Below, in pieces: positions 1-64,000 of a stretch of DNA of 64,000 bases. The position numbers and the translations under genes were made by a program. Position 1 is the stretch's first letter; every line of letters starts with the position of its first letter. The DNA comes from Pseudofrankia inefficax (GTDB lineage: Bacteria; Actinomycetota; Actinomycetes; Frankiales; Frankiaceae), in NCBI RefSeq assembly GCF_000166135.1, contig NC_014666.1:4712001-4776000 (forward strand), written 5' to 3'. Under the pieces are notes generated by a model. That model was not told where the DNA came from and did not search any database. It saw only the letters and a list, made by a program, of their open reading frames with translations.

Positions 1-623
1 TGCCGGCCGTGTTCATGAACACCGGCCAGGTCTGCGCCGCCCAGACCCGCGTCCTGGCCCCGCGTTCCCGCTATGCCGAGATCGTCGACGGACTGGCGGA
101 CCTCGTGGCCGAGACCAGGGTCGGCGATCCCGCCAACCCGGAGACGGTCGTCGGGCCGCTCGTCGCCGAACGCCAGCGGGACCGGGTCGAGGGCTACATC
201 CACGCCGGCGTCGACGAGGGCGCCAGGCTGATCCGCGGCGGCGGGCGGCCCGCGCTCGACCGGGGCTGGTACGTCGAGCCGACCCTGTTCGCCGACGTCG
301 ACAACGGCATGCGGATCGCCCAGGAGGAGATCTTCGGCCCGGTCCTGTCGGTGATCCCGTACGACACCGAGGACGACGCCGTCCGCATCGCCAACGACTC
401 GAACTACGGCCTGTCCGGCTCGGTGTGGACCGGCGACCCCGAGCACGGGGCCGCCGTCGGCAGGCGGGTCCGGACGGGCGTCATGGCGATCAACTCGGGC
501 ACGGTCGTCGAGCTGAAGAACCCGTTCGGCGGGTTCAAGCAGTCCGGCATCGGCCGCGAGATGGGCGCCGAGGGCATCGCCGCCTACCTGGAGACGCAGA
601 CCCTCGTCCACCCGCACGGCTAG
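1..623 (+). CDS. Aldehyde dehydrogenase, C-terminal part (5' end outside window)
   Basis: NAD(P)-dependent aldehyde dehydrogenase family; oxidises an aldehyde to a carboxylate in the cytoplasm. The visible frame is open from the first bases and gives about 206 residues, against roughly 480-500 for the family, so more than half lies upstream. It starts just before the catalytic cysteine motif (FMNTGQVCAAQTRV, Cys codon at about 33-35). It then shows the EEIFGPVLSV segment and the C-terminal FGGFKQSGIGREMG motif, both family hallmarks. The general-base Glu and the Rossmann NAD site are not in view. Substrate is unknown. A partial copy of the dispersed inverted repeat follows the stop codon. Confidence 0.93.
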   Translation, partial: PAVFMNTGQVCAAQTRVLAPRSRYAEIVDGLADLVAETRVGDPANPETVVGPLVAERQRDRVEGYIHAGVDEGARLIRGGGRPALDRGWYVEPTLFADVDNGMRIAQEEIFGPVLSVIPYDTEDDAVRIANDSNYGLSGSVWTGDPEHGAAVGRRVRTGVMAINSGTVVELKNPFGGFKQSGIGREMGAEGIAAYLETQTLVHPHG

Positions 624-661
624 GGCCGCGTCTGCCGAGGTCCGCCTCGTCCCGGACCGGC

Positions 662-715
662 AAGATCGCCGTTTCCGCGCTCGTGTGGCTGTGACCGCGG
701 CGGTTTTGTGACCAG
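662..715. repeat. Dispersed inverted repeat, copy A (truncated)
   Basis: The left arm (GATCGCCGTTTCCGCGCTCG then TGTGGCTGTGACC) matches the family seen at seven other places. The right arm keeps only GCGGcGgTTTTGTGACCA and then breaks off. It lies 40 bp after the aldehyde dehydrogenase stop. Confidence 0.55.
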
Positions 716-806
716 GTGACCCCCCCGGGCCGGCCGGCGTGGGGGCCGCGACGCGCCGCGGCGGCCCGGCACCGAGCCTTGGTTACTCTGTGTAACACTC
801 GGGCCC

Positions 807-1508
807 GTGGTGCGGATGGCGGGGGGTCGCCGGCTGCCGCGCGGGGTCCTCGCCCGGCGCCTCGGGCTGCTGGCGGTGGCGGTCGGGCTGGCGGCGGCTG
901 GCCTGCTGACGTCGTTGCCGGCCGGGGCCGTGGGCACTCTGGGTCCCGGCCAGGACACCGGCTCGACCGGAACAAGCTTCACGCTCACGCGGGCCGACGC
1001 GGCGAGCATCGGCCTAGCGGCGTTTCCCCAGCTGGCGTCGTCGTTCGCCTCGGCCGGCGTCGTCCTGCAGTTCCGGTACACCGTGACCAACACCGGTGCC
1101 GTGCCGCTGACCGGCGTCACGCTGCTCAGCTCGCTGGCCCGCGCCTCCGTCCGCTGCGAGGGGACGACCCTCGCGCCCGGCGCGTCGACGGTGTGCGTGG
1201 CGACCTATACGACGACCCAGGCTGATGTCGCGGCCGGCGGCGTCACGAACGTCGCCACCGCCACCGGCCAGCCGCCGACCGGCCCGGCCGTCGACTCGGC
1301 GCCGGTGTCGGTCACGATCCCGGCTCGCGCCGTCCCCGGGCCGTCGTTCGTGTTCATCCCGGTGCCGTTCCCGGTGGGCGGGCAGCCCGGCACTGCCGCG
1401 GGCGTTCCGGGCGCCGGCGTCATCGGGGGCGCGGGGGCCTGGGCAGTCGCCGTCGCGCCGGCCGGGACCAGCCCGCTCGGCAGCCAGCCGGTCGCGGTCA
1501 CCGGCTGA
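807..1508 (+). CDS. Secreted protein with a DUF11/DUF7507-like Ig domain
   Basis: A 233-residue exported protein of unknown role. An Arg-rich start (MVRMAGGRRLPRG) and a hydrophobic stretch at about residues 20-40 ending in PAGAVG look like a Sec signal peptide. Residues about 50-170 form one beta-sandwich repeat of the kind found in actinobacterial surface proteins: YTVTNTGAVPLTGVTL, then a short Cys pair (VRCEGTTLAPGASTVC), then VTNVATATG. The tail is rich in Gly, Pro and Val, and no LPXTG motif or C-terminal membrane anchor is seen. The start could be GTG 807, GTG 810 or ATG 816. It is probably an extracellular or wall-associated adhesion-type domain; no partner is evident. Confidence 0.75.
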   Translation: MVRMAGGRRLPRGVLARRLGLLAVAVGLAAAGLLTSLPAGAVGTLGPGQDTGSTGTSFTLTRADAASIGLAAFPQLASSFASAGVVLQFRYTVTNTGAVPLTGVTLLSSLARASVRCEGTTLAPGASTVCVATYTTTQADVAAGGVTNVATATGQPPTGPAVDSAPVSVTIPARAVPGPSFVFIPVPFPVGGQPGTAAGVPGAGVIGGAGAWAVAVAPAGTSPLGSQPVAVTG

Positions 1509-1683
1509 CCCGGCGCTCGTCTTTCGGCTCGACCGGCGCCGAAATCGGTGGCCGGCCGTTGTCCCGGCATTTCCGGCTCCGCGTCCCGCGTCCCTGGCGG
1601 CGGGCTTCCCGCAAACGGCTATTCCGCAGCTCGCCGGAGGTCCGCGCCGATCGGTTTCGGCGGGACGGTTCCGTCACCTTTCA

Positions 1684-1760
1684 GTGATCGCCGTCCTGGC
1701 CCTGAAGTGGTCGGGGTCGGCGACTTTCCGCGACCACTACCGGGCCAAACTCGCGATCAC
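1684..1760. repeat. Dispersed inverted repeat, copy B
   Basis: Arms GTGATCGCCGTCCTGGCCCT and the matching right end GGGCCAAACTCGCGATCAC enclose GTGGTCGgggtcggcgactttccgCGACCAC. It sits between two convergent genes, and the stop codon of the minus-strand methyltransferase (1757-1759) lies inside the right arm. Confidence 0.8.
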
Positions 1761-2587
1761 ATGCGCTGAACTTTTGCGGACCGGACCGCGCGGACGGAAG
1801 CTGTCGTGAAGGAAACCATCAGCTGACCGTCGGCGAGCTCCGGGCCGAAACCGGTTCTCGGGCCGCCGGAAAGCTCGGCGCGCAGGTCGGCGACAACGGC
1901 GTCCCGGTCGGCGGCGGGCGTCAGGATACGGTCGAGCGGAAGTGTTCCGCGCTGGCCCAGCGCGCTGGCCGCGAGCGGGCCGAGCCGCGAGCGCAACTGC
2001 TCCTCGAGTTCCGGGTAGAGCAGCGCGCGGGCGTGCGAGGGGTCGAGCTTGCGATGCAGCGCGTCGAACGGTTCGCGCAGGTCAGGGCTCGGCGCGACCA
2101 TGTCGGAGATGGCCACGGACCCGCCCGGCCGGCACACCCGGACCATTTCCGCGACCGGCTCCCCCGGCCGCGGGAAATGATGCAGCGCCGACCGGGAGAA
2201 CACCAGGTCAAAGGATCCCTCGACGAACGGCAGCCGCGCGGCATTGCCCTCCTGCAGCAGGACATTGGTGATACCGGCCGCGCCGAGCCGGTCCGCGGCC
2301 AGCCCCAACAGGGTGCCCGTGAGATCCAGCCCGATGACCTGGCGAACATGCGGGGCCACCTGTTCGGCGAGATGACCGGCGCCGCACGCGACGTCGAGCA
2401 CAATCATGTCCGGGCGCAATGCCCCGAGCCACGATGGTGCCGGTGCCAGCGGGGCGGCGAAGACGGCGTCATTCCCGGTGAACAGCTTCGTCTGCTGGTC
2501 GAAGGAACGGCGCACCGTCACGTCGTGGTCGTCTCCGGCGGGCTCGACTGATGGGCCGCCCCGATCGGCGCGCCGCGTTTCGCTCAT
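1757..2587 (-). CDS. Class I SAM-dependent methyltransferase
   Basis: A 276-residue Methyltransf_11/25-type enzyme that would transfer a methyl group from S-adenosylmethionine to a small acceptor. Motif I is clear (VLDVACGAGHLAEQVA, about residues 63-78), followed by an acidic strand (QVIGLDLT), the motif III region (GSFDLVFSRSALHHFPRP) and RVCRPGGSVAISD. The first 45 residues are polar and contain no membrane segment. The closest style is UbiE/ubiquinone-type or polyketide-tailoring methyltransferases; the substrate cannot be told. Its last codon and stop are supplied by the inverted repeat B, so the C-terminus may have been reshaped by that element. Confidence 0.88.
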   Translation of the reverse strand: MSETRRADRGGPSVEPAGDDHDVTVRRSFDQQTKLFTGNDAVFAAPLAPAPSWLGALRPDMIVLDVACGAGHLAEQVAPHVRQVIGLDLTGTLLGLAADRLGAAGITNVLLQEGNAARLPFVEGSFDLVFSRSALHHFPRPGEPVAEMVRVCRPGGSVAISDMVAPSPDLREPFDALHRKLDPSHARALLYPELEEQLRSRLGPLAASALGQRGTLPLDRILTPAADRDAVVADLRAELSGGPRTGFGPELADGQLMVSFTTASVRAVRSAKVQRM

Positions 2588-2891
2588 GACCTGATGTGTA
2601 CAGGCAGAAAGTCGCCCGCGTCTCCGCCCGTTCGGCCACAGATCGCGCTCAACTGGCCAGGACCCGAGAGTCGAGCCGACGCTGCGCGAAGCACCCAGGC
2701 TCGCTGGCGGGCCCAGGCGGTGCCGGAAGTCGCCGGCCCGGTCGAGGCTGCCCGTCGGTGCCCAACCCGCGTACGCCGCTGTTGGTCGTGGTAAGCAGCA
2801 GGACGGGCGCGGTCAGGACGCACGCTGCGGCTCGGGCCACCACGCGCCACGACGTTCGCGCGGCGGCGAACGGGCGCCCACCCAAAGATAG
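2588..2891. other. Intergenic stretch without a convincing gene
   Basis: This lies between the divergent methyltransferase and TetR genes. Short open frames exist on both strands but have Arg/Pro/Ser-rich shadow composition and no ribosome site. The notable feature, a perfect palindrome, is listed separately. Confidence 0.5.
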
Positions 2892-2907
2892 GTGAGGATA
2901 TCCTCAC
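2892..2907. promoter_or_regulatory. Perfect 16-bp palindrome, likely TetR operator
   Basis: GTGAGGATATCCTCAC reads identically on both strands and lies 36 bp before the ATG of the TetR-family gene at 2943. Dimeric TetR proteins typically bind such sites and autoregulate. This is inferred from position; no -10/-35 is assigned. Confidence 0.65.
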
Positions 2908-2942
2908 GTTTTAGAACACTGACCTCGATCAGGAGACCGTAG

Positions 2943-3638
2943 ATGCCGCGTGACGTCGGAGTGCGGGTACACGCGCGGCAGGCGCGCAGTGCCGCCACGC
3001 TCGAGCGGATCCTCGAGGCGGCCGGCGGGCTGTTCGACGAGGTGGGCGTGGACGCCACGACCATGGACGCGATCGCCGACCGGGCCGGCGTCTCGATCGG
3101 CTCGGTCTACCGGTTCTTCGAGAACAAGACCGCGCTGAAGACGACGCTGTCCGCCCGGTGGGCTGACCACCTCCGGCAGGCCGTCGAGCCGCACCCGATC
3201 GGGGACACGACCCCGGCCGCGGGACTGCGCGCCGGCCGGCACGCGCCGCCGCCGGCCGGGGCGGACGGCGCCGACGACGCCGACCCTATGGCCGGCATCG
3301 ACAAGTCGGTCGCACGGTTCGTCACCGCCCTGCGCCAGGTGCTCGACGAGCTGCCCGGCGCGAAGGGCCTGCTGGCGACCACCCTGCGCGAGCCTCCCGG
3401 CGAGACGGGCCCCTGGATCACCTACCTCGACGGCTACATCGCCCACTACGCCCCGAACCTGCCGGCCGAGCGCCGGGCCACGGCCACCCACGCCTACCTG
3501 ACGATCACCGCGGCGCTCATCCTGTCCGCCGTCAGTGCCGGTCCGGCGCTCGACCGGCACCTCGACGAGGTCCGGACGGTGCTCGCCGGCTACACCCGCG
3601 AGCTCGCCCGGGAGTCCGCCGCGGCCCGGGCCGGCTAG
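2943..3638 (+). CDS. TetR/AcrR family transcriptional regulator
   Basis: A 231-residue one-component regulator. The N-terminal helix-turn-helix is typical: ILEAAGGLFDEVGVDATTMD, IADRAGVSIGSVYRFFENK, about residues 20-65. The rest is an all-helical ligand/dimer domain with no recognisable ligand motif; residues about 80-115 form a Pro/Ala/Gly/Asp-rich linker. An AGGAG ribosome site sits 7 nt before the ATG, and a perfect palindrome lies just upstream. Its TAG stop and the TAG stop of the opposing binding-protein gene share the tetramer CTAG at 3635-3638, so the two genes converge with no space for a terminator. The target is probably itself and possibly the divergent methyltransferase. Confidence 0.9.
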   Translation: MPRDVGVRVHARQARSAATLERILEAAGGLFDEVGVDATTMDAIADRAGVSIGSVYRFFENKTALKTTLSARWADHLRQAVEPHPIGDTTPAAGLRAGRHAPPPAGADGADDADPMAGIDKSVARFVTALRQVLDELPGAKGLLATTLREPPGETGPWITYLDGYIAHYAPNLPAERRATATHAYLTITAALILSAVSAGPALDRHLDEVRTVLAGYTRELARESAAARAG

Positions 3639-4999
3639 CCCGCGCCGCCCGAGGCCGAGGCCGTGCCCGGGACCAGTCGCTGGCCGCACCACTGCGCCGA
3701 CCCGTCGGGCTTCTTGATGACGTCGAAGCCCGTCGCCGCCGCGTTGACGCGCACGAAGGCGTAGCAGGTGTTGGCCCTGCCGCGGTTGTCGGAGAGGTCG
3801 ATCGCGCCGGGGACGAGGCCGCCGGCGTCGTAGTCGCGCACGGCCCGCAGGTTCTTGATGAAGGCCGCGCGGGTCGGGCACGGGCCGGCCGCCTCCAGGC
3901 CCCGCACGAACAGGTCCGTGCTGATGTAGGACGCGACGGCGACCTCCTGGTCGGGCTCCGCCAGCTCAGGGGCGAACTGCGCCATCGCGCTCTCGTAGTT
4001 GGCGATCGCCGGCGACTTCGCCTCGAACGGCGTGTAGTTGAGCCAGATCGTCAGTCCGGCGATCGAGGGGCCCTGCTGGCGCACGAGCTGCGGGTCGTAA
4101 CCGGTCGGGCTCAGTACGACCTTCGGGTTGCCGCCACGGGCCCGCACGGCGGCGAGCGTCTCGGCGATGCTGCTCATCGCGACGGTGCCGACGATGACGT
4201 CCGCCTTGCTGGCCAGGATCTCGTCGGCGGCGCGGGCGGCGCTGCTCTGCCCGGTCGTGTACCCGACCCGCTTGACGGTCGTGATTCCCTGGCTGGCCAG
4301 GCTCGCCACCAGCTGGTCGGCGATCCCCGCCGAGGCGCCGGCGCCGTCCTGGAGTACCGCGGCCTTTGTCCCGCCCTGGGCCTTCGCGTATTCGCCGAAG
4401 GTGCTGACCAGGGAGCCGGAGACGAACAGGTAGGAGAACGAGAACATATTGGCGTGGTCGTTCCAGAGTGACTCAGCCGTCAGGCCGGTCACCGGAATTC
4501 CGTGCTGGTCCAGATATCCCGCGGACCCGGAGACGGCCGTGCTCAGCTCGATGAGCCCGAGAACTCCCTGGTTCTCGACCAGGTCCTCGGCAGCCGAGGC
4601 GTTGACGCTCGAGGTTCCCGCGTCGTCGCGCCATTCGAGCTGAATCTGGCGCCCGTCGACGCCCCCATTGGCGTTGGCGAGACCGATGCGGCCTTCCACG
4701 GCGCTGCGCGCCGATTTGAACGCCTCAGTCAGGGAGCCGGTGTCCGGATAGATCAGCCCCACCTTGATCGTGTCACCGCTGACGCCCGGAGTTGTGCAGT
4801 CCGCGGCCCGGGCGTGGGTCGCGCTCCCCGGCCCCGCCGCACACCCCGCGGCGACCACCGCCGCGAGGGAGGCACCGAGGACGACGGCGCGCCGTCCCGG
4901 GCGCGTGGCCGGTAAGGCCGGGACGGAGTCACCGCCCGCCTGGGACCGGACCGGTTCCGACCGGCGACGCGGGCCTCGGCCACCACGCGCTTTCCCCAC
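3635..4999 (-). CDS. Branched-chain amino acid-type ABC transporter substrate-binding protein
   Basis: A 454-residue type I periplasmic-binding-fold protein (Leu/Ile/Val-binding or Peripla_BP_6 family), exported and probably lipid-anchored. A twin-arginine-like, hydrophobic N-terminus (RPGRRAVVLGASLAAVVAAG) ends in AAGC, a plausible lipobox. The mature part begins with TIKVGLIYPDTGSLTEAF, the family's first strand and ligand loop. The GTG at 4999 is preferred because GGAGG stands 7 nt upstream; an in-frame GTG at 5062 would add 21 residues. No permease or ATPase genes are adjacent, so it is an orphan binding protein or sensor. Frankia-type genomes carry many of these. Ligand unknown. Confidence 0.87.
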   Translation of the reverse strand: MGKARGGRGPRRRSEPVRSQAGGDSVPALPATRPGRRAVVLGASLAAVVAAGCAAGPGSATHARAADCTTPGVSGDTIKVGLIYPDTGSLTEAFKSARSAVEGRIGLANANGGVDGRQIQLEWRDDAGTSSVNASAAEDLVENQGVLGLIELSTAVSGSAGYLDQHGIPVTGLTAESLWNDHANMFSFSYLFVSGSLVSTFGEYAKAQGGTKAAVLQDGAGASAGIADQLVASLASQGITTVKRVGYTTGQSSAARAADEILASKADVIVGTVAMSSIAETLAAVRARGGNPKVVLSPTGYDPQLVRQQGPSIAGLTIWLNYTPFEAKSPAIANYESAMAQFAPELAEPDQEVAVASYISTDLFVRGLEAAGPCPTRAAFIKNLRAVRDYDAGGLVPGAIDLSDNRGRANTCYAFVRVNAAATGFDVIKKPDGSAQWCGQRLVPGTASASGGAG

Positions 5000-5510
5000 A
5001 GGCCTACCTCCAACTGTTGAGCCATTGTTGATTCGCCGCCCAACGGCCGCGCCGGGGTCCACCGCGCGATCACAGCGCGACTGACACCACCGTTAGACAA
5101 TCTGAAACATGAGTTCATCCTCAGCTATCGTAGGGATGTCGCCGAAGCCCGTCCAGCCGTGCCGATTGAGTGAAGATGGGGTGAGCGGTCACTATCTTTG
5201 ACGCGAGAATATGATTCTCATCTCGCGTGATTCGCGCGCGGCTTAGGACGCGTCCCACACGGCGCGATCAGCACGATTAGCGCCGGCCCAGGCTCTATCC
5301 GCAGCGCCCGCGGCGAACCTGGCCGCGTGTGCGAGCCGTTCGGCCCGAACTCAGGCCAAGACAGAGGGGCCGCCACCGATCCCGGCGACGACCCCTCGTT
5401 TCTTGATCACTATTTGCGCGCCCGGACGGCCGCCTTCGAGGCTGAGCGCGACCGTCTCAGCCCCGACGCCGCGACCATGGCCAGCGCACGCCAGCCGTCC
5501 GGCGGTTCGC
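5000..5510. other. Intergenic stretch, promoter region of the binding protein
   Basis: No convincing gene is seen. The left part is upstream of the binding-protein gene. A nested inverted repeat at 5201-5228 is described separately. A plus-strand open frame starting near 5327 runs into the antisense of the LLM gene and is probably not real. Confidence 0.45.
5201..5228. promoter_or_regulatory. Nested inverted repeat, candidate operator
   Basis: The outer arms ACGCGAGA and TCTCGCGT (5201-5208, 5221-5228) can pair. An inner palindrome GAGAATatgATTCTC (5205-5219) overlaps them, so two alternative hairpins or operator half-site pairs exist. The inner site is AT-rich against the background. It lies about 200 bp upstream of the binding-protein gene on the minus strand. 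The regulator is unknown. Confidence 0.4.
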
Positions 5511-6482
5511 TCAGGCGAACGCGGGCAGGACCTCGCGCTCGAACAGCCGCAGGCTCGACCAGGCAAGGTCGATCGGCATCCCGCCACAGAACGGGTGGAA
5601 ATGCGCGAACGGCACCGGCGCCGCCGCCAGCTCGCCGATGTACTGCTCCGGCGTCAGCACCCGCAGCCGCCCCGCCGCCCGCAGGGCCTCAAGGTCGGAC
5701 ACCGTCCGGTACGGGCTCGCGAGGTCGTCCTGCGCCTGCCACGCCCCGTAGGCGTTCGTGTGATGCAGAAAGTACGGCCCCATCCGCTCCCAGCCCCGGT
5801 CGGCGTCCTGCGCGAGCGCCACGGTCTGGGACGAGCCGGTCGGGCTCGGCCCCGGGTCCGGCCGCCCCAGCAGCCGCACCTCGTCCCGGTAGAACTCCCA
5901 GACCCCCGGATCGGTCGGCACGAACCCGTCGGCGATCCGCGCCGCCCGCCGCGCCGCCGGCTCACTGCTCCCGCCAAGCTTGATCGAAGGCCCACCAGCC
6001 CGGAACGGCGCCGGGGTCACCTGCACCTGACGACCGCGGTACTCGAACGGCTCCCCGGTGAACGCCGCCTTCAACGTCGTGACCAGCTCGGTGACCCGCC
6101 GAGGCCGCTCCTTCATCGAGACGCCGTACATCGCGAACTCCTCGCGCACATACCCGCCCGCGACGATGAGGTCGACCCGGCCCCGGCTCAGGTTGTCCAG
6201 GACGACCAGGTCCTCGGCCAGCCGCAGCGGGTCGTAGAACGGCGCGATCAGCGCGGTGATCGCGAAGCGCACGTTCGTCGTCCGGGCCGCCATCGCGGCG
6301 AGCATCGGGACCGGGCTTGGTAAGTACCCGTCCGCCGAGCCGTGGTGCTCCGCGACCGTGATGTTCACGCAGCCCAGCTCGTCCGCCCACTGCACCATGT
6401 CCAGCGCCGCGGCGTACCGGTCCGCCATCGCGGTCCGAGCGAAGTCCGGGTTGCGGAAGTCAAAGTGCAGGCCAAACAGCAT
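5511..6482 (-). CDS. LLM-class flavin-dependent oxidoreductase
   Basis: A 323-residue bacterial-luciferase-like monooxygenase (TIM barrel) using reduced F420 or FMN. The N-terminus MLFGLHFDFRNPD, the VAEHHGSADGYLPSP segment (about residues 45-60), and DNLSRGRVDLIVAGGYVREE (about residues 98-117) are characteristic of the family. The substrate cannot be inferred. The start ATG lies inside a perfect 16-bp palindrome (6478-6493), and no good ribosome site is visible. It stands alone, divergent from the restriction-type gene at 6808. Confidence 0.9.
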   Translation of the reverse strand: MLFGLHFDFRNPDFARTAMADRYAAALDMVQWADELGCVNITVAEHHGSADGYLPSPVPMLAAMAARTTNVRFAITALIAPFYDPLRLAEDLVVLDNLSRGRVDLIVAGGYVREEFAMYGVSMKERPRRVTELVTTLKAAFTGEPFEYRGRQVQVTPAPFRAGGPSIKLGGSSEPAARRAARIADGFVPTDPGVWEFYRDEVRLLGRPDPGPSPTGSSQTVALAQDADRGWERMGPYFLHHTNAYGAWQAQDDLASPYRTVSDLEALRAAGRLRVLTPEQYIGELAAAPVPFAHFHPFCGGMPIDLAWSSLRLFEREVLPAFA

Positions 6483-6493
6483 GCCGGCATGCT
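6478..6493. promoter_or_regulatory. Perfect 16-bp palindrome spanning the LLM start codon
   Basis: AGCATGCCGGCATGCT is self-complementary and contains the initiation ATG of the LLM gene (6480-6482) on the minus strand. It may be an operator blocking transcription entry, or a hairpin hiding the start codon in the mRNA. Both readings are inference. Confidence 0.45.
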
Positions 6494-6807
6494 ACGAGAG
6501 CTGCGGTTCCGTGGCCATAGTTTGACTTCGCCTAATTTCTGTGTCGTGGACTGGGCGTGTCGGCAGCCCCGCATCGGGGGCCGCGTCGCTCGCCCGCGGA
6601 CCCTGACCTCCACGACGCCACCATCCACCACGGCGCCGGTTCGGTCGCGCAGCACCGGGCACAGTCGGAAACGCCGACCTCACCGCCACGACGCCGACGG
6701 CGATCCCGGCCCGCGCTGACCGCCGTGGAGCCAGCCTCCCGGAGAGCCGACGGATGCAGCGCGGAATCTCCTCTATCAAGCCTCCGCGACGTCCGCCGTA
6801 CCGTTAG
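6494..6807. other. Intergenic stretch between LLM and HNH genes
   Basis: About 310 bp with no believable gene. It contains the divergent promoters of both neighbours. Open frames here are short and Arg/Pro-rich. Confidence 0.4.
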
Positions 6808-8247
6808 GTGGTGGATCTCGACGACGCCATAGATGCGCTGGCGATGCTCCGGATGGCGTCTCGCCAGGGCGCACAGCTGCCGTATCAACCGCTAGTGCTG
6901 CTGTGGGCGGCAGAGCGCGCCGCGACAGAGGACACTCGACTGACCCGGTGGTCACACGCCCGGGCCGACCTGGCCGCGATGCTCGCGACGAACAGCGACG
7001 AGGACCGAAGGCGGGCAGCGCCGGAGTATCCCGTCGTCGCGCTACGTGGCTCGCCTCTGTGGGAGATCGAAGCCAGCTCGCCACCGCCTCCTGCGCATAG
7101 TTCGCAGCCGCGCCGCTGGCTGGACCGCGAGGATCCCGCGTTTGGTCTCTCCGCACCTGCCTTCGAGCTCCTGCGCGACGCACAGTCGCGCGAACGGTTT
7201 GTCACGGCGCTCCACGAAGTCGTAGAGCAGTCCCGGCCTCCGACCGCAGATCTCGCGCAACGGAACGACGCGTCTGCGCCTGTCGTCGCGGACGCTGAGG
7301 GCCGTGCCTGGAGCCTGCTCACAATCGACGAGTCCGAGCGACAGTTTTCCGGCAACCTCGGTTACTCCGACGTGCTTGGCAGCACCTACGTCTGGGACAG
7401 CACTGTAGCCAATCACCGGGCCGTCCAAGCCGGGAGCTTGGCGGTTTTGCGCGATAACCGCATGGTACTCGGTACCGGTTGGATTGACGAGGTGGGCACG
7501 ACGACATCGGTCAAGATCCGCCGGCGCTGCCCCTCCTGCGGTGCTACCTCCTTCAAGACGCGGCGCACCGTCGCGCCCAGATACAAGTGTTCACCTTGCG
7601 GAACCGTATTCGATAATCCCAGTGAGGAGCAAATCGACGTCACGGTCTACGTAGCGGACTACGCACGGACATGGCGGCCGGCCGAGAGCCTGACAGTAGC
7701 GTCTCTTGAACCTGTCTACATGAACCAGAGCAAGCAGCAGTCAATCCGCCCGCTCAACTTCGCGAGGCTTAAACCGATCATCTCCATGTCCGCCGGTTTG
7801 GGCGCGCGCTGGTGGACAGACGCGACTCCGGCCCACGTGCCTGGTGGCCACGGCTTGGCCATCGGCAAGGTGCGCATCGGTCAGACAAAGTTTCGTGCGG
7901 CTCTGCGTCAGCGTTTCGGCGACGCGTGTGCAATCACAGGCGTTCAGCCGCCGGACGCTATCGAGGCCGCCCACCTCTATCGATTTAGCGACACGCCAGT
8001 CCACGATCTGAGCGGCGGGTTGTTGCTCCGACGGGACCTGCACGCCCTCTTCGATCACTTCCAGGTGACTATCGACGCTGAGACCTGGACGGTGCGCGTC
8101 GCACCGTCCCTGGCGGCGGACTTTCCCGATCTAGCCAAGCTCGATGGCGCGCCGCTGGCCATCCCTCCCCACCTGCGACCGCGAGGTGACTATCTCCGCG
8201 TTCACATGGCCTGGGCACTCGACCAGTGGGCAGCGCATCCAGACTGA
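6808..8247 (+). CDS. Candidate type IV restriction protein: sulfur-binding-like domain, zinc ribbon, HNH nuclease
   Basis: A 479-residue protein with three parts. Residues 1-140 resemble the sulfur-binding domain (SBD) of McrA-type enzymes that cut phosphorothioated DNA: PYQPLVLLWA at 25-34 and EYPVVALRGSPLWEI at 73-87. Y74-P75-x-x-A78 has the spacing of the sulfur-pocket residues as I recall them from ScoMcrA (Y164, P165, A168), and Y26-Q27 fall where H116-R117 would be. Residues about 180-300 look like a PUA/EVE-like fold (TYVWDSTVANHRAV) with an inserted zinc ribbon (C241, C244, C261, C264). Residues 360-425 form an HNH nuclease with EAAHLYRF (H389) and RRDLHALFD (H412); the central Asn is Gly (GGLLL). 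The start is GTG, with no clear ribosome site. Codon use is less GC-biased than in neighbours, suggesting transfer. The HNH call is firm; the SBD and PUA calls are inferred. Confidence 0.75.
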   Translation: MVDLDDAIDALAMLRMASRQGAQLPYQPLVLLWAAERAATEDTRLTRWSHARADLAAMLATNSDEDRRRAAPEYPVVALRGSPLWEIEASSPPPPAHSSQPRRWLDREDPAFGLSAPAFELLRDAQSRERFVTALHEVVEQSRPPTADLAQRNDASAPVVADAEGRAWSLLTIDESERQFSGNLGYSDVLGSTYVWDSTVANHRAVQAGSLAVLRDNRMVLGTGWIDEVGTTTSVKIRRRCPSCGATSFKTRRTVAPRYKCSPCGTVFDNPSEEQIDVTVYVADYARTWRPAESLTVASLEPVYMNQSKQQSIRPLNFARLKPIISMSAGLGARWWTDATPAHVPGGHGLAIGKVRIGQTKFRAALRQRFGDACAITGVQPPDAIEAAHLYRFSDTPVHDLSGGLLLRRDLHALFDHFQVTIDAETWTVRVAPSLAADFPDLAKLDGAPLAIPPHLRPRGDYLRVHMAWALDQWAAHPD

Positions 8248-8347
8248 GGCTCTGGACAGCCCTGGGTAGTCAACAATGCGCTGGACGTCCAGCCGACGCC
8301 CGCAGACATCACCGGAGGTTGGGGACCACGTGATCGGGCGGTTCGGC

Positions 8348-8953
8348 CTAGGGTCCAAGAGGCCCCGATGGGGAACCAATGTCGGCGCGAGCCGCCTCGA
8401 TCATTTCTTGAAGAGATCGCCGCAGGTCATTCCAGACCTGCGAGGTGCGGATAAATGCGTCTGCCTCCTCGCTTACGGTTGCCTCACTCATGTGGCGCAG
8501 CAGGCCGGTCACCGCATCGAGAGAGTCGCTGCCGGCCTTTGCTGCCGCCGCGGCCTCGTCTGAGCCGACGACCTGAATCTCAATCACCTGCCGGGCGACC
8601 TCACGAGAGACGACAGCCAGGTCCTCCAGGAGCGCTCTTTGCTCCCGAGTTGGATCGTTCGTTCTCGTATAGCTGTCGGCAAGCAGACTATCCAATAGTC
8701 TACTGTACTGGTCCGCCGCCTTTTCCAGGCTTAGCACTATTGCGGAGTACAGTAGGCGGCGCTCCTGGCGCAGCCACTTATGGTGGTCCTGCCGGTACTG
8801 CCGCTCGGCACGCTGCTCCTCGACCACAGTTCTTCGGCGTTCCCTGTACTCCGCCAGTATCCCGGCAATAGAAACGCCGGACAGCGTTGCGGCTGACGAG
8901 ATTATCAAGGGTGCGATCGCCGTTCCCACAGGACAGAAGTCTGTCAGATTCAT
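8348..8953 (-). CDS. Membrane-anchored coiled-coil protein of unknown function
   Basis: 201 residues, not recognised. One N-terminal hydrophobic segment (about residues 12-34, APLIISSAATLSGVSIAGIL) is followed by a long charged helical stretch (YRERRRTVVEEQRAERQYRQ) that should form a coiled coil on the cytoplasmic side. The remainder is Ala/Glu/Ser-rich and helical. ATG 8953 is chosen because it directly precedes the membrane segment; a longer open frame upstream has shadow composition. It converges on the HNH gene with a 100-bp gap. AT-rich codons (for example around 8680-8760) match the atypical style of the HNH gene, so the two may have arrived together. Any defence role is speculation. 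Confidence 0.65.
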   Translation of the reverse strand: MNLTDFCPVGTAIAPLIISSAATLSGVSIAGILAEYRERRRTVVEEQRAERQYRQDHHKWLRQERRLLYSAIVLSLEKAADQYSRLLDSLLADSYTRTNDPTREQRALLEDLAVVSREVARQVIEIQVVGSDEAAAAAKAGSDSLDAVTGLLRHMSEATVSEEADAFIRTSQVWNDLRRSLQEMIEAARADIGSPSGPLGP

Positions 8954-9360
8954 CCACCGCCGTGACCGGATCGAGGCGATCGGGACGGCCCACTGGCCAG
9001 TACCCACAGCAGAGTCCGGACCGCGCCACGGCAGGCATCGGCGACGCCTCCTGGAGGTTGGCCGACGGCGCACGCACTGCTCGTCGACCGCGGTGGGCCT
9101 GCCCCAACTGTGACGGCGGCCCGCACTCCGACAGACGACAAAAGCTGCCACGGGCTGACAGGTGTGCATCCCTGCGAACCGCGCGTCCGGTCGACGGACG
9201 TCCGTCCGCAGCCCGCGATCGGAGGATCCCCGCATTTCTGAGGCGCCGAGATCAGACTGTCCTACGCTGTGCTGGTCCTCACCAAAGGCGCGGAGACCCC
9301 GGATGGCCACGTCCTGCGACGAGGAGGGAGTGGCGGCCCGTTCCAGTGGGGCCACGTCCG
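8954..9360. other. Intergenic stretch, no gene seen
   Basis: Open frames on both strands show no ribosome site and have Arg/Ser/Pro-rich composition. It probably contains decayed sequence, since a gene remnant follows directly. Confidence 0.4.
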
Positions 9361-9519
9361 GGAAGCGCTCCGTCGATCGCCGCCCTCGTCGTGTCAACGC
9401 TCATCGCAAATCGTCATGCAAACGCGGCCGACGGCGCCGATCGTATTCCGTTCATCCTGGAGGTCTTCGGCAAGTTCAGCTCCGGGAAGTCCATCGACGA
9501 CCTTCTCCTGATGTCGGCA
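9361..9519 (+). pseudogene. Remnant of a membrane protein (N-terminal membrane segment plus helical domain)
   Basis: The plus-strand frame reads a short membrane-like segment (APSIAALVVSTLIANRHANA) followed by DRIPFILEVFGKFSSGKSIDDLLL. This is the pattern of actinobacterial small membrane proteins with a cytoplasmic helical domain (DUF4760-like). There is no start codon in a sensible place. The frame runs straight into inverted repeat copy C after LLLMSA, so both ends are lost. This is inferred from residue pattern only. Confidence 0.4.
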
Positions 9520-9594
9520 AGATCGCTTTTCCGCCCTCGCATAGTTGTGTCCGCGGCGTGTTGTGACCACGCGAGGGCCGAAACGGCGATCAAG
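9517..9594. repeat. Dispersed inverted repeat, copy C
   Basis: Left arm GATCGCTTTTCCGCCCTCGC; right arm GCGAGGGCCGAAACGGCGATC; the centre holds GTGTCCGCGGCGTGTTGTGAC. The right arm is a near-consensus copy; the left has lost one or two bases. It abuts the membrane-protein remnant. Confidence 0.8.
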
Positions 9595-9814
9595 CCAGCG
9601 GGCGGACCTAGCCGGACACGGCAATAGATGGCGACGTCCAACATGCTCGTCAGCTACGCGTGTGGCCGGCAGCAGGATTGGCCGGCCGCGTCACGGCTTG
9701 GCCGACACCGAGACCGACACCGACCTCGATGCAAGCCATCGCTCGACGTTTGTGGACCTGCCGACGAAGCCTACGGAACAGAAGGTTGAGACAGCCTGGA
9801 CCCGGCCGGCAGCC
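9595..9814. other. Intergenic stretch, no gene seen
   Basis: It contains only short simple repeats (ACCGAGACCGACACCGACCT at about 9710) and no believable open frame. Confidence 0.4.
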
Positions 9815-10864
9815 TCAGGTCGCCGTCTGGTAGGTCGCGAGGTCAGAGCTGCCGACCTCGGCCGGCAGTGCGTGCAGCGCGGTGAAGTCGCCCTTGAGGT
9901 AGGCGTCGAGGAACGCGGTTTCGGAATGGACGAGGGCCTGGCCGGCCGGGCCGTAGAAGATTGTCACGTGGTTGGCGCCGTGCAGGGTCAGGAAGTAGCG
10001 CGGTCCGCGCAGCGTCGTGAAGATGTCGGTGCTCTTGGCGACGGGAACGGTCTGGTCCTGGTCGCCGTGCAGGAGGAGCAGCGGTATGGGCGGGTTGCCG
10101 TCGAAGGTTCCCTTGAACGCGGCGAGGGTTCCCGCCATCGATACGACGGCCTTGACTCGGGGGTCACGGCAACAGGAGAGGTAAGCCGTCGCTAGCGTGG
10201 TGGCGGCGCCGAGTGAGTGGCCGGCGATTGCCAGGCAGTTCGCCTGGACATGGCCGGCCAATGGCGTGCCCGCTGTCGCGCTCCACGTCGTCAGCGATGT
10301 GATGACGAAGCTGACGTCGGCTGGCTGGTTGGGCAGATCGAAGATGGTCCCACCCGGGCCGCTGGAAAGCGGGAACGTCGGCGAGGCGACGACATAGCCC
10401 TGGCGGACCAGCGGCGCCGCGATGACGGCTGCCACGTTGGCGCCGGTCGCGGTGACCCCGTGCGACAGCACGACCAGGGGGAACCGGCCCGGGGCTGGAC
10501 CGGCGCCCGCGACGGCCGGCGCGTCCGTTGCCGCGCCGGGCACCGCGGTGGTCGGGTAGGTCACGACTACCGGGATCGTGCGGTCGGGCTTGCGGGGCAG
10601 GTTGCGGTCCGGGGCAGCGTCCGTCGGCCGGCTGTGGTCGACGAAGGTGACCTCGGTCTGGCCGACGCCGTAACCGCCCCGCACCGAGGCAGCCGGATCG
10701 CCGGCTGGCAGGCATCCCTGTTGGGCGACCGAAGTCGTCGCCGCTGGCCGCGCCGGCGCACCGGAAGCCGACGTACTGGAGCACGAGGCGACCAGCAGGA
10801 GCCCGAGGGTGGCTATCCCGCCGACTACCGGTCTCCGCGAAACCCGTCGGTGTAGTCCGACCAT
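9815..10864 (-). CDS. Lipoprotein alpha/beta hydrolase (dienelactone hydrolase/PAF-acetylhydrolase-like)
   Basis: 349 residues, exported and lipid-anchored. The N-terminus has basic residues, a hydrophobic run and the lipobox LVASC at about residues 25-29. The catalytic triad can be read: nucleophile in GHSLGAATT, acid in LLHGDQDQTVP and histidine in GANHVTIF. The oxyanion region is PLVVLSHGVTATG. The layout resembles PET-hydrolase/cutinase-like and chlorophyllase-like esterases that act outside the cell. ATG 10864 is chosen because it precedes the basic n-region; an upstream in-frame start would add 30 residues lacking signal features. No operon partner is visible. Confidence 0.85.
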   Translation of the reverse strand: MVGLHRRVSRRPVVGGIATLGLLLVASCSSTSASGAPARPAATTSVAQQGCLPAGDPAASVRGGYGVGQTEVTFVDHSRPTDAAPDRNLPRKPDRTIPVVVTYPTTAVPGAATDAPAVAGAGPAPGRFPLVVLSHGVTATGANVAAVIAAPLVRQGYVVASPTFPLSSGPGGTIFDLPNQPADVSFVITSLTTWSATAGTPLAGHVQANCLAIAGHSLGAATTLATAYLSCCRDPRVKAVVSMAGTLAAFKGTFDGNPPIPLLLLHGDQDQTVPVAKSTDIFTTLRGPRYFLTLHGANHVTIFYGPAGQALVHSETAFLDAYLKGDFTALHALPAEVGSSDLATYQTAT

Positions 10865-11133
10865 CCCGATGCTCCTCGCCGCGTCACAGCAGCCCGTGCC
10901 CGACCGAGTCCGATCAACGACCGCCTCGGTGACGATAGCGGGGGCCGGCGCCACGCGTCCGCCAGTCCGTCAGGCCGCCACGTGCCCGCTGCAAGCCTGT
11001 GCCGAAAAACCGTTCACGCCGGAGCGACCCCGGGTGGCTGGAAACTACCGGCCCTGCACCTCCGCGGGATCGACCGAGCTCCGGCCCGCGAATAGTCGGC
11101 CTGGCGACTTCTTCGCCGCAGCGCCGTCTCGCC
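10865..11133. other. Intergenic stretch, no gene seen
   Basis: This is the upstream region of the lipoprotein hydrolase. No believable open frame or repeat was found. Confidence 0.35.
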
Positions 11134-11256
11134 TCATGGGCAGTAGACATTGCCGCCGACCGGTGGGGTCGACACGTATCGTGCAAGCTCGCCATCGGCG
11201 CAGTACTGCGGGTGTCTTTCCGCATAGACGAGAACGAGCGCACTCTGGGTTGATCA
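11134..11256 (-). pseudogene. Truncated tandem copy of the small membrane protein gene
   Basis: The minus-strand frame reads SALVLVYAERHPQYCADG and ends VGGNVYCP before a TGA stop (11134-11136). This matches the C-terminal third of the neighbouring 112-residue protein (LLLVYAGRHPQSC to TGGFFYCR). The nucleotide similarity is also visible, for example CGCATAGACGAG in both. An in-frame TGA lies just upstream of the conserved part, so the N-terminal half is gone or frameshifted. Confidence 0.6.
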
Positions 11257-11289
11257 GCAGCGTGAATCGAACGGTAGGTCGACGGTTAC

Positions 11290-11628
11290 TCAACGGCAGT
11301 AGAAGAAACCGCCAGTCGGCGAGGTCACGATGTATTGTTCGCGGCTCACATCGGAACAAGACTGCGGATGCCGACCCGCATAGACGAGGAGCAGAAGCAC
11401 TCCCACGATCAGCATCAACAGCGAGAGCGCGCCGAGTATCCGATCCCGGCGCGGCCGAGATAGCGAACCGACCTTGGCCGTGGCGCTCCCGTTGACTTCT
11501 TCAGTCGACTCGGTGGGTCTTTCCCTCACACCTTTGGGCTTGAGTTCCACCTGTGAAGCACCTCCGGGCGCGGCCTCCGGATACGGCTCCGATCGCCGAA
11601 CTGGCAGCATAACTCTGCTGGAAGGCAA
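11290..11628 (-). CDS. Small single-pass membrane protein
   Basis: 112 residues (106 if the second Met at 11610 is used), not recognised. A polar N-terminus of about 60 residues is followed by one membrane helix (ILGALSLLMLIVGVLLLLVY, about residues 64-83) and a short outer tail with two cysteines (HPQSC and FFYC) that could pair. A partial tandem copy immediately downstream conserves the end of the helix, RHPQ, both Cys positions and the final GG-x-x-YC. That suggests the tail is the functional part. Confidence 0.6.
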   Translation of the reverse strand: MPSSRVMLPVRRSEPYPEAAPGGASQVELKPKGVRERPTESTEEVNGSATAKVGSLSRPRRDRILGALSLLMLIVGVLLLLVYAGRHPQSCSDVSREQYIVTSPTGGFFYCR

Positions 11629-11719
11629 GGTCCAGCGTGCTGGTCAGCCGCGCCGACCATCAGCGGCAGCGCCCGCCGGGCGCCCAGTCCAGCGCGGTTT
11701 CTGCGGGGTCCAGGGCGGA
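11629..11719. other. Short intergenic segment
   Basis: This is the upstream region of the small membrane protein gene; no site was recognised. Two related hairpins follow. Confidence 0.3.
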
Positions 11720-11793
11720 TTCCATACCCAACTGGCGATCAACGTGGCCTTGCACCGTAGGGTGTGAGGGATGATCGCGGGTCGGGTATGGAA
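11720..11793. repeat. Second palindromic repeat family, copy 1
   Basis: TTCCATACCCAACTGGCGAT on the left mirrors ATCGCGGGTCGGGTATGGAA on the right, with about 34 bp between. The ends (CATACCC) differ from the other inverted-repeat family, but CTGGCGATCA recurs in copy 2 downstream. Confidence 0.6.
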
Positions 11794-11822
11794 ACGGTCG
11801 CCCGGCGCCCCATTTTGCCGGA

Positions 11823-11899
11823 TTTATGCATACCAAGCTGGCGATCATGACCGGAGATTCGGCTGAGACTGGCCGGAGATCTCCAGCTGGGTATGCGAT
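11823..11899. repeat. Second palindromic repeat family, copy 2
   Basis: The left arm GCATACCAAGCTGG pairs with CCAGCTGGGTATGC on the right (13 of 14). The interior has two CCGGAGAT units. It lies about 30 bp from copy 1 and 45 bp beyond the esterase stop. Confidence 0.6.
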
Positions 11900-11942
11900 T
11901 TGGCCCAGGCGAGCTGAATCGAAGTCCGAAAGGGACGTCGGC

Positions 11943-12902
11943 TTACTCGCGGGCGGCTGCGGCCAGGAAGGCGCTCGCCTGCGCGACGGCCGCGACGGCG
12001 GGGGTGGTGTCGTGCAGGGCGTTGAGCATGACGAAGTCGTGGATGACGCCGCCGTAGCGGGCCGCGGTGGTCGGGACGCCCGCGGCGCGTAGTCGAGCGG
12101 CGTAGGCCTCGCCCTCATCCCGCAGCACGTCGGCTTCGGCCGTGATGACGAGTGCGGGCGGCAGGCCAGCGAGTTGCTCCAGGCTCGCCCGCAGCGGGGA
12201 TGCGGTGATCTGCGCGCGTTCGGCCTCGTCGGCGGTGTACTGGTCCCAGAACCATTTCATGCCGTCACGGGTCAGGAAATAGCCCTCGGCGAACCGCTCG
12301 TACGAACCGGTGTCGAACGCCGCGTTGGTGACCGGGTAGAAGAGCACCTGCCGGACGAAGCGGACGTCCCCGCGTTCCTTCGCCAGCAGGGTGAGCGCGG
12401 CGGCCATGTTGCCGCCGACCGAGTCGCCGGCCACCGAGAGATGCGAGGCGTCGAGCTTGTTCGCCGCGCCCTCCCGGACGATCCAGGCGGCGGTCGCGTA
12501 GCACTGCTCGACGGCGGTGGGATATCGCGCCTCGGGCGAGCGGTCGTACTCGGGAAAGACGACGGCCGACTGTGCCCCGAGGCAGAGGTCGCGCACCAGG
12601 CGGTCGTGGGTGTGCGCGTCGCCGAAGACCCAGCCAGCCCCGTGCACGTAGAGGATCACCGGCAGGATTCCCTGCGACCGCGGCGGCCGGACGATCCGGA
12701 CCCGCAGCGGCCCGGCCGGGCTGTCGATCTCGGTCCACTCCTCGTCGACCAGCGGTTTGAAGATCTCGCTGCTCTGAACGTCGTCCACGGCACGGCGCCC
12801 CTCGGCGGGCGGCAGCTGGTAGAGGAACGGCGGGTTCCCGGTGGCCTCCGCGAAGGCCTGCGCCGCGGGCTCGAGGGTGAGGCCGTGCGGGTTGGCGGGC
12901 AT
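11943..12902 (-). CDS. HSL-family alpha/beta hydrolase (esterase/lipase, acetyl hydrolase type)
   Basis: 319 residues, cytoplasmic. It has the hormone-sensitive-lipase signature HGAGWVFGDAHTHD (oxyanion hole, about residues 91-104), the nucleophile elbow GDSVGG, the acid in VITAEADVLRDEGEAYA and the histidine in GVIHDFVM. It probably hydrolyses short-chain esters; the natural substrate is unknown. The start ATG 12902 gives a normal family length; the same frame stays open far upstream only because it lies antisense to the two-component genes. It is divergent from the response regulator, across a 303-bp spacer. Confidence 0.92.
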   Translation of the reverse strand: MPANPHGLTLEPAAQAFAEATGNPPFLYQLPPAEGRRAVDDVQSSEIFKPLVDEEWTEIDSPAGPLRVRIVRPPRSQGILPVILYVHGAGWVFGDAHTHDRLVRDLCLGAQSAVVFPEYDRSPEARYPTAVEQCYATAAWIVREGAANKLDASHLSVAGDSVGGNMAAALTLLAKERGDVRFVRQVLFYPVTNAAFDTGSYERFAEGYFLTRDGMKWFWDQYTADEAERAQITASPLRASLEQLAGLPPALVITAEADVLRDEGEAYAARLRAAGVPTTAARYGGVIHDFVMLNALHDTTPAVAAVAQASAFLAAAARE

Positions 12903-13152
12903 ACGGCGCCTTTCGCGAGTCGGACGGCGGGAGCGCGCGCCCGGGGCACGCCCGACCGGCTGTGCCATCGTCACGCCACCGGGCCAGGACCGCCACGCGG
13001 CGGACTCGCCGGCCCGACCGGCCTGGGCGCCGTGACCGGGCTCTGGACAGGTGGTGTTCGGGACGCAGCGGCGACGGTCCGCCCCGGTGGGGGTCGTTCG
13101 AACGGAACTCATATGTTCATCGGATGAGGTGGCCGGGACGCTGACACGGCGG

Positions 13153-13190
13153 CCAGAGACACGGTGACCAGAGACACCGTGGCCAGAAGC
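13153..13190. promoter_or_regulatory. Direct repeats before the response regulator, possible autoregulatory site
   Basis: CCAGAGACAC occurs at 13153-13162 and again at 13168-13177, and a third partial unit CCAGAAGC starts at 13183, giving a 15-bp period. An inverted pair CACGGTG/CACCGTG overlaps them (13160-13181). OmpR-family regulators bind direct repeats; that this one binds here is inference. Confidence 0.4.
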
Positions 13191-13205
13191 GAGGTCGGGG
13201 GCGGC

Positions 13206-13925
13206 ATGGCGGGGGACGGGCCACGGCTGCTGGTCGTCGACGACGAGCCGAACATCCTCGACATGCTGCGGATGGCGCTGCGGTTCCACGGCTTCGACGT
13301 GGTCACCGCGCGGTCGGGCCACGAGGCCACGGCCGAGGTGACCGCTCGGCGCCCCGACCTGCTGGTCCTGGACATCATGCTGCCCGACGGCGACGGGCTG
13401 GAGCTGTGCCGGCGGTGGCGGGAGCAGGGCGTCGAGGTGCCCGTCGTGTTCCTGACCGCGCGCGACCGGCACGCCGACAAGATCGCCGGGCTGACGTACG
13501 GCGGCGACGACTACGTCACGAAGCCGTTCTCGATCGACGAGCTGGTCGCCCGGATCCGGGCCGTGCTGCGCCGGACCCGTCGGGAGCAGGCCGCCGACAC
13601 CGGGACGGCGCCGCTGACCTTCGCCGACCTCACCCTGGACGAGACGACCCACAGCGTCACCCGGGCCGGCCAGCACGTCGAGCTGGCCCCGACCGAGTAC
13701 CGGCTGCTGCGCTACCTGCTGGTCAACCCGAACCGGGTGCTGTCGCGCGAGCAGATCCTCGACGCCGTGTGGGACACGGACTACCGGGGCGGAGCCACCG
13801 TGGTCGACCAGTACGTCAGCTACCTGCGGCGCAAGCTCGCGCCCTACGGGCCGCCGCTCATCCACACCCAGCGGGGCTTCGGGTACGCGCTGCGCGACGG
13901 GCAGCCCGGCCCCGGTCCGGCGTGA
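13206..13925 (+). CDS. OmpR/PhoB-family response regulator
   Basis: 239 residues. The receiver domain (about residues 8-120) has the acidic pair in VVDDEPN, the phospho-acceptor Asp in LLVLDIMLPDGDG, the Thr in VFLTARD and the Lys in YVTKPFS. The C-terminal winged-helix domain (about residues 140-230) has LAPTEYRLLRYLLVNPNRVLS and ends with HTQRGFGYALR. ATG 13206 gives the usual length; a GTG at 13164 would place the coding start inside a direct-repeat array. The histidine kinase follows after 13 bp, so the two form an operon of the PhoP/MprA/TcrA general type. Signal unknown. Confidence 0.95.
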   Translation: MAGDGPRLLVVDDEPNILDMLRMALRFHGFDVVTARSGHEATAEVTARRPDLLVLDIMLPDGDGLELCRRWREQGVEVPVVFLTARDRHADKIAGLTYGGDDYVTKPFSIDELVARIRAVLRRTRREQAADTGTAPLTFADLTLDETTHSVTRAGQHVELAPTEYRLLRYLLVNPNRVLSREQILDAVWDTDYRGGATVVDQYVSYLRRKLAPYGPPLIHTQRGFGYALRDGQPGPGPA

Positions 13926-13938
13926 CCGGGCAGGCGCC

Positions 13939-15342
13939 GTGACACTGCGGGTCCGCCTCATGCTCGGGCTGCTGGTCCTGCTGGCGATCTGTCTGGGGAC
14001 GGCCGGGACGGCGAGCGCGCTGGCATTGCGGTCCCACCTGACCCAGGAGACCGACGACCGGCTGGAAGGGGCGCAGAACCTGATCGACACCCGGGGCGTC
14101 GCGCTGCTGACCCGGGTCGTGCCGCTGCTCAGCGGCGTCGCCGCGCAACGGGTGATCACACCGACCGAGTTCGTGGTCGAGCTGCGCCAGGCGAACGGAA
14201 CGACGGTCACGCTCGCGGGAGACACCGCCCAGCCCGCGACCGGCGGCCGGCTGCTGGCCGCCGTCCCCGACCTGGACCGCCGGATCGCGGCGGGCGCGCC
14301 GTTCACCCTCGTGGCGGCCGGTACGCGGTACCGGGTGGTGGTCGGCGCGCTGCCGGGTGGCATCACGGATCTGGTCGCGCTGCCGCTGCGGCCCGTCGAG
14401 GCGACGACCAGCCGGCTGGTCGCGGTCGAGGCGGTGGCCGCCGCGGTCGTGCTCGCGGTGGGCGGGGTGGCGGCCTGGTTCCTGCTCGGCCGGGGCCTGC
14501 GCCCGTTGCGCGACATCACCGGCACCGCGGCGGCGATCGCGGCCGGCGACCTGGAACGGCGCGTCCCGCACGGCCGGTCGCGCACCGAGACCGACCGCCT
14601 CGCCGCCGCCCTCAACATCATGCTGGCCCAGATCGAGACCGCGTTCGAGGGTCGGCGTCGCTCCGAGGAACGCCTGCGCCAGTTCGTCGCCGACGCGTCC
14701 CACGAGCTGCGGACTCCCCTGACCTCGGTGCGCGGCTACGTCGACATGCTGCGCCAGGGCATCGTGCCGCCGTCGGGCACGAACGACGCGCTGCGCCGGG
14801 TCCAGGACGAGACCCGCCGGATGAGCACCCTCGTCGACGACCTGCTGTACCTGGCACACCTCGACGAGGCCCGGCCGCTAAAGCTGTCCGCCGTCGACCT
14901 GGCCGCGATCGTCCGGGACGCCGCCGCCGACGCCGCGGCCGTCGAGCCGGACCGTCCCCTGTCGGTCCAGGTGCCGCCGGAGTGCCAGGTCGTCGGCGAC
15001 CCGGACGCGCTGCGGCAGGTGATCGGCAACCTGCTGGCCAACGTCCGGGTCCACACCCCGCCGGGCACCCCCGCGACAGTCAGCCTCGGCACGGCCGCCG
15101 ATGGCGACATCCACCTGGAGGTCCTCGACGAGGGTCCGGGCCTGGCCGCAGCGGACCTCGAACGGATCTTCGACCGGTTCTACCGTTCGGCGGACGGCCG
15201 CGACCGAGGCCGCGGGCGCGGCGGGAGCGGCCTCGGGATGTCCATCGTCGCGGCCGTGGTGGCGGCGCACGGCGGCGGTGTCACGGCCACCAGCCCGCCC
15301 GGACAGGGCCTGACGGTGCGGATCTCGCTTCCGGCGCCGTAG
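13939..15342 (+). CDS. Sensor histidine kinase
   Basis: 467 residues, membrane-bound. The first membrane helix is at about residues 9-29, an extracytoplasmic loop spans about 30-155, and the second helix is at about 160-185. Then come HAMP (RGLRPLRDITGTAAAIAAGD), HisKA with the phospho-acceptor His in FVADASHELRTPLTSVRGYV, and HATPase with N, G1, F and G2 boxes (NLLANVRVHTPPG, DEGPGLA, FDRFYRS, GSGLGMSIV). It pairs with the response regulator immediately upstream. The outer loop has no recognised sensor fold. Confidence 0.95.
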   Translation: MTLRVRLMLGLLVLLAICLGTAGTASALALRSHLTQETDDRLEGAQNLIDTRGVALLTRVVPLLSGVAAQRVITPTEFVVELRQANGTTVTLAGDTAQPATGGRLLAAVPDLDRRIAAGAPFTLVAAGTRYRVVVGALPGGITDLVALPLRPVEATTSRLVAVEAVAAAVVLAVGGVAAWFLLGRGLRPLRDITGTAAAIAAGDLERRVPHGRSRTETDRLAAALNIMLAQIETAFEGRRRSEERLRQFVADASHELRTPLTSVRGYVDMLRQGIVPPSGTNDALRRVQDETRRMSTLVDDLLYLAHLDEARPLKLSAVDLAAIVRDAAADAAAVEPDRPLSVQVPPECQVVGDPDALRQVIGNLLANVRVHTPPGTPATVSLGTAADGDIHLEVLDEGPGLAAADLERIFDRFYRSADGRDRGRGRGGSGLGMSIVAAVVAAHGGGVTATSPPGQGLTVRISLPAP

Positions 15343-15433
15343 CCGGGGCCGGGCCGGACTGCCGCCGAATCCCTCACGTCGTTGCTGGGCGGCTCACATC
15401 GAACCCGCATGAACCGGTGGTCTGCTCGACGTC

Positions 15434-16054
15434 ATGGGGCATCCCGGCACCGACACCGCGCAACGCGACGACCCGGCACTCCCCGACGGCAGCGACGACC
15501 GGGACGACCGCGAACACCAGGACGGCCGGGCACGCCGCCTCGGCGGACGGGGCACCCGGCTACTCCAGCTCGGCGGGGCGCTGGTGGTGCTGCGGGCGGT
15601 CCAGGCAGTCGTCGCGGTACTCGCGGTCACGGCCGTCGGGGTGTCGCGGCTCGTCCGGCCCGCTCCGGGGCTGCACGTCAGCGGACTGGCCGAGGTCGCG
15701 CCGACTCCGCTGACCACCGGCACAGCGCTGGCCATGGTGGTCGTCGCCGCCGGCCTCGCCCTCATGCTGCTCCCCCGGCGCCAGGTGTTCGCCGCGTTCG
15801 CGGGCGTGAAGGCCCTCGCGCTGGTGGTGGCCTCCGCGTTGACCGGGGCGTTCGCGCCCGGCTCCGCCGCGCTCCGGGTCGCCGTCGCGGCGCTCGGCAT
15901 CGGCGTCGCCGTCGGGCTGTGGCCACTCGCCAGGCGGGCGGCGCTGCGCGTCCTCGTCGCGGCCGGGCTGCCACACCCGCCCGGCCGCGCGGGCGACCTC
16001 GCCCTGGCGCTGAAGATCGCTCTGCTCGTGGCCCTCGTGGCGGTCCCACGTTGA
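15434..16054 (+). CDS. Multi-pass membrane protein of unknown function
   Basis: 206 residues. A charged N-terminal 40 residues, rich in Asp/Arg, precedes four likely membrane helices: about residues 50-70, 95-115, 120-140 and 145-165, plus a hydrophobic end. No conserved motif was recognised. It follows the histidine kinase after 91 bp on the same strand and could be co-transcribed. The Ala/Val/Leu-rich content and a sensible ATG support a real gene, but the call rests on composition only. Confidence 0.6.
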   Translation: MGHPGTDTAQRDDPALPDGSDDRDDREHQDGRARRLGGRGTRLLQLGGALVVLRAVQAVVAVLAVTAVGVSRLVRPAPGLHVSGLAEVAPTPLTTGTALAMVVVAAGLALMLLPRRQVFAAFAGVKALALVVASALTGAFAPGSAALRVAVAALGIGVAVGLWPLARRAALRVLVAAGLPHPPGRAGDLALALKIALLVALVAVPR

Positions 16055-16169
16055 CCGCGCGCGCTCGCCCGTCCCACGGCGGCGACCCATGGACCGGCCC
16101 CGCCGTCCCCCGCTGCACCGATGCCCCGACCAGGACAGACCAGTTTCCGATCATGGAGGACAGCACGCG

Positions 16170-17624
16170 ATGACGCCACCCGCTGCCACCGCTCCCCCCA
16201 CCTCGCGGCCACGGGCCGTCGGCGAGGTTCCCGGCCAGTCCGGCGGCCCGCTGGCCGCCGTCCGGAGGCTGCGCGCGGACCCGCTGACCAGGCTCACCCA
16301 GCTGCGCGACGAGCACGGGCCGATCGTGCGGCTCTCCACCTGGCCGGTGTCGGCTTTCCTGGTGTCCGATCCGGCGGCGGCCGCTGACGCGCTGGTCAGC
16401 GGGCATCGCGCGTACGCCAAGGGCGCCGTCGTGCGCGGCGCCGGCTCCCGAACGAACGTCACCCAGCCGTTGACCTATCTTCTCGGCGACGGCCTGCTGA
16501 CGAGCGCCGGTGACGTGCACCGCCGGCAACGGCGGCTGATCCAGCCGCTGTTCCACAAGCACCGCATCGCCGAGTACGGCGAGCGGTTCGTCTCCGTCAC
16601 GGACGACACCGCGGCGACCTGGCGGGACGGCCAGCGGCTCGACCTGCACGCCGAGATGACCGAGATGACGTTGGCGATCGTCGCGCGGACCCTGTTCGAC
16701 GTGCCGCTCGACGACGAGGTCGTCAACGTGGTCCGCGACGCGGTGGCCCGTAACCTGCCGGCCGCCCGGCGCGCGGCCATGCCCGGCTTCACCCGCGTCG
16801 AACAGCTCCCGGTGGGCGGGCCGGCGCGCCGTCGCGACAGCCGGGAGGCACTCGACCGCGCGGTCTACGAGATGATCGCCGATCGACGCGCCACCGGGGC
16901 CACCGGCTCCGACCTGCTGTCGCTGCTGCTGGACACCCAGGACGCCGACACCGGTGAGCGGATGGGTGACAGCCAGATCCGCGACGAGGCGATGACGCTC
17001 CTGCTCGCCGGCCACGAGACGACCGCGAACGCGCTGGCCTGGACGTTCCACCTGCTCGGCCAGGCCCCGGACGTGGCCGCGCGGCTGCACGCGGAGCTGG
17101 ACACGGTCCTCGACGGCCGGTCCCCCACGTTCGAGGACCTCCCCCGGCTGGCCTACACCAACGCGGTCTTCTCCGAGTCGATGCGGCTGTTCCCGCCGGT
17201 CTGGGCGATGGGCCGCCATCTCGTCGAGGACCGGGAGGTGGCCGGGTACCTGCTGCCCGCCGGGTCGACCCTGGTCTTCAGCCAGTGGGTGATCCACCGC
17301 GACGAGCGCTGGTGGCCGGACCCGACCCGCTTCGACCCGAACCGCTGGCTGGACGGGGACGAGCCCGGCGACACCGGTCAGTCGGGCCTGGCCGGCGGTC
17401 CGCACGCCCCTGGCCGGCCGCGGTTCGCCTACTTCCCCTTCGGCGGCGGGCCCCGCCAGTGCATCGGGAACACCTTCGCGGTGGCCGAGGGCGTCCTGGC
17501 GCTGGCGACGATCGCCCGGCGCTGGTCCTTCACGGCCGCGACCGGCGATCCGGTCGTGCCCGAGCCGCTGGTCACCCTGCGCCCCAAGGGCGGGCTGCCG
17601 ATGATCGCCCACCTGTGGCGGTGA
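16170..17624 (+). CDS. Cytochrome P450
   Basis: 484-residue soluble haem monooxygenase. The I-helix oxygen-binding motif is AGHETT (280-285), the K-helix ExxR is ESMR (336-339), and the haem loop is FPFGGGPRQCIG with the thiolate Cys431. The W-V-I-H-R-D-E-R-W-W-P-D segment and the long length resemble CYP102/CYP4-type bacterial fatty-acid or carotenoid hydroxylases more than the usual 400-residue actinobacterial forms. A GGAGG site sits about 11 nt before ATG 16170. No ferredoxin or reductase gene is adjacent, so electrons must come from elsewhere. Confidence 0.95.
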   Translation: MTPPAATAPPTSRPRAVGEVPGQSGGPLAAVRRLRADPLTRLTQLRDEHGPIVRLSTWPVSAFLVSDPAAAADALVSGHRAYAKGAVVRGAGSRTNVTQPLTYLLGDGLLTSAGDVHRRQRRLIQPLFHKHRIAEYGERFVSVTDDTAATWRDGQRLDLHAEMTEMTLAIVARTLFDVPLDDEVVNVVRDAVARNLPAARRAAMPGFTRVEQLPVGGPARRRDSREALDRAVYEMIADRRATGATGSDLLSLLLDTQDADTGERMGDSQIRDEAMTLLLAGHETTANALAWTFHLLGQAPDVAARLHAELDTVLDGRSPTFEDLPRLAYTNAVFSESMRLFPPVWAMGRHLVEDREVAGYLLPAGSTLVFSQWVIHRDERWWPDPTRFDPNRWLDGDEPGDTGQSGLAGGPHAPGRPRFAYFPFGGGPRQCIGNTFAVAEGVLALATIARRWSFTAATGDPVVPEPLVTLRPKGGLPMIAHLWR

Positions 17625-17778
17625 GCGCTGACTTCTCCTCGCACTCGCTCGCGGCTCACACGGCCCTCACATGTGGCTCGCAGTCACCGCGCATCCGGCA
17701 CTGGTGTGGTGATCGCACTGGTCGCCCCATCAGGCCGGCGGCCAGCCATCCTTCGCCATCCACGTTCGGGAGAGATGC

Positions 17779-18300
17779 GTGAACAGTCGGAACCGGGTCC
17801 TTGGCCGTTCGATCCTGCTCGCGGGCGGGCTTCTGCTGCTGGTGCCCGGATGCCGGGCCGGCGCCACCGCGGTGTCGACGGCCGGCTCCGCCCCGGCCAA
17901 CGTCCCGGCCTCGGCAGCCGGGTCCAGCGCTCCCGTCGGGGCCGGGACCGGCGGCGCCGGCTCGTTGACGCTCGGCATCACGAGCCCGATCGCCGTCGCG
18001 GGCCACGTCGACACCGCCGTGAGCTGTCAGATCGCCGGGCGACGGTACGCCGAGTCCGCGACCGGCTCCGTCGGCGGGTCGACCGTGGCCGAGAGCGTCC
18101 GCGTCGCCAGCTACACCGGCCCCGGCTCCTACTCGGCGCTGGTCACCGTCTCCCTGGTCGGACCCGACGCCGCCCGGTACGCCGTCGACGCGGTACCGGC
18201 GACCGTCACGATCACCTCGGCCGGGGGCTCGGTCTCGTTCAGCGCCAGCACCAGCGCCGGTCGCACGCTGGCGGGGTCGATCAGCTGGGCCTGCTCCTGA
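17779..18300 (+). CDS. Small secreted lipoprotein
   Basis: 173 residues, function unknown. The start GTG follows GGGAGAG. Basic residues, a hydrophobic core and the lipobox LVPGC (about residues 21-25) mark lipid attachment. A Ser/Ala/Gly/Pro-rich linker leads to a beta-rich domain (residues about 60-173) with two cysteines (AVSCQIAG and the terminal WACS) likely to be paired. The style matches actinobacterial MPT63/LppZ-like or DUF4352-like small surface lipoproteins, but no family is assigned. Confidence 0.7.
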   Translation: MNSRNRVLGRSILLAGGLLLLVPGCRAGATAVSTAGSAPANVPASAAGSSAPVGAGTGGAGSLTLGITSPIAVAGHVDTAVSCQIAGRRYAESATGSVGGSTVAESVRVASYTGPGSYSALVTVSLVGPDAARYAVDAVPATVTITSAGGSVSFSASTSAGRTLAGSISWACS

Positions 18301-18368
18301 CGTCACGGCCTCCACCGGCCACGGTCAGGTGGCGGCCGCGCGGCCGGCCGCCAGGCTGCCCGCCGCTG

Positions 18369-19853
18369 TCAGGGGACCGGCTGGGCCCAGTCCAGGAGGC
18401 GGGCGCCGAGGACCGCGGTCTGCAGGACGTAGCGGTCCGTCGGCGCGGTCGGGTCGTGGCCGGTGAGCTCGTGGACGCGGGCGAGCCGGTAGGTGAGGGC
18501 CCGGGCCGACAGGTGCAGCCGGCGCGCGGCGGCGAGCGTGACGCCGCCCGTCGCGAAGTAGGCGTCCAACGTGTCCAGCAGCGGGCCCGCGCCGCCACGG
18601 GCGGACCGCAGCGGGCCCAGCACGCTGTCGACCAGCTCGATCAGGGGCTCACGGTCGCGCAGCAGCACCTTGAAGATCAGCAGGTCGTCGGTGTGGGTCG
18701 GCTGGCGCACGAGTCCGAGGCGGCCGGCGAGCTCCACGACCGAGGACGCCTCGGCGAACCCGATCCTCGTGCCGGTGACGCCGATGCGCGGCCGGCTGAC
18801 ACCGACCCGCCACGGCGGTGAGCCGGCCGCCGCCGACAGCGCGGCGGTCAGCGCCCCGAGCGCCCGAGGCGCTCCGCTGGAGGCGGTGGCCGCGTCCCGC
18901 AGCGGGCTGAAGAACGAGGAACCGCCGACCGCCCCCGTCCGGCCGTCCCCATCCGGGCTCCGCGGACGGGCGCCGCGCGGTCCAACCTTGCCGGTCCCGG
19001 TCCCGGTCCCGGTAGCGGTAGCGGTAGCGGTAGCGGTGCCGGTGGCGGTGCGGGTCGCGGCCTCGGCACCGATCCCGGTCCCCGTTCCGGTCCCGGCGCC
19101 AGCGAGCGAGCCTGCGCTGGCCGTGCCCGGCGGGCCGGGATCCGCCGTCGCGTCGTCAGGCGTCTCCTGCGGCACCACGCAGACGAGCAGGCCATCCTTG
19201 ACCGCGACGAGCGGCTCGGTGGCGCAGGTCGAGCGCAACGCCGCGTCCACCGCGCGGCTGGTCCCCCGGCCGTCGACGAACCGGCGCTCGCCGGCCGCGA
19301 CGAACACGACGTGCGGGGCCTCCAGGTGCAGCCCGAAGGCGGCGGACCGTTCGAGCACCAGGCCCGGCTCGGTCGACGTCCCGGTCAGCAGGTCGTCGAT
19401 CAGCTCGCGGCGCAGCGCCTCCTCGGCCCTGGCCCGCGCCGACCGGGCGGCCTCGTAGCCCTCGCACACGGCGGCGACCGCGTCGTCGCTCGCCCGCAGC
19501 ACGGCGGCGGCCGCCGCCCGCGTCCGGTCGGCCTCGTTGCGGGTGCCCGCGGCGCGCACGGCGGGCAGCGACGGCCAGGCCCGCCAGGTCGCGGACAGGT
19601 AGAGGTCGACGAGCGCCCGCAGCGACGCGCCGGACTCGGCCGCCGCCTGGCCGAGGGCGTGGAAACGGGCCAGCTCCGCCGCGGCGAGTCGGCGGCCGGT
19701 CTGCGCCGCCGACGCGAGCGTCGGCAGGTAGTCGCCGAGCAGGCTGGCCGGCAGCCGGGCGTCCTGCGCGGCCAGGACCGCCGCGCGGGGAAGCCTGGTC
19801 AGGCTGGTGCCGGGCAGGCCCGGCGAGCCCTCGGGCTCGTCCTCGACCGGCAT
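18369..19853 (-). CDS. PucR/CdaR-type transcriptional regulator with low-complexity insert
   Basis: 494 residues. The C-terminal 60 residues are a PucR-type helix-turn-helix (LDTLDAYFATGGVTLAAARR, then LSARALTYRLARVHELTGHDP). The middle carries a GGDEF-like/CdaR region, and the N-terminus is helical with RsbR/DUF1864-like features. Residues about 250-290 are almost pure Thr/Ala/Gly (TATGTATATATATGTGTGTG), encoded by a run of GGTCCC/GGTAGC hexamers at about 18991-19062. GGAGG lies 5 nt before ATG 19853. The effector and target are unknown; it is divergent from terC. The insert is probably a flexible linker of variable length. Confidence 0.85.
   Translation of the reverse strand: MPVEDEPEGSPGLPGTSLTRLPRAAVLAAQDARLPASLLGDYLPTLASAAQTGRRLAAAELARFHALGQAAAESGASLRALVDLYLSATWRAWPSLPAVRAAGTRNEADRTRAAAAAVLRASDDAVAAVCEGYEAARSARARAEEALRRELIDDLLTGTSTEPGLVLERSAAFGLHLEAPHVVFVAAGERRFVDGRGTSRAVDAALRSTCATEPLVAVKDGLLVCVVPQETPDDATADPGPPGTASAGSLAGAGTGTGTGIGAEAATRTATGTATATATATGTGTGTGKVGPRGARPRSPDGDGRTGAVGGSSFFSPLRDAATASSGAPRALGALTAALSAAAGSPPWRVGVSRPRIGVTGTRIGFAEASSVVELAGRLGLVRQPTHTDDLLIFKVLLRDREPLIELVDSVLGPLRSARGGAGPLLDTLDAYFATGGVTLAAARRLHLSARALTYRLARVHELTGHDPTAPTDRYVLQTAVLGARLLDWAQPVP
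18991..19062. repeat. Hexanucleotide tandem repeat inside the PucR-type gene
   Basis: On the plus strand, GGTCCC-type units (three) run into GGTAGC units (four) and then degenerate GGTGCC/GGTGGC units. Because the unit is 6 bp, copy-number change keeps the reading frame and only alters a Thr/Ala/Gly linker. Confidence 0.75.
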
Positions 19854-20023
19854 CGTCACCTCCGTTCCGCTGTCTCCGCACCGCCACGCGGCCCGGATGA
19901 CCATCGCTTCCTGCCGAGTCTCGGCAACCAGATCCTAGGCAACGTCGCGCACATCGCGCCCTTGCTGCCGTGAGTCCGCAAGGCCGTCGCCCGTTGAATG
20001 GGACGTGGGCCAGTTGGCCCGCC

Positions 20024-20057
20024 ACCGACTACCCGGACTCACCGACTACCCGGACTC
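20024..20057. repeat. Two exact 17-bp tandem copies before terC
   Basis: ACCGACTACCCGGACTC is present twice, head to tail, ending just before the GGAGG ribosome site of terC. It may be a slippage product or a doubled operator half. Confidence 0.6.
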
Positions 20058-20072
20058 ACTGGAGGAACGGTC

Positions 20073-21140
20073 ATGCACGTCCCCATCTGGGCCTGGGCAG
20101 CCTTCGTCGCCGCCCTTGTCGCCCTGCTCGCCATCGATCTGCTCGCGCACCGGCGGGCCCACGTGATCAGGTTCCGCGAGGCGGCGCTGTGGAGCGCGCT
20201 GTGGGTGAGCCTCGGCCTGGGCTTCGCCCTCGTCATCTGGGCCTGGCAGGGGCCGACGGCGGCCGGGCAGTACACGGCGGCCTGGCTGCTGGAGAAGAGC
20301 CTGTCGGTCGACAACCTGTTCGTGTTCGCCCTGATCTTCGGGTACTTCAAGGTGCCCCGCCAGTACCAGCACCGGGTGCTGTTCTACGGGGTGCTGGGCG
20401 CGCTGGTCCTGCGGTTCGCGTTCATCGCCGGCGGCATGGCGCTGCTCAACGCCTTCCACGTCGTGATCTACCTGTTCGGCGCGTTCCTGGTCTACACGGC
20501 GATCAAGATGGTGCGCGGGTCCGGCGAGGTCGACATGGACCCGGGCCAGAGCAGGGCGGTCCGGCTGTTGCGCCGGGTCATCCCGGTGACGGACCAGTAC
20601 GAGGGCCAGCGGTTCCTGCTGCGCCGCCGGGGCGTCCTCGTCGCGACGCCGCTGCTGGCCGTCCTGGTCGCGGTCGAGACGGCCGACGTGCTGTTCGCCT
20701 TCGACTCGGTCCCGGCCGCGCTGGGCGTCACCGACCAGACGTTCCTGGTGTACACGGCGAACGCGCTGGCCATCCTGGGGCTGCGGTCGCTGTTCTTCCT
20801 GCTGTCCGGGGCGCTCGACCGGTTCCACCACCTGGGCACCGGGCTCGCCGTCATCCTCGCGTTCATCGGCACGAAGATGCTGCTCACCGACGTCGTGCAC
20901 ATCCCGATCGCCGTCTCGCTCGGCGCGATCGGGGTCGTGCTCACCGCGTCGATCATCTGGTCGCTGCTCACCCCGGCGCCGGAGAAGCCGGCCGGGCCGG
21001 AGTCCTCGGACGAGCCCGGTGACCCGCCCGCCGCACTGCGGGACGGGACCGAGCCGGCACTCGACGGGGAACTCGCGGGCTCCCCCGCCGGCGACCCGCA
21101 GCCGGTCGGGCACGGCGCGGGCGGCCTCGTCCAGCGGTAG
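20073..21140 (+). CDS. TerC-family integral membrane protein
   Basis: 355 residues, about eight to nine membrane helices. TerC/Alx proteins are linked to tellurite resistance and to metal (Mn) export and metalation of exported proteins. Diagnostic segments are EKSLSVDNLFVFALIFGYF (about residues 69-87) with the conserved acidic SVDN, and VETADVLFAFDSVPAALGVT (about 208-227) with the second acidic motif AFDS. The hydrophilic C-terminal tail (about 60 residues) is Pro/Glu-rich. GGAGG lies 7 nt before ATG 20073. No yybP-ykoY riboswitch was recognisable upstream. Confidence 0.93.
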   Translation: MHVPIWAWAAFVAALVALLAIDLLAHRRAHVIRFREAALWSALWVSLGLGFALVIWAWQGPTAAGQYTAAWLLEKSLSVDNLFVFALIFGYFKVPRQYQHRVLFYGVLGALVLRFAFIAGGMALLNAFHVVIYLFGAFLVYTAIKMVRGSGEVDMDPGQSRAVRLLRRVIPVTDQYEGQRFLLRRRGVLVATPLLAVLVAVETADVLFAFDSVPAALGVTDQTFLVYTANALAILGLRSLFFLLSGALDRFHHLGTGLAVILAFIGTKMLLTDVVHIPIAVSLGAIGVVLTASIIWSLLTPAPEKPAGPESSDEPGDPPAALRDGTEPALDGELAGSPAGDPQPVGHGAGGLVQR

Positions 21141-21200
21141 CCCCAGTGCACGGGCCGGGTGGTCGCCGGAGCAGCCGACCACCCGGCCCGCATTCACGCC

Positions 21201-21276
21201 CATGATCACCGTTTTGGCCCTCCGGTGGCCGTGGAAGGACCCTCAGCACGACCACCAGAGGGCCCACTCGGCGATC
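21201..21276. repeat. Dispersed inverted repeat, copy E
   Basis: Left arm ATGATCACCGTTTTGGCCCT with CCGGTGG; right arm CCACCAGAGGGCCCACTCGG then CGATC. More diverged than other copies. It lies between terC and ohr, which run in the same direction. Confidence 0.75.
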
Positions 21277-21372
21277 TGCGGCTCTCGTCACCCTTGCGTC
21301 GAATAAATAGAGCGCAATATGGTTGTGCACGATCGATCGACTCGCGATCGACCACCGGCGATCGGAGGAACC

Positions 21373-21789
21373 ATGGAAGCGATCTACACCGCCACGGCCA
21401 CCGCCTCGGGCGACGGGCGCAACGGTCACACCGAGAGCGACGACGGCCTGCTCTCGGTCGACGTCCGGATTCCCAAGGAGATGGGCGGGCCTGGCGGGGC
21501 CACCAACCCCGAGCAGCTGTTCGCCGCCGGGTACGCCGCCTGCTTCCACTCCGCGCTCAAGCTCGTGGGCGGGTCGGAGAAGGCCGACCTGGAGGGCTCG
21601 CAGGTCTCGGTCAGCGTGTCCATCGGCGCCCGGCCCGACGGTGGCTTCGGCCTGGCCGTCGAGATCGACGTGCACGCCCCCCGGCTCGACCGCGAGACCA
21701 CCACGACGCTTGTCCAGAAGGCGCACGAGGTCTGCCCCTACTCGAACGCCACCCGGGGCAACGTCGAGGTCGCGCTCACCGTCGTCTGA
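21373..21789 (+). CDS. ohr: Organic hydroperoxide resistance protein (Ohr)
   Basis: 138-residue OsmC/Ohr thiol peroxidase that reduces organic hydroperoxides, cytoplasmic. The peroxidatic Cys57 is in AAGYAACFHSAL and the resolving Cys121 in VCPYSNATRGN, both in the exact Ohr context rather than OsmC. Length is normal. An AGGAG site precedes ATG 21373. The upstream 70 bp is AT-richer and contains stacked CGATCG palindromes that could be a promoter/OhrR region, but no ohrR gene is adjacent. Confidence 0.95.
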   Translation: MEAIYTATATASGDGRNGHTESDDGLLSVDVRIPKEMGGPGGATNPEQLFAAGYAACFHSALKLVGGSEKADLEGSQVSVSVSIGARPDGGFGLAVEIDVHAPRLDRETTTTLVQKAHEVCPYSNATRGNVEVALTVV

Positions 21790-21809
21790 CCACGCCCGGC
21801 CGCCGCCGG

Positions 21810-23480
21810 CTAGCCGATCTTGAAGCCGGTGTAGCCGGCGGCGGCTATCTCGTCGCAGCGCTGGCGGAACGACGGGAGGCCGGCGACGTAGGTGGTGTAC
21901 ATGCGCTTCTTGCCGGGGACGTTGGCGCCGTTGTACCAGGAGTTGCAGTCCGGGTGCATCAGGACGCTGCCGTTGACCAGCGCGAGGATCTCGTCGATCC
22001 ATTCGGCCTGCGCGGACGGCAGTGCCTCGATGGTCCGGTGGCCGCCGGCGCGCAGGTGGGCGACGCAGTCCGTGATCCACTCGATGTGGTGCTCCATGGC
22101 GGCCAGGAAGTTCGACGCCGCCGACGGGCTGCCCGGGCCCTGGACCAGGAACAGGTTCGGGAAGTCGGAGACCTGCAGGCCGAGGTAGGCGACCGGGCCC
22201 TCGGTGGCCCAGACGTCGCGCAGCAGCGCGCCACCGCGACCGCGCACGTCGATGCGGGTCAGCGCGCCGGTCAGGGCGTCGAAGCCGGTCGCGAACAGGA
22301 TCGCGTCGAGCTCGTGGTGCGCCCGCTCGGTCCGGATGCCGGTCGGGGTGATCTCCTGGATGGCGTCCTTGCGCAGGTCGACCAGGGTCACGTTGGGGCG
22401 GTTGAAGGTCTCGTAGTAGCCCTGGTCGATGATCGGCCGCTTGCAGCCGAAGGGGTAGGTCGGGACCAGTGACGCGGCCGTCTCCGGGTCGCGCACGATG
22501 CGGGCGACCGCTTCGCCGTAGAGCGCGGTGGCCATCCGGATGGCCTCGGGGTCGAACATGACGTCGCTCCAGTAGAGCGCGCCGACGACACCCTTCTCCT
22601 CGACGGCGCGCAGCTGCGCCTCGCGTGACGCGGTCCGCAGCGCCGGCAGGCCGCCGAGGTTCGTCAGCACCGAGAACGCGCTGGTCCGGGCCGCGCCGAC
22701 GTGCGCGAGCAACTGGGCCGCGCGGATCTCGTCGTACCGGGACCGCAGCTCCTCGAACTCGCCCGGCTCGTACCGCCGGGCCGGCGACGGCAGCGTGTAC
22801 GCGGCCGAGCGCTGGTAGACGTACAGGTGCTCGGCCTGCTCGGCGACGACCGGGATCGCCTGGACGCCGGTCGAGCCGGTACCGATGACGGCGACCCGCT
22901 GGCCGGTGAAGTCGTGGCCCTCGCGCGGGAACCGGTTGCTGTAGAGGGTCGTGCCGCGGAACGTCGCCAGGCCGGGAATGCCGGGGTCCAACGGCGCGGA
23001 CAGGATGCCGGTCGCGGCGACGACGAACGGCGCGACGAACCGCTCGCCGGCCTCGGTCGTCACCAGCCAGGTCTGGTCGGCCTCGTCGAAGGTCATCGCG
23101 GCGACCCTCGTGTCGAACTGGATGTCGCGGCGCAGGTCGAGCCGGTCGGCGGCGAAGTTCAGGTAGGCCTCGATCTCGGCCTGGCCCGGCAGCAGCTCGC
23201 TCCAGGTCCATTCCTGCTGGAGCTCGGTCGAGAAGCTGTACGAGTACTCGATGCTCTCGATGTCGCAGCGGGCCCCGGGGTAGCGGTTGAACAGCCACGT
23301 CCCGCCGACCCGGTCCGCCGCCTCCAGGACCCGGACCCGCAGGCCGAGCTCCCGCAGCCGGTGCAGCGCGTAGAGCCCGGAGAACCCGGCGCCCACGACG
23401 ACAGCGTCGAGCCTCCGGACCTCGTCGCCGCCCGCGCGGGACGCTAACGCCCGCGCCGTGCCCGCCGCCGCGTCGACCAA
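21810..23480 (-). CDS. Baeyer-Villiger-like flavin monooxygenase
   Basis: 556-residue FAD/NADPH enzyme. The FAD fingerprint is GAGFSGLY (30-37), the NADPH fingerprint is GTGSTGVQ (200-207), and the BVMO-associated motif GGTWLFNRYPGARCD (59-73) is intact. The classic BVMO signature FxGxxxHxxxW(P/D) is altered: F174-x-G-x3-Y180-x3-F184-P185, with His replaced by Tyr and Trp by Phe. It may oxidise ketones (steroid/cyclic) or may have changed activity. The start is TTG at 23480, supported by AGGAG 6 nt upstream. It is divergent from the P450 at 23674; both may act on the same hydrophobic substrate. Confidence 0.9.
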   Translation of the reverse strand: MVDAAAGTARALASRAGGDEVRRLDAVVVGAGFSGLYALHRLRELGLRVRVLEAADRVGGTWLFNRYPGARCDIESIEYSYSFSTELQQEWTWSELLPGQAEIEAYLNFAADRLDLRRDIQFDTRVAAMTFDEADQTWLVTTEAGERFVAPFVVAATGILSAPLDPGIPGLATFRGTTLYSNRFPREGHDFTGQRVAVIGTGSTGVQAIPVVAEQAEHLYVYQRSAAYTLPSPARRYEPGEFEELRSRYDEIRAAQLLAHVGAARTSAFSVLTNLGGLPALRTASREAQLRAVEEKGVVGALYWSDVMFDPEAIRMATALYGEAVARIVRDPETAASLVPTYPFGCKRPIIDQGYYETFNRPNVTLVDLRKDAIQEITPTGIRTERAHHELDAILFATGFDALTGALTRIDVRGRGGALLRDVWATEGPVAYLGLQVSDFPNLFLVQGPGSPSAASNFLAAMEHHIEWITDCVAHLRAGGHRTIEALPSAQAEWIDEILALVNGSVLMHPDCNSWYNGANVPGKKRMYTTYVAGLPSFRQRCDEIAAAGYTGFKIG

Positions 23481-23673
23481 AGCTCGCTCCTCACCAGACT
23501 CCCACCGACCCCGATAAATCTATATATTTCAAGCTGGCGGCAGCGGCGTCAAGGCCAGCGACAGGGGCCTGCGGCGCCCGGCCGCCGTGGTCAGGCCTGT
23601 GCCACCTCGGCGACGAGGTCGGCACGGGCGGGCCGCCCGCAGGACCAGCCGAGCGCGCCGAGAGGGACGGGAC
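23481..23673. promoter_or_regulatory. Divergent promoter region with an AT-rich near-palindrome
   Basis: AAATCTATATATTT at about 23516-23529 is strikingly AT-rich for this genome and nearly self-complementary. It lies about 40 bp upstream of the monooxygenase start and about 145 bp upstream of the P450, so it could be a shared promoter/operator. Confidence 0.4.
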
Positions 23674-24891
23674 ATGAACGTCGAGGAAGCCGCCCAGGTG
23701 TTCACCGACCCGCGGGCCTACGCGGACGAGGACCGGTTCCACGCCGCCTGCGCCCTGCTGCGCCGCGAGTCGCCCGTGCACTGGGTCGAGTCCGACAGCC
23801 TGGCGCCGTTCTGGGCGATCACCCGGTACGACGACGTCATGGAGATCTCCCGCGACTCCGAGACCTGGCACAACGCCCCGCGGACGGCGGTCAACCAGGA
23901 CCCGGCCGCGCCCCCGCCGCCGGTGCGGACGCTGGTGCAGATGGACCCGCCGGACCACCTGGTCTACCGGCACGTCAGCGCCGACTGGTTCAAGCCGGCC
24001 GGTGTCCGCCGGCTGTCCGGGCGCATCGAGGAGCTCGCGAAGCGGTTCGTCGACCACATGGCGGCGCTCGGCGGCGAGTGCGACTTCGTCGCCGACGTCG
24101 CCGCGCACTACCCGCTGTACGTCATCCTGTCGCTGCTCGGGCTGCCGGAGGACGACTTCCCCCGGATGCTCAAGCTCACCCAGGAGCTGTTCGGCGCGAA
24201 CGACGCGGACCTCGCCCGCAACGCCAGCGACTCCGCGGCCGCGGAGACCCTGCTGGAGTTCTTCGAGTACTTCCAGGGCGTGACCGAGGAACGGCGCAAG
24301 AGCCCGGGCGACGACCTGGCGTCCGTGATCGCCAACGCGTCGATCCACGGGGAGAGCATTGGCATGCTGGAGGCGGTCGGCTACTACGTGCTGATCGCCA
24401 CCGCCGGGCACGACACGACGAGCGCGGCGATCTCCGGCGGGCTGCACGCCCTGCTGACCCACCCGGACCAGCAGCGCCGCCTCGCCGCCGACCCGGGCCT
24501 GGTCACCACGGCGGTCGACGAGATGATCCGCTGGGTGTCGCCGGTGAAGCACTTCATGCGGACCGCGACCAGGGACACCGAGGTCCACGGCGTCCCGATC
24601 GCCGCCGGCCAGGCCGTCCTGCTCTCGTACCCGTCGGCGAACCGCGACGAGGACGTCTTCGAGCACCCGGACACCTTCGACGTCGGGCGCACCCCGAACA
24701 AGCACGTCGGCTTCGGCTTCGGCGCGCACTACTGCCTCGGCACCCACCTCGCCCGGCTGGAGGGCCGCGCCCTCTACGCCGAGCTGGTCCCGCGGCTGCG
24801 CTCGGTCGAGCTGGCCGGTGAGCCCGAGTACATGCGGACCCTCTTCGTCGGCGGCCCCAAGCGCCTCCCCATCCGCTACACGCTGACCTGA
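23674..24891 (+). CDS. Cytochrome P450 (CYP125/CYP142-like size class)
   Basis: 405-residue soluble P450. Motifs: I-helix TAGHDTTS (243-250), ExxR EMIR (283-286), haem loop GFGFGAHYCLG with Cys354. QMDPPDHLVYRHVSADWFKP (89-108) is the usual C-helix region. Overall pattern and length fit actinobacterial P450s that hydroxylate sterols, terpenes or fatty acids. ATG 23674 follows GAGGGAC. It is divergent from the flavin monooxygenase and convergent with the phosphotransferase, with inverted repeat F between the two stops. Confidence 0.95.
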   Translation: MNVEEAAQVFTDPRAYADEDRFHAACALLRRESPVHWVESDSLAPFWAITRYDDVMEISRDSETWHNAPRTAVNQDPAAPPPPVRTLVQMDPPDHLVYRHVSADWFKPAGVRRLSGRIEELAKRFVDHMAALGGECDFVADVAAHYPLYVILSLLGLPEDDFPRMLKLTQELFGANDADLARNASDSAAAETLLEFFEYFQGVTEERRKSPGDDLASVIANASIHGESIGMLEAVGYYVLIATAGHDTTSAAISGGLHALLTHPDQQRRLAADPGLVTTAVDEMIRWVSPVKHFMRTATRDTEVHGVPIAAGQAVLLSYPSANRDEDVFEHPDTFDVGRTPNKHVGFGFGAHYCLGTHLARLEGRALYAELVPRLRSVELAGEPEYMRTLFVGGPKRLPIRYTLT

Positions 24892-24935
24892 CGGCGCGGC
24901 GCTCGGCCAGGCCGACGGCCGGTCCGCCGGTCGCC

Positions 24936-25013
24936 TTGATCGCCGTTTCGGCCCTGTGGTGGTCGCAAAATGGCTGCAGCCACGGCCACCGGAGGGCCGA
25001 AACGGCGATCATG
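24936..25013. repeat. Dispersed inverted repeat, copy F
   Basis: Near-perfect arms: TTGATCGCCGTTTCGGCCCT on the left and GGGCCGAAACGGCGATCA on the right, with TGGTGGTCGC/GGCCACCGGA inside. It lies between convergent stops of the P450 and the phosphotransferase, where it could also act as a bidirectional terminator. Confidence 0.88.
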
Positions 25014-25048
25014 AGCCCTCCGGGTGATCTACCCGGCCAGGACAGGCG

Positions 25049-26173
25049 TCAGGACGTGAGCAGGTCCAGGGTGCCGAGGTCGCGGATGGCGGCGCAGGCG
25101 TTGGCGGCCATGGACAGGAACATCTGGTCGGAGCGCTCGGTCGGGGCGCTGGCGCTGTACATGCAGCCCAGGACGGTGATGAGCGGGCCCTGCGGCATGC
25201 CCAGCCGGTAGTCCGTGAAGCAGTCGTCCAGCGAGTAGTCCGCGACGCCGTACCCGACCAGGGCCTCGTGGTAGGCCCCGACGAGCGCCTTCTGGTCGGT
25301 CCGGCGCAGCGCCGGCGGGAGCGCGGTCGACAGGAAGTAGGCCAGGTCGCGCCCGGGGAAACCGACCTCCAGCGACTGCCAGTCGACGGCCGTGACGTCG
25401 TCGGCGCCGGCGAACAGGAGGTTGTCGAGCCGGTAGTCGCCGTGGATCAGGGAGTGGCGCCCCTCGATGCGCCGGCCCCAGCCGGACATCGCGGCGGCGG
25501 TCTGGCGCAGCGTGTCCGCGTCCTCGGGGGCCAGCCTCGCGGCGAACCGCTCGACGAAGCCCGCGGTCGCGGTCACCAGCAGGCGCCCGAAGTTGGTCAG
25601 GGCTCGTTCGTCGCCTCGGCGCAGCCAGGGCAGCCCGTCGCCGGTCAGCCGGTCGTCGTTCCAGAACGACGCGTGCAGGCCGGCGAGGTTGCGGACCGCG
25701 GCGGCGGCCTGCTCGACGGTGCACCCCTCGACCTGGCTGCCGGGTAAGGCGGGGTGGGCGTCCTGGAGCACGAGGGTGAACTGGCGGGCGTCGGCCGTGA
25801 TGTCGGCGCTCCAGCAGCGCGGGACCCGGATCTGGGCCGCCGGGGCGAACAGGCGGTAGAAGTTGACCTCAGTGCGGTAGCCGAGGCCGATCAGGTCCCT
25901 GACCTCGGTCGGGCCGGTCGCCATCTTGAGCACCACGGTCCGCGGCGCGTAGTCGTCGGCGCCGGCATCGAGGACGAACCGGTAGCTGGCGCCGAGCTGG
26001 CCGGTGCCGATCGGCTCGTACGACAGTCCGGTCACCTCGAGGTCGGTGCCGCCGGCGCGCAGCACGCTGGTCATCCACTCGGGGGTGACCTCGGCCGGGT
26101 CGTCGACCACCCAGACGCCGGGCGCCGCCTCCGGCTCGTCCAGGGGGGTGTCCGACAGGTTGCCGCTCTTCAT
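25049..26173 (-). CDS. Aminoglycoside-phosphotransferase-like kinase (APH/EcKL fold)
   Basis: 374 residues. Brenner-type catalytic loop LIHGDYRLDNLLF (about residues 244-256) and metal-binding Asp in VTAVDWQSLEVGFPGRDLAYF. The N-lobe has the ATP Lys in TVVLKMATGP. Such enzymes in P450/thioesterase surroundings usually phosphorylate a small hydroxylated metabolite rather than an antibiotic; that is inference. It follows the PaaI-like thioesterase by 61 bp on the same strand, so the SDR, the thioesterase and this kinase are probably one operon. Confidence 0.85.
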   Translation of the reverse strand: MKSGNLSDTPLDEPEAAPGVWVVDDPAEVTPEWMTSVLRAGGTDLEVTGLSYEPIGTGQLGASYRFVLDAGADDYAPRTVVLKMATGPTEVRDLIGLGYRTEVNFYRLFAPAAQIRVPRCWSADITADARQFTLVLQDAHPALPGSQVEGCTVEQAAAAVRNLAGLHASFWNDDRLTGDGLPWLRRGDERALTNFGRLLVTATAGFVERFAARLAPEDADTLRQTAAAMSGWGRRIEGRHSLIHGDYRLDNLLFAGADDVTAVDWQSLEVGFPGRDLAYFLSTALPPALRRTDQKALVGAYHEALVGYGVADYSLDDCFTDYRLGMPQGPLITVLGCMYSASAPTERSDQMFLSMAANACAAIRDLGTLDLLTS

Positions 26174-26234
26174 AGGTCCCTCACCTGGGTGTTCAGCGCC
26201 GATGGGTCACGACATTCGGCCGGGGTTCAGGGCG

Positions 26235-26897
26235 TCAGACCGGGCCCGGCTGTTCCCGGCGCGGCGACACCGGTGGCAGCCGGGCCCGGTCGCCCTGGAC
26301 CGCGTCCATCCGGGCCTCGCACAGCCGGACGTCGCCGGCCAGCAGCTCACCGGTCGAGCGGATGCGCCCGCCGTCGAGCGACCTGGTCAGCACGAAACGC
26401 AGGTCGGTGAGCACCGGGGTGGGGCGGCGGTAGCGCAGCTCCAGCCCGGCCGTCTTGCCGGCCACGCCGGCGTCGCAGTTGTGGTGCTGGATCGCCGCGT
26501 CGAAGAAGAGCGCCAGGAAGCCGCCGTGCACCAGGCCCGGCGGGCCCTCGTAGGCGACGGGAAAGTTGACGGTGCCCGTCGCCTGGTCGCCGTCGACGAC
26601 GATCTCGTACTCCGGGAAACCCGGGTTGAACGCGCCGATGTGACGCGAGTGGTCCAGGTAGACCCGGCCGTCGCCGTCCACCGCGGCGCCCACACGGGGC
26701 GCCGGGTCGGCCGAGGCGAGCGGCGCCAGCCGCCGCTCCGCCTCGGCCAACGCGTCGAGGAGCGCGTCCAGCTCGGGGGCCGCGTGTTCCAGCGACAGCG
26801 CGAGGCCCGTGACCCGCCGTAGCCGGGCGGCGAGCTCGACCGTCTGCGCGAGGGGCGCGACGCCGAACGTCCAGCGGTCGACGCCCGGCGTCGGCAC
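26235..26897 (-). CDS. PaaI-type hotdog thioesterase
   Basis: 220 residues. The C-terminal hotdog domain has the helix motif PPGLVHGGFLALFFDAAIQH (about residues 119-138), typical of PaaI/4HBT acyl-CoA thioesterases. The N-terminal 80 residues are helical with the pattern LDALLDALAEAERRLAPLAS. GTG start. It ends 61 bp before the phosphotransferase and begins 6 bp after the SDR stop, giving tight coupling. It probably hydrolyses an acyl-CoA made by the SDR-linked pathway. Confidence 0.87.
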   Translation of the reverse strand: MPTPGVDRWTFGVAPLAQTVELAARLRRVTGLALSLEHAAPELDALLDALAEAERRLAPLASADPAPRVGAAVDGDGRVYLDHSRHIGAFNPGFPEYEIVVDGDQATGTVNFPVAYEGPPGLVHGGFLALFFDAAIQHHNCDAGVAGKTAGLELRYRRPTPVLTDLRFVLTRSLDGGRIRSTGELLAGDVRLCEARMDAVQGDRARLPPVSPRREQPGPV

Positions 26898-26903
26898 GTC
26901 GTC

Positions 26904-27665
26904 CTACTTCGGGGCGAAGCGCTGGCCGCCGTCAAGCCGGATGGTGGAGCCGTTGAGCATCGGGTTCTCGATGATCCCCACGGCGAGGCGGGCGTACTCC
27001 TCGGGCCGGCCCATCCGCTTCGGGAACGCCGCGTCCTTGGTCAGGACCTTCTCGAACTCCTCCGGGATCCCGGCGGTCAGCCCGGTGTGGAACAGGCTCG
27101 GCGCGATGGCGTTCACCCGGATGCCGAGGGAGCCGAGGTCGCGGGCCATGGTCAGGCACATGGCCGCGACCCCGCCCTTGGCGGCCGTGTAGGCGATCTG
27201 CCCGATCTGGCCCTCGAACGCGGCGATCGACGCGGTGTTGATGATCACGCCGCGCTCGCCGTCCTCGTTCGGCTCCTGCTTGCTCATCTGCCAGGCGGCG
27301 AGCCGGGCCACGTTGAACGTGCCCGTGAGGTTCAGGTCGATGACCTTCTGGAACTCCTTGAGGGGCAGCGGCCCGTCCTTGCTGATCGTCCGGATCGACC
27401 GGGAGCCGCCGGCGGTGTTCACCACCGCGTCGATCCCGCCCAGCGCGCCGGTGGCCGCCGCCAGGACGCCTTCGACGCCCTCGAAGTCCGTGACGTCGCA
27501 GACGTGGAAACTGCCGCCGAGGTCATCGGCGACGGCCTGTCCGGCGCTGGTCGGCAGGTCCAGGATCGCGACCTTGCCGCCACGCGCGACGACCAGTTCC
27601 GCCGTCGCCTTGGCCATGCCCGAGGCACCGCCTACGACGACCGCCCGCAGGCCCTTGAGCTCCAC
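26904..27665 (-). CDS. Short-chain dehydrogenase/reductase (3-hydroxyacyl-CoA dehydrogenase type 2-like)
   Basis: 253 residues. Cofactor motif GGASGMAKA (12-20), NAD-selecting Asp in VAILDLPTS, NTAGG, catalytic Ser in NTASIAAFEGQIGQ and YTAAK (Tyr/Lys). The C-terminus ENPMLNGSTIRLDGGQRFAPK is typical of HSD10/type II 3-hydroxyacyl-CoA dehydrogenases, which act on steroid or branched acyl-CoA side chains. It is the first gene of the SDR-thioesterase-phosphotransferase run. Confidence 0.9.
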   Translation of the reverse strand: MELKGLRAVVVGGASGMAKATAELVVARGGKVAILDLPTSAGQAVADDLGGSFHVCDVTDFEGVEGVLAAATGALGGIDAVVNTAGGSRSIRTISKDGPLPLKEFQKVIDLNLTGTFNVARLAAWQMSKQEPNEDGERGVIINTASIAAFEGQIGQIAYTAAKGGVAAMCLTMARDLGSLGIRVNAIAPSLFHTGLTAGIPEEFEKVLTKDAAFPKRMGRPEEYARLAVGIIENPMLNGSTIRLDGGQRFAPK

Positions 27666-27891
27666 GCGTCGTTCCTCCCTGTTCGGGTCCCGGCAGGCAC
27701 GAGCGCGGGGTATCCGACCGCTCGTGGCTGACCTGCCGGAACAACTGGATCTTTCCTGCCGGCCGGGCGCCGTCCTACGTCCTGGCGCCCGCCGCCTCTT
27801 GGTACGACGGATAAAGTATGCGTTTGTGCCCGCTGGCGCCCGAGCCGCGTCGCCCGCCGGTCCGCGCGGCCGGCGGCCCGCCTCGGCCCGG

Positions 27892-28779
27892 TCAGGCGGG
27901 GTCGGTCAGGCGCACGGTCGCGACGGTGCTCAGCTTGCCGACTCCGACGTCGGTGATGCGCACGACGGAGAACCGGCCGTCGCCCTCGGCCACCGCCCGC
28001 GCCGGGCCGGTCGAGATCGGCCGGAAGTACCGCACGTTCATCGCCTCCACCACGACCGGGCCCGCCACCAGCGAGGACGCGGCCTCCTCCGCGGCGAAGG
28101 AGACGAGGCCGCCCTGAATCGCGCCCGTGGCGTTCAGCCCGTCGGGACGGCGCGCCATCTCGAACGTGCCGGGCACGACGATCCGGCCGCCGACCCGGTC
28201 GGCGAGCGGCTGGGCCAGGAGCGGTGGGTTGCCCCAGGCCCTCGGGAACCCCTCGGGAAACACGTCCCGCGGGTTCGGCGACGCGATGAACGAGATGAGC
28301 GCGACCGCCAGCGGCGCGCCCGACGCCTCGTCGTGGAACCGCGTCTCGCTGACGACCACCGTGCGGCCGACCTTCAGCAGCCGGGCGGCGACGCCGATCC
28401 GGGCGCCGCTGCGCGCCTGGGCGTACAGCTGGATCTCCAGGTCGAGCGTGAGCGGGATCCGGGGGCTGAGCGCCTCGCCCACGACGGTGCCGGCGATGAC
28501 GTCCGCCCAGGTCGCCAGCACGGAGGTGCGCAGCGTCGACGTCCCCGGCACGCACAGGTGCGGTGTGACCTGTGCGTGCCCGTGCAGGGCGCCCTCGCCG
28601 TCGGTCAGCCGCAGGCCGAGCTCGGTGACGATGTGGCTGGTCGGCGGGGCCTCGTCGCGGGCAGCCTCATCGTGGGCGGCCGCCCGCGCCGCCGGAACCT
28701 CGCCACTCCCGCCGCTGGCGGGAACGGCTGAGGCCGGCGCCGGGTGCGCCCCGGGCCCGGACCGTGCTGCGACGTCCAT
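27892..28779 (-). CDS. Acyl-CoA thioesterase-like protein with two hotdog domains
   Basis: 295 residues. An Ala/Pro-rich N-terminal tail of about 45 residues precedes two hotdog halves: the first with HLCVPGTSTLRTSVLATWADVIAG (about residues 74-97), the second with LNATGAIQGGLVSFAAEEAASSLV and VRYFRPISTGPARA. Such double-hotdog PaaI proteins hydrolyse acyl-CoA. ATG 28779 is used; the frame is open further upstream without a ribosome site. An AT-rich block (GGGTTAGATATTTTCAGG, about 28799-28816) just upstream may be its promoter. It is divergent from the SOD gene. Confidence 0.82.
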   Translation of the reverse strand: MDVAARSGPGAHPAPASAVPASGGSGEVPAARAAAHDEAARDEAPPTSHIVTELGLRLTDGEGALHGHAQVTPHLCVPGTSTLRTSVLATWADVIAGTVVGEALSPRIPLTLDLEIQLYAQARSGARIGVAARLLKVGRTVVVSETRFHDEASGAPLAVALISFIASPNPRDVFPEGFPRAWGNPPLLAQPLADRVGGRIVVPGTFEMARRPDGLNATGAIQGGLVSFAAEEAASSLVAGPVVVEAMNVRYFRPISTGPARAVAEGDGRFSVVRITDVGVGKLSTVATVRLTDPA

Positions 28780-28934
28780 GGGCCAATCCTCGCATAAAGG
28801 GTTAGATATTTTCAGGCCGCCTCCGGCCGGCGCGGGCACGGTTGGGCCGCCGCCGGGTCCCGGATCGGAATTCCTCACGTGGCGCGCACGAGCGCCTACT
28901 TTACGTTTACCTTCGGGTGACACACAGTGACTTC

Positions 28935-29579
28935 ATGCGCTACAGCAGAATGTCGGCCGTCACGACCGGCCTGATCATCGCCCTCGTCCCGCTGGCCCTC
29001 GCCGGCTGCGGCTCCACGACGGACCCGTCGGCCGCCGCCGCCACACCCTCGGCCTCGGCCTCGCCCTCGACCAGTTCGACGCCGTCGCCGCCGCCGGTCC
29101 TGACGGTCCCGCCCACGGTCGTGCTCACCCGGTTCGCCCGGTACAGCCCGGACGCCAAGGCCGTCACCTACGACCCGGCGCGGGTCCCGGTCGACGCGGA
29201 CGTCGCCGTCGTGTCGGCGCAGGCCGCCGGCCACACCGTCACCGTGCTCGCGGTCCGCGGCCTGCCGCCGAACCAGCATTTCGGCGCGCACGTGCACCAG
29301 AACGCGTGCGGCCAGAGCCCCGAGGACGCCGGCTCGCACTACCAGCACCAGGTCGACCCGAAGCAGCCGTCGGTGGACCCGGCCTACGCCAACTCCCAGA
29401 ACGAGATCTGGCTCGACTTCACCACGGACTCGACCGGGTCCGCCCATTCCGACTCCACCGTCAACTGGGTCTTCGACTCCCGCCCGCACAAGTCGATCAT
29501 CATCCACGCCATGCCCACCGACACCGCCCCCGGGCACGCGGGCCAGGCCGGCGACCGGCTCGCCTGCGTCGATCTCTGA
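28935..29579 (+). CDS. sodC: Lipoprotein Cu,Zn superoxide dismutase
   Basis: 214 residues, exported. The lipobox LAGCG (about residues 21-25) follows a hydrophobic signal. A Ser/Pro/Thr/Ala linker of about 40 residues (ASASPSTSSTPSPPP) tethers the catalytic domain. Copper/zinc ligands are visible: GAHVHQNACG, GSHYQHQ and IIIHAMPTD. The disulfide partners are the Cys in NACG and in LACVDL, and the active-site Arg is in GDRLAC. It converts extracellular superoxide to peroxide and oxygen. ATG 28935 is preferred over upstream in-frame codons that would bury the signal peptide. Confidence 0.88.
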   Translation: MRYSRMSAVTTGLIIALVPLALAGCGSTTDPSAAAATPSASASPSTSSTPSPPPVLTVPPTVVLTRFARYSPDAKAVTYDPARVPVDADVAVVSAQAAGHTVTVLAVRGLPPNQHFGAHVHQNACGQSPEDAGSHYQHQVDPKQPSVDPAYANSQNEIWLDFTTDSTGSAHSDSTVNWVFDSRPHKSIIIHAMPTDTAPGHAGQAGDRLACVDL

Positions 29580-29860
29580 CCGGGCCCGCCGTGTCCGGTG
29601 TGGTGACCTCGGGCCGGCCCTCCCCGGTCCGTGACCAGGGCCGCGTCAGCGCGTGGATCGAGCCCGCGCGGTGGCACGGCTGGGCGTCAGGCCGAAAGAC
29701 GGACGTCACCTCGTGACCGCCGCGGCGCCGGCGACCCCCTCGGGCCGCCGGCGCCGCTCACCCGCGGCCCGGCCACCAGGTCGCGGGACGGATCACGCGA
29801 TTCGCCCACCGGCCCGCGAATCCGGGCTGATCGTCGGAGCCCGGCTGCCAGAATCGCCTC

Positions 29861-30556
29861 GTGCTGCACGGGGTTTTCTTCGATCTTGACGACACGCTCG
29901 TCGACCAGCGGACGGCGGCCGACGCGGCCGTCATCGGGTGGGCGGCCGGGCACGGCATCACCGACCCGCAGGCCTGCGAGCGCTGGGCCAGCATCTCCGA
30001 GGTCCACTACGCGCGTTACCAGCAGCGGGAGATCACCTTCACCGAGCAACGGCGCGCCCGGGTGCGCGAGTTCCTCGCGCGCGCGGTGACCGACGGCGAG
30101 GCGGACAGCCTGTTCGCCGGCTACCTGTCCCGCTACCGGGCCGGCTGGGCGCTGTTCGACGACGCCGTCCCGGCGCTGCGCCGGGCCCGCACGGCGGGGC
30201 TCACGGTCGCGGTCCTCACCAACGGGGACGAGGAGCACCAGCGGCTCAAGCTGCGCGAGGTCGGCCTGATCGAGGAGATCGACGTCCTGGTCGCCTCCTC
30301 GATGCTCCCGGTCGGGAAGCCGGACCCACGCGCCTTCGCGGGCGCGCTCGCGATCGTCGGCCTGAGCGCCGGGGAGGTGCTGATGGTCGGCGACTCCCTG
30401 CACAAGGACGTGCGGGCCGCCCTCGACGTGGGCATCAGCGCGATCCTGCTCGACCGCTACGGCGCCCACCCTGGCGTCGACGTCCCCCGGATCCGCAGCC
30501 TGCACGAGCTGTCGTTCGCCGACCGGCGCTGGGCCGTGGCGGGCCGTCCACGGTGA
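29861..30556 (+). CDS. HAD-superfamily hydrolase (phosphatase-like)
   Basis: 231 residues. HAD motif I is FFDLDDTLVD (6-15), motif II VLTNGDEEHQRLK, motif III Lys in LPVGKPDPRAF, motif IV VMVGDSLHKDVRAA. The helical cap between motifs I and II is type C1 (REG-2/YjjG-like). It probably dephosphorylates a nucleotide or sugar phosphate. GTG start. It converges with the DHFR-like gene with a 46-bp gap. Confidence 0.92.
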   Translation: MLHGVFFDLDDTLVDQRTAADAAVIGWAAGHGITDPQACERWASISEVHYARYQQREITFTEQRRARVREFLARAVTDGEADSLFAGYLSRYRAGWALFDDAVPALRRARTAGLTVAVLTNGDEEHQRLKLREVGLIEEIDVLVASSMLPVGKPDPRAFAGALAIVGLSAGEVLMVGDSLHKDVRAALDVGISAILLDRYGAHPGVDVPRIRSLHELSFADRRWAVAGRPR

Positions 30557-30602
30557 CGGACGGCCGCGCCCGCCGCGGTGAGGCTCCCCGCGTCCCACGG
30601 GG

Positions 30603-31148
30603 TCAGGCGCGCGGGCCGATCACGTCGTAGCGGGCGCAGGTGAAGGACCGGTTGCGCGCGACCTCGACGAGGCGCAGGTCCAGCCGGCGCGGGAGCAGCG
30701 GGCGGCCGGCGCCGAGGGTCACCGGGGCGATCGAGACGATCACCGCGTCGAGCAGGCCCGCGTCGGCGAACTGGCCGGCGAGGTCGCCGCCGCCGACGAC
30801 CCAGACGTCCTTCCCGCCGGCGGCCGCCGTCGCCTCGGCGTGGACCGGCCGGATGCCGCCGCGGGCGAAGCGAATGTCGGCCCCGCTGATCGCCCGCAGG
30901 TCGCGGCTGGTCATGACCCAGGTCGGCTGCCGGTAGTCCCAGGTCCCGCCGGTGGCGATGTGGTTGTCCAGCAGCCACTGGTACGTGGACGAGCCCATGA
31001 CCAGGGCGCCGACCTCGCCGAGGAACTCGTCGTGGTTCATCGGGCCGGCCGGGTCGACGTCCTGGGTGAGCAGCCAGTCGAGCGAGTGGTGCTCGTCGGC
31101 GATGAAACCGTCGAGGGTCGTCGCGGTGTAGTAGGTCGTGCGGCTCAT
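30603..31148 (-). CDS. Dihydrofolate reductase family protein (RibD C-terminal-like)
   Basis: 181 residues. The N-terminal YYTATTLDGFIADEHHSLDW and VVGGGDLAGQFADAGLLDAVI (about residues 118-138) are signatures of the RibD-C/YwjB-type NADPH reductases. True folate DHFR motifs are absent. The substrate is unknown. It is divergent from the amidohydrolase gene, with a 12-bp palindrome between them. Confidence 0.9.
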   Translation of the reverse strand: MSRTTYYTATTLDGFIADEHHSLDWLLTQDVDPAGPMNHDEFLGEVGALVMGSSTYQWLLDNHIATGGTWDYRQPTWVMTSRDLRAISGADIRFARGGIRPVHAEATAAAGGKDVWVVGGGDLAGQFADAGLLDAVIVSIAPVTLGAGRPLLPRRLDLRLVEVARNRSFTCARYDVIGPRA

Positions 31149-31308
31149 CGGTCGGCTGCTCCTGTCGTCTCGGCGGACCGCGTGCGGGTGCGCGGGCGGC
31201 CCGGGGCGTGCGGCCAGTCTGTCGGGCGCGGACGGCTCGACGCCCGACCGATCTTGCTGCGCGGCGGGCCGGCCGCCGGTGCCGATCCGGGCCCAGCGAC
31301 TCGCCGAT

Positions 31309-31320
31309 ACATCTAGATGT
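31309..31320. promoter_or_regulatory. Perfect 12-bp palindrome in a divergent promoter
   Basis: ACATCTAGATGT lies 80 bp before the amidohydrolase start and 160 bp before the reductase start. It is AT-richer than its surroundings and could be an operator; the regulator is unknown. Confidence 0.35.
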
Positions 31321-31399
31321 CTTGGCGCGGTTGCAGTAGAAACGAGGTCTGAGGGGACCGCTGTGCCGCCCCGGCCAGCCGTCCGGTGCGGAGGTGCCG

Positions 31400-32602
31400 A
31401 TGGTCCACGACGACGGTGCGGGCGCGGTGTCACGACCGGTCGACGCCGACAACCACTACTACGAGCCTCTCGACGCGTTCACCCGCCATCTGGACCGCAA
31501 GCTGCGCCACCGCGCGGTGCGAGTGGTCCAGGACGGGTCGCACGCCGAGATGGTCATCGCCGGCAAGGTCAACAACTTCATCCCCAACCCGACCTTCGAC
31601 CCGGTGATCGTCCCGGGCTGCCTCGACCTGCAGTTCCGCGGCCAGATCCCGGCCGGTGTGGACCCGCGCAGCCTGACGAAGGTCGAGCCCATCTCCCCCG
31701 CCTACCGGGACCGGGACGTCCGGATCGCGACGATGGACACCCAGGGCCTCGACGCGGTGCTGCTGTTCCCGACGCTGGGCTGCGGCGTCGAGCAGGCGCT
31801 GACCCACGACGTGCCGGCGACGATGGCGAGCCTCACCGCGTTCAACCGCTGGCTCGAGGACGACTGGGGCTACGCCTACCAGGACCGGATCTTCGCCGCT
31901 CCGATGATCTCGCTGGCCGACCCGGCCGCCGCCGTCGCGGAGATCGACCGGGTCCTCGGGCTCGGGGCCCGGGTCGTGCACGTCCGCCCGGCACCGGTGC
32001 CGACCGGTGGCGACCGGGGCCGGTCCCTGGGCGACCGGGCGCACGACCCGGTCTGGGCCCGGCTCGCCGAGGCGGACATCCCGGTGGCGTTCCACCTCGG
32101 CGACAGCGGCTACAACCGGATGGTCGGCGCCGCCTGGGGCGGGCCCGAGGACTTCGCGCCGTTCCGCGCGCCGGACCCGCTCGGCAGCGTCCTCATCGCC
32201 GACCGGGCCATCCACGACACGATGGCCAGCCTGATCGTCGGCGGCGTGTTCACCCGGCATCCGACGCTGCGGGTGGCGAGCATCGAGAACGGCTCCGACT
32301 GGGTGTATCCCCTGGTCAAGGGCGTGCGCAAGCTCGCCAACCGGGCGCCGCGCCTCGTTCCCGAGGACCCGCTGGACACGCTGCGCCAGCACGTCTGGGT
32401 GACGCCGTACTACGAGGAGGACCTGCGCAAGCTGGCCGACACGATCGGGGTCGAGCGGGTGCTCTTCGGCTCCGACTGGCCGCATGGCGAGGGCCTCGCC
32501 GAGCCGGCGTCGTTCGTCGACGAACTCGGCGCCTTCACCCCCGACGAGGTGCACCGGATCATGCGGGCCAACTGCGCCGAGCTCATCGGCCTGCCCGGCT
32601 GA
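31400..32602 (+). CDS. Amidohydrolase-2 family metal-dependent hydrolase/decarboxylase
   Basis: 400-residue TIM-barrel enzyme of the ACMSD/amidohydrolase-2 group. Metal-site segments: VDADNHYYEP (about residues 14-23, the usual D-x-H), VAFHLGDSGYNR (barrel His) and VLFGSDWPHGEG near residue 355 (Asp). Members decarboxylate or hydrolyse aromatic acids, and many actinobacterial copies lie in aromatic or steroid degradation clusters. GGAGG stands 7 nt before ATG 31400; GTG 31394 is an alternative. Confidence 0.87.
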   Translation: MVHDDGAGAVSRPVDADNHYYEPLDAFTRHLDRKLRHRAVRVVQDGSHAEMVIAGKVNNFIPNPTFDPVIVPGCLDLQFRGQIPAGVDPRSLTKVEPISPAYRDRDVRIATMDTQGLDAVLLFPTLGCGVEQALTHDVPATMASLTAFNRWLEDDWGYAYQDRIFAAPMISLADPAAAVAEIDRVLGLGARVVHVRPAPVPTGGDRGRSLGDRAHDPVWARLAEADIPVAFHLGDSGYNRMVGAAWGGPEDFAPFRAPDPLGSVLIADRAIHDTMASLIVGGVFTRHPTLRVASIENGSDWVYPLVKGVRKLANRAPRLVPEDPLDTLRQHVWVTPYYEEDLRKLADTIGVERVLFGSDWPHGEGLAEPASFVDELGAFTPDEVHRIMRANCAELIGLPG

Positions 32603-32936
32603 CGGCCCCACACCGGCGGCCGGGTACTCGGTGGACACCACGAGCGGCCTCGTGGTTAAGTGGCGAAACTCACTGAATGTGACGTCAGTCTCGTGGCGGG
32701 GGGCCGTCCGGATCGCAGTACCAGCGCATCGCACGACCTGACTGACGAGTTTCGGCACGGAGCGTCACCGCGACGTCGGCGCTTCCTGGTAGACGGCAAG
32801 GCCGCTCCCCTCGACGGCAGGGCCGCGGACGCACTCAGAACCCACTTCGAACGGGCGGGAGCTGGATCCTTCGCCGCCCGGCATACGCGCAGATTCTTGG
32901 TCGTCCATGCCGACCCACCACGAAGAAAGGGAACCG
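32603..32936. other. Intergenic promoter region of the binding lipoprotein
   Basis: No convincing gene. It contains TGACGTCA (about 32679-32686), a perfect 8-bp palindrome, and CGAAACTC / GAGTTTCG arms about 80 bp apart. Either could be regulatory for the gene at 32937. Confidence 0.35.
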
Positions 32937-34190
32937 ATGATCCGCAAACGACGGACCATGTTAGGCGTAGCCGCAACCGCATCGGCGTTACTCTTAGCCG
33001 CCGGCTGCGGCTCGTCGAGCTCCGGCGGGGGTAACGCCTCCGCCTCCGGCAAGCCGGCGAACAAGACCATCACGATCGGTGTGCTCACCGACGTCACCGG
33101 GCCGGCCTCCTCCGGCAACAAGACGTTCGTCGACGGCGTGAAGGCCGGCGTCGTCTACGCCGCCCGCAACGGCTACAACATCAAGCTGGAGATCGCCGAC
33201 ACCGCGACCAACCCGACGACCGCCCTGGCCGCGGCCCAGAAGCTCGTCACCCAGGACCACGTCTCGGCCGTGTTCGGCCAGTCCGCCATCTTCTTCACCG
33301 CGTCGAACTATCTGACGGCGCACAACGTCCCCGTGATCGGCATGAGCGAGGACGGCCCTGAGTGGATCACCGCGAAGAACATGTTCTCGGTGGCCGGACC
33401 GCTGCAGCAGACCAAGGTCGCGGAGACCACAGGGAAGCTGTTCAAGCTGCTCGGCGTCACCAACGTCGCCGCGCTCGGGTACGGGGTCTCACCGGTCTCG
33501 GCCGAGGGTGCCGCCTCCGGCGCGGCGTCGGCCGAGGTGGCGGGTCTCAAGGTCGGCTACATGAACGGCAAGTTCCCCTTCGGCAGCACTGACGTCGGAC
33601 CCGAGGTCCTGGCCATGAAGTCGGCCGGAATCGACGGCCTGTACCCGACGGTCGACCCGAACACCGCCTTCGCGCTGATCACGGGCCTGCGCAACCAGGG
33701 CGTCACCCTCAAGGCCGCGCTGCTGCCCACCGGCTACGGCGGCGACCTGCTCCAGGCCGGCCCCGGCGCGCTCAACCAGGCCCAGGGCGTCTACTTCACG
33801 CTCGGCTATGAGCCCGTCGAGATGCAGACCGCCGCGACCAAGCAGCTGCAGGCCGACTTCAAGAGCGCCGGCATCACCGAGGCGCCGACCTACGCCGCCT
33901 ACAACGGCTACGTCTCCACCGGCCTGCTGGTCCGTGCGCTGAAGGCCAACGGCAGCAACACCGCCGCGGCGTCGATCATCGGTGCCCTGTCGAACATCCA
34001 CGACTGGGACGCGATGGGCCTGTTCGGCAGCCACAAGGCCGACATCAACGACCGCGTGAACATCGTCGGCGGAGCGGACAACTGCACCTGGGTGACCAAG
34101 CTGGAGGGCGACAAGTTCACCCTCGTCAAGGGCGCGACACCCATCTGCGGCAAGCTCGTCCCCGGCAAGACGGTGGCCGCGGCCTCCTGA
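32937..34190 (+). CDS. Branched-chain amino acid-type ABC transporter substrate-binding lipoprotein
   Basis: 417 residues. Basic start (MIRKRRT), hydrophobic core and lipobox LAAGC (about residues 20-24) give a lipid anchor, followed by a Ser/Gly linker. The mature domain begins TITIGVLTDVTGPASSGNK, the Peripla_BP_6 pattern. Cys residues near the end (DNCTWV, PICGKL) probably pair. A GAAAGGGAA ribosome site precedes ATG 32937. No permease or ATPase is adjacent, so it is the second orphan of this type in the window. It ends at a strong palindromic terminator. Confidence 0.92.
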   Translation: MIRKRRTMLGVAATASALLLAAGCGSSSSGGGNASASGKPANKTITIGVLTDVTGPASSGNKTFVDGVKAGVVYAARNGYNIKLEIADTATNPTTALAAAQKLVTQDHVSAVFGQSAIFFTASNYLTAHNVPVIGMSEDGPEWITAKNMFSVAGPLQQTKVAETTGKLFKLLGVTNVAALGYGVSPVSAEGAASGAASAEVAGLKVGYMNGKFPFGSTDVGPEVLAMKSAGIDGLYPTVDPNTAFALITGLRNQGVTLKAALLPTGYGGDLLQAGPGALNQAQGVYFTLGYEPVEMQTAATKQLQADFKSAGITEAPTYAAYNGYVSTGLLVRALKANGSNTAAASIIGALSNIHDWDAMGLFGSHKADINDRVNIVGGADNCTWVTKLEGDKFTLVKGATPICGKLVPGKTVAAAS

Positions 34191-34197
34191 CCGTGCC

Positions 34198-34235
34198 GCT
34201 CGGGCCCGCCGGCCAGCTGGCCGGCGGGCCCGAGC
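34198..34235. terminator. 38-bp perfect palindrome, bidirectional terminator
   Basis: The arms GCTCGGGCCCGCCGGCCAG and their exact complement meet without a loop at CAGCTG. It begins 8 bp after the binding-protein stop and ends 4 bp before the MarR stop on the other strand, the ideal place for a shared terminator. No T-run is present, as is usual in such GC-rich genomes. Confidence 0.75.
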
Positions 34236-34238
34236 TCG

Positions 34239-34715
34239 TCATCCGTCCGCCGGCGGGCCGTCCGCGGGGCGGGGCCAGGGGCGGCCGCTGCGCCGTTCGA
34301 TGCCGGCGTTGAACCTCTTCAGGAAGGCCGCGAAGGCGGCGACCTCCTCGGCTGTCCAGTCCTCGACCACCCGGTCGATGCCGGCGATGATGTCGGCCCG
34401 CTGCCGGTCCAGGCGGCGCGCCCCCTCGGCCGTGATCCGGAACTTGCGCGCCATCCCCCCGTCGGGGTCCGCGATCCGCTCGACCAGGCCCTCCCGGCGC
34501 ATGGCCGCCGTCTGGCGATGCAGCGTCGAGACGTCGAGACCGAACGCCTCGCTGAGCTGCCCCAGGGACATCGGGCCCTGCATCCGGATCCGGCTCAGCA
34601 GGATGTAGGCGCTGCGTTCCAGCCCGCCCGGCCGCTGGCCGCCCCGCGCGGACAGATGCGCGTACCGGCCGAGCAGCATCCCCTCGTACTCGATCAGGTG
34701 CGTGGGCCGGTCCAT
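34239..34715 (-). CDS. MarR-family transcriptional regulator
   Basis: 158-residue winged-helix repressor. DNA-binding part: PMSLGQLSEAFGLDVSTLHR, QTAAMRREGLVERIADPDGG (wing), about residues 48-92, flanked by dimerisation helices. A GGAGG-like site precedes ATG 34715. It is divergent from the MFS exporter gene with an operator-like nested palindrome in the spacer, the standard arrangement for a MarR repressor that controls an efflux pump and itself. The ligand is unknown, perhaps the product of the type III PKS behind the pump. Confidence 0.93.
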   Translation of the reverse strand: MDRPTHLIEYEGMLLGRYAHLSARGGQRPGGLERSAYILLSRIRMQGPMSLGQLSEAFGLDVSTLHRQTAAMRREGLVERIADPDGGMARKFRITAEGARRLDRQRADIIAGIDRVVEDWTAEEVAAFAAFLKRFNAGIERRSGRPWPRPADGPPADG

Positions 34716-34803
34716 CTCGTTCCTCCCCGCGCCACCCCGCCGTGTGTCCAGGATGCTCCGTTTCTCCGGCATCACGGTTTCTACGGCATCACGTGCACCC
34801 CGT

Positions 34804-34844
34804 CGAGTTTGCATCATACAAACTGCTTGTAGTGTGCAAACTCG
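34804..34844. promoter_or_regulatory. Nested palindrome, likely MarR operator
   Basis: The outer arms CGAGTTTGCA and TGCAAACTCG (34804-34813, 34835-34844) are exact complements. The inner arms TACAA and TTGTA (34817-34821, 34827-34831) share the same centre. The site is AT-rich, lies 37 bp before the MFS start and 89 bp before the MarR start, and could cover the exporter promoter. Confidence 0.7.
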
Positions 34845-34880
34845 TCGACGGCGGCGTGCCGCGGGAAGAGCGAGGTACCT

Positions 34881-36422
34881 GTGAGCAGCAGCTCCGCACC
34901 GACCAGCCGACCAGGACCGATCGTGGCCGTGCTGGCCGCGGGCGGCATCGTCGCCACGCTCATGCAGACCCTGGTCGTGCCGCTCATCGGCGAGCTGCCC
35001 AGGCTGCTGGGGACCAGCGCCGGCGACGCCTCGTGGGTGATCACCGCGACGCTGCTCGCCGGATCGGCGGCCATCGCGGCGATCGGCCGGCTCAGCGACC
35101 TGCTCGGCAACCGGCGGATGCTGCTGGCCTGCGTGGGCTCGCTGCTCGTCGGCTCGGTGGTCTGCGCGCTGTCCGGCTCACTGGCCCCGATGGTCGTCGG
35201 GCGAGCCCTGGAGGGCGTCGGCCTGGGCGTGGTCCCGGTCGGCATCAGCGCGCTGCGGGAGCTGGTCCCGCCGGAGCGGCTCGGCTCGTCCATCGCGCTG
35301 ATCAGCTCGTCGCTCGGCATCGGCGGCGCGCTGGGGCTGCCGTTCGCCGCGGTGATGGCCGAGCACGCCGGGTGGCACGCGGTTTTCTGGGTCGCGGCCG
35401 GCCTGAGCGCGGTGGTCGCCGCGCTGATCTGGCTGCTGGTCCCCGTCCTGCCGCCGCGCGCCACAGGCCGGTTCGACGGCGTCGGCGCGGTCGGGCTCGG
35501 CTTCGGGCTGGTGTGCCTGCTGCTCGCCGTCTCCAAGGGCGCCGACTGGGGCTGGACCAGCGGCACGACGGTCGGCCTGATCGGGGGCTCGCTCGCGGTG
35601 TTCGCCGCGTGGGGCTGGTGGGAACTGCGCACCACGGACCCGCTGGTGAACCTGCGGATCGCGGCACGGCGCCAGGTCCTGATGACCAACCTGGCGTCGG
35701 TCGTGCTGGGTTTCGCCCTCTACGCCTCGCAGCTGATCCTGCCCCAGCTGCTGCAGCTGCCGAAGGCGACCGGCTATGGCCTCGGCCAGTCGATGCTGGC
35801 CATGGGGCTGTGGATGGCGCCGTCGGGGCTGCTGATGCTGCTGGTCGCGCCGATCGGCGGCCGGCTGTCGCAGGCGCGCGGCCCCAGGGTCACGCTCATC
35901 GCCGGCAGCCTGATCATCGCGGCCGGCTACGGATCGTCCCTGATCCTGCTGTCGACGGCGTGGGGCCTGCTGATCGTCTCCTGCGTCTGCATGGTCGGCG
36001 TCGCGTTCGCCTACGGCGCGATGCCCGCCCTCATCGTCAGCGCCGTGCCCTCCTCGGAGACCGGGTCGGCCACGAGCTTCAACACCCTGTCGCGCTCGAT
36101 CGGCATCACGATGGCCTCGGCGGTCGTCGGGGTCGTCCTCACCCAGCGGACCACCCTGCTGGGGACGCGGACCGTGCCGTCGGAGGGTGGCTTCCGGCTG
36201 GGGCTGCTGATCGGCTGCGGGGTCGCGGTGGCCGCCGCCACGGTCGCGCTGGCCATCCCGTCCCGTCCGGGTCAGAACCGGACCAGCGCCGCCTCCGTCG
36301 TCAGGCCAGGGCCGAACGCGATCAGGATGGCGTTGTCGCCCGCCGACGGCGGTTCCCCGGCCTCGCCCGACATCAGCCGGCGCAGCGCGAGCAGGACCGT
36401 GACCGACGAGCAGTTGCCGTAG
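34881..36422 (+). CDS. MFS transporter, DHA2/EmrB-QacA type exporter
   Basis: 513-residue multidrug-type exporter with about 14 membrane helices. The first helix pair and loop (GRLSDLLGNRRMLL, about residues 69-82) is the MFS motif A; VGRALEGVGLGVVPVGISALRELVPPE carries motif C-like glycine spacing. The last about 50 residues (after AIPSRPGQNRTS) are polar and are read antisense to the 3' end of the polyketide synthase gene, a 151-bp overlap. That suggests an original stop was lost. Probably regulated by the divergent MarR protein. Confidence 0.9.
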   Translation: MSSSSAPTSRPGPIVAVLAAGGIVATLMQTLVVPLIGELPRLLGTSAGDASWVITATLLAGSAAIAAIGRLSDLLGNRRMLLACVGSLLVGSVVCALSGSLAPMVVGRALEGVGLGVVPVGISALRELVPPERLGSSIALISSSLGIGGALGLPFAAVMAEHAGWHAVFWVAAGLSAVVAALIWLLVPVLPPRATGRFDGVGAVGLGFGLVCLLLAVSKGADWGWTSGTTVGLIGGSLAVFAAWGWWELRTTDPLVNLRIAARRQVLMTNLASVVLGFALYASQLILPQLLQLPKATGYGLGQSMLAMGLWMAPSGLLMLLVAPIGGRLSQARGPRVTLIAGSLIIAAGYGSSLILLSTAWGLLIVSCVCMVGVAFAYGAMPALIVSAVPSSETGSATSFNTLSRSIGITMASAVVGVVLTQRTTLLGTRTVPSEGGFRLGLLIGCGVAVAAATVALAIPSRPGQNRTSAASVVRPGPNAIRMALSPADGGSPASPDISRRSASRTVTDEQLP

Positions 36423-37450
36423 TCGCGCAACGTCTCCCGCGACGGGCGCAGCTGGGCGTCGGTGAGCCCGAACGCGTCGCCGACCGCGTCGATGATCCGG
36501 GGACCGCCGGGATGCAGCACCCAGTGGCGGATGTCCCCGGGACTCAGCCCGGTCCCGGCGAGCAGGCGGTCCACGAAGCCTGGCGTGCCGGCCCGGATCA
36601 GCGACGGGATGGCCGGCGACAGCCGTAGGCGGAAGCCCTCCTCGTGGATCCGGATCGACATGTGCTCGGCCGTGTCGGGCACGACCTCGGTCCGGGTCGC
36701 CAGCACCCGGGCACCGATCGCGACCGCGACAGCGCCCGAATCCGGGCCGTCGACCGGCCCGCCCGGCGTGATCGGCCCCGCCGGCACAGCCGCCGCGATC
36801 GGCGCCGGGGTGGGCCCCGCCTCCGGGCCGGTGTGGCCCGGGACCGCGCCGAGCAGCACGCTCGCGCAGGCGTCGCCGAACAGGCCGTGGACGACGGCCT
36901 GTTCGCGGGTCGCCTCCCCGCGCAGGTGGGCCGAGGTCACCTCGACGCAGGTCAGCAGCACCAGTTCGTCAGGCCGGGCCGCGAGCGCGTCGAGGGCGGC
37001 CCGCAGCCCGACCAGCGCCGCGTAGCAGCCCATGTGGCCGACGAACACCCGCCGCACGTCGGGGCGCAGCCCCAGCTCGGCGACCAGCTGGGAGTCCGGG
37101 CCGGGGCAGACGTAGCCGGTGCTGCTCACCATGACGAACGTGCCGACCTTCGAGCGGTCCCGGCCGGCCAGCACCGCGGGCAGCGTGCGCCGGCCGAGGT
37201 CGAGGGCGCACTGTTCCCAGGCCTCGACGCGGGGGCCGACCGGCGGGAAGCCGTCCCGGAACGCGGTGCGCGGATCCCAGTTCAAATGCCGGCGCTCGAC
37301 GGTGTTCGCCTCGACGAACAATCGGCGCGCGTTCGGGACGCCGGCGAAGACCGCGGCGTAGAACTCGTCCCAGATGTCGGTCTGGGCGATAGGCGCGCCG
37401 GGCGCGGCGGTACTCACGGCAAGCAGCGTGGGAAACATTTCTGCGGGCAT
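36272..37450 (-). CDS. Type III polyketide synthase (chalcone synthase-like)
   Basis: 392 residues. The Cys-His-Asn triad is complete: Cys142 in VGHMGCYAAL, His313 in WVLHPGGPRIID and Asn346 in DYGNCSSVT. The closing motif FGPGLTTE is present. Residues 204-241 are a Pro/Gly/Ala-rich insert between the two thiolase halves that typical members lack. It condenses malonyl-CoA units on an acyl starter to give pyrones or resorcinols. ATG 37450 follows GGAG. No tailoring enzyme is fused or adjacent; the convergent MFS exporter may move the product. Confidence 0.92.
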   Translation of the reverse strand: MPAEMFPTLLAVSTAAPGAPIAQTDIWDEFYAAVFAGVPNARRLFVEANTVERRHLNWDPRTAFRDGFPPVGPRVEAWEQCALDLGRRTLPAVLAGRDRSKVGTFVMVSSTGYVCPGPDSQLVAELGLRPDVRRVFVGHMGCYAALVGLRAALDALAARPDELVLLTCVEVTSAHLRGEATREQAVVHGLFGDACASVLLGAVPGHTGPEAGPTPAPIAAAVPAGPITPGGPVDGPDSGAVAVAIGARVLATRTEVVPDTAEHMSIRIHEEGFRLRLSPAIPSLIRAGTPGFVDRLLAGTGLSPGDIRHWVLHPGGPRIIDAVGDAFGLTDAQLRPSRETLRDYGNCSSVTVLLALRRLMSGEAGEPPSAGDNAILIAFGPGLTTEAALVRF

Positions 37451-37638
37451 CTCGGCTCCGGATGGACGTGACCTGACGGGTGCCGTGGTGAACAAGAAGG
37501 AAACACGCGCGAGATGCGCCGGCGGTCGCCATCGGGCCTGCGGCGTCGCAGGTCCCGGCGTCCTCTTGGCGCCAGAACCGGGCGGCGGCAAGCACGGCCA
37601 CCCACGGGTCACGGGCCACGGCGGAAAGGAGAAAGAGA

Positions 37639-37704
37639 ATGCGTGGGAAGAACGAGCTCATCGCCGCGCCGCGGCGCGTAAAGCCGTCACCGGGCGTCCG
37701 GTGA
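37639..37704 (+). CDS. Possible 21-residue leader peptide
   Basis: AAAGGAGAAAGAGA directly precedes an ATG, a ribosome site better than most in the window. The frame reads MRGKNELIAAPRRVKPSPGV then Arg and TGA. The stop codon lies inside the following hairpin (37683-37708), as in attenuation leaders. The next plus-strand gene starts 260 bp later, so a regulatory link is only a guess. Confidence 0.3.
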   Translation: MRGKNELIAAPRRVKPSPGVR

Positions 37705-37708
37705 CGGC
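37683..37708 (+). terminator. Stem-loop (11-bp stem, 4-nt loop)
   Basis: GCCGTCACCGG pairs perfectly with CCGGTGACGGC around the loop GCGT. It could be a terminator or attenuator, since it overlaps the end of the small open frame at 37639. Confidence 0.5.
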
Positions 37709-37966
37709 GTGCCGAAATTACCCCCTGTTTTCGCAGGCCAGATCGTAGGACGCCCGGCGAGGCCGTCGCGGGTGTTCCGAACACATTGGCCCATCAATGT
37801 GACCCAGCTCTCAGGGGCTGGCTCGCCTGCGTCCGTTCCGCCATTGGCGTGGGCGCGTGCCAGGATGGCTGGCGTACGGCGGCGCCGGCCAGAACGCTCC
37901 GTCGCGGGTCGGCGTGGCGCACGTCGTACGCGATGTCCCTGTCGTCCGGTCGGAGGTACCAGCCAG

Positions 37967-38245
37967 ATGAGCACGACCTGCACCCACCTGGACACCGTCG
38001 AGGTCACCCAGCTGCCCGCGGCCGTCGCCGGCTGCGCGGACTGCCTGGAGATCGGCGGGAGGTGGGTCCACCTGCGCATGTGCCAGGCCTGCGGCCGGAT
38101 CGGCTGTTGCGACAGCTCCCCGAACCGCCACGCCTCGGCGCACGCCCGCCGGGAGCAGCACCCGATCGCGCGCTCCGCCGAGCCCGGCGAGGACTGGAGC
38201 TGGTGCTACGTGGACGACGTCGCCTTCGTGCTCACCGAGTCCTGA
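37967..38245 (+). CDS. UBP-type zinc-finger domain protein
   Basis: 92 residues. The Cys/His pattern of a UBP (ubiquitin hydrolase-like) zinc finger is complete: CTHL, CADC, MCQACGRIGCCDSS, then RHASAHARREQHPIA. In eukaryotes this fold binds the ubiquitin C-terminus; bacterial single-domain forms have no established role. Cytoplasmic. CGGAGG precedes ATG 37967 by about 11 nt. The gene stands alone. Confidence 0.88.
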   Translation: MSTTCTHLDTVEVTQLPAAVAGCADCLEIGGRWVHLRMCQACGRIGCCDSSPNRHASAHARREQHPIARSAEPGEDWSWCYVDDVAFVLTES

Positions 38246-38270
38246 CCGGCCCGGCTCCGGCTGGCCCGGC

Positions 38271-39383
38271 TCAGCCCTGACCGGACGGGCACGGGGTGGG
38301 CGGGGCCGCCTTGGGCAGCACCACGTCCGCCGCGGTCGCCGTCAGCGAGAGGCCGGACGCGTCGGTCGACGCCTGGTTGACGGTGAGCCGGAACGGCAGC
38401 TCGCCGACCGGCAGCGCGATCGACGGGAGCAGCTGGCCCAGGCCGCCGAGGGGGATGCTCAGGTTGAGCGCCCCGCGCAGGGTGATCTCCGTGGGCACCA
38501 GGGTGAGCTGGTTGTCGTGGATCTCGAACGTCGTGATGCCGCCGACCTGCTGCGGCCCGATGATCGGCACGTCCGCGGTGCCGGTGATCTCCAGGCGCCG
38601 GCCGCCGTCCGCCGGGTTGACCCGCACGTCGCCCGGCTGGCCGGCGAGGTAGGTGTTCAGGTCGTCGTAGCGGACCCGGACCGTGGCCTGAACCTTGTCG
38701 ACGCGCACCTCGCCGACGCTGTTGGTCAGGATCTGGTGCAGCGGGACGTGCACTCCCTTGAGGTTGGCCTGCACGAACGCGATCCGCGGCCCGGGCGTGG
38801 GAACGTTCTCGACCGTCACGCCGATGTTCGTGAACTTCCCGAACAGGATCTGGGTGAGGAACGGGAAGCCGCCGATACTGACGTTCTTCACCGTCGGCGG
38901 GGCGGTCCCGCAGGCCAGGCCCTGGGTGACGCTGGTCCGCAGCTGCTTGGCCATCTCGGTCTCGGCGACCGACACCGCGATCCGGTCGACGATCACGAAC
39001 AGCAGGACGAGCACCATCGCGATCGCGGCGATGATCGTCGCGAGCCGCGGGGGCCGGCGGCGCCACCACGGCGACGGTTCCGGGGCCGACGTCCCGCTGT
39101 AACCGCCGGGCGGTGGCTGCCCGTCGTCGTCCTGGCCCAGCGCGGCGCCGAAGCCGCCGGACCCGCCGGTCGGGTAGCCCGTTCCGGGGTCGTCATAGGG
39201 CCGGGTCGGGCGGACCGGCCTGCCCGGCTCGTCGAACGATCCGGTGGCGGTGGGTCGCGCCACCTGGCCGGGGCGGGTGGCACTCGCGTCGGCCGGGCGC
39301 CGCCAGCCCCAGGACGAGTCGGGAGTCGCGCCGTCGGTGCCGTCTCCGGGGCGCTGCCCGTCCGCGCCGCGCTCCTGGTTCAC
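38271..39383 (-). CDS. DUF2993 (LmeA-like) membrane-anchored lipid-binding protein
   Basis: 370 residues. The N-terminal 100 residues are Pro/Gly/Asp-rich and disordered. One membrane helix (LATIIAAIAMVLVLLFVIVD, about residues 115-134) follows, then an extracytoplasmic domain. That domain contains the DUF2993 signature VKNVSIGGFPFLTQILFGKF and GDVRVNPADG-type strands. The family includes mycobacterial LmeA, which binds phosphoinositides for lipomannan maturation. The GTG start 39383 follows GGGAG; the frame remains open upstream without a start signal. Confidence 0.87.
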   Translation of the reverse strand: MNQERGADGQRPGDGTDGATPDSSWGWRRPADASATRPGQVARPTATGSFDEPGRPVRPTRPYDDPGTGYPTGGSGGFGAALGQDDDGQPPPGGYSGTSAPEPSPWWRRRPPRLATIIAAIAMVLVLLFVIVDRIAVSVAETEMAKQLRTSVTQGLACGTAPPTVKNVSIGGFPFLTQILFGKFTNIGVTVENVPTPGPRIAFVQANLKGVHVPLHQILTNSVGEVRVDKVQATVRVRYDDLNTYLAGQPGDVRVNPADGGRRLEITGTADVPIIGPQQVGGITTFEIHDNQLTLVPTEITLRGALNLSIPLGGLGQLLPSIALPVGELPFRLTVNQASTDASGLSLTATAADVVLPKAAPPTPCPSGQG

Positions 39384-39625
39384 CGGATCGTCTCCCGATC
39401 TCCCCGCCACCGGGGCCTGCGACCTCGCGCGCCGTCGCGGGGGCCCGACCGCCGCGCCCCCGCGCCGTCCGCCGTGGCCGCCGTTCGTCGCGTTCGTCCG
39501 GCCGGCGATGCCGGCGCACAGCGACCACTCTCGCACCCAGCGTCGGGAGCCCGACGGTGCAGTCGGCTTTACGTCCGCAACGGGCCCGATGTCGGCCCGC
39601 GCGGCCGGCCGGCCGCCCGGATCGC

Positions 39626-40345
39626 TCAGACGGTGGCGACCTCCTGGAGCGCGTCGGCGACGGCCCGGGGCTCGGTGATCATCAGGTCGTGGCCGGTGTC
39701 GATGTCCCACAGCCGGCCGGCCGCGCGTGCCTTCCCCATCAGCTCCGGGTCCCGGGTGGCCAGGGTCGAGGTGCAGACGATGTGGTACTGCGGGATCGCC
39801 CAGAGCGCGGTCTCGTTGGTCAGCGCCAGCGGCTGCTCGAAGCACCGCCACGGGTGCGGGGTGAGCCGTTCGTCCATCCAGGCGAGGTCGCCGGGGTCGG
39901 TGACGCCGTAGAAGGCGCCCGCCTCGGGGAACGGGATGAGGACGAGCTCGACGCCGTCGACGACCTTGCCCGTCGGGCGGGTCGCCTGGATGATCGGCCC
40001 GGCGACGTCGACCAGCGACTGGCCGTTGACGGGGTTGGCCGCGTCCAGGTAGACGAGGCGCCCGACCCGGTCCGCGGCGCGGTCGGCGATGCCGGTGATG
40101 ACCATCCCGCCGTAGCTGTGCCCGACGAGGATCACGTCGCGCAGGTTCTCGTGGTGCAGCAGCGCGACGACGTCCTGGATGTGCAGGTCGAGGTCGACGT
40201 GCGGGCCGACCAGGTGGGCCCGCTCCCCTAAGCCGGTCAGCGTCGGCGCGTACACCTCGTGCCCGGCCGCCCGCAGCAGCCGCGCGACGGGCTGGTAGCA
40301 CCAGCCGCCATGTCCGCCCCCGTGCACCAGGACGTAGGTCGCCAT
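39626..40345 (-). CDS. Alpha/beta hydrolase (esterase, hydroxynitrile lyase/salicylate-esterase-like)
   Basis: 239 residues, cytoplasmic. LVHGGGHGGWCYQPVARLL (6-24) is the oxyanion region of the MES/HNL group, the nucleophile is in VGHSYGGMVITG, and the His is in IDTGHDLM near the end. Such enzymes hydrolyse small aromatic or polyketide esters. It is divergent from the TetR gene at 40459 and shares a promoter region containing a double GTAAC palindrome, so it is the likely target. Confidence 0.88.
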   Translation of the reverse strand: MATYVLVHGGGHGGWCYQPVARLLRAAGHEVYAPTLTGLGERAHLVGPHVDLDLHIQDVVALLHHENLRDVILVGHSYGGMVITGIADRAADRVGRLVYLDAANPVNGQSLVDVAGPIIQATRPTGKVVDGVELVLIPFPEAGAFYGVTDPGDLAWMDERLTPHPWRCFEQPLALTNETALWAIPQYHIVCTSTLATRDPELMGKARAAGRLWDIDTGHDLMITEPRAVADALQEVATV

Positions 40346-40421
40346 GATCCCGCCTCCTCGCGGTCGGCGCGCCGGTCGGCCGGGAACCGGAGGAATCATC
40401 CGGAAGCGGGACCAGACGCGA

Positions 40422-40451
40422 GTAACACGGTTACCGAAGTAACCACGTTAC
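40422..40451. promoter_or_regulatory. Double GTAAC-N3-GTTAC palindrome, likely TetR operator
   Basis: GTAACACGGTTAC and GTAACCACGTTAC stand 4 bp apart, and the pair is itself symmetric. Each half is a palindrome with 5-bp arms, so two dimers could bind side by side. It ends 7 bp before the TetR start and lies 77 bp before the divergent hydrolase start. Confidence 0.7.
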
Positions 40452-40458
40452 TGTAGAG

Positions 40459-41157
40459 GTGTCAAGAGAACCTCGGCCCGCGTGGAGCGCGCGGCGGTGG
40501 GTGCCCGTCGGAGACGTGAAGGCAGGCCAGGTGGCGGAGTCCGAGACGTCCGACCTCATCGTCGACGTCGTCCTCGCGCTGCTCGAGTCCGAGGGCTACG
40601 ACGCCGTCCAGCTGCGCACGGTGGCCCGCGACGCCCATGTCTCGCTGGCCACGATCTACAAGCTGTTCCGGACCCGCGACGAGCTCGTCGTCACCGCGGT
40701 CGGACGGTGGCTCACGACCAACGGCTGCGCGCCCGTCCCGCCGCCCCCGCCCGGCGAGAGCCTCTACGACGGGCTGATGCGGGTGTTCCGCCATGTCTTC
40801 GAGCCCTGGGAACGCAGCCCCCGGATGCTGGAGGCCTACCACCGGGCCCGGTCGACGCCGGGCGGGGAACGGCTCGAACAGCAGACCATGGCCGTGATCG
40901 AGCCGGCCGGCCGGGCGGTGCTGGCGGACGGCGAGCCCGGCTACATGCAGGACATCGCCCTCGTCCTGACCAACGTCGCCTACGCCGTCGTGGCCCGCTT
41001 CGCCGCCGGCGAGCTCGACATCACCGCCATCCTGCCGACGCTCGAACGCGCCGCCTACCGGCTGACGGCGAACAACGAGCGCGAGGCCCGAGCGGCCGGC
41101 GGGCCCTCCCCCGAGCCCCGGCGACGCCGGCCAGAACAGCGACACGACGCGACCTAG
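40459..41157 (+). CDS. TetR-family transcriptional regulator
   Basis: 232 residues. The helix-turn-helix is LLESEGYDAVQLRTVARDAH, then VSLATIYKLFRTRDELV, about residues 42-80. The C-terminal domain has MRVFRHVFEPWERSPRMLEAY, a pattern seen in KstR-type steroid regulators; that likeness is weak. A GTG start is assumed; a GTG at 40516 would remove 19 residues. It probably represses itself and the divergent alpha/beta hydrolase via the site at 40422-40451. It ends at a palindromic terminator. Confidence 0.88.
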   Translation: MSREPRPAWSARRWVPVGDVKAGQVAESETSDLIVDVVLALLESEGYDAVQLRTVARDAHVSLATIYKLFRTRDELVVTAVGRWLTTNGCAPVPPPPPGESLYDGLMRVFRHVFEPWERSPRMLEAYHRARSTPGGERLEQQTMAVIEPAGRAVLADGEPGYMQDIALVLTNVAYAVVARFAAGELDITAILPTLERAAYRLTANNEREARAAGGPSPEPRRRRPEQRHDAT

Positions 41158-41161
41158 TGCT

Positions 41162-41192
41162 GATCCGGCCCGGGCCCAGGCCGGGCCGGATC
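41162..41192. terminator. Bidirectional terminator (12-bp stem, 7-nt loop)
   Basis: GATCCGGCCCGG pairs with CCGGGCCGGATC around GCCCAGG, between the convergent stops of the TetR and peroxiredoxin genes. Confidence 0.75.
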
Positions 41193-41204
41193 GCGCGGGG
41201 TGGG

Positions 41205-41654
41205 TCAGGCGCCGAGGGCGGCCAGGGCCTTGTCTGCGTGGGTGTTCATGTTCAGCTCGCTGTTGATGACCTCGATGATGGCCCGGTCCGTGCCGATCAC
41301 GAAGGTGGCGCGCTTGACGCGCAGCAGGTCGAGCGACCGCTTCACGCCGAACTCCTTCGACACGGTCCCGTCAGCGTCCGACAGCAGCGGGTAGTCGAAG
41401 GAGTGCTTGTCGGAGAACTCCTTCTGCTTGGCGACCGTGTCGGTGCTGATCCCGATCCGCTGGGCTCCGGCCTTGGCGAACTCGGCCGCGAGGTCGCGGA
41501 AATGGCAGCTCTCCGCCGTGCAGCCCTTCGTCATCGCGGCCGGGTAGAAGAAGAGCACGACCGGCCCGTCCGCCAGCAGTGTGGACAGCTTGCGGGGGGT
41601 GTTGGTCTCGTCCGGCAGCTCGAAATCCGGCGCGGTGTCGCCGACGCGCAGCAT
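41205..41654 (-). CDS. bcp: Peroxiredoxin, Bcp/PrxQ type
   Basis: 149-residue AhpC/TSA thiol peroxidase. Peroxidatic Cys45 and resolving Cys50 sit in TKGCTAESCHFRDL, the CxxxxC pattern of the atypical 2-Cys PrxQ/Bcp class. VLFFYPAAMT and the final FVIGTDRAIIEVI strand are typical. It reduces hydrogen and organic peroxides with thioredoxin. ATG 41654 gives a family-normal length. Confidence 0.93.
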   Translation of the reverse strand: MLRVGDTAPDFELPDETNTPRKLSTLLADGPVVLFFYPAAMTKGCTAESCHFRDLAAEFAKAGAQRIGISTDTVAKQKEFSDKHSFDYPLLSDADGTVSKEFGVKRSLDLLRVKRATFVIGTDRAIIEVINSELNMNTHADKALAALGA

Positions 41655-41852
41655 CGTTCGCGTTCCTCTCGCTGAGGCCGGGCCTCGGGCGGGGTCCGGC
41701 GCCCCTGGCCACCGGGTTCGGCAGCCGCTTGTGCACGATGTTCTTTTGCACAATAGTCCGATTCGGTCGCGGCCTGCCACGGGCCGCGGGCCGCGCTGGG
41801 CGCACAGACTTTGTTCAGGTGCTGCTCAGGTATCACCCCTACTGTCGCGTTT

Positions 41853-42653
41853 ATGGCCCGCGCGTCCAGCACCCGAGCCCTGCTCGGGCTGCGCGGCGGG
41901 CTGCGCGGCACCCGGGTGCTGCTGGGCGTCTGCGCCGTTCTCGTCGTCGCCGTGGCCGTTCTGGCCGGCGTGCTGGTCGGCCGGTCCGGCGGGAGCGCGC
42001 GGGCGCAGGACGCCCCGGCCGCGACGCCGAGCCCGACCGCGAGCGGCTCCCCCAGTGTCGCGGACATCTACCAGAAGATCGGGCCCTCGGTCGTGGTCGT
42101 CGAGACCGCCGACGGCTCGCTCGGCTCCGGGGTGATCGCCGCCGACGACGGCACGGTCCTCACCGCCGACCACGTCATCGCCGACGGCGGCGCCATCACC
42201 GTCATCTTCTCCGACGGCACCCGGTCGACCGCCACGGTGGCCTCGGCGGACGCGAAGACCGACATCGCGACGCTCACCCCGGCGACGCTGCCGCAGACGC
42301 TCATCCCCGCGACCCTCGGCGGCGGCGCCCAGGTCGGCGGCCCGGTCGTCGCGATCGGCAACCCGCTCGGGCTGACCTTCAGCGTCTCCTCGGGCGTCGT
42401 CTCGGGCCTGAACCGAACCGCGACCACCGCCAACGGCAAGTTCTCCGGGCTGATCCAGTTCGACGCCGCGGTGAACCCCGGCAGTTCCGGCGGCCCGCTG
42501 CTCGACGCGAAGGGCCTGGTCATCGGGGTCGTCGTCTCGATCGCCGACCCGAGCGACGACGACTCGTTCGCCGGCATCGGCTTCGCCGTGCCGATCGCCG
42601 GCGCGCTCGGCGGCGGTGGCGGGGCCGGCGGCGGCCGCGGGCCGCAGATATGA
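41853..42653 (+). CDS. Trypsin-like serine protease (S1C/HtrA core, no PDZ)
   Basis: 266 residues. One N-terminal membrane helix (about residues 22-43) anchors it, with a Pro/Ser/Thr linker, then the protease core. Triad: His in VLTADHVIADGG, Asp in KTDIATL, Ser in NPGSSGGPLLD. The C-terminus stops after the core with a Gly-rich tail; the PDZ domain of DegP/HtrA is absent. It acts outside the membrane. It is followed after 73 bp by the MoxR operon on the same strand, so a link to envelope-stress functions is plausible. Confidence 0.9.
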   Translation: MARASSTRALLGLRGGLRGTRVLLGVCAVLVVAVAVLAGVLVGRSGGSARAQDAPAATPSPTASGSPSVADIYQKIGPSVVVVETADGSLGSGVIAADDGTVLTADHVIADGGAITVIFSDGTRSTATVASADAKTDIATLTPATLPQTLIPATLGGGAQVGGPVVAIGNPLGLTFSVSSGVVSGLNRTATTANGKFSGLIQFDAAVNPGSSGGPLLDAKGLVIGVVVSIADPSDDDSFAGIGFAVPIAGALGGGGGAGGGRGPQI

Positions 42654-42726
42654 CCGCCACACACGACGCCGAGCCCCCGCGGGCCGAGCGCCCTGACGGC
42701 CCGAGAACCCCGGCGGAAGGAGCCAG

Positions 42727-43709
<983 letters not shown>

Positions 43710-43713
<4 letters not shown>

Positions 43714-44663
43714 GCCGTGCGCCAGCGCAGCCGCGACGGCCGCACCCAGGACCCGGCGACCAGGAACCGGGCGCGATGACGACCGCGCCCGACCGGCTGC
43801 TGCTGCGGCTGGAATGGAAGGTCATCCGCCGCCTCGACGGGCGGGTGCTCGGCGGCTACCGGACGGCCTACCGCGGCGCCGGCCTGGACTTCGCCGGCCT
43901 GCGCGGCTACGTGGAGGAGGACGACGCCCGCCACATCGACTGGAACGCGACCGCCCGGCTGGACGAGCCGCAGGTCCGCCAGTTCACCGAGGACCGTGAG
44001 CTGACGCTGTGGCTGGTGCTCGACCGGTCCGCGTCGATGACGGTCGGGCGGCCGGGCCAGGGCAAGCACGACGTGCTGGCCGAGCTCGCGCTGACCCTGG
44101 CGCGGCTGTTCGGCCGCGGCGGCAACCGGGTCGGCGCGCTGCTCTACGACGGCGCCACGACCCGGGTGGTGCCGCCGGGCATCGGGCGTGGCCACGTGCT
44201 GCGGATCGGCCACGAGCTCGACCGCACCGCGCAGGCGCCGCCGGCCGGCGGCACGACCGACGTCGCCGCGATGCTCGGCGCCGTGGCGTCGCTGGCCCGG
44301 CGCAGGTCGTTGGTCATCGTGGTGTCCGACTTCCTCGCCGCCGGCGCGTGGGACCGGCCGCTGCTGCGGCTGGCGCACCGGCACGACGTGGTGGCGCTGC
44401 GCGTCGTGGACCCGGCCGACGACGACCTGCCCGAGGTGGGCCTGGTCCTCGTCGAGGACACCGAGACCGGGGAGCAGCTGCTCGTCGACTCCGGCGACCC
44501 GCTGTTCCGGGCCCGGCTGCGGGCCGGGGTCGACGAGCGGGAGGCCGCCCTGGCCGCGGGCATGCGGCGCGCGGGCGTCCCGCTGCACCGGGTCGAGACC
44601 GGCCGTGACCCGGTCGAGTCGCTGGTCGACGTCGTCGCGAGCACCCGCTGGAGGCGTGGATGA
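43710..44663 (+). CDS. DUF58 domain protein
   Basis: 317 residues from the overlapping GTG, or 295 from ATG 43776. The DUF58 signature is clear: YRGAGLDFAGLRGYVEEDDARHIDWNATARL split around residues 55-85, followed by a VWA-like core starting VLDRSASMTVG (MIDAS-type DxSxS). It is the second gene of the MoxR operon and is coupled to the next gene by ATGA. The family partners with MoxR in the Bat/aerotolerance-type systems. Confidence 0.93.
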
Positions 44664-45652
44664 GGCTCGCGTCCCCCTGGCTGCTGGTCCTCGGCCTGCT
44701 CGTCGTGGTCGCCCTGGCGGCCGGGGCCCGGGCGGCGGCGCGCCGGCGCCAGGCGGCGCTCGCCGCGGCGGGCGTCGACGCGGCGCTGGGCCGGCGCGTG
44801 CCCCAGCTCGGCACCTGGCTGAGCCTCGCGGGCATCGCGGTGCTCGCGCTCGCCTGGGCGCAGCCGGCGGCGCGCGTGCCCGTCACCCGCGCCGCGGGCA
44901 CCGTGATCGTCGCCGTGGACGTCTCGAACAGCATGGCCGCGACCGACGTCGCGCCGACCCGGCTGGGCGCGGCGCAGAAGGCCGCGACCGCGTTCGTCGA
45001 CGCCCAGCCCTCCAGCGTCAACGTCGGGGTCGTCGCCTTCGAGAACGGGGCGCTCACCACCGACCTGCCCAGCGCCGACCACGCGGCGGCCGACGCGGCG
45101 ATCGCGCGGCTGAAGGTCTCCGGCGGCACCTCGCTGTCGGCGGCGATCCTGACCTCGCTGTCCGCGATCACCGGGAAGACGGTCGCGCTGGGCCGGGACG
45201 GCGCGGTGCCGAACATCGGCTACTGGGGCTCGGCGACGATCGTGCTGTTCTCCGACGGCGAGGACGGCGGCGCGGAAGGCGCGTCCGGCGGCGGTGGGGG
45301 TGGCGGCACCGGCGCGACCGAGGCCGCGGCCGACACCGCCGAGGCCGCCGGGGTGCACGTCGAGACGATCGGCGTCGGCACCACGGCCGGAGCGACCGTC
45401 GACGTCGGCGGCTACCGGCTGCACACCGCGCTGGACGAGGACACGCTGAAGGCCATCGCCCAGACGACTGGCGGCTCCTACCACCCGGCGTCGAGCACCG
45501 CCTCGCTGGACGGGATCGCCTCGACGATCAAGCTGCGGCTGACGACGCACCGCGAGGACCTGCCGCTGGCCGGGGCCTTCATCATGGTCGCGGTCCTGCT
45601 GCTGGCGGCCGGCGGGCTGGTCACCGTGATGCGCACGGGAAGGCTCGTCTGA
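44660..45652 (+). CDS. VWA domain membrane protein (BatA-like)
   Basis: 330 residues. Membrane helices at the N-terminus (about 4-22 and 50-68) and the C-terminus (about 305-325) flank a von Willebrand factor A domain. The MIDAS motif is VAVDVSNSMAATD, with the later Thr and Asp in SGGTSLSAA and LFSDGEDGG. A Gly-rich loop follows (GASGGGGGGGTG). ATGA overlap with DUF58 upstream and TGATG overlap with the next gene. Confidence 0.94.
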   Translation: MRLASPWLLVLGLLVVVALAAGARAAARRRQAALAAAGVDAALGRRVPQLGTWLSLAGIAVLALAWAQPAARVPVTRAAGTVIVAVDVSNSMAATDVAPTRLGAAQKAATAFVDAQPSSVNVGVVAFENGALTTDLPSADHAAADAAIARLKVSGGTSLSAAILTSLSAITGKTVALGRDGAVPNIGYWGSATIVLFSDGEDGGAEGASGGGGGGGTGATEAAADTAEAAGVHVETIGVGTTAGATVDVGGYRLHTALDEDTLKAIAQTTGGSYHPASSTASLDGIASTIKLRLTTHREDLPLAGAFIMVAVLLLAAGGLVTVMRTGRLV

Positions 45653-46770
45653 TGTCCCTGACCTGGCCGTGGGCGCTCTGCACCCTGCTCGCCCTGCCGC
45701 TGCTCGCGGCCGTTGCCTGGTGGTCCCGGCGACGGCGGCGGCGGGCGGCGGTCCGGGTCACGTCGATCGCGCTGGTCCGGGGCGCGCTGCCGGGCCGGCC
45801 GCGGTGGTACCGGCGCGTCCCGGCGGCGCTGCTCGCGCTCGGGCTGGTCGCGCTCAGCATCGGCGCGGCCCGCCCGCAGGCGACCGTGCCGATCACGTCC
45901 AACTCTACGACGATCATGCTCGCGCTCGACGTGTCCGGCTCGATGTGCTCCACCGACGTGCCGCCCAACCGGATCACCGCCGCGGAGAAGGCCGCGACGG
46001 CCTTCATCAAGGCCCAGCCAGCCGGCTCCCGGATCGGGCTGGTCACGTTCTCCGGCATCGCGGGGCTGCTCGTGCCGCCGACGACCGACAGCCAGAAGCT
46101 GCTGGACGCGCTACAGAACCTGACGACGTCACGCGGGACCGCGATCGGCCAGGGCATCCTCACCTCGATCGACGCGATCGCGGACGCCGACCCGTCGGTC
46201 GCGCCGACCGGCTCGGCCGTCAGCGGGAACGGGACGGGCCCGTACGCGGCCGACGTCATCGTCGTGCTCACCGACGGCGCCAACACCCAGGGCGTGGACC
46301 CGCAGACCGCAGCGAAGCAGGCCGCCGCCCGTCGCCTGCGCGTCTACACGATCGGGTTCGGCACGACGACGCCGGCGCCGATGGTCTGTGGCAGCTCGCA
46401 GGTCGGGGGGTTCGGCGGGTTTGGTGGCTTCGGCGGGTTCGGTGGGGGTGGCCGGCTCGGCGACCGCAGCCCGCTGGTCATCGACGAGCAGGCGCTGCGC
46501 GACGTCGCGGCCACCACCGGCGGCACGTACTACCGCGCGCAGAACGCGGGCCAGCTCCAGGACGCGCTCGGCACCCTGCCGCGGAACATCACCGTGACGC
46601 ACAAGCACAAGGACATCGCCGCCTGGTTCGCCGGCCTCGGTGGGCTGCTCGTCGCCGCCGCGGTCGGCCTCTCGCTGTGGTGGAACCGGGTCCGACGCCC
46701 ACCGGGTGCCGCCGGGTCACCTGGGCTGCCGGCCAGGGACGAGGGACGAGCGCTCCAGGTGGGCCGCTGA
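45652..46770 (+). CDS. VWA domain membrane protein (BatB-like) with FGG repeats
   Basis: 372 residues, paralogous to the preceding gene. Two N-terminal membrane helices, VWA domain with MIDAS LALDVSGSMCSTD and VVLTDGANTQG, and a C-terminal helix (IAAWFAGLGGLLVAAAVGLS). Inside the VWA domain, four FGG units (GGFGGFGGFGGFGGGG) form a loop, encoded by alternating TTCGGCGGG/TTTGGTGGC codons. The start overlaps the previous stop. It closes the MoxR-DUF58-VWA-VWA operon, which probably assembles or protects a membrane complex; the target is unknown. Confidence 0.94.
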   Translation: MSLTWPWALCTLLALPLLAAVAWWSRRRRRRAAVRVTSIALVRGALPGRPRWYRRVPAALLALGLVALSIGAARPQATVPITSNSTTIMLALDVSGSMCSTDVPPNRITAAEKAATAFIKAQPAGSRIGLVTFSGIAGLLVPPTTDSQKLLDALQNLTTSRGTAIGQGILTSIDAIADADPSVAPTGSAVSGNGTGPYAADVIVVLTDGANTQGVDPQTAAKQAAARRLRVYTIGFGTTTPAPMVCGSSQVGGFGGFGGFGGFGGGGRLGDRSPLVIDEQALRDVAATTGGTYYRAQNAGQLQDALGTLPRNITVTHKHKDIAAWFAGLGGLLVAAAVGLSLWWNRVRRPPGAAGSPGLPARDEGRALQVGR

Positions 46771-46789
46771 TCAGCCGCGCCGGCCAGCG

Positions 46790-47440
46790 TTAGCGGCGGC
46801 GGGACTCCGGGAGGCGGCTGGGGCCGACGTGATCGTCCAGCCAGGAGGTCAGGCGGCGCATGTCCCGCCACGCGGTGGCCACCTGCTCCACACAGCTCGG
46901 TTCGGCCAGCCACGGCGGCTCGCCGAACTCGCGGTGAGCGGTCAGCGTCTTGTGCCGGAGCAGCTCGATCCGCGGGTGGTCGGCGTCGTAGCCGCGCGGC
47001 CGGGTCTTGAGCACGGTGCCCGACACGTCGTACCCCGCCGCGCGTAGCTGCCCGACGAGTGCTTCCAACCCCGGTCCGAGGAGGTCGTCGGCGATGGCCG
47101 CCCGCAGCCGTTCGACCTGGTCGGGGGCGGTCCGCCAGTAGCCGGAGGCGGCCATCAGCCCGTTCGCCGAGACCTGGACATAGCCGCCCCGGTCGCAGTG
47201 CGCGCCGATCGCCGTCTTGTACGGCGACTTGTCCTTGGAGAACCGCACGTCCCGGTACGGCCGGAACACGTGCGGCTCGCCGAACTCCGGCTCCAGGGCG
47301 TCGAGCAGGGCGAGCATCGGGCCCCGCACCGCCGTCTCGTAGACCTCCCGGTGATCGGTCCAGTAGGCCTTGCTGTTGTCCGCCTCGAGCCCGTCGAAGA
47401 AGATCAGCGCCTCGGCGGGAAACCCGCTGAACTCCGACAC
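46790..47440 (-). CDS. DUF2461 family protein
   Basis: 216 residues. GFPAEALIFFDGLEADNSKAYW and FRPYRDVRFSKDKSPYKTAIG (about residues 60-80) are the two signature blocks of DUF2461 (TIGR02453), a cytoplasmic family of unknown function. GGAGG stands 4 nt before the GTG start at 47440. Convergent with the VWA operon. Confidence 0.93.
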   Translation of the reverse strand: MSEFSGFPAEALIFFDGLEADNSKAYWTDHREVYETAVRGPMLALLDALEPEFGEPHVFRPYRDVRFSKDKSPYKTAIGAHCDRGGYVQVSANGLMAASGYWRTAPDQVERLRAAIADDLLGPGLEALVGQLRAAGYDVSGTVLKTRPRGYDADHPRIELLRHKTLTAHREFGEPPWLAEPSCVEQVATAWRDMRRLTSWLDDHVGPSRLPESRRR

Positions 47441-47805
47441 CAGGCCTCCTAGACGAGCGACCGCCACCGACAGCAATCCTAGGACCGCCCACCGACAGCC
47501 CACGGCCCACGGCCCGGCCCCGGCATTGGCCCCGGCCCGGCCCGGCCCGGCATTGATCATGATCGCCGTTTGAGCCCTGGGATGGTCGCGAAGACGTCCC
47601 CGCTACGACCATCCCAGGGCCAAGACAGCGATCAAGCCCACGCGAGAGCACCCAGGGTCGCGATCAAGCCGGCGCCGGACTGGCGAACCCGCGAGGCACG
47701 GCGCCATCACCGCCTCGACCGCCGCACTGTCGACTTGGACACTGTCGGGTAAGTCAGATACCGTCGGCCCAACAGCGATCAGCACTGGCGCACAGGAGGC
47801 GAAGA
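47441..47805. other. Divergent spacer with inverted repeat G
   Basis: It contains GC simple repeats (CCCGGCCCGGCCCGGCATTG units at about 47505-47555), then inverted repeat copy G, and no gene. Confidence 0.5.
47558..47637. repeat. Dispersed inverted repeat, copy G
   Basis: Left arm ATGATCGCCGTTTGAGCCCT with GGGATGGTCGCGA; right arm CGACCATCCCAGGGCCAAGA then CAGCGATCAAG. A partly repeated GGTCGCGATCAAGCC follows at about 47653. Confidence 0.8.
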
Positions 47806-48060
47806 ATGGTCAGCGGTAAGACGACGACCGTGGACCTGCCCGACGCGCTCGTGCGCGAGGCGCAGGACGTCGCACGCGCCGAGGGCACGACGCTGCGGGC
47901 TCTCCTCGAGGATGGCTTGCGCGCCGTGCTCGCTCGGCGCCGATCGGCGACCCGGTTCGAGCTCCCCGACGCATCGATGGAAGGCAACGGCCTACGACCC
48001 GTGTTCCGCGACGCCGACTGGGAGGATCTGCGAGCCGCGAGCTACGGCGGCCCTATGTGA
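47806..48060 (+). CDS. vapB: VapB-type antitoxin
   Basis: 84 residues. The ribbon-helix-helix part is TTTVDLPDALVREAQDVARA then EGTTLRALLEDGLRAVL (about residues 6-42), and the C-terminal toxin-binding tail contains FRDADWEDLRAASYGG. AGGAGG stands 5 nt before ATG. The last codons overlap a GTG start for the toxin (ATGTGA), the normal vapBC layout. The toxin is truncated, so this is an orphan antitoxin. Confidence 0.85.
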   Translation: MVSGKTTTVDLPDALVREAQDVARAEGTTLRALLEDGLRAVLARRRSATRFELPDASMEGNGLRPVFRDADWEDLRAASYGGPM

Positions 48061-48125
48061 TCGCGGTCGACACGGACATCCTCGTGTGCTGACCGCACCG
48101 CCGCGCGCCCCCGTGGTGGTTGTCG
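48057..48125 (+). pseudogene. vapC: VapC toxin remnant (PIN domain start only)
   Basis: The GTG overlapping the vapB stop opens VIAVDTDILVC then TGA. After that stop the same frame continues PHRRAPPWW. Together these mimic the first about 20 residues of VapC (VDTNILVYAHRRDSPWH-like), with one extra stop codon. The rest of the PIN domain is missing; the rhamnulokinase 3' end begins at 48142. The first catalytic Asp is retained but no activity is possible. Confidence 0.65.
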
Positions 48126-48141
48126 GGGGATCGGCGACCGG

Positions 48142-49620
48142 TCAGGGGTGCTCCGCTCTTGGACACTCGTCGTCGGCGCGGTCCCAGGCCGGGGAGGGGG
48201 TCGGGGTGTAGCGGACCGGCGGGGCGGCGTGGGCGATCAGCGCGCGGCTGGCGCCTAGGGAGTCCTCGACGGCGCCCAGCGCGCGCGCCTGGGTCAGGAC
48301 GGTCCCCCAGGACGCGGCCTCGGTCGGGCCGGCCAGGACGGGCAGCTCGCAGGCGTCCGCGACGAGCTGGCAGAACAGCGTGTTCGCGACCCCGCCGCCG
48401 ACGAGATGCAGGACGCGGACCGGCCGGCCCGACAGCTCGGCCGCGGTGCGCACCGCGCGGCGGACGGCCAGAGCCAGGCTGTCGAGGATGCAGCGCGCGA
48501 CCTCGGCCCGGCTGTCGAGCGTGACCCCGCTGACCCGCGCCGCCGCCGCGCGCACCCGGGCCGGCATGTCCCCGGGCGGGGTGAGCTCCGGGTCCTGGAC
48601 GTCGATCACCGCTCGAAGACCGCGGACGTCCGCCGCCGCCGCGACCAGGCCCGGCAGATCCACGTCGCCGCCGGCCTCCCGCCAGTGCCGCACGCACTCC
48701 TGCAACAGCCAGAACCCGGTGACGTTGCGCAGGAAGCGGGTGGTCCCGTCGACGCCGAGCTCGTTGGTGAAGTTCGCCGCCCGGCTCTCCGGCGTGATCA
48801 CGGGCTTCGGCAGCTCGACCCCGACGAGCGCCCAGGTCCCCGTGCAGACGAAGGCGAAGTCGTCTCCGTCCGCCGGAATCCCCGCGACGGCGGCGGCGGT
48901 GTCATGGGACGGCGCGAGCACGACCTGGGGCCGCTGGGCCAGGCCGAGGTCGGCACGCACGAGGCCGAGCGGCGTCCCGGGCGCCGCCAGCGGCGGGAAC
49001 AGCCCGACCGGGACGCCGAGCCGGCCGGCCAGGTCCGTCGACCACTCGGCCGTGCGCGGGTCGAGCAACTGGGTCGTGGAGGCGTTCGTCAGCTCGGTGC
49101 GCAGCTCGCCGGTCAGCCAGTACGTCATCAGGTCCGGGATGAGCAGGGCGTGGCGGGCGGCGGCGCTCTGCGCGGTGTCGCGGCGGGCGAGCAGCTGGAA
49201 CAGGGTATTGAACGGCTGCAGCTGGGTGCCCGTCGCGGCGTAGAGCTCGTCGGGGCTCAGCTCGCCCAGCACGGCGGCGACCGCCGACGAGGTGCCGGCG
49301 TCGCGGTAGCTGACCGGGTTGCCGAGCAGGTCGCCGTCCGCGTCGAGCAGGCCGTAGTCGACGGCCCAGCTGGCCACGCCGACGCTGTCGAGGCCGGCGC
49401 CCGCGAGGTCGGCGGTCAGGCCGATGCCCCGGCGCAGGCCCTCGACCACGCCGCCGAACAGGGCGAGGACGTCCCAGCGCAGCCGGCCGCCGGCGCGGAC
49501 CGGCGTGTTCGGGAAGCGGTGCACCTCCCGCAGGTCCACGCCCGCCGCGCCGATCCGGGCGACGGCGACCCGGCCGCTGGACGCGCCCAGGTCGACCGCC
49601 GCGATCGCCGCCTGCCTCAT
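48142..49620 (-). CDS. rhaB: Rhamnulokinase (FGGY family)
   Basis: 492 residues; phosphorylates L-rhamnulose to L-rhamnulose 1-phosphate with ATP. The N-terminal ATPase motif is AAVDLGASSGRVAVARI (6-22), DYGLLDADG follows (about 90-98), and the C-terminal motif is VLHLVGGGVANTLFCQLVAD (about 415-434), the FGGY-family hallmark with the rhamnulokinase-type Asn-Thr. FNTLFQL and TTRFLRNVTGFWLLQEC are rhamnulokinase-like. It is the last gene of the minus-strand rhamnose run, 31 bp after the aldolase gene. It could also accept L-fuculose, given the neighbouring second isomerase. Confidence 0.93.
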   Translation of the reverse strand: MRQAAIAAVDLGASSGRVAVARIGAAGVDLREVHRFPNTPVRAGGRLRWDVLALFGGVVEGLRRGIGLTADLAGAGLDSVGVASWAVDYGLLDADGDLLGNPVSYRDAGTSSAVAAVLGELSPDELYAATGTQLQPFNTLFQLLARRDTAQSAAARHALLIPDLMTYWLTGELRTELTNASTTQLLDPRTAEWSTDLAGRLGVPVGLFPPLAAPGTPLGLVRADLGLAQRPQVVLAPSHDTAAAVAGIPADGDDFAFVCTGTWALVGVELPKPVITPESRAANFTNELGVDGTTRFLRNVTGFWLLQECVRHWREAGGDVDLPGLVAAAADVRGLRAVIDVQDPELTPPGDMPARVRAAAARVSGVTLDSRAEVARCILDSLALAVRRAVRTAAELSGRPVRVLHLVGGGVANTLFCQLVADACELPVLAGPTEAASWGTVLTQARALGAVEDSLGASRALIAHAAPPVRYTPTPSPAWDRADDECPRAEHP

Positions 49621-49651
49621 CGCGCGGCCGTGGTCATCGCAGGAAGGCAGC

Positions 49652-51718
49652 TCATCGTAGGAAGGCCGCGGCCACGCCCGAGTCGACCGGGAGGTGGACC
49701 CCCGTCGTGCGGGTCAGGTCGCCGCCGACGAGGGCGAAGACCGCCGCGGCGACGTGCTCGGGCAGCACCTCGCGGCCCAGCAGCGTGCGCTTGGCGTAGA
49801 ACGCCCCGAGCTCCGACTCGTCGACGCCGTACACCGCCGCCCGCTTCGCGCCCCAGCCGCCGGCGAAGATGCCCGACCCACGGACCACGCCGTCGGGGTT
49901 GATCCCGTTGACGCGGATCCCGTGCTTGCCGAGCTCCGCGGCCAGCAGCCGGACCTGGTGGGCCTGGTCGGCCTTGGCCGAGCCGTAGGCGACGTTGTCG
50001 GGGCCGGCGAAGACGCTGTTCTTGCTGGCGATGTAGACGAGGTCGCCGCCGAGGCCCTGCTCGACCATCAGCCGGGCCGCCTCGCGGGCGACGAGGAAGC
50101 TGCCCTTGGCCATGACGTCGTGCTGCAGGTCCCAGTCGCGTTCGGACGTCTCCAGCAGCGGCTTCGAGATCGACAGGCCGGCGTTGTTGACGACGAGGTC
50201 GACGCCGCCGAAGGCCAGCGCGGCCTCCGCGAACGCGGCCGCGACCGCGCCGGGCACGGAGACGTCCGCGCTGACCCCGACGGCCCGGTCGGGGCCGCCG
50301 ATCTCGGCGGCGACGGCCGCCGCCTTATCGAGGTCCAGGTCGGCGACGACGACGCAGGCGCCCTCGGCCGCCAGCCGCAGCGCGATCGCGCGCCCGATGC
50401 CGCTCGCGGCGCCGGTGACCAGCGCGACCCGGGTGGCCAGCGGCTTCGGCGCCGGCATCCGGCGCAGCTTGGCCTCCTCCAGCGCCCAGTACTCGATGCG
50501 GAACTTCTCCGCCTCGTCGATCGGGGCGTACGTCGAGACGGCCTCGGCGCCGCGCATCACGTTGATGGCGTTGACGTAGAACTCGCCGGCGACCCGGGCG
50601 GTCTGCTTGTCGCGGCCGAAGCTGAACATGCCGACGCCGGGCACGAGGACGATCGCCGGGTCGGCGCCGCGCATCGCCGGCGAGTCCGGGGCCGCGTGAC
50701 GCTCGTAGTAGGCCCGGTACTCGTCCCGGTAGGCGGCGTGCAGCTCGCGCAGCCGGGCGGTGACCTCGTCCAGCGGCGCGGCCGGCGGCAGATCCAGGAC
50801 CAGCGGCCGGACCTTGGTGCGCAGGAAGTGGTCCGGGCAGGACGTGCCCAGCGCGGCGAGGCGCGGGTGCTCGGTCCCGGCGAGGAAGTCCAGGACGACG
50901 TCCGCGTCGGTGAAGTGGCCGACCTGCGGGTTGTCCGTCGAGGCCAGGCCGCGCACCAGCGGCGCGAGCGCGGCGGCGCGGGCGCGGCGCTCGTCCGTCG
51001 GCAGCGGCGCGAAGGCGGGCAGCGCCGGCCCGAACGGCTCGGCCTTGCCGCGCTCGGCCAGGAACGCCTCGGCCGTGCGGATGATCTCCAGCGAGTGGGC
51101 CTCGCAGGACTCGCTGGTGTCGCCCCAGGCGGTGATGCCGTGGCCGCCCAGGATGCAGCCGATCGCCTGCGGGTTGGCCTCCTTGACCGCCGCGATGTCC
51201 AGGCCGAGCTGGAAGCCGGGCCGGCGCCAGGGCACCCAGACGACGCGGTTGCCGAAGCACTCCTTGGTCAGCGCCTCGCCGTCGGCCGCGGTCGCCAGCG
51301 CGATCCCGGAGTCCGGGTGCAGGTGGTCGACGTGGCTGGCCTCGACCAGGCCGTGCATCGCGGTGTCGATCGACGGCGCGGCTCCGCCGAGGCCGTGGCG
51401 GCAGAAGTCGAACGCGGCCACCATCTCGTCCTCGTGCTCGACGCCCCGGTAGACCCCGGGCAGGGCCCGCAGCCGGTCGAGGCGCAGGACGGCGAGGCCT
51501 GCCTCGGTGAGGGTGCCGAGGTCGCCGCCGGAGCCCTTGACCCACAGCACGTCGATCGGCTGGTCGGTCACCGGGTCGGTCAGCGCGCCCTTGGCGGAGG
51601 TGTTGCCGCCGGCGTAGTTGGTGTTGCGGGGGTCGGAGCCGAGCCGGTGCGACCGCGCGACGAGCTCGGCTGGCGTGTCGGCGGCTGGCGTCTCGGCGGC
51701 TGGCGTGTTGGCGGTCAT
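49652..51718 (-). CDS. rhaD: Bifunctional L-rhamnulose-1-phosphate aldolase / L-lactaldehyde dehydrogenase
   Basis: 688 residues, the fused RhaE-RhaW type. N-terminal class II aldolase domain (about residues 15-420): GGNTSAKG (substrate phosphate loop), VDHLHPDSGIALA (zinc His pair) and GGHGITAWG. C-terminal SDR domain (about 430-685): TGAASGIGRAIA, NNAGLSISKP, YGSAK (catalytic Tyr/Lys). It splits rhamnulose 1-phosphate into DHAP and L-lactaldehyde and oxidises the latter to L-lactate. The start ATG overlaps the stop of the isomerase gene (ATGA). A short TPAAETPAADTPAE repeat marks the N-terminus. Confidence 0.94.
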   Translation of the reverse strand: MTANTPAAETPAADTPAELVARSHRLGSDPRNTNYAGGNTSAKGALTDPVTDQPIDVLWVKGSGGDLGTLTEAGLAVLRLDRLRALPGVYRGVEHEDEMVAAFDFCRHGLGGAAPSIDTAMHGLVEASHVDHLHPDSGIALATAADGEALTKECFGNRVVWVPWRRPGFQLGLDIAAVKEANPQAIGCILGGHGITAWGDTSESCEAHSLEIIRTAEAFLAERGKAEPFGPALPAFAPLPTDERRARAAALAPLVRGLASTDNPQVGHFTDADVVLDFLAGTEHPRLAALGTSCPDHFLRTKVRPLVLDLPPAAPLDEVTARLRELHAAYRDEYRAYYERHAAPDSPAMRGADPAIVLVPGVGMFSFGRDKQTARVAGEFYVNAINVMRGAEAVSTYAPIDEAEKFRIEYWALEEAKLRRMPAPKPLATRVALVTGAASGIGRAIALRLAAEGACVVVADLDLDKAAAVAAEIGGPDRAVGVSADVSVPGAVAAAFAEAALAFGGVDLVVNNAGLSISKPLLETSERDWDLQHDVMAKGSFLVAREAARLMVEQGLGGDLVYIASKNSVFAGPDNVAYGSAKADQAHQVRLLAAELGKHGIRVNGINPDGVVRGSGIFAGGWGAKRAAVYGVDESELGAFYAKRTLLGREVLPEHVAAAVFALVGGDLTRTTGVHLPVDSGVAAAFLR

Positions 51719-52881
51719 GCGCCCCACCCGGCCTGCTGGCCGCCGGTCCGGTCGGCGACGATCCGCTCGGCGTAGCCGGAACGGGCGTACGCGCCCATCG
51801 GATCGGGATCGAGCCCTTGTGACTGCCGCAGCTCGGCGAGCAGCGGCCGGACGTCGGTGTTGTAGGCGTCCATCAGGACGGCGTTCGCGCCGAGGATGTC
51901 ACCGGCGCGCTGCGCGGCCCCCAGCGCGTCGACGTCGACGAGCAGGGCCTTCGCCGTCGCCTCCTGGACGTTCATCACCGAGCGGATCTGCCCGGGGATC
52001 TTGGGCTCGATGTTGTGGCACTGGTCGAGCATGAAGGTGATCTCCGAGCTTGCGGCCAGGCCGCCGGCGGCGGTCACCTCGAACAGGATGCGGAACAGCT
52101 GGAACGGGTCGGCGGCACCGACGATGAGGTCGTCGTCGGCGTAGAACCGCGAGTTGAAGTCGAAAGCGCCGAGCTTCCCGGCCCGCTGCAGCACCGCGAC
52201 GATGAACTCGATGTTCGTGCCCGGCGCGTGGTGGCCGGTGTCGACGCAGACCTTGGCCTTCTCACCGAGGGTGAGGCAGTGGGCGTAGGCGGTGCCCCAG
52301 TCCGGCACGTCCATCGTGTAGAAGGCCGGCTCGAACAGCTTGTACTCCAGGATCAGCCGCTGCGACGCGCCGAGCCGGGCGTAGACGGCGGCCAGCGCCT
52401 CGGCCAGCCGGTCCTGCCGGGCCCGGATGTCGTCCTGGCCGGGGTAGTTGGTGCCGTCGGAGAACCAGAGCTTCAGGTCGCGCGAGCCGGTCTGGTCCAT
52501 CACGTCGACGCAGGCCAGCAGGTGGTCGAGGGCCTTGCGGCGTACCCGGGGGTCCGGGTTGGTGACGCTGCCGAGCTTGTAGTCGTCGTCCTGGAAGACG
52601 TTGGCGTTGACGGTCCCGAGGGAGATCCCCGCGTCGCTGGCGGCCTGGCCGAGCTTGGCCCAGTCCTCGACGGAGTCCCACGGGATGTGCAGGGCGATGC
52701 TCGGCGCGACGCCGGTGAAGGCGTGCACCTGGCCGGCGTCGGCGACCTTCTCGAACGGGTCGCGCGGAACGCCCGGCTGGGTGAAGACCTTGAACCTCGT
52801 CCCCGAGTTGCCGAAGGCCCAGGACGGCAGCTCGATCCGCTGCTGCGCCAGGGCCGTCGTGACGGCCTGTCGATCGACCAT
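51715..52881 (-). CDS. rhaI: L-rhamnose isomerase, RhaI type
   Basis: 388-residue TIM-barrel metal-dependent isomerase converting L-rhamnose to L-rhamnulose. Metal-site segments: LILEYKLFEPAF (Glu), VCVDTGHHAPGTN (Asp/His) and FDFNSRFYADDDL (Asp). It belongs to the Pseudomonas stutzeri-like RhaI group rather than the E. coli RhaA group. ATG 52881 is chosen; an upstream in-frame codon at 52899 lacks a ribosome site. The downstream aldolase start overlaps its stop by 4 bp. Confidence 0.93.
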   Translation of the reverse strand: MVDRQAVTTALAQQRIELPSWAFGNSGTRFKVFTQPGVPRDPFEKVADAGQVHAFTGVAPSIALHIPWDSVEDWAKLGQAASDAGISLGTVNANVFQDDDYKLGSVTNPDPRVRRKALDHLLACVDVMDQTGSRDLKLWFSDGTNYPGQDDIRARQDRLAEALAAVYARLGASQRLILEYKLFEPAFYTMDVPDWGTAYAHCLTLGEKAKVCVDTGHHAPGTNIEFIVAVLQRAGKLGAFDFNSRFYADDDLIVGAADPFQLFRILFEVTAAGGLAASSEITFMLDQCHNIEPKIPGQIRSVMNVQEATAKALLVDVDALGAAQRAGDILGANAVLMDAYNTDVRPLLAELRQSQGLDPDPMGAYARSGYAERIVADRTGGQQAGWGA

Positions 52882-52941
52882 TACGGACCTGCTCTCCAAA
52901 CTTTGACGTGACGTGTGACGCGCGGGGGTCGTGGGTGGGGA

Positions 52942-54399
52942 CTAGCCCGGCCCCACCTCCACGACGCCGATCCCGAGCAGGTCCGCGGCCGCCCGCACCC
53001 TGGCGCCGAGATGGCCGACGCACAGCGCCCAGTGGTGCGAGATCCCGGTGGCGCTCCAGGCGTCGGTCCACCCCCCCGGGTCCCGGCCGAAGTCGACCCG
53101 GGAGGTCGTGTTGCCGATCTGGAGCAGCGGGCCGGGCACGGTGCGGCCCTCGGAGATGACGAACCGCAGCTCGCCGCCCGGCAGCTGCGCGAGGCCGAGC
53201 AGGGTGACCGGGCCGTGCCGGACGTCGAACTCGACGGAGACGCCCCAGCCGCGCTTGCCGTGGAACGTGCCGAGGCCGCGCAGCATGGGCCTGCTCTCGC
53301 TGACCGCCAGGTGGGCCGGGCCGTCGTGGCCCATCTCGACGACGCCGGCCTCGAAGTCGAGCGCCTGCAGCTCGGTGAACGAGCCGCCGCCGCCGAGCCG
53401 GTCGGCGACGAGCATCGCGATCGAGGTCCGCAGCTCGTACTCACCGGTCGCCGGGACGCCCCGGGCGGTCAGCAGCGACGCACCGAGGATCATCCCGGCG
53501 CCGAGCCGCTCGTGCTGCTCGCCGTCGAGGCCTCGGTGGTAGTAGGCGAGGCTGTCGAGCCCGAAGTCCTCGACGAGCCGGTCGAGCCCGACGGAGACGC
53601 GGGCGGCCCACTCGAAGTCGTCGTCCACCACGCTCCGGTCGATCTCGAAGATCTCCCGGGCCAGGGCCATCCGCGCGCCGGCCTCGGCGTCCGTCACGCT
53701 GGCGACCCTGACCCGCAGGTCGTCGAACTCCAGGACCTCGATGTGGCCGCCGAGCTTGCCGGACAGCAGCGCGAGGTCGGCGGAGACGTCGAGCATCCCC
53801 GGGTAGAGGTGGCCCATCAGTCCGTGGCGGCCGTGGCGCAGCGCCCCGCGCACGCCGGCGGCCTCGACCCAGCGGCCGATCTTCGCCCAGGCCCGCTCGT
53901 CGTCCAGGTAGCCGGAGACCGAGCGGAACGGGACCCCGGCGCGGGCGAAGGCGTTCGCCATCTCGGGCAGCGGGCAGGCGCCGCAGTAGGCCAGCCACTG
54001 TCCGGTGTCGAAGCTGGCGTGGTCCATCTTCGCCGTCGGCTGCAGGTTGATCAGCAGCATCGGGGCGCCGGCCCGCTGCGCGATCGGCACCAGCATCGAG
54101 GCCGTCATGTAGGTGGTGAGGAAGCCGACGATCAGGTCGCAGCCCGCGGCGCGCAGCTGCTCGGCGGCGCGCGCGCCGTCGGTGGCGTCGGAGATGAAGC
54201 CGACGTCGACGACCTCGCAGTCCATTCCGCGCATCCGGGCGCTGACCCGGTCGGCGGACCGGCGCCGCGTCGGCAGCAGGTCCGGGAACTGCGGCCAGTA
54301 GGCCCCGAGGCCACCCGCGACGAGACCGACCAGAGGACGCCGGCCCCGAACCCGGTCCAGCTCGGGCATCGACGTGAGAAACGCGCCCGCTGTCGTCAT
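52942..54399 (-). CDS. L-fucose/L-arabinose isomerase-fold protein
   Basis: 485 residues, a second ketol isomerase-like protein beside RhaI. It shows the FucI/AraA three-domain pattern: VGLVAGGLGAYWPQFPDLLP at the start (about residues 24-43), CDLIVGFLTTYMTASMLVPI (about 92-111), PTAKMDHASFDTGQWLAYCG, and the C-terminal THH-like GISHHWALCVGHLGARV. The metal Glu/Asp residues were not assigned with certainty. It may isomerise L-fucose, 6-deoxyhexoses or pentoses. GGAG stands 6 nt before ATG 54399. A 60-bp gap separates it from rhaI. Confidence 0.8.
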   Translation of the reverse strand: MTTAGAFLTSMPELDRVRGRRPLVGLVAGGLGAYWPQFPDLLPTRRRSADRVSARMRGMDCEVVDVGFISDATDGARAAEQLRAAGCDLIVGFLTTYMTASMLVPIAQRAGAPMLLINLQPTAKMDHASFDTGQWLAYCGACPLPEMANAFARAGVPFRSVSGYLDDERAWAKIGRWVEAAGVRGALRHGRHGLMGHLYPGMLDVSADLALLSGKLGGHIEVLEFDDLRVRVASVTDAEAGARMALAREIFEIDRSVVDDDFEWAARVSVGLDRLVEDFGLDSLAYYHRGLDGEQHERLGAGMILGASLLTARGVPATGEYELRTSIAMLVADRLGGGGSFTELQALDFEAGVVEMGHDGPAHLAVSESRPMLRGLGTFHGKRGWGVSVEFDVRHGPVTLLGLAQLPGGELRFVISEGRTVPGPLLQIGNTTSRVDFGRDPGGWTDAWSATGISHHWALCVGHLGARVRAAADLLGIGVVEVGPG

Positions 54400-54418
54400 C
54401 GAAGTCTCCGTTCCGCTA

Positions 54419-54540
54419 GGCCTTGATCGCCGTTTTGGCCTGAGACCGCCCGGGCCCGACGCCGCCCGGCCCGACGCAGCTGAGGCCTGAGACCGCGCGG
54501 GCCCGACGCCGCCCGGGCCTGAGGCCGCCGGACCCTCTCC
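54419..54540. repeat. Half copy of the dispersed repeat followed by a tandem duplication
   Basis: CCTTGATCGCCGTTTTGGCC (54421-54440) is a left arm without its partner. Then TGAGACCGCCCGGGCCCGAC and a near-identical block about 47 bp later form a degenerate tandem repeat up to 54540. It lies inside the rhamnose gene run. Confidence 0.6.
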
Positions 54541-54582
54541 CGTGGATCTTGGTGTCCCCATGGCGGCCCACCACCTCCGTGC

Positions 54583-54661
54583 CTTGATCGCCGTTTTGGC
54601 CCTCGGGTGGTCGCGAGGCAGTTCCGATCACAGCCACGCGAGGGCCGAAACGGCGATCACT
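54583..54661. repeat. Dispersed inverted repeat, copy H
   Basis: Left arm TTGATCGCCGTTTTGGCCCT then CGGGTGGTCGCGA; right arm CACGCGAGGGCCGAAACGGC then GATCA. It lies in the 319-bp gap between the mutarotase stop and the fucose-isomerase-like start, within a co-directional gene run, and could cause partial termination or stabilise the upstream mRNA. Confidence 0.85.
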
Positions 54662-54718
54662 GGCACCGGGGTGGTGGTGGTTCGCCGCGGGGGCGCCGGG
54701 ATTCATGGGATGCGCCTT

Positions 54719-55069
54719 TTAGTGCGCAGCGTTTGTGGCCGCGAGCTGGCCGTCGAGGTTGAAGATCTCGTCGAGCAGCTCGAAGCCCTCGTCCGGACGC
54801 TGGCCGTCCAGCCCGACGAAGAACCGGCCCATCTCGGCCTGCCACCGGGCGTTGACGGCCGTGGTGGCCATCGCGGCCTGCGCGGCCGCGAGGTCTTCGG
54901 CCTCGACGTAGCCGACGACCAGCCCGTCCGGCCGGGCGAACAGCGAGTAGTTGTGCCAGCCGGCGTCGGCGAGGGCGCGCAGCATCTCGGGCCAGACGGC
55001 CGCATGGCGGGCCCGGTACTCGTCGAGCAGTTCCGGGCGGACGGTCAGCAGAAAGCAGTAGCGGTTCAT
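54719..55069 (-). CDS. rhaM: L-rhamnose mutarotase
   Basis: 116 residues; interconverts alpha and beta anomers of L-rhamnose. RhaM/RhaU (COG3254) pattern: MNRYCFLLTVRPELLDEYRA, HAAVWPEMLRALADAGWHNY (active-site His/Tyr), FARPDGLVVGYVEAED, and MGRFFVGLDG. ATG 55069 is chosen. Unusually for this window it ends in TAA. It follows the sugar-binding protein gene by 256 bp. Confidence 0.93.
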   Translation of the reverse strand: MNRYCFLLTVRPELLDEYRARHAAVWPEMLRALADAGWHNYSLFARPDGLVVGYVEAEDLAAAQAAMATTAVNARWQAEMGRFFVGLDGQRPDEGFELLDEIFNLDGQLAATNAAH

Positions 55070-55255
55070 GGCTGGACCTGCTCCATTTACGCCTCTCCCT
55101 GTTCGGGCCAGTCCCAGGCCGGGGCGGCAGGGGGAAAAGGTTCGCCCGCCGCCCGCTGGATGGTCCGGTGGGTGCCCGTCTTCCCGGGACAGGCACCCAC
55201 CGGAGGTCAGGCGGGATTTCCGCGATCGCGACCGGCTGAGTTCAGGGCCGGGCCA

Positions 55256-55332
55256 CACTCAAAATCCGGCCACGCTCAGAATCCGGCCCGGCCAGAATCC
55301 GGCCGCGATCAGAATTCGACCGGGCTCAGAAC
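55256..55332. repeat. Degenerate tandem repeat (about 16 bp, 5 units)
   Basis: Units of the type CTCAGAATCCGGCC(CG) recur five times with base changes, running into the stop codon and last codons of the sugar-binding protein gene (stop at 55326). Probably slippage-generated. Confidence 0.65.
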
Positions 55333-56402
55333 TTGAACTGGTCGATGTTGGTCGAGTCGAACACCGTGGGCGGGCCGAGCACGACCGACGGGCCGTTGCT
55401 CCCGCTGCCGGCGAGCACCTTGTACGAGCCGAGCGTGCCGGCCGTGAAGGACGAGCCCGCGTCGAGCGTGGCAGTGCCCGAGGCCAGCGAGGCGGCGGCG
55501 TAGCCGGCCAGGTAGCCGAGGTTCGACGGGTTCCACAGCTCGAACTGCTTGACCGTGCCGTCCTTGACATAGGAGCGCATCTCCGACGGCAGCCCGAGAC
55601 CGGTCAGGGTGACCTTGGACGCCACGTCCTTGTGGGTCGAGAGGTACTGGGCCGCGGTCGAGATGCCGACGGTGGTCGGCGAGATGATGCCCTTGAGGTC
55701 CGGGTAGGCCGAGAGCAGGCCCTGCAGCACCGTCAGCGAGGTGGCCGGGTCGTCGTTGCCGTAGACCGTGGAGACCAGCTTCATGTTCGGGTACTTGGCG
55801 AGCTGCTGCTTCATGTAGCCGATCCAGGCGTTCTGGTTCGTCGCGCTGGCGGCGGCCGAGAGGATCGCGATCTGGCCGGTGCTGTTGATCTCCTTGGCGA
55901 GCAGGTCGACCTCGGACGTGCCGATGGTCTGGGTGTCCGCCTGGTTGATGAACAGGTGCGCCGGGCTGTTGCCGCAGCTGATGTCCGAGTCGAACGCGAT
56001 GATCTTGATCTTGGCGGCCGCGGCCTGGTTCAGCGACGGGCACAGCGCGGACGGGTCGTTGCCGGCGATGACGATCGCGTCGGCGTGCGCCTGGATCGCC
56101 GCCTGGATCGACGGGATCTGCGCGGCCGCGGTGTCGGAGGTGCCGCTGCTGACGACGACCTTCCCGCCGAGCTCGGACAGCGCCTTCTGGCCGCCCTGGT
56201 CGGCGAGCACCTCGTACGGGTTCTGGGTGTCCTTCGGGATGAAGTAGACCGTGAGGCCCTTCTTGATCCCACCGGAGGACGAGCCGCCCGAGGAGGCAGC
56301 GGTACCGCCCGAGGACGACCCACAGGCCGCTAACACCGTTCCGAGCGTCGCCACCGTGATGGCGACGGTCGTTCTCCTTCGTGCTGACGAGATTCCGAGC
56401 AT
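55326..56402 (-). CDS. rhaS: Rhamnose ABC transporter substrate-binding protein
   Basis: 358 residues, CUT2-type (Peripla_BP_4) sugar-binding lipoprotein. The lipobox is LAACG (about residues 23-27) after a basic N-terminus (MLGISSARRRTTV). The mature domain starts TVYFIPKDTQNPYEVLADQG, typical of RhaS, and has IVIAGNDPSALCPSLNQAAA and AFDSDISCGN. It lies 84 bp after the permease gene and belongs to the same run. It binds extracellular rhamnose (or a close deoxysugar) for import. Confidence 0.92.
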   Translation of the reverse strand: MLGISSARRRTTVAITVATLGTVLAACGSSSGGTAASSGGSSSGGIKKGLTVYFIPKDTQNPYEVLADQGGQKALSELGGKVVVSSGTSDTAAAQIPSIQAAIQAHADAIVIAGNDPSALCPSLNQAAAAKIKIIAFDSDISCGNSPAHLFINQADTQTIGTSEVDLLAKEINSTGQIAILSAAASATNQNAWIGYMKQQLAKYPNMKLVSTVYGNDDPATSLTVLQGLLSAYPDLKGIISPTTVGISTAAQYLSTHKDVASKVTLTGLGLPSEMRSYVKDGTVKQFELWNPSNLGYLAGYAAASLASGTATLDAGSSFTAGTLGSYKVLAGSGSNGPSVVLGPPTVFDSTNIDQFKF

Positions 56403-56485
56403 GGTGAACGTCCCTTTCAGTGATGAGCTACCGGCGCAGGCCCGCGCCGTGAGGAAAGGAGGAAGGACTGGGGAGTCGGGTGCGC

Positions 56486-57526
56486 CTACGCCCGGGGTCT
56501 TGTGCGGCTGACGAGGCGGCCGGCGATCCGGGACAGGTTCGGCACGACGACGCTGGCCAGCAGCAGGAGGCCGACGACGATCTTCTGGACCTCGGGCTGC
56601 ACGCCCATCTGGGTGAGGGCCTGCAGCAGCGCGCCGAAGGTGACGGCCGACAGCGCGACGCCGAGCACGGTGCCCTTGCCCCCGAAGATCGACACCCCGC
56701 CGAACAGGACGACCGCGACGACGTCCAGCTCGAGGCCGGTGCCGGCGTCGTAGCTGGCCGAGGAGTTCTTCAGCGTGAAGAGGATGCCGGCCAGCGCGCA
56801 CACCAGCCCGGACAGGACGTAGAGGCCGAACGTGATCTGGTTGACCCGGACGCCGGAGAACCGGGCGGCCTCGGGCTGGGTGCCGATCGCGACGATGCGC
56901 CGGCCCAGCGGGGTCGCGTGCAGCACGACGCCCGTGATGATGGCGAGCCCCAGGAAGATCGCCGCCGAGTAGGAGATCTCGGTCCCCGGGATCGGGACGA
57001 CGCCGATCTTCGTCAGCGAGATCGGGAACCCGGTGATGATCCTTGGCGCCAGGACGATCTCGGCGATGCCGCGGAACAGGGTCAGCGTCCCGATCGTGAC
57101 CGCGATCGACGGCAGCCCGACGACCGCGATGAGGAAGCCGTTCAGGGCCCCGCCGAGCGCGCCCACCAGCAGCGCGATCGCCATGGCGAGCCAGATCGAC
57201 AGGCCGGCGTGGAACAGGTCACCGGTCACCGTCCCGGCCAGGCCGAGCATCGACGCGACCGACAGGTCGATGTTGCCGGTCATGATGATGAGCAGGAGCG
57301 GGAGCGCCATGATGGCGACCTCGCCCTCGTTCGTCCCGATGAAGAAGAAGTTCGAGCCGTTCAGGAAGCTCGACGAGTGCGCCGTCCCCATCGCGAAGAC
57401 GCCGATCAGCAGGACGACGAGCGCGCTCTCCCACCGCAGCGCCCCGCGCCACAGCGGGCGGGACCCGTTGTCGCCGGCCGGGCGGGTCGGCGTGGCCTCG
57501 GGCCGGATGGCGATGTCAGACGTCAC
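56486..57526 (-). CDS. rhaQ: Rhamnose ABC transporter permease 2
   Basis: 346 residues, about ten membrane helices, BPD_transp_2 (RbsC-like) family. GNIDLSVASMLGLAGTVTGDL (about residues 85-105) and GVHQITFGLYVLSGLVCALA-type regions are characteristic. The GTG start lies inside the end of the first permease gene (11-bp overlap), indicating coupling. It pairs with the preceding permease to form a heterodimeric channel. Confidence 0.93.
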   Translation of the reverse strand: MTSDIAIRPEATPTRPAGDNGSRPLWRGALRWESALVVLLIGVFAMGTAHSSSFLNGSNFFFIGTNEGEVAIMALPLLLIIMTGNIDLSVASMLGLAGTVTGDLFHAGLSIWLAMAIALLVGALGGALNGFLIAVVGLPSIAVTIGTLTLFRGIAEIVLAPRIITGFPISLTKIGVVPIPGTEISYSAAIFLGLAIITGVVLHATPLGRRIVAIGTQPEAARFSGVRVNQITFGLYVLSGLVCALAGILFTLKNSSASYDAGTGLELDVVAVVLFGGVSIFGGKGTVLGVALSAVTFGALLQALTQMGVQPEVQKIVVGLLLLASVVVPNLSRIAGRLVSRTRPRA

Positions 57527-58565
57527 GTCGAGCTCCCTCGGCCGAGCGCAGGCTTCGCGCGACCCGCAGGCTCAGCCAGCGGTCGAAGGCGATCGCGGCC
57601 AGCAGCAGGGCGCCGGCGATCGCCTGGTTCCAGAACGGCGAGACCTTCGTGGCGACCAGCGCCTGGTTGATGGTGTTGAGCAGCAGCGCCCCGAGCGCCG
57701 CGCCGACGACCGTCCCGCTGCCGCCGAAGATCGCGACCCCGCCGACGACGACCGCGGCGACGACGGTCAGCTCGTAGCCGTTGCCGCCGGTCACGTCGAT
57801 CTGGGCGTGCTGGGCCAGGAACAGGGCCCCGCCGAGACCGGCCAGCGCCCCGCTGACCAGGAACGCGGTGAACACCCGCTTCCCGGCCGGGATGCCGGCG
57901 AGCGCCGCCGCCTCCGGGTTCGAGCCGATCGCGTAGAGGTCGCGGCTGGCCCGGAACGACCGCATCAGGTAGCCGGCGACCGCCACGACGACGATCACGA
58001 TGATCGCGAGCCACGGGATGCCGAGGACGGACTCGTAGCCGACCTTCTGGTACGCCTTCGGGATCGCGGCCGGGTTGATGGTCTTGCCGTTGACGATCAC
58101 GCCGTCGACGCCGCGGACGATGTAGAGCATCGCCAGGGTGACCACCAGGCTCGGTACCCGCGTCGTCGTCGTGACCAGCCCGTTGACGGCGCCGACCAGC
58201 GCTCCGACGGCGATGCCGAGCACGAACCCCAGCACCACCGGGAACCCCGGATGGTGCTTGAAGACCGACCCGACGATGTACGCCGACAGGCCGACGACGG
58301 AGCCGACCGACAGGTCGACGTTCCGGGTGATGATCACGAGCGTCTCGCCGACGCCGAGCAGGGCGATCAGGGCGGCGCCGGTCAGCAGCTGCTGGACGCT
58401 GTTGCCGCTGGCGAAGTGGTGGTTCTTGATCGTGGTCCCGACGAACACCAGCACGATGACCAGGGCGATGCCCAGCTCGCGGGCCCGCAGCAGCGAGGAG
58501 CCCCGGGCGAAGGTGGGCCTGGGTGGGGTCGGCGCCGATGTCTCGGGCGCGGCGAGGGCGGTCAT
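57516..58565 (-). CDS. rhaP: Rhamnose ABC transporter permease 1
   Basis: 349 residues, RbsC-like permease. [20 protein letters not shown] (about residues 78-97) is the family signature, and [22 protein letters not shown] is the coupling-helix region that contacts the ATPase. Its ATG overlaps the ATPase stop by 4 bp, and its 3' end overlaps the second permease by 11 bp. Confidence 0.93.
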
Positions 58566-60133
58566 GCGGCGGCCCCCGTGGCGACGTTGCCGGTGGCCGC
58601 GCGCATGACCGACGCCTCGTCGGCCTCGGCCCGGCTCAGCTCGGCGGTCAGCCGGCCCTCGTGCAGGACCAGCACCCGGTCGGCCATCCCGAGCACCTCG
58701 GGCAGGTCCGAGGAGATCATCAGCACGGCCATCCCGCCCGCGACCAGCTCGTCGAGGATGCGGTGCACCTCGGCCTTCGTGCCGACGTCGATGCCCCGGG
58801 TCGGCTCGTCGATGATCAGCAGCTTGGGCTGTCGGGCCAGCCACTTGCCCAGCACGACCTTCTGCTGGTTGCCGCCGGACAGCGTCGACACGGGGTCGCG
58901 CAGGTCGCCGGACTTCAGCCGCAGCCGGTCGCCCCAGGTACGGGCCAGCGCCCGTTCGTCCGAGCGCCGCACCAGCCCGAACCGGCGCAGCCCCGCGAGC
59001 GAGGCGAGGGCGACGTTGTGGTCGATGCCGAGTTCCATCACGAGGCCCTGCTGGCGGCGGTCCTCCGGCACCAGCGCGACCCCGGCGGCCATCGCGGCCT
59101 GCGGGGAGCCGTTCGGTAACACGCGGCCGTCGACGCGCACGGTGCCGCCGGTGCGCCGGTCGATCCCGAAGATCGCCCGGGCGACCTCGGTGCGACCGGC
59201 CCCGACCAGGCCGGCGAGCGCGACGATCTCACCGCGGCGCACCGTCAGGGAGATGTCGTCGAACACCCCGACGCTGCTGAGGTGCTCGACCTCCAGCACG
59301 ACGTCGCCCGGGGCGGTGTCGGACTTCGGGAAGAGGCTGTCGAGGTCGCGGCCGACCATCGAGCGGATGATGTCGTCGACCGTCAGGTCCTCGATCGGGT
59401 CGGTCCGCACGAACGCGCCGTCCCGCATGACGGTGACGCGCTGGCAGCTCGCGAAGACCTCCTGCAGGCGGTGCGAGACGAACAGCACCGCCGCGCCCTG
59501 CGAGCGCAGGGTCCGCATGACCTCGAACAGCCGCTCGACCTCGACGTTGGTCAGAGCTGCGGTCGGCTCGTCCATCACCAGGACGGTCGCGTTGCGCGAC
59601 AGCGCCTTGGCGATCTCGACGATCTGCTGGTCGGCGACGGACAGGCCGCGGGCGAGGCGCTGCGGGTCGAGGCGGACCCCTAGCCGGGCGAAGACCTCGG
59701 CAGCCGCCCGGTTCATCGCGCCCCGGTCGATCACGCGGCCCCGGCCGAGCTGCTGGCGGCCCATGAAGATGTTCTCCGCGACCGACAGGTCGGGGAACAG
59801 CGTCGGCTCCTGGTAGATGATCGAGATGCCGGCGGCGCGGGAGGCGTTCGGGCCGTTGAAGGTGACGGGCTCACCGCCGACGACGAGCGTTCCGCCGTCC
59901 GCCTGGTGCACGCCGGCGAGGATCTTGATGAGGGTCGACTTGCCCGCCCCGTTCTCGCCGAGCAGCGCGTGCGCCTCGCCCGGGTACAGGGTGATCGAGC
60001 CGTCGACCAGGGCCTTCACCGGACCGAAGTGCTTGGTCGCTCCCTGCAGCGACAGGGCCGGGGTCGCCCCCTTAGGCGACAGCGCCGGGGCTTCCGCCGC
60101 GTCCCCCGCGGTCTTTTCCATTCGATCAGGCAT
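58562..60133 (-). CDS. rhaT: Rhamnose ABC transporter ATPase (two nucleotide-binding domains)
   Basis: 523-residue tandem CUT2 ATPase. Domain 1: Walker [10 protein letters not shown] (about residues 60-68), Walker [12 protein letters not shown], signature reduced to LSVADQQ. Domain 2: degenerate Walker [10 protein letters not shown], canonical signature LSGGNQQK and Walker [13 protein letters not shown]. This asymmetry is normal for RbsA/AraG-like proteins. ATG 60133 is chosen because an upstream GTG would lie in the candidate LacI operator at 60162. It is the first gene of the minus-strand operon. Confidence 0.94.
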
Positions 60134-60161
60134 CGACGGCTGGCCCCTCCTCGTCGACTCA

Positions 60162-60175
60162 GTGAAACCTTTCAC
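60162..60175. promoter_or_regulatory. Candidate LacI-family operator before the transporter operon
   Basis: GTGAAACCTTTCAC has perfect 6-bp arms (GTGAAA/TTTCAC) and lies 29 bp upstream of the ATPase start, on the side facing the divergent LacI gene. LacI-type regulators bind such sites. The centre is CC rather than the usual CG. Confidence 0.6.
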
Positions 60176-60354
60176 GTTCGGAGTGCCCAGAAGCTAACCG
60201 GACGGCCGCAACAGGGTCAAGGGGCAAGTTGCCGGATCGTTACGACATGCCGCCCGCGGCACAACTACCGAGATCTGGGGGCGTTGGCCCAGCTCGGTGG
60301 CGTAACGTCGCGGTCGGTCGGGCGCTTCCGACGACGGCAACCGGACGCTAGCGG

Positions 60355-60368
60355 TTGATACGGTTCAA
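60355..60368. promoter_or_regulatory. Candidate LacI-family operator before the regulator gene
   Basis: TTGATACGGTTCAA has symmetric ends TTGA/TCAA and the central CG typical of LacI-family sites (10 of 14 positions symmetric). It lies 24 bp before the regulator ATG. Confidence 0.5.
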
Positions 60369-60392
60369 ATCGGTCTTCGCGGAGGGAGGGAC

Positions 60393-61406
60393 ATGGCCGA
60401 CTCGGTCAGCGTCGTCGATGTCGCCCGGCGCGCCGGGGTGTCCGTCGGCACCGTCTCGAACGTCCTCAACCGCCCGGACCGGGTCTCCCCGGCGACCCGC
60501 GACCGCGTGCTCGCCGCCATCGAGGAGCTCGGGTTCGTCCGCAACGAGGCGGCCCGTCAGCTGCGGGCCGGCCGGAGCCGGACGATCGGGCTGATCGTGC
60601 TGGACGTACGCAACCCCTTCTTCACGGACCTCGCCGCCGGCGTCGAGGCGGCCGCGGCGGGCGAGGGCCTGTCGGTGATCCTCTGCGACTCCGGCGACGA
60701 CCCACGCCGCGAGGAACGCTACCTGAGCCTGCTCCAGGAGCAGCGCGCCTACGGGATCATGATCACGCCGGTCTCCGAGGACCGCGGCCGCATCGAGGAG
60801 ATCCGCCAGCACGGCACGCCCGTCGTGCTGGTCGACCGCGCCTCCCACGGCGGCCAGTGCTCGGTGTCCGTCAACGACCTGGTCGGCGGCGAGCTGGCGG
60901 CGGCGCACCTGCTGGGCCTCGGGCACCGCCGGATCGCCTTCATCGGCGGCCCGCCCACCATCCGGCAGGTGGCCGACCGGCTCGCCGGGGCGCGCCTCGC
61001 GGTGACGAAGGCTGGCCTGGTCGGCGAGACGCTGACGCTGGTCGAGACCGCAGCGCTCAACGTCGACGCCGGCCGCCAGGCGGGCGTGCGGGTCGCGGAG
61101 ATGCCGGCGTCCGTGCGGCCGACCGCGGTGTTCTGCGCCAACGACCTGATCGCCCTGGGCGTCCTGCAGGAGATGACCCGCCGGCGGCTCAAGGTCCCCG
61201 AGGACCTCGCCATCGTCGGGTACGACAACATCGACTTCGCCGCCGCCGCGGCCGTCCCGCTGACGTCGGTGGCGCAGCCGCGGGCCCAGCTGGGCCAGAC
61301 CGCGGCCGAGCTGCTCATCGACGAGGTGTCGGCGCACCGCACCCACCGCCACCGCCAGGTCGTCTTCGAACCGGACCTGGTCGTACGAGAATCCACCCAG
61401 CCCTGA
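60393..61406 (+). CDS. LacI-family transcriptional regulator of the deoxysugar locus
   Basis: 337 residues. Helix-turn-helix with hinge: VSVVDVARRAGVSVGTVSNV (5-24), LNRPDRVSPATRDRVLAAIE, then ARQLRAGRSRTIGLIVLDVR where the effector domain begins. The C-terminal periplasmic-binding fold (about 62-335) contains the usual AVFCANDLIALGVLQEM. GGAGGGAC precedes ATG. It lies between the transporter run and lutABC and so probably controls both. The effector is likely a rhamnose-pathway sugar; that is inferred from place. Confidence 0.93.
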   Translation: MADSVSVVDVARRAGVSVGTVSNVLNRPDRVSPATRDRVLAAIEELGFVRNEAARQLRAGRSRTIGLIVLDVRNPFFTDLAAGVEAAAAGEGLSVILCDSGDDPRREERYLSLLQEQRAYGIMITPVSEDRGRIEEIRQHGTPVVLVDRASHGGQCSVSVNDLVGGELAAAHLLGLGHRRIAFIGGPPTIRQVADRLAGARLAVTKAGLVGETLTLVETAALNVDAGRQAGVRVAEMPASVRPTAVFCANDLIALGVLQEMTRRRLKVPEDLAIVGYDNIDFAAAAAVPLTSVAQPRAQLGQTAAELLIDEVSAHRTHRHRQVVFEPDLVVRESTQP

Positions 61407-61450
61407 CCCGGCCGGGCACCCGGATCGTTGTCGCTGACGCGGGAGGGCCC

Positions 61451-62236
61451 GTGAAGATCGCGCTGTTCGTGAGCTGCCTGGTCGACGGGCTGTATCCCCA
61501 GGTCGGCCAGGCCACCGTGCGGCTGCTGCGCCGCCTCGGCCATGACGTCGAGGTGCCGTCGTCGCAGACCTGCTGCGGGCAGATGCACGTCAACACCGGC
61601 TACCCCCGCGAGGCGCTGCCGCTGGTGCGCAACCACGTCGACACCTTCGCCGGGTACGACGCGATCGTCGTGCCGAGCGGTTCGTGCACCGGCGCGATCC
61701 GCCACCAGCACGCCGACGTCGCCCGCCAGTTCGGCGACGAGGCGCTCGCCGAGCGGGCCGAGCAGGTCGCGGAACACACCTACGAGCTGTCCGAGCTGCT
61801 GGTCGACGTGCTCGGGGTGACCGACGTCGGCGCGTCGTTCCCGCACCGGGTCACCTACCACCCGACCTGCCACTCGCTGCGCCTGCTCGGCGTCGGCGAC
61901 CGGCCGCTGCGGCTGCTGCGGGCGGTGCGCGGCCTCGACCTGGTCGAGCTGCCGGCGGCCGAGCAGTGCTGCGGCTTCGGCGGGACGTTCGCGCTGAAGA
62001 ACCCGGACGTCTCGACGGCGATGCTCGCCGACAAGATGGCCGGCATCCTGACGACCCGGGCCGAGGTCGCCACGGCCGGCGACGCGTCCTGCCTGATGCA
62101 CATCGGCGGCGGCCTGTCCCGGCTGCGCAGCGGGGTGCGCACGCTGCACCTCGCGGAGATCCTCGCCTCGACCGAGCAGGACGCGCCGGCCACGACGGCG
62201 GGCGCGGCGGCGGCCACGACGGGAGCCCGGTCATGA
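61451..62236 (+). CDS. lutA: L-lactate utilisation protein A (iron-sulfur subunit)
   Basis: 261 residues. Two CCG (cysteine-rich) domains: LVDGLYPQ, SSQTCCGQMHVNTGYP and GSCTGAIRH in the first half, then YHPTCHSLR and AEQCCGFGGTFALKNP in the second. This is the LutA/GlpC-like pattern; such subunits carry the quinone-linked Fe-S centre in L-lactate oxidation to pyruvate. GTG start behind GGGAGGG, 44 bp after the LacI stop. The stop overlaps lutB (ATGA). Confidence 0.94.
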   Translation: MKIALFVSCLVDGLYPQVGQATVRLLRRLGHDVEVPSSQTCCGQMHVNTGYPREALPLVRNHVDTFAGYDAIVVPSGSCTGAIRHQHADVARQFGDEALAERAEQVAEHTYELSELLVDVLGVTDVGASFPHRVTYHPTCHSLRLLGVGDRPLRLLRAVRGLDLVELPAAEQCCGFGGTFALKNPDVSTAMLADKMAGILTTRAEVATAGDASCLMHIGGGLSRLRSGVRTLHLAEILASTEQDAPATTAGAAAATTGARS

Positions 62237-63702
62237 CGTTTCTCGGGCTGCCGACCGCGCCGGCCGGCGTCGGGCACCTCACGGGCACCCAGACCTTCCC
62301 CGCGGCGGCGCGGACGGCGGTCGCGGACACCCAGCTGCGCCGCAACCTCGGCAACGCCACCTCCACGATCCGGGCCAAGCGGGCGTCGGTGGTCGCCGAG
62401 CTGCCCGACTGGGGCGAGCTGCGCGCCGCCGGTGCCGCGATCAAGGACGACGTGCTCGCCCACCTGGACCGCTACCTGCTCCAGCTGGAGGAGCGGGTCA
62501 CCGCGGCCGGCGGGCAGGTGCACTGGGCCCGCGACGCCGTCGAGGCGAACCGCATCGTCACCGAGCTGGTCGTGGCCACCGGCGTGGACGAGGTCGTCAA
62601 GGTCAAGTCGATGGCGACCCAGGAGATCGGCCTGAACGAGGCGCTCGCCGCGGCCGGGATCGCCGCGATCGAGACCGACCTCGCCGAGCTGATCGTCCAG
62701 CTCAGCGACGACCGGCCCAGCCACATCCTGGTGCCGGCGATCCACCGCAACCGGGCCGAGATCCGCGAGATCTTCCTGCGCGACATGCCGGGCGTCGACC
62801 GGGACCTGACCGACGACCCGGCGGCGCTGGCCGCGGCGGCCCGCACGCACCTGCGGCACAAGCTGCTCACGGCGAGCGTCGCGGTCAGCGGCGCGAACTT
62901 CGCCGTCGCCGAGACCGGGACCCTCGCCGTGGTCGAGTCCGAGGGCAACGGCCGGATGTGCCTGACCGTCCCGCGCACGCTCATCACCGTCATGGGCCTC
63001 GAGAAGGTCGTCCCGACCTGGCGTGACCTGGAGGTCTTCCTCCAGCTGCTCCCCCGCTCCTCGACCGGCGAGCGGATGAACCCGTACACGTCGATGTGGA
63101 CCGGGGCGACCGAGGGGCAGACGTTCCACCTCGTGCTGCTCGACAACGGCCGGACCGCGACGCTGGCCGACCCGCGCGGCCGGGCCGCGCTGCGCTGCAT
63201 CCGCTGCTCGGCGTGCCTGAACGTCTGCCCGGTCTACGAGCGGGCCGGCGGCCACGCCTACGGGTCGGTGTACCCGGGGCCGATCGGCGCGGTGCTGTCG
63301 CCGCAGCTCACCGGCCTGGGCGGCGACGGCGCGTCCGGCGGGATCAACGCCAGCCTGCCCTATGCCTCGACGCTGTGTGGCGCCTGCCTCGACGCGTGCC
63401 CGGTCGCGATCGACATCCCGTCGATGCTGGTGCACCTGCGGTCCCGGGCCGTCGACGCCAAGCGGGAGGTCCACCGGCTCCCGTCGGCGGAACGCGCGGC
63501 GATGACGGCCGCAGCCTGGGTCATGAGCGACCCGGCGCGCTGGACCCGGGCGCTGCGCGCCGGCCGGCTCGGCCGCCTGCTGCGCGGCCGCCGCGCGCTG
63601 CCGCCGCCGCTGTCGGCCTGGGCCGGCGCCCGCGACGTCCCCCAGCCCCCGGCGGAGACGTTCCGCGACTGGTGGGCCCGCGAGGGGAACACGACCCCAT
63701 GA
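62233..63702 (+). CDS. lutB: L-lactate utilisation protein B (iron-sulfur protein)
   Basis: 489 residues. LUD domain in the first about 300 residues (VKSMATQEIGLNEALAAAGI, SGANFAVAETGTLAVVESEG, PRTLITVMGLEKVV), then a two-cluster ferredoxin-like module (CIRCSACLNVCPVY and LCGACLDACPVAIDIP, about residues 322-400). The C-terminal tail is DUF3390-like. Cytoplasmic membrane-associated complex with LutA and LutC. Both ends overlap neighbours by 4 bp. Confidence 0.95.
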   Translation: MTFLGLPTAPAGVGHLTGTQTFPAAARTAVADTQLRRNLGNATSTIRAKRASVVAELPDWGELRAAGAAIKDDVLAHLDRYLLQLEERVTAAGGQVHWARDAVEANRIVTELVVATGVDEVVKVKSMATQEIGLNEALAAAGIAAIETDLAELIVQLSDDRPSHILVPAIHRNRAEIREIFLRDMPGVDRDLTDDPAALAAAARTHLRHKLLTASVAVSGANFAVAETGTLAVVESEGNGRMCLTVPRTLITVMGLEKVVPTWRDLEVFLQLLPRSSTGERMNPYTSMWTGATEGQTFHLVLLDNGRTATLADPRGRAALRCIRCSACLNVCPVYERAGGHAYGSVYPGPIGAVLSPQLTGLGGDGASGGINASLPYASTLCGACLDACPVAIDIPSMLVHLRSRAVDAKREVHRLPSAERAAMTAAAWVMSDPARWTRALRAGRLGRLLRGRRALPPPLSAWAGARDVPQPPAETFRDWWAREGNTTP

Positions 63703-64000
63703 GCGCCACCGCCCGCGCGGGCGCCGGCCGCCCCGCGCCGAAACGAACGGGAGAACCCGTGACGTCTGCCCGAGACGAGGTGCTGGCGCGCATCCGGTCG
63801 GCCCTGTCCGACGACACCCCGGACCAGTCGGTCCCGCGCGGCTACCGGCAGGGCCGGGCCGACTCGGCCGGCGACCTCGACCTGTTCGCCCGTCGGGTGA
63901 TCGACTACCACGCGACGGTGACCTTCATGGCGCCCGACCAGCTGCCCGAGGGGATCGCCGCGCGGCTGGACGAGAACCGCGTCGGCCGGCTGGTCGCGCC
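63699..64000 (+). CDS. lutC: L-lactate utilisation protein C (LUD domain), 5' part
   Basis: About 100 residues are in the window; the gene runs off the end. The start ATG overlaps the lutB stop. A GTG at 63759 behind GGGAGAA is an alternative start that gives the usual LutC opening (TSARDEVLARIRSALSD). It should be the third subunit of the lactate oxidation complex; the LUD core is mostly outside the window. Confidence 0.88.
   Translation, partial: MSATARAGAGRPAPKRTGEPVTSARDEVLARIRSALSDDTPDQSVPRGYRQGRADSAGDLDLFARRVIDYHATVTFMAPDQLPEGIAARLDENRVGRLVA

What the first reader, a model, noticed from the sequence alone, without database searches (positions are those of the whole stretch)
6808..8247. 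Possible phosphorothioate- or modification-sensing type IV restriction enzyme with altered pocket
The N-terminus matches the sulfur-binding domain layout: Y74-P75-x-x-A78, 48 residues after Y26-Q27, which equals the spacing I recall between H116-R117 and Y164-P165-A168 in ScoMcrA. The His-Arg pair is Tyr-Gln here, so specificity may differ. A PUA-like segment carrying a four-Cys zinc ribbon is placed between this and an HNH nuclease whose central Asn is Gly. That is a three-module reader-reader-cutter design. The gene has atypical codon use and no dnd genes nearby.
Basis: partly seen in the sequence, partly recalled or inferred. Interest (0 to 1): 0.65.

Follow-up and report, generated by a model that had tools for sequence, protein, structure and literature searches.

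The report
Sulfur-DNA-sensing restriction enzyme, new domain combination
A Frankia-family bacterium carries a gene for a probable defence enzyme that should recognise and cut foreign DNA carrying sulfur in its backbone; its sulfur-binding pocket is the ordinary known one, but the pocket domain is joined to a second, zinc-bearing DNA-reading domain and a cutting domain in a combination found in only two of the genomes searched.

Summary
The ORF at 6808-8247 (+, 479 aa) and the layout described are real. Residues 14-135 are a sulfur-binding domain (SBD): they match the solved SprMcrA SBD (7cc9) at E=4e-13. The pocket is not altered: Y26-Q27/Y74-P75/A78 is residue for residue the crystallographic SprMcrA pocket (Y31-Q32/Y78-P79/A82). 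What differs is the base-reading loop (HGD in SprMcrA, H-S-S here). Residues 166-330 are predicted to be a PUA-superfamily (EVE-like) domain with an inserted Cys4 zinc ribbon, and 355-479 an HNH nuclease homologous to VcaM4I. These two form a stand-alone module in about 50 other bacterial loci (mostly actinobacteria) and one phage; Asn-to-Gly is family-wide. Only this strain and Frankia sp. AgB1.9 have an SBD on it. Close SBDs in other Frankiaceae sit on a ScoMcrA-like SRA domain plus a different C-terminal domain, so an SBD was probably moved between chassis. All three domains are under purifying selection (dN/dS 0.16-0.32). The complete genome has no DndC and no candidate SspD, as expected for a PT-dependent type IV enzyme. 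New domain combination of a known kind; activity untested.

The parts
6808..8247 (+). complete CDS, 479 aa, GTG start: SBD - linker - Zn-ribbon EVE-like domain - HNH
   Evidence: 92% identical syntenic copy in Frankia sp. AgB1.9; dN/dS 0.28
6808..7233 (+). sulfur-binding domain, residues 1-142
   Evidence: phmmer to SprMcrA SBD 7cc9 E=3.7e-13 and ScoMcrA SBD 5zmo E=1e-3; NCBIfam NF045808 local match
6883..6888 (+). pocket residues Y26-Q27 (= SprMcrA Y31-Q32, ScoMcrA H116-R117)
   Evidence: alignment; pocket definition in PMC7470945 and PMC6224610
7027..7041 (+). pocket residues Y74-P75...A78 (= SprMcrA Y78-P79...A82)
   Evidence: alignment; PMC7470945
7096..7104 (+). H97-S98-S99, position of the base-contact loop (SprMcrA H102-G103-D104); His kept, Asp not
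   Evidence: alignments; PMC7470945
7234..7302 (+). interdomain linker, residues 143-165, fast-evolving; also the point where DNA similarity to other Frankiaceae SBD genes ends
   Evidence: dN/dS of residues 141-165 is 2.4 on few changes; blastn similarity ends near 7233; pLDDT < 50 at 143-163
7303..7797 (+). PUA-superfamily (EVE/ASCH/YTH-like) domain, residues 166-330
   Evidence: AlphaFold2 block pLDDT mostly 89-96 from residue 191 on; VIA-align Z 8-10 to EVE proteins and DrmA
7528..7599 (+). Cys4 zinc ribbon C241/C244/C261/C264, inserted between two long strands of the PUA-like barrel
   Evidence: C241, C244, C261 invariant and C264 at least 90% in 48 sequences; strands 228-240 and 272-284
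7870..8244 (+). HNH (beta-beta-alpha-Me) nuclease domain, residues 355-479
   Evidence: Pfam HNH_2 E=2.1e-11; family profile to VcaM4I HNH E=6.6e-13; TagI HNH Z 12.2
7972..7974 (+). H389, general-base His (= VcaM4I H224)
   Evidence: invariant in 48 sequences; alignment
8014..8016 (+). G403 at the 'N' position of HNH (= VcaM4I N241)
   Evidence: Gly in at least 90% of the family; N241 exchange mild in VcaM4I
8041..8055 (+). H412...D416, metal ligands (= VcaM4I D250...D254)
   Evidence: invariant in 48 sequences; alignment

Best explanation
A single-protein type IV restriction enzyme dependent on phosphorothioate (PT). The N-terminal SBD captures the Rp sulfur of PT-DNA (a GpsNNC-type core) in an SprMcrA-type pocket. 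The EVE-like domain with its zinc ribbon adds a second DNA contact, probably a check for a modified base or a brace near the cut. The HNH domain, probably dimeric as in VcaM4I, cuts the DNA at a distance. The host makes no PT of its own by Dnd, so incoming PT-marked DNA is the target. Shown: SBD homology with identical pocket; predicted PUA fold; HNH homology with catalytic residues kept; purifying selection on all three domains; absence of DndC. Inferred: PT binding, cleavage, what the EVE-like domain reads, and the role in defence.
For: SBD match to SprMcrA crystal sequences E=3.7e-13 with all five pocket residues identical. HNH match to VcaM4I E=6.6e-13, with H389, H412 and D416 at the catalytic positions. 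Two-domain fold match of the model to VcaM4I, Foldseek E=6.8e-8. Middle domain matches EVE proteins, Z 8.2-9.2. No DndC in the genome; its only PAPS-reductase-family hits look like CysD (four) and CysH (one). In Frankiaceae, 12 of 35 genomes have an SBD match and 2 have DndC, with no overlap. dN/dS 0.16 / 0.32 / 0.25 for the three domains. Less than 3.6% of SBD-HNH enzymes lie beside dnd genes (PMC7461809).
Against: No activity has been shown. The base-contact loop and two phosphate-contact arginines (SprMcrA R29, R85) are not kept at the aligned positions, so PT affinity or core sequence could differ or be lost. AlphaFold gave low confidence for the SBD (only two aligned rows there). The zero SBD/DndC overlap is expected about 43% of the time by chance with these counts. 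The gene is not in a recognised defence island.
Confidence: 0.72

Rival explanations
1. The enzyme is mainly a modified-base (5mC/5hmC or similar) dependent EVE-HNH restriction enzyme; the SBD only adds non-specific DNA affinity or has lost PT recognition.
For: The EVE-like/HNH module occurs without an SBD wherever else it was found. Its fold matches VcaM4I, a 5mC/5hmC enzyme. ScoMcrA with SBD-SRA-HNH showed 5hmC-stimulated but inconclusive PT-dependent cutting in one study (PMC7461809).
Against: The SBD pocket is intact and the SBD is the most constrained part (dN/dS 0.16). Two Frankia species keep it. SBDs closely related to it sit on another chassis, as expected for a specificity module.
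Confidence: 0.13
2. Two-key enzyme: efficient cutting needs both a PT linkage and a modified base (or a second site bound by the EVE-like domain).
For: Three-module layout with two separate predicted readers. EcoWI cuts better with two sites (PMC7461809).
Against: No sequence evidence shows AND logic rather than OR logic or simple anchoring; elsewhere the module occurs with one reader.
Confidence: 0.1
3. A decaying chimera without function.
For: Low GC and atypical codons suggest acquisition; the fusion was seen in only two genomes.
Against: Open over 479 codons in both genomes, dN/dS 0.28 overall, catalytic, zinc and pocket residues kept.
Confidence: 0.05

Closest known systems
SprMcrA (SBD-HNH, Streptomyces pristinaespiralis) and the EcoWI/Bsp305I group of PT-dependent enzymes
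   Same: SBD with identical five-residue pocket at the N-terminus (SprMcrA), HNH at the C-terminus, no dndC in the host
   Different: An additional Zn-ribbon EVE-like domain lies between SBD and HNH; base loop H-S-S instead of HGD; NCBIfam score 40.5 against cut-off 180
VcaM4I (EVE-HNH modification-dependent restriction enzyme)
   Same: PUA-superfamily domain followed by HNH; best Foldseek match; HNH sequence homology
   Different: No SBD in VcaM4I; Cys4 ribbon inserted in the EVE-like domain here; His412 instead of Asp250 and Gly403 instead of Asn241
ScoMcrA (head-SBD-SRA-HNH)
   Same: SBD, then a PUA-superfamily domain, then HNH in one chain
   Different: EVE-like rather than SRA middle domain as far as tested; no head domain; pocket Tyr-Gln instead of His-Arg; the four cysteines lie in the middle domain, not in the HNH zinc finger
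Stand-alone Zn-EVE-HNH proteins (e.g. WP_265385106 of Rhodococcus antarcticus, YP_009785144 of Salmonella phage SEN8), annotated only as HNH endonuclease
   Same: Residues 166-479 align over the whole module at about 27-45% identity
   Different: N-terminus is bare, an HTH, or a ScoMcrA-head-like domain instead of an SBD
Frankiaceae SBD-SRA proteins with a PD-(D/E)XK-like C-terminus (L008, L010, L011, L013-L015)
   Same: SBD about 50-70% identical; DNA similarity of the SBD-coding part
   Different: ScoMcrA-like SRA (E=3.4e-10 over SBD+SRA) and a non-HNH C-terminal domain

Membership tests
Sulfur-binding domain (SBD) | Sequence homology to solved SBDs | tested here: met
   7cc9 E=3.7e-13; 5zmo E=1.1e-3
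Sulfur-binding domain (SBD) | Sulfur pocket (SprMcrA Y31, Q32, Y78, P79, A82) | tested here: met
   Y26, Q27, Y74, P75, A78; all five identical
Sulfur-binding domain (SBD) | Base-contact loop of SprMcrA (H102-G103-D104) | tested here: not met
   Only the His aligns (H97-S98-S99, one residue shorter). Base-contact residues are variable among SBDs (PMC6224610), so this bears on specificity, not on membership.
Sulfur-binding domain (SBD) | Binding of Rp phosphorothioate DNA | not testable with these tools
   needs EMSA or fluorescence polarisation
PT-dependent SBD-HNH restriction enzymes (NCBIfam NF045808) | Score over the curated cut-off (180 bits) | tested here: not met
   40.5 bits in two stretches, best 9-125; so it is not filed as a member of this model
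PT-dependent SBD-HNH restriction enzymes (NCBIfam NF045808) | Host lacks Dnd PT modification | tested here: met
   no TIGR03183 match in the complete genome; the only PF01507 hits are four CysD-like and one CysH-like
EVE-HNH restriction enzymes (VcaM4I type) | HNH domain homologous to VcaM4I with catalytic His and metal ligands | tested here: met
   E=6.6e-13; H389/H412/D416
EVE-HNH restriction enzymes (VcaM4I type) | PUA-superfamily domain N-terminal to HNH | tested here: met
   by predicted structure only: 6yex Z 7.8, EVE proteins Z 8.2-9.2, 11-14% identity
EVE-HNH restriction enzymes (VcaM4I type) | EVE rather than ASCH or YTH subclass | tested here: inconclusive
   EVE, ASCH and YTH rows lie within about 2 Z units
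EVE-HNH restriction enzymes (VcaM4I type) | Base-flipping pocket for a modified base (VcaM4I P24, W82, Y130) | not tested
   no residue-level superposition was available
ScoMcrA-type SBD-SRA-HNH | SRA middle domain | tested here: inconclusive
   structural matches of the middle domain were listed for other PUA-superfamily domains, which does not exclude SRA

The most novel reading that the evidence does not exclude
A dual-reader restriction enzyme in which an SBD with a new base-reading loop reads a PT core outside the known set while the zinc-ribbon EVE-like domain must also find a modified base, so that only doubly marked invader DNA is cut.
Probability: 0.1. Interest if true: 0.6.

Novelty: new variant of a known kind. 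Interest (0 to 1): 0.36.

Why it matters
It points to reader-module exchange: closely related Frankiaceae SBDs sit on two unrelated chassis, and one nuclease chassis carries an SBD, an HTH or a ScoMcrA-head-like domain. That offers natural examples for building PT-dependent cutters and for mapping PT sites. It also points to an apparently undescribed family of zinc-ribbon EVE-like HNH enzymes, found mostly in actinobacteria and in one Salmonella phage, as candidate modification-dependent nucleases.

Tried and rejected
Altered sulfur pocket: rejected, it equals SprMcrA's. Degenerate HNH: rejected, Gly is family-wide and the catalytic residues are kept. Defence-island association of the stand-alone module: PADLOC scan of 135 near and 140 far neighbour ORFs showed defence-type hits in both sets with no clear excess near the gene; inconclusive. 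Empty-site comparison: the flanking genes are not adjacent in other Frankia genomes, so no empty site could be read. SBD in viral contigs: none found. Relatives in phage records: only the module. Pfam has no match above its cut-off for the SBD or the middle domain. SRA was not listed among the structural matches of the middle domain. The NAR paper looked up under doi 10.1093/nar/gkz755 (from memory, a screen of PUA-superfamily fusion enzymes) was not held.

Full report
What is there. The ORF at 6808-8247 (+) runs 479 codons from a GTG start. A 92% identical copy with conserved gene order on both sides is present in Frankia sp. AgB1.9. Between the two, dN/dS is 0.28 overall, and 0.16, 0.32 and 0.25 for the three domains; only the 25-residue linker is unconstrained. 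The gene has GC 65.1% and GC3 0.74, against 70.5-75.3% and 0.83-0.97 for seven flanking genes, which suits a laterally acquired gene.

The sulfur-binding domain. Residues 14-135 match the SBD of SprMcrA (7cc9, 7ccj, 7ccd) at E about 4e-13 and the ScoMcrA SBD at E 1e-3. NCBIfam model NF045808 (PT-DNA restriction) matches in two stretches but far below its cut-off (40.5 against 180 bits). The SprMcrA crystal structures give the pocket as Y31, Q32, Y78, P79 and A82 (PMC7470945); the aligned residues here are Y26, Q27, Y74, P75 and A78, all identical. SprMcrA binds GpsGCC (5.6 nM), GpsATC (38 nM) and GpsAAC (95 nM). The pocket is therefore a known natural type. The base-contact motif H102-G103-D104 is not kept: H97 aligns, then S-S with one residue missing. 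At the positions of the phosphate-contact residues R29 and R85 there is no arginine, while R73 aligns with R69 (read from the alignment). If specificity differs, these are the places.

The middle domain. An AlphaFold2 model built on 48 sequences has block-mean pLDDT mostly above 89 for residues 191-320, and the domain alone has mean pLDDT 88. The best Foldseek match of the whole model is VcaM4I, an EVE-HNH enzyme (E=6.8e-8). For the domain alone, VIA-align gives MJECL36 Z 9.2 (117 residues, 3.8 A), DrmA Z 8.3 (99 residues, 2.8 A), PH1033 Z 8.2, VcaM4I 7.8, THYN1 7.7, ASCH 7.7 and YTH about 7. This supports the PUA superfamily; EVE against ASCH or YTH is not settled, and identities are only 6-16%. 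The Cys4 ribbon (241/244/261/264) lies between strands 228-240 and 272-284 and is conserved in the family.

The nuclease. HNH_2 matches at E 2.1e-11. A profile of the family matches the VcaM4I HNH domain at E 6.6e-13: H389, H412 and D416 sit at VcaM4I H224, D250 and D254, and G403 at N241. The three catalytic positions are invariant in 48 sequences; Gly at 403 is in at least 90%. In VcaM4I, exchanges of N241 had only mild effects (PMC7897488). The missing Asn is thus a family trait and no sign of inactivity.

How the parts came together. The Zn-EVE-HNH module occurs without SBD in about 50 other loci of a scan of 84,980 genomes (mostly actinobacteria, a few others), on Rhodococcus and Paenarthrobacter plasmids and in Salmonella phage SEN8. 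Its N-terminus is often bare, or carries a helix-turn-helix or a domain matching the ScoMcrA head. An SBD on this module was found only in this strain and in AgB1.9 in that scan; among 394 genomes of the class, the other full-module hits lie in open frames of 341-383 aa, too short for an SBD. The scan relies on short patterns, so others may exist. Conversely, other Frankiaceae have SBDs about 50-70% identical to this one, fused to a ScoMcrA-like SRA domain (E 3.4e-10 over SBD plus SRA) and a C-terminus with a PD-(D/E)XK-like motif (my reading of the sequence; no library match). In a small SBD tree the query groups with one of these, L009 (local support 0.82), within that set, and DNA similarity starts 16 bases before the start codon and ends near base 7233, the end of the SBD. 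An SBD from this group was therefore probably joined to the Zn-EVE-HNH module; the direction is an inference from a small tree.

Genome context. The complete 8.8-Mb genome has no DndC match. Its five PAPS-reductase-family hits are four CysD-like and one CysH-like genes (CysD and CysH assigned by me from sequence), so no SspD candidate is seen. In the family, 12 of 35 genomes have an SBD match and 2 have DndC, without overlap; with these counts no overlap is expected about 43% of the time, so this is only compatible. The gene lies among metabolic and regulatory genes and not in a recognisable defence island; the neighbourhood test for the stand-alone module was inconclusive.

Verdict. A probable PT-dependent type IV restriction enzyme with an ordinary SprMcrA-type pocket and a new domain combination. 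PT binding, cleavage, the ligand of the EVE-like domain and the role in defence are inferred. No paper found in the library searched describes an SBD-EVE-HNH enzyme, but that library is incomplete.

Noticed in passing
window 9371-9812, compared with L057 10587-11147: AgB1.9 has an intact 186-aa ORF (probable membrane-anchored protein) downstream of the enzyme gene; the corresponding stretch in the window is broken and shortened.
   Followed up: no
window 8348-9397 (-): Convergent ORF downstream of the enzyme gene, with a probable membrane segment and coiled region, conserved in AgB1.9 (L057 9554-10564); function not assigned.
   Followed up: no
L051, L054, L104, L094, L108 (N-termini): In Rhodococcus and mycobacterial relatives the Zn-EVE-HNH module carries an N-terminal domain; in P0003 (L051) it matches the ScoMcrA head region (mREase_IV positions 4-96, E 1.8e-17), and the others look alike by sequence. 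Function of that domain unknown.
   Followed up: partly
L008, L010, L011, L013, L014, L015: Frankiaceae SBD-SRA proteins whose C-terminus looks like a PD-(D/E)XK nuclease (motif ELIEAKG) instead of HNH; no library match for that part. In L014/L015 the pocket Tyr-Gln is replaced by Ser-Glu.
   Followed up: partly
L154 (G024:C49) and L155 (G026:C38): Two Frankiaceae genomes have DndC (over the curated cut-off) and no SBD match, a possible source of PT-marked DNA for SBD-bearing relatives.
   Followed up: partly
L055 2992-3951 (Salmonella phage SEN8): A stand-alone Zn-EVE-HNH relative (29% identity) lies between the portal gene and the cos site of a P2-like phage.
   Followed up: no
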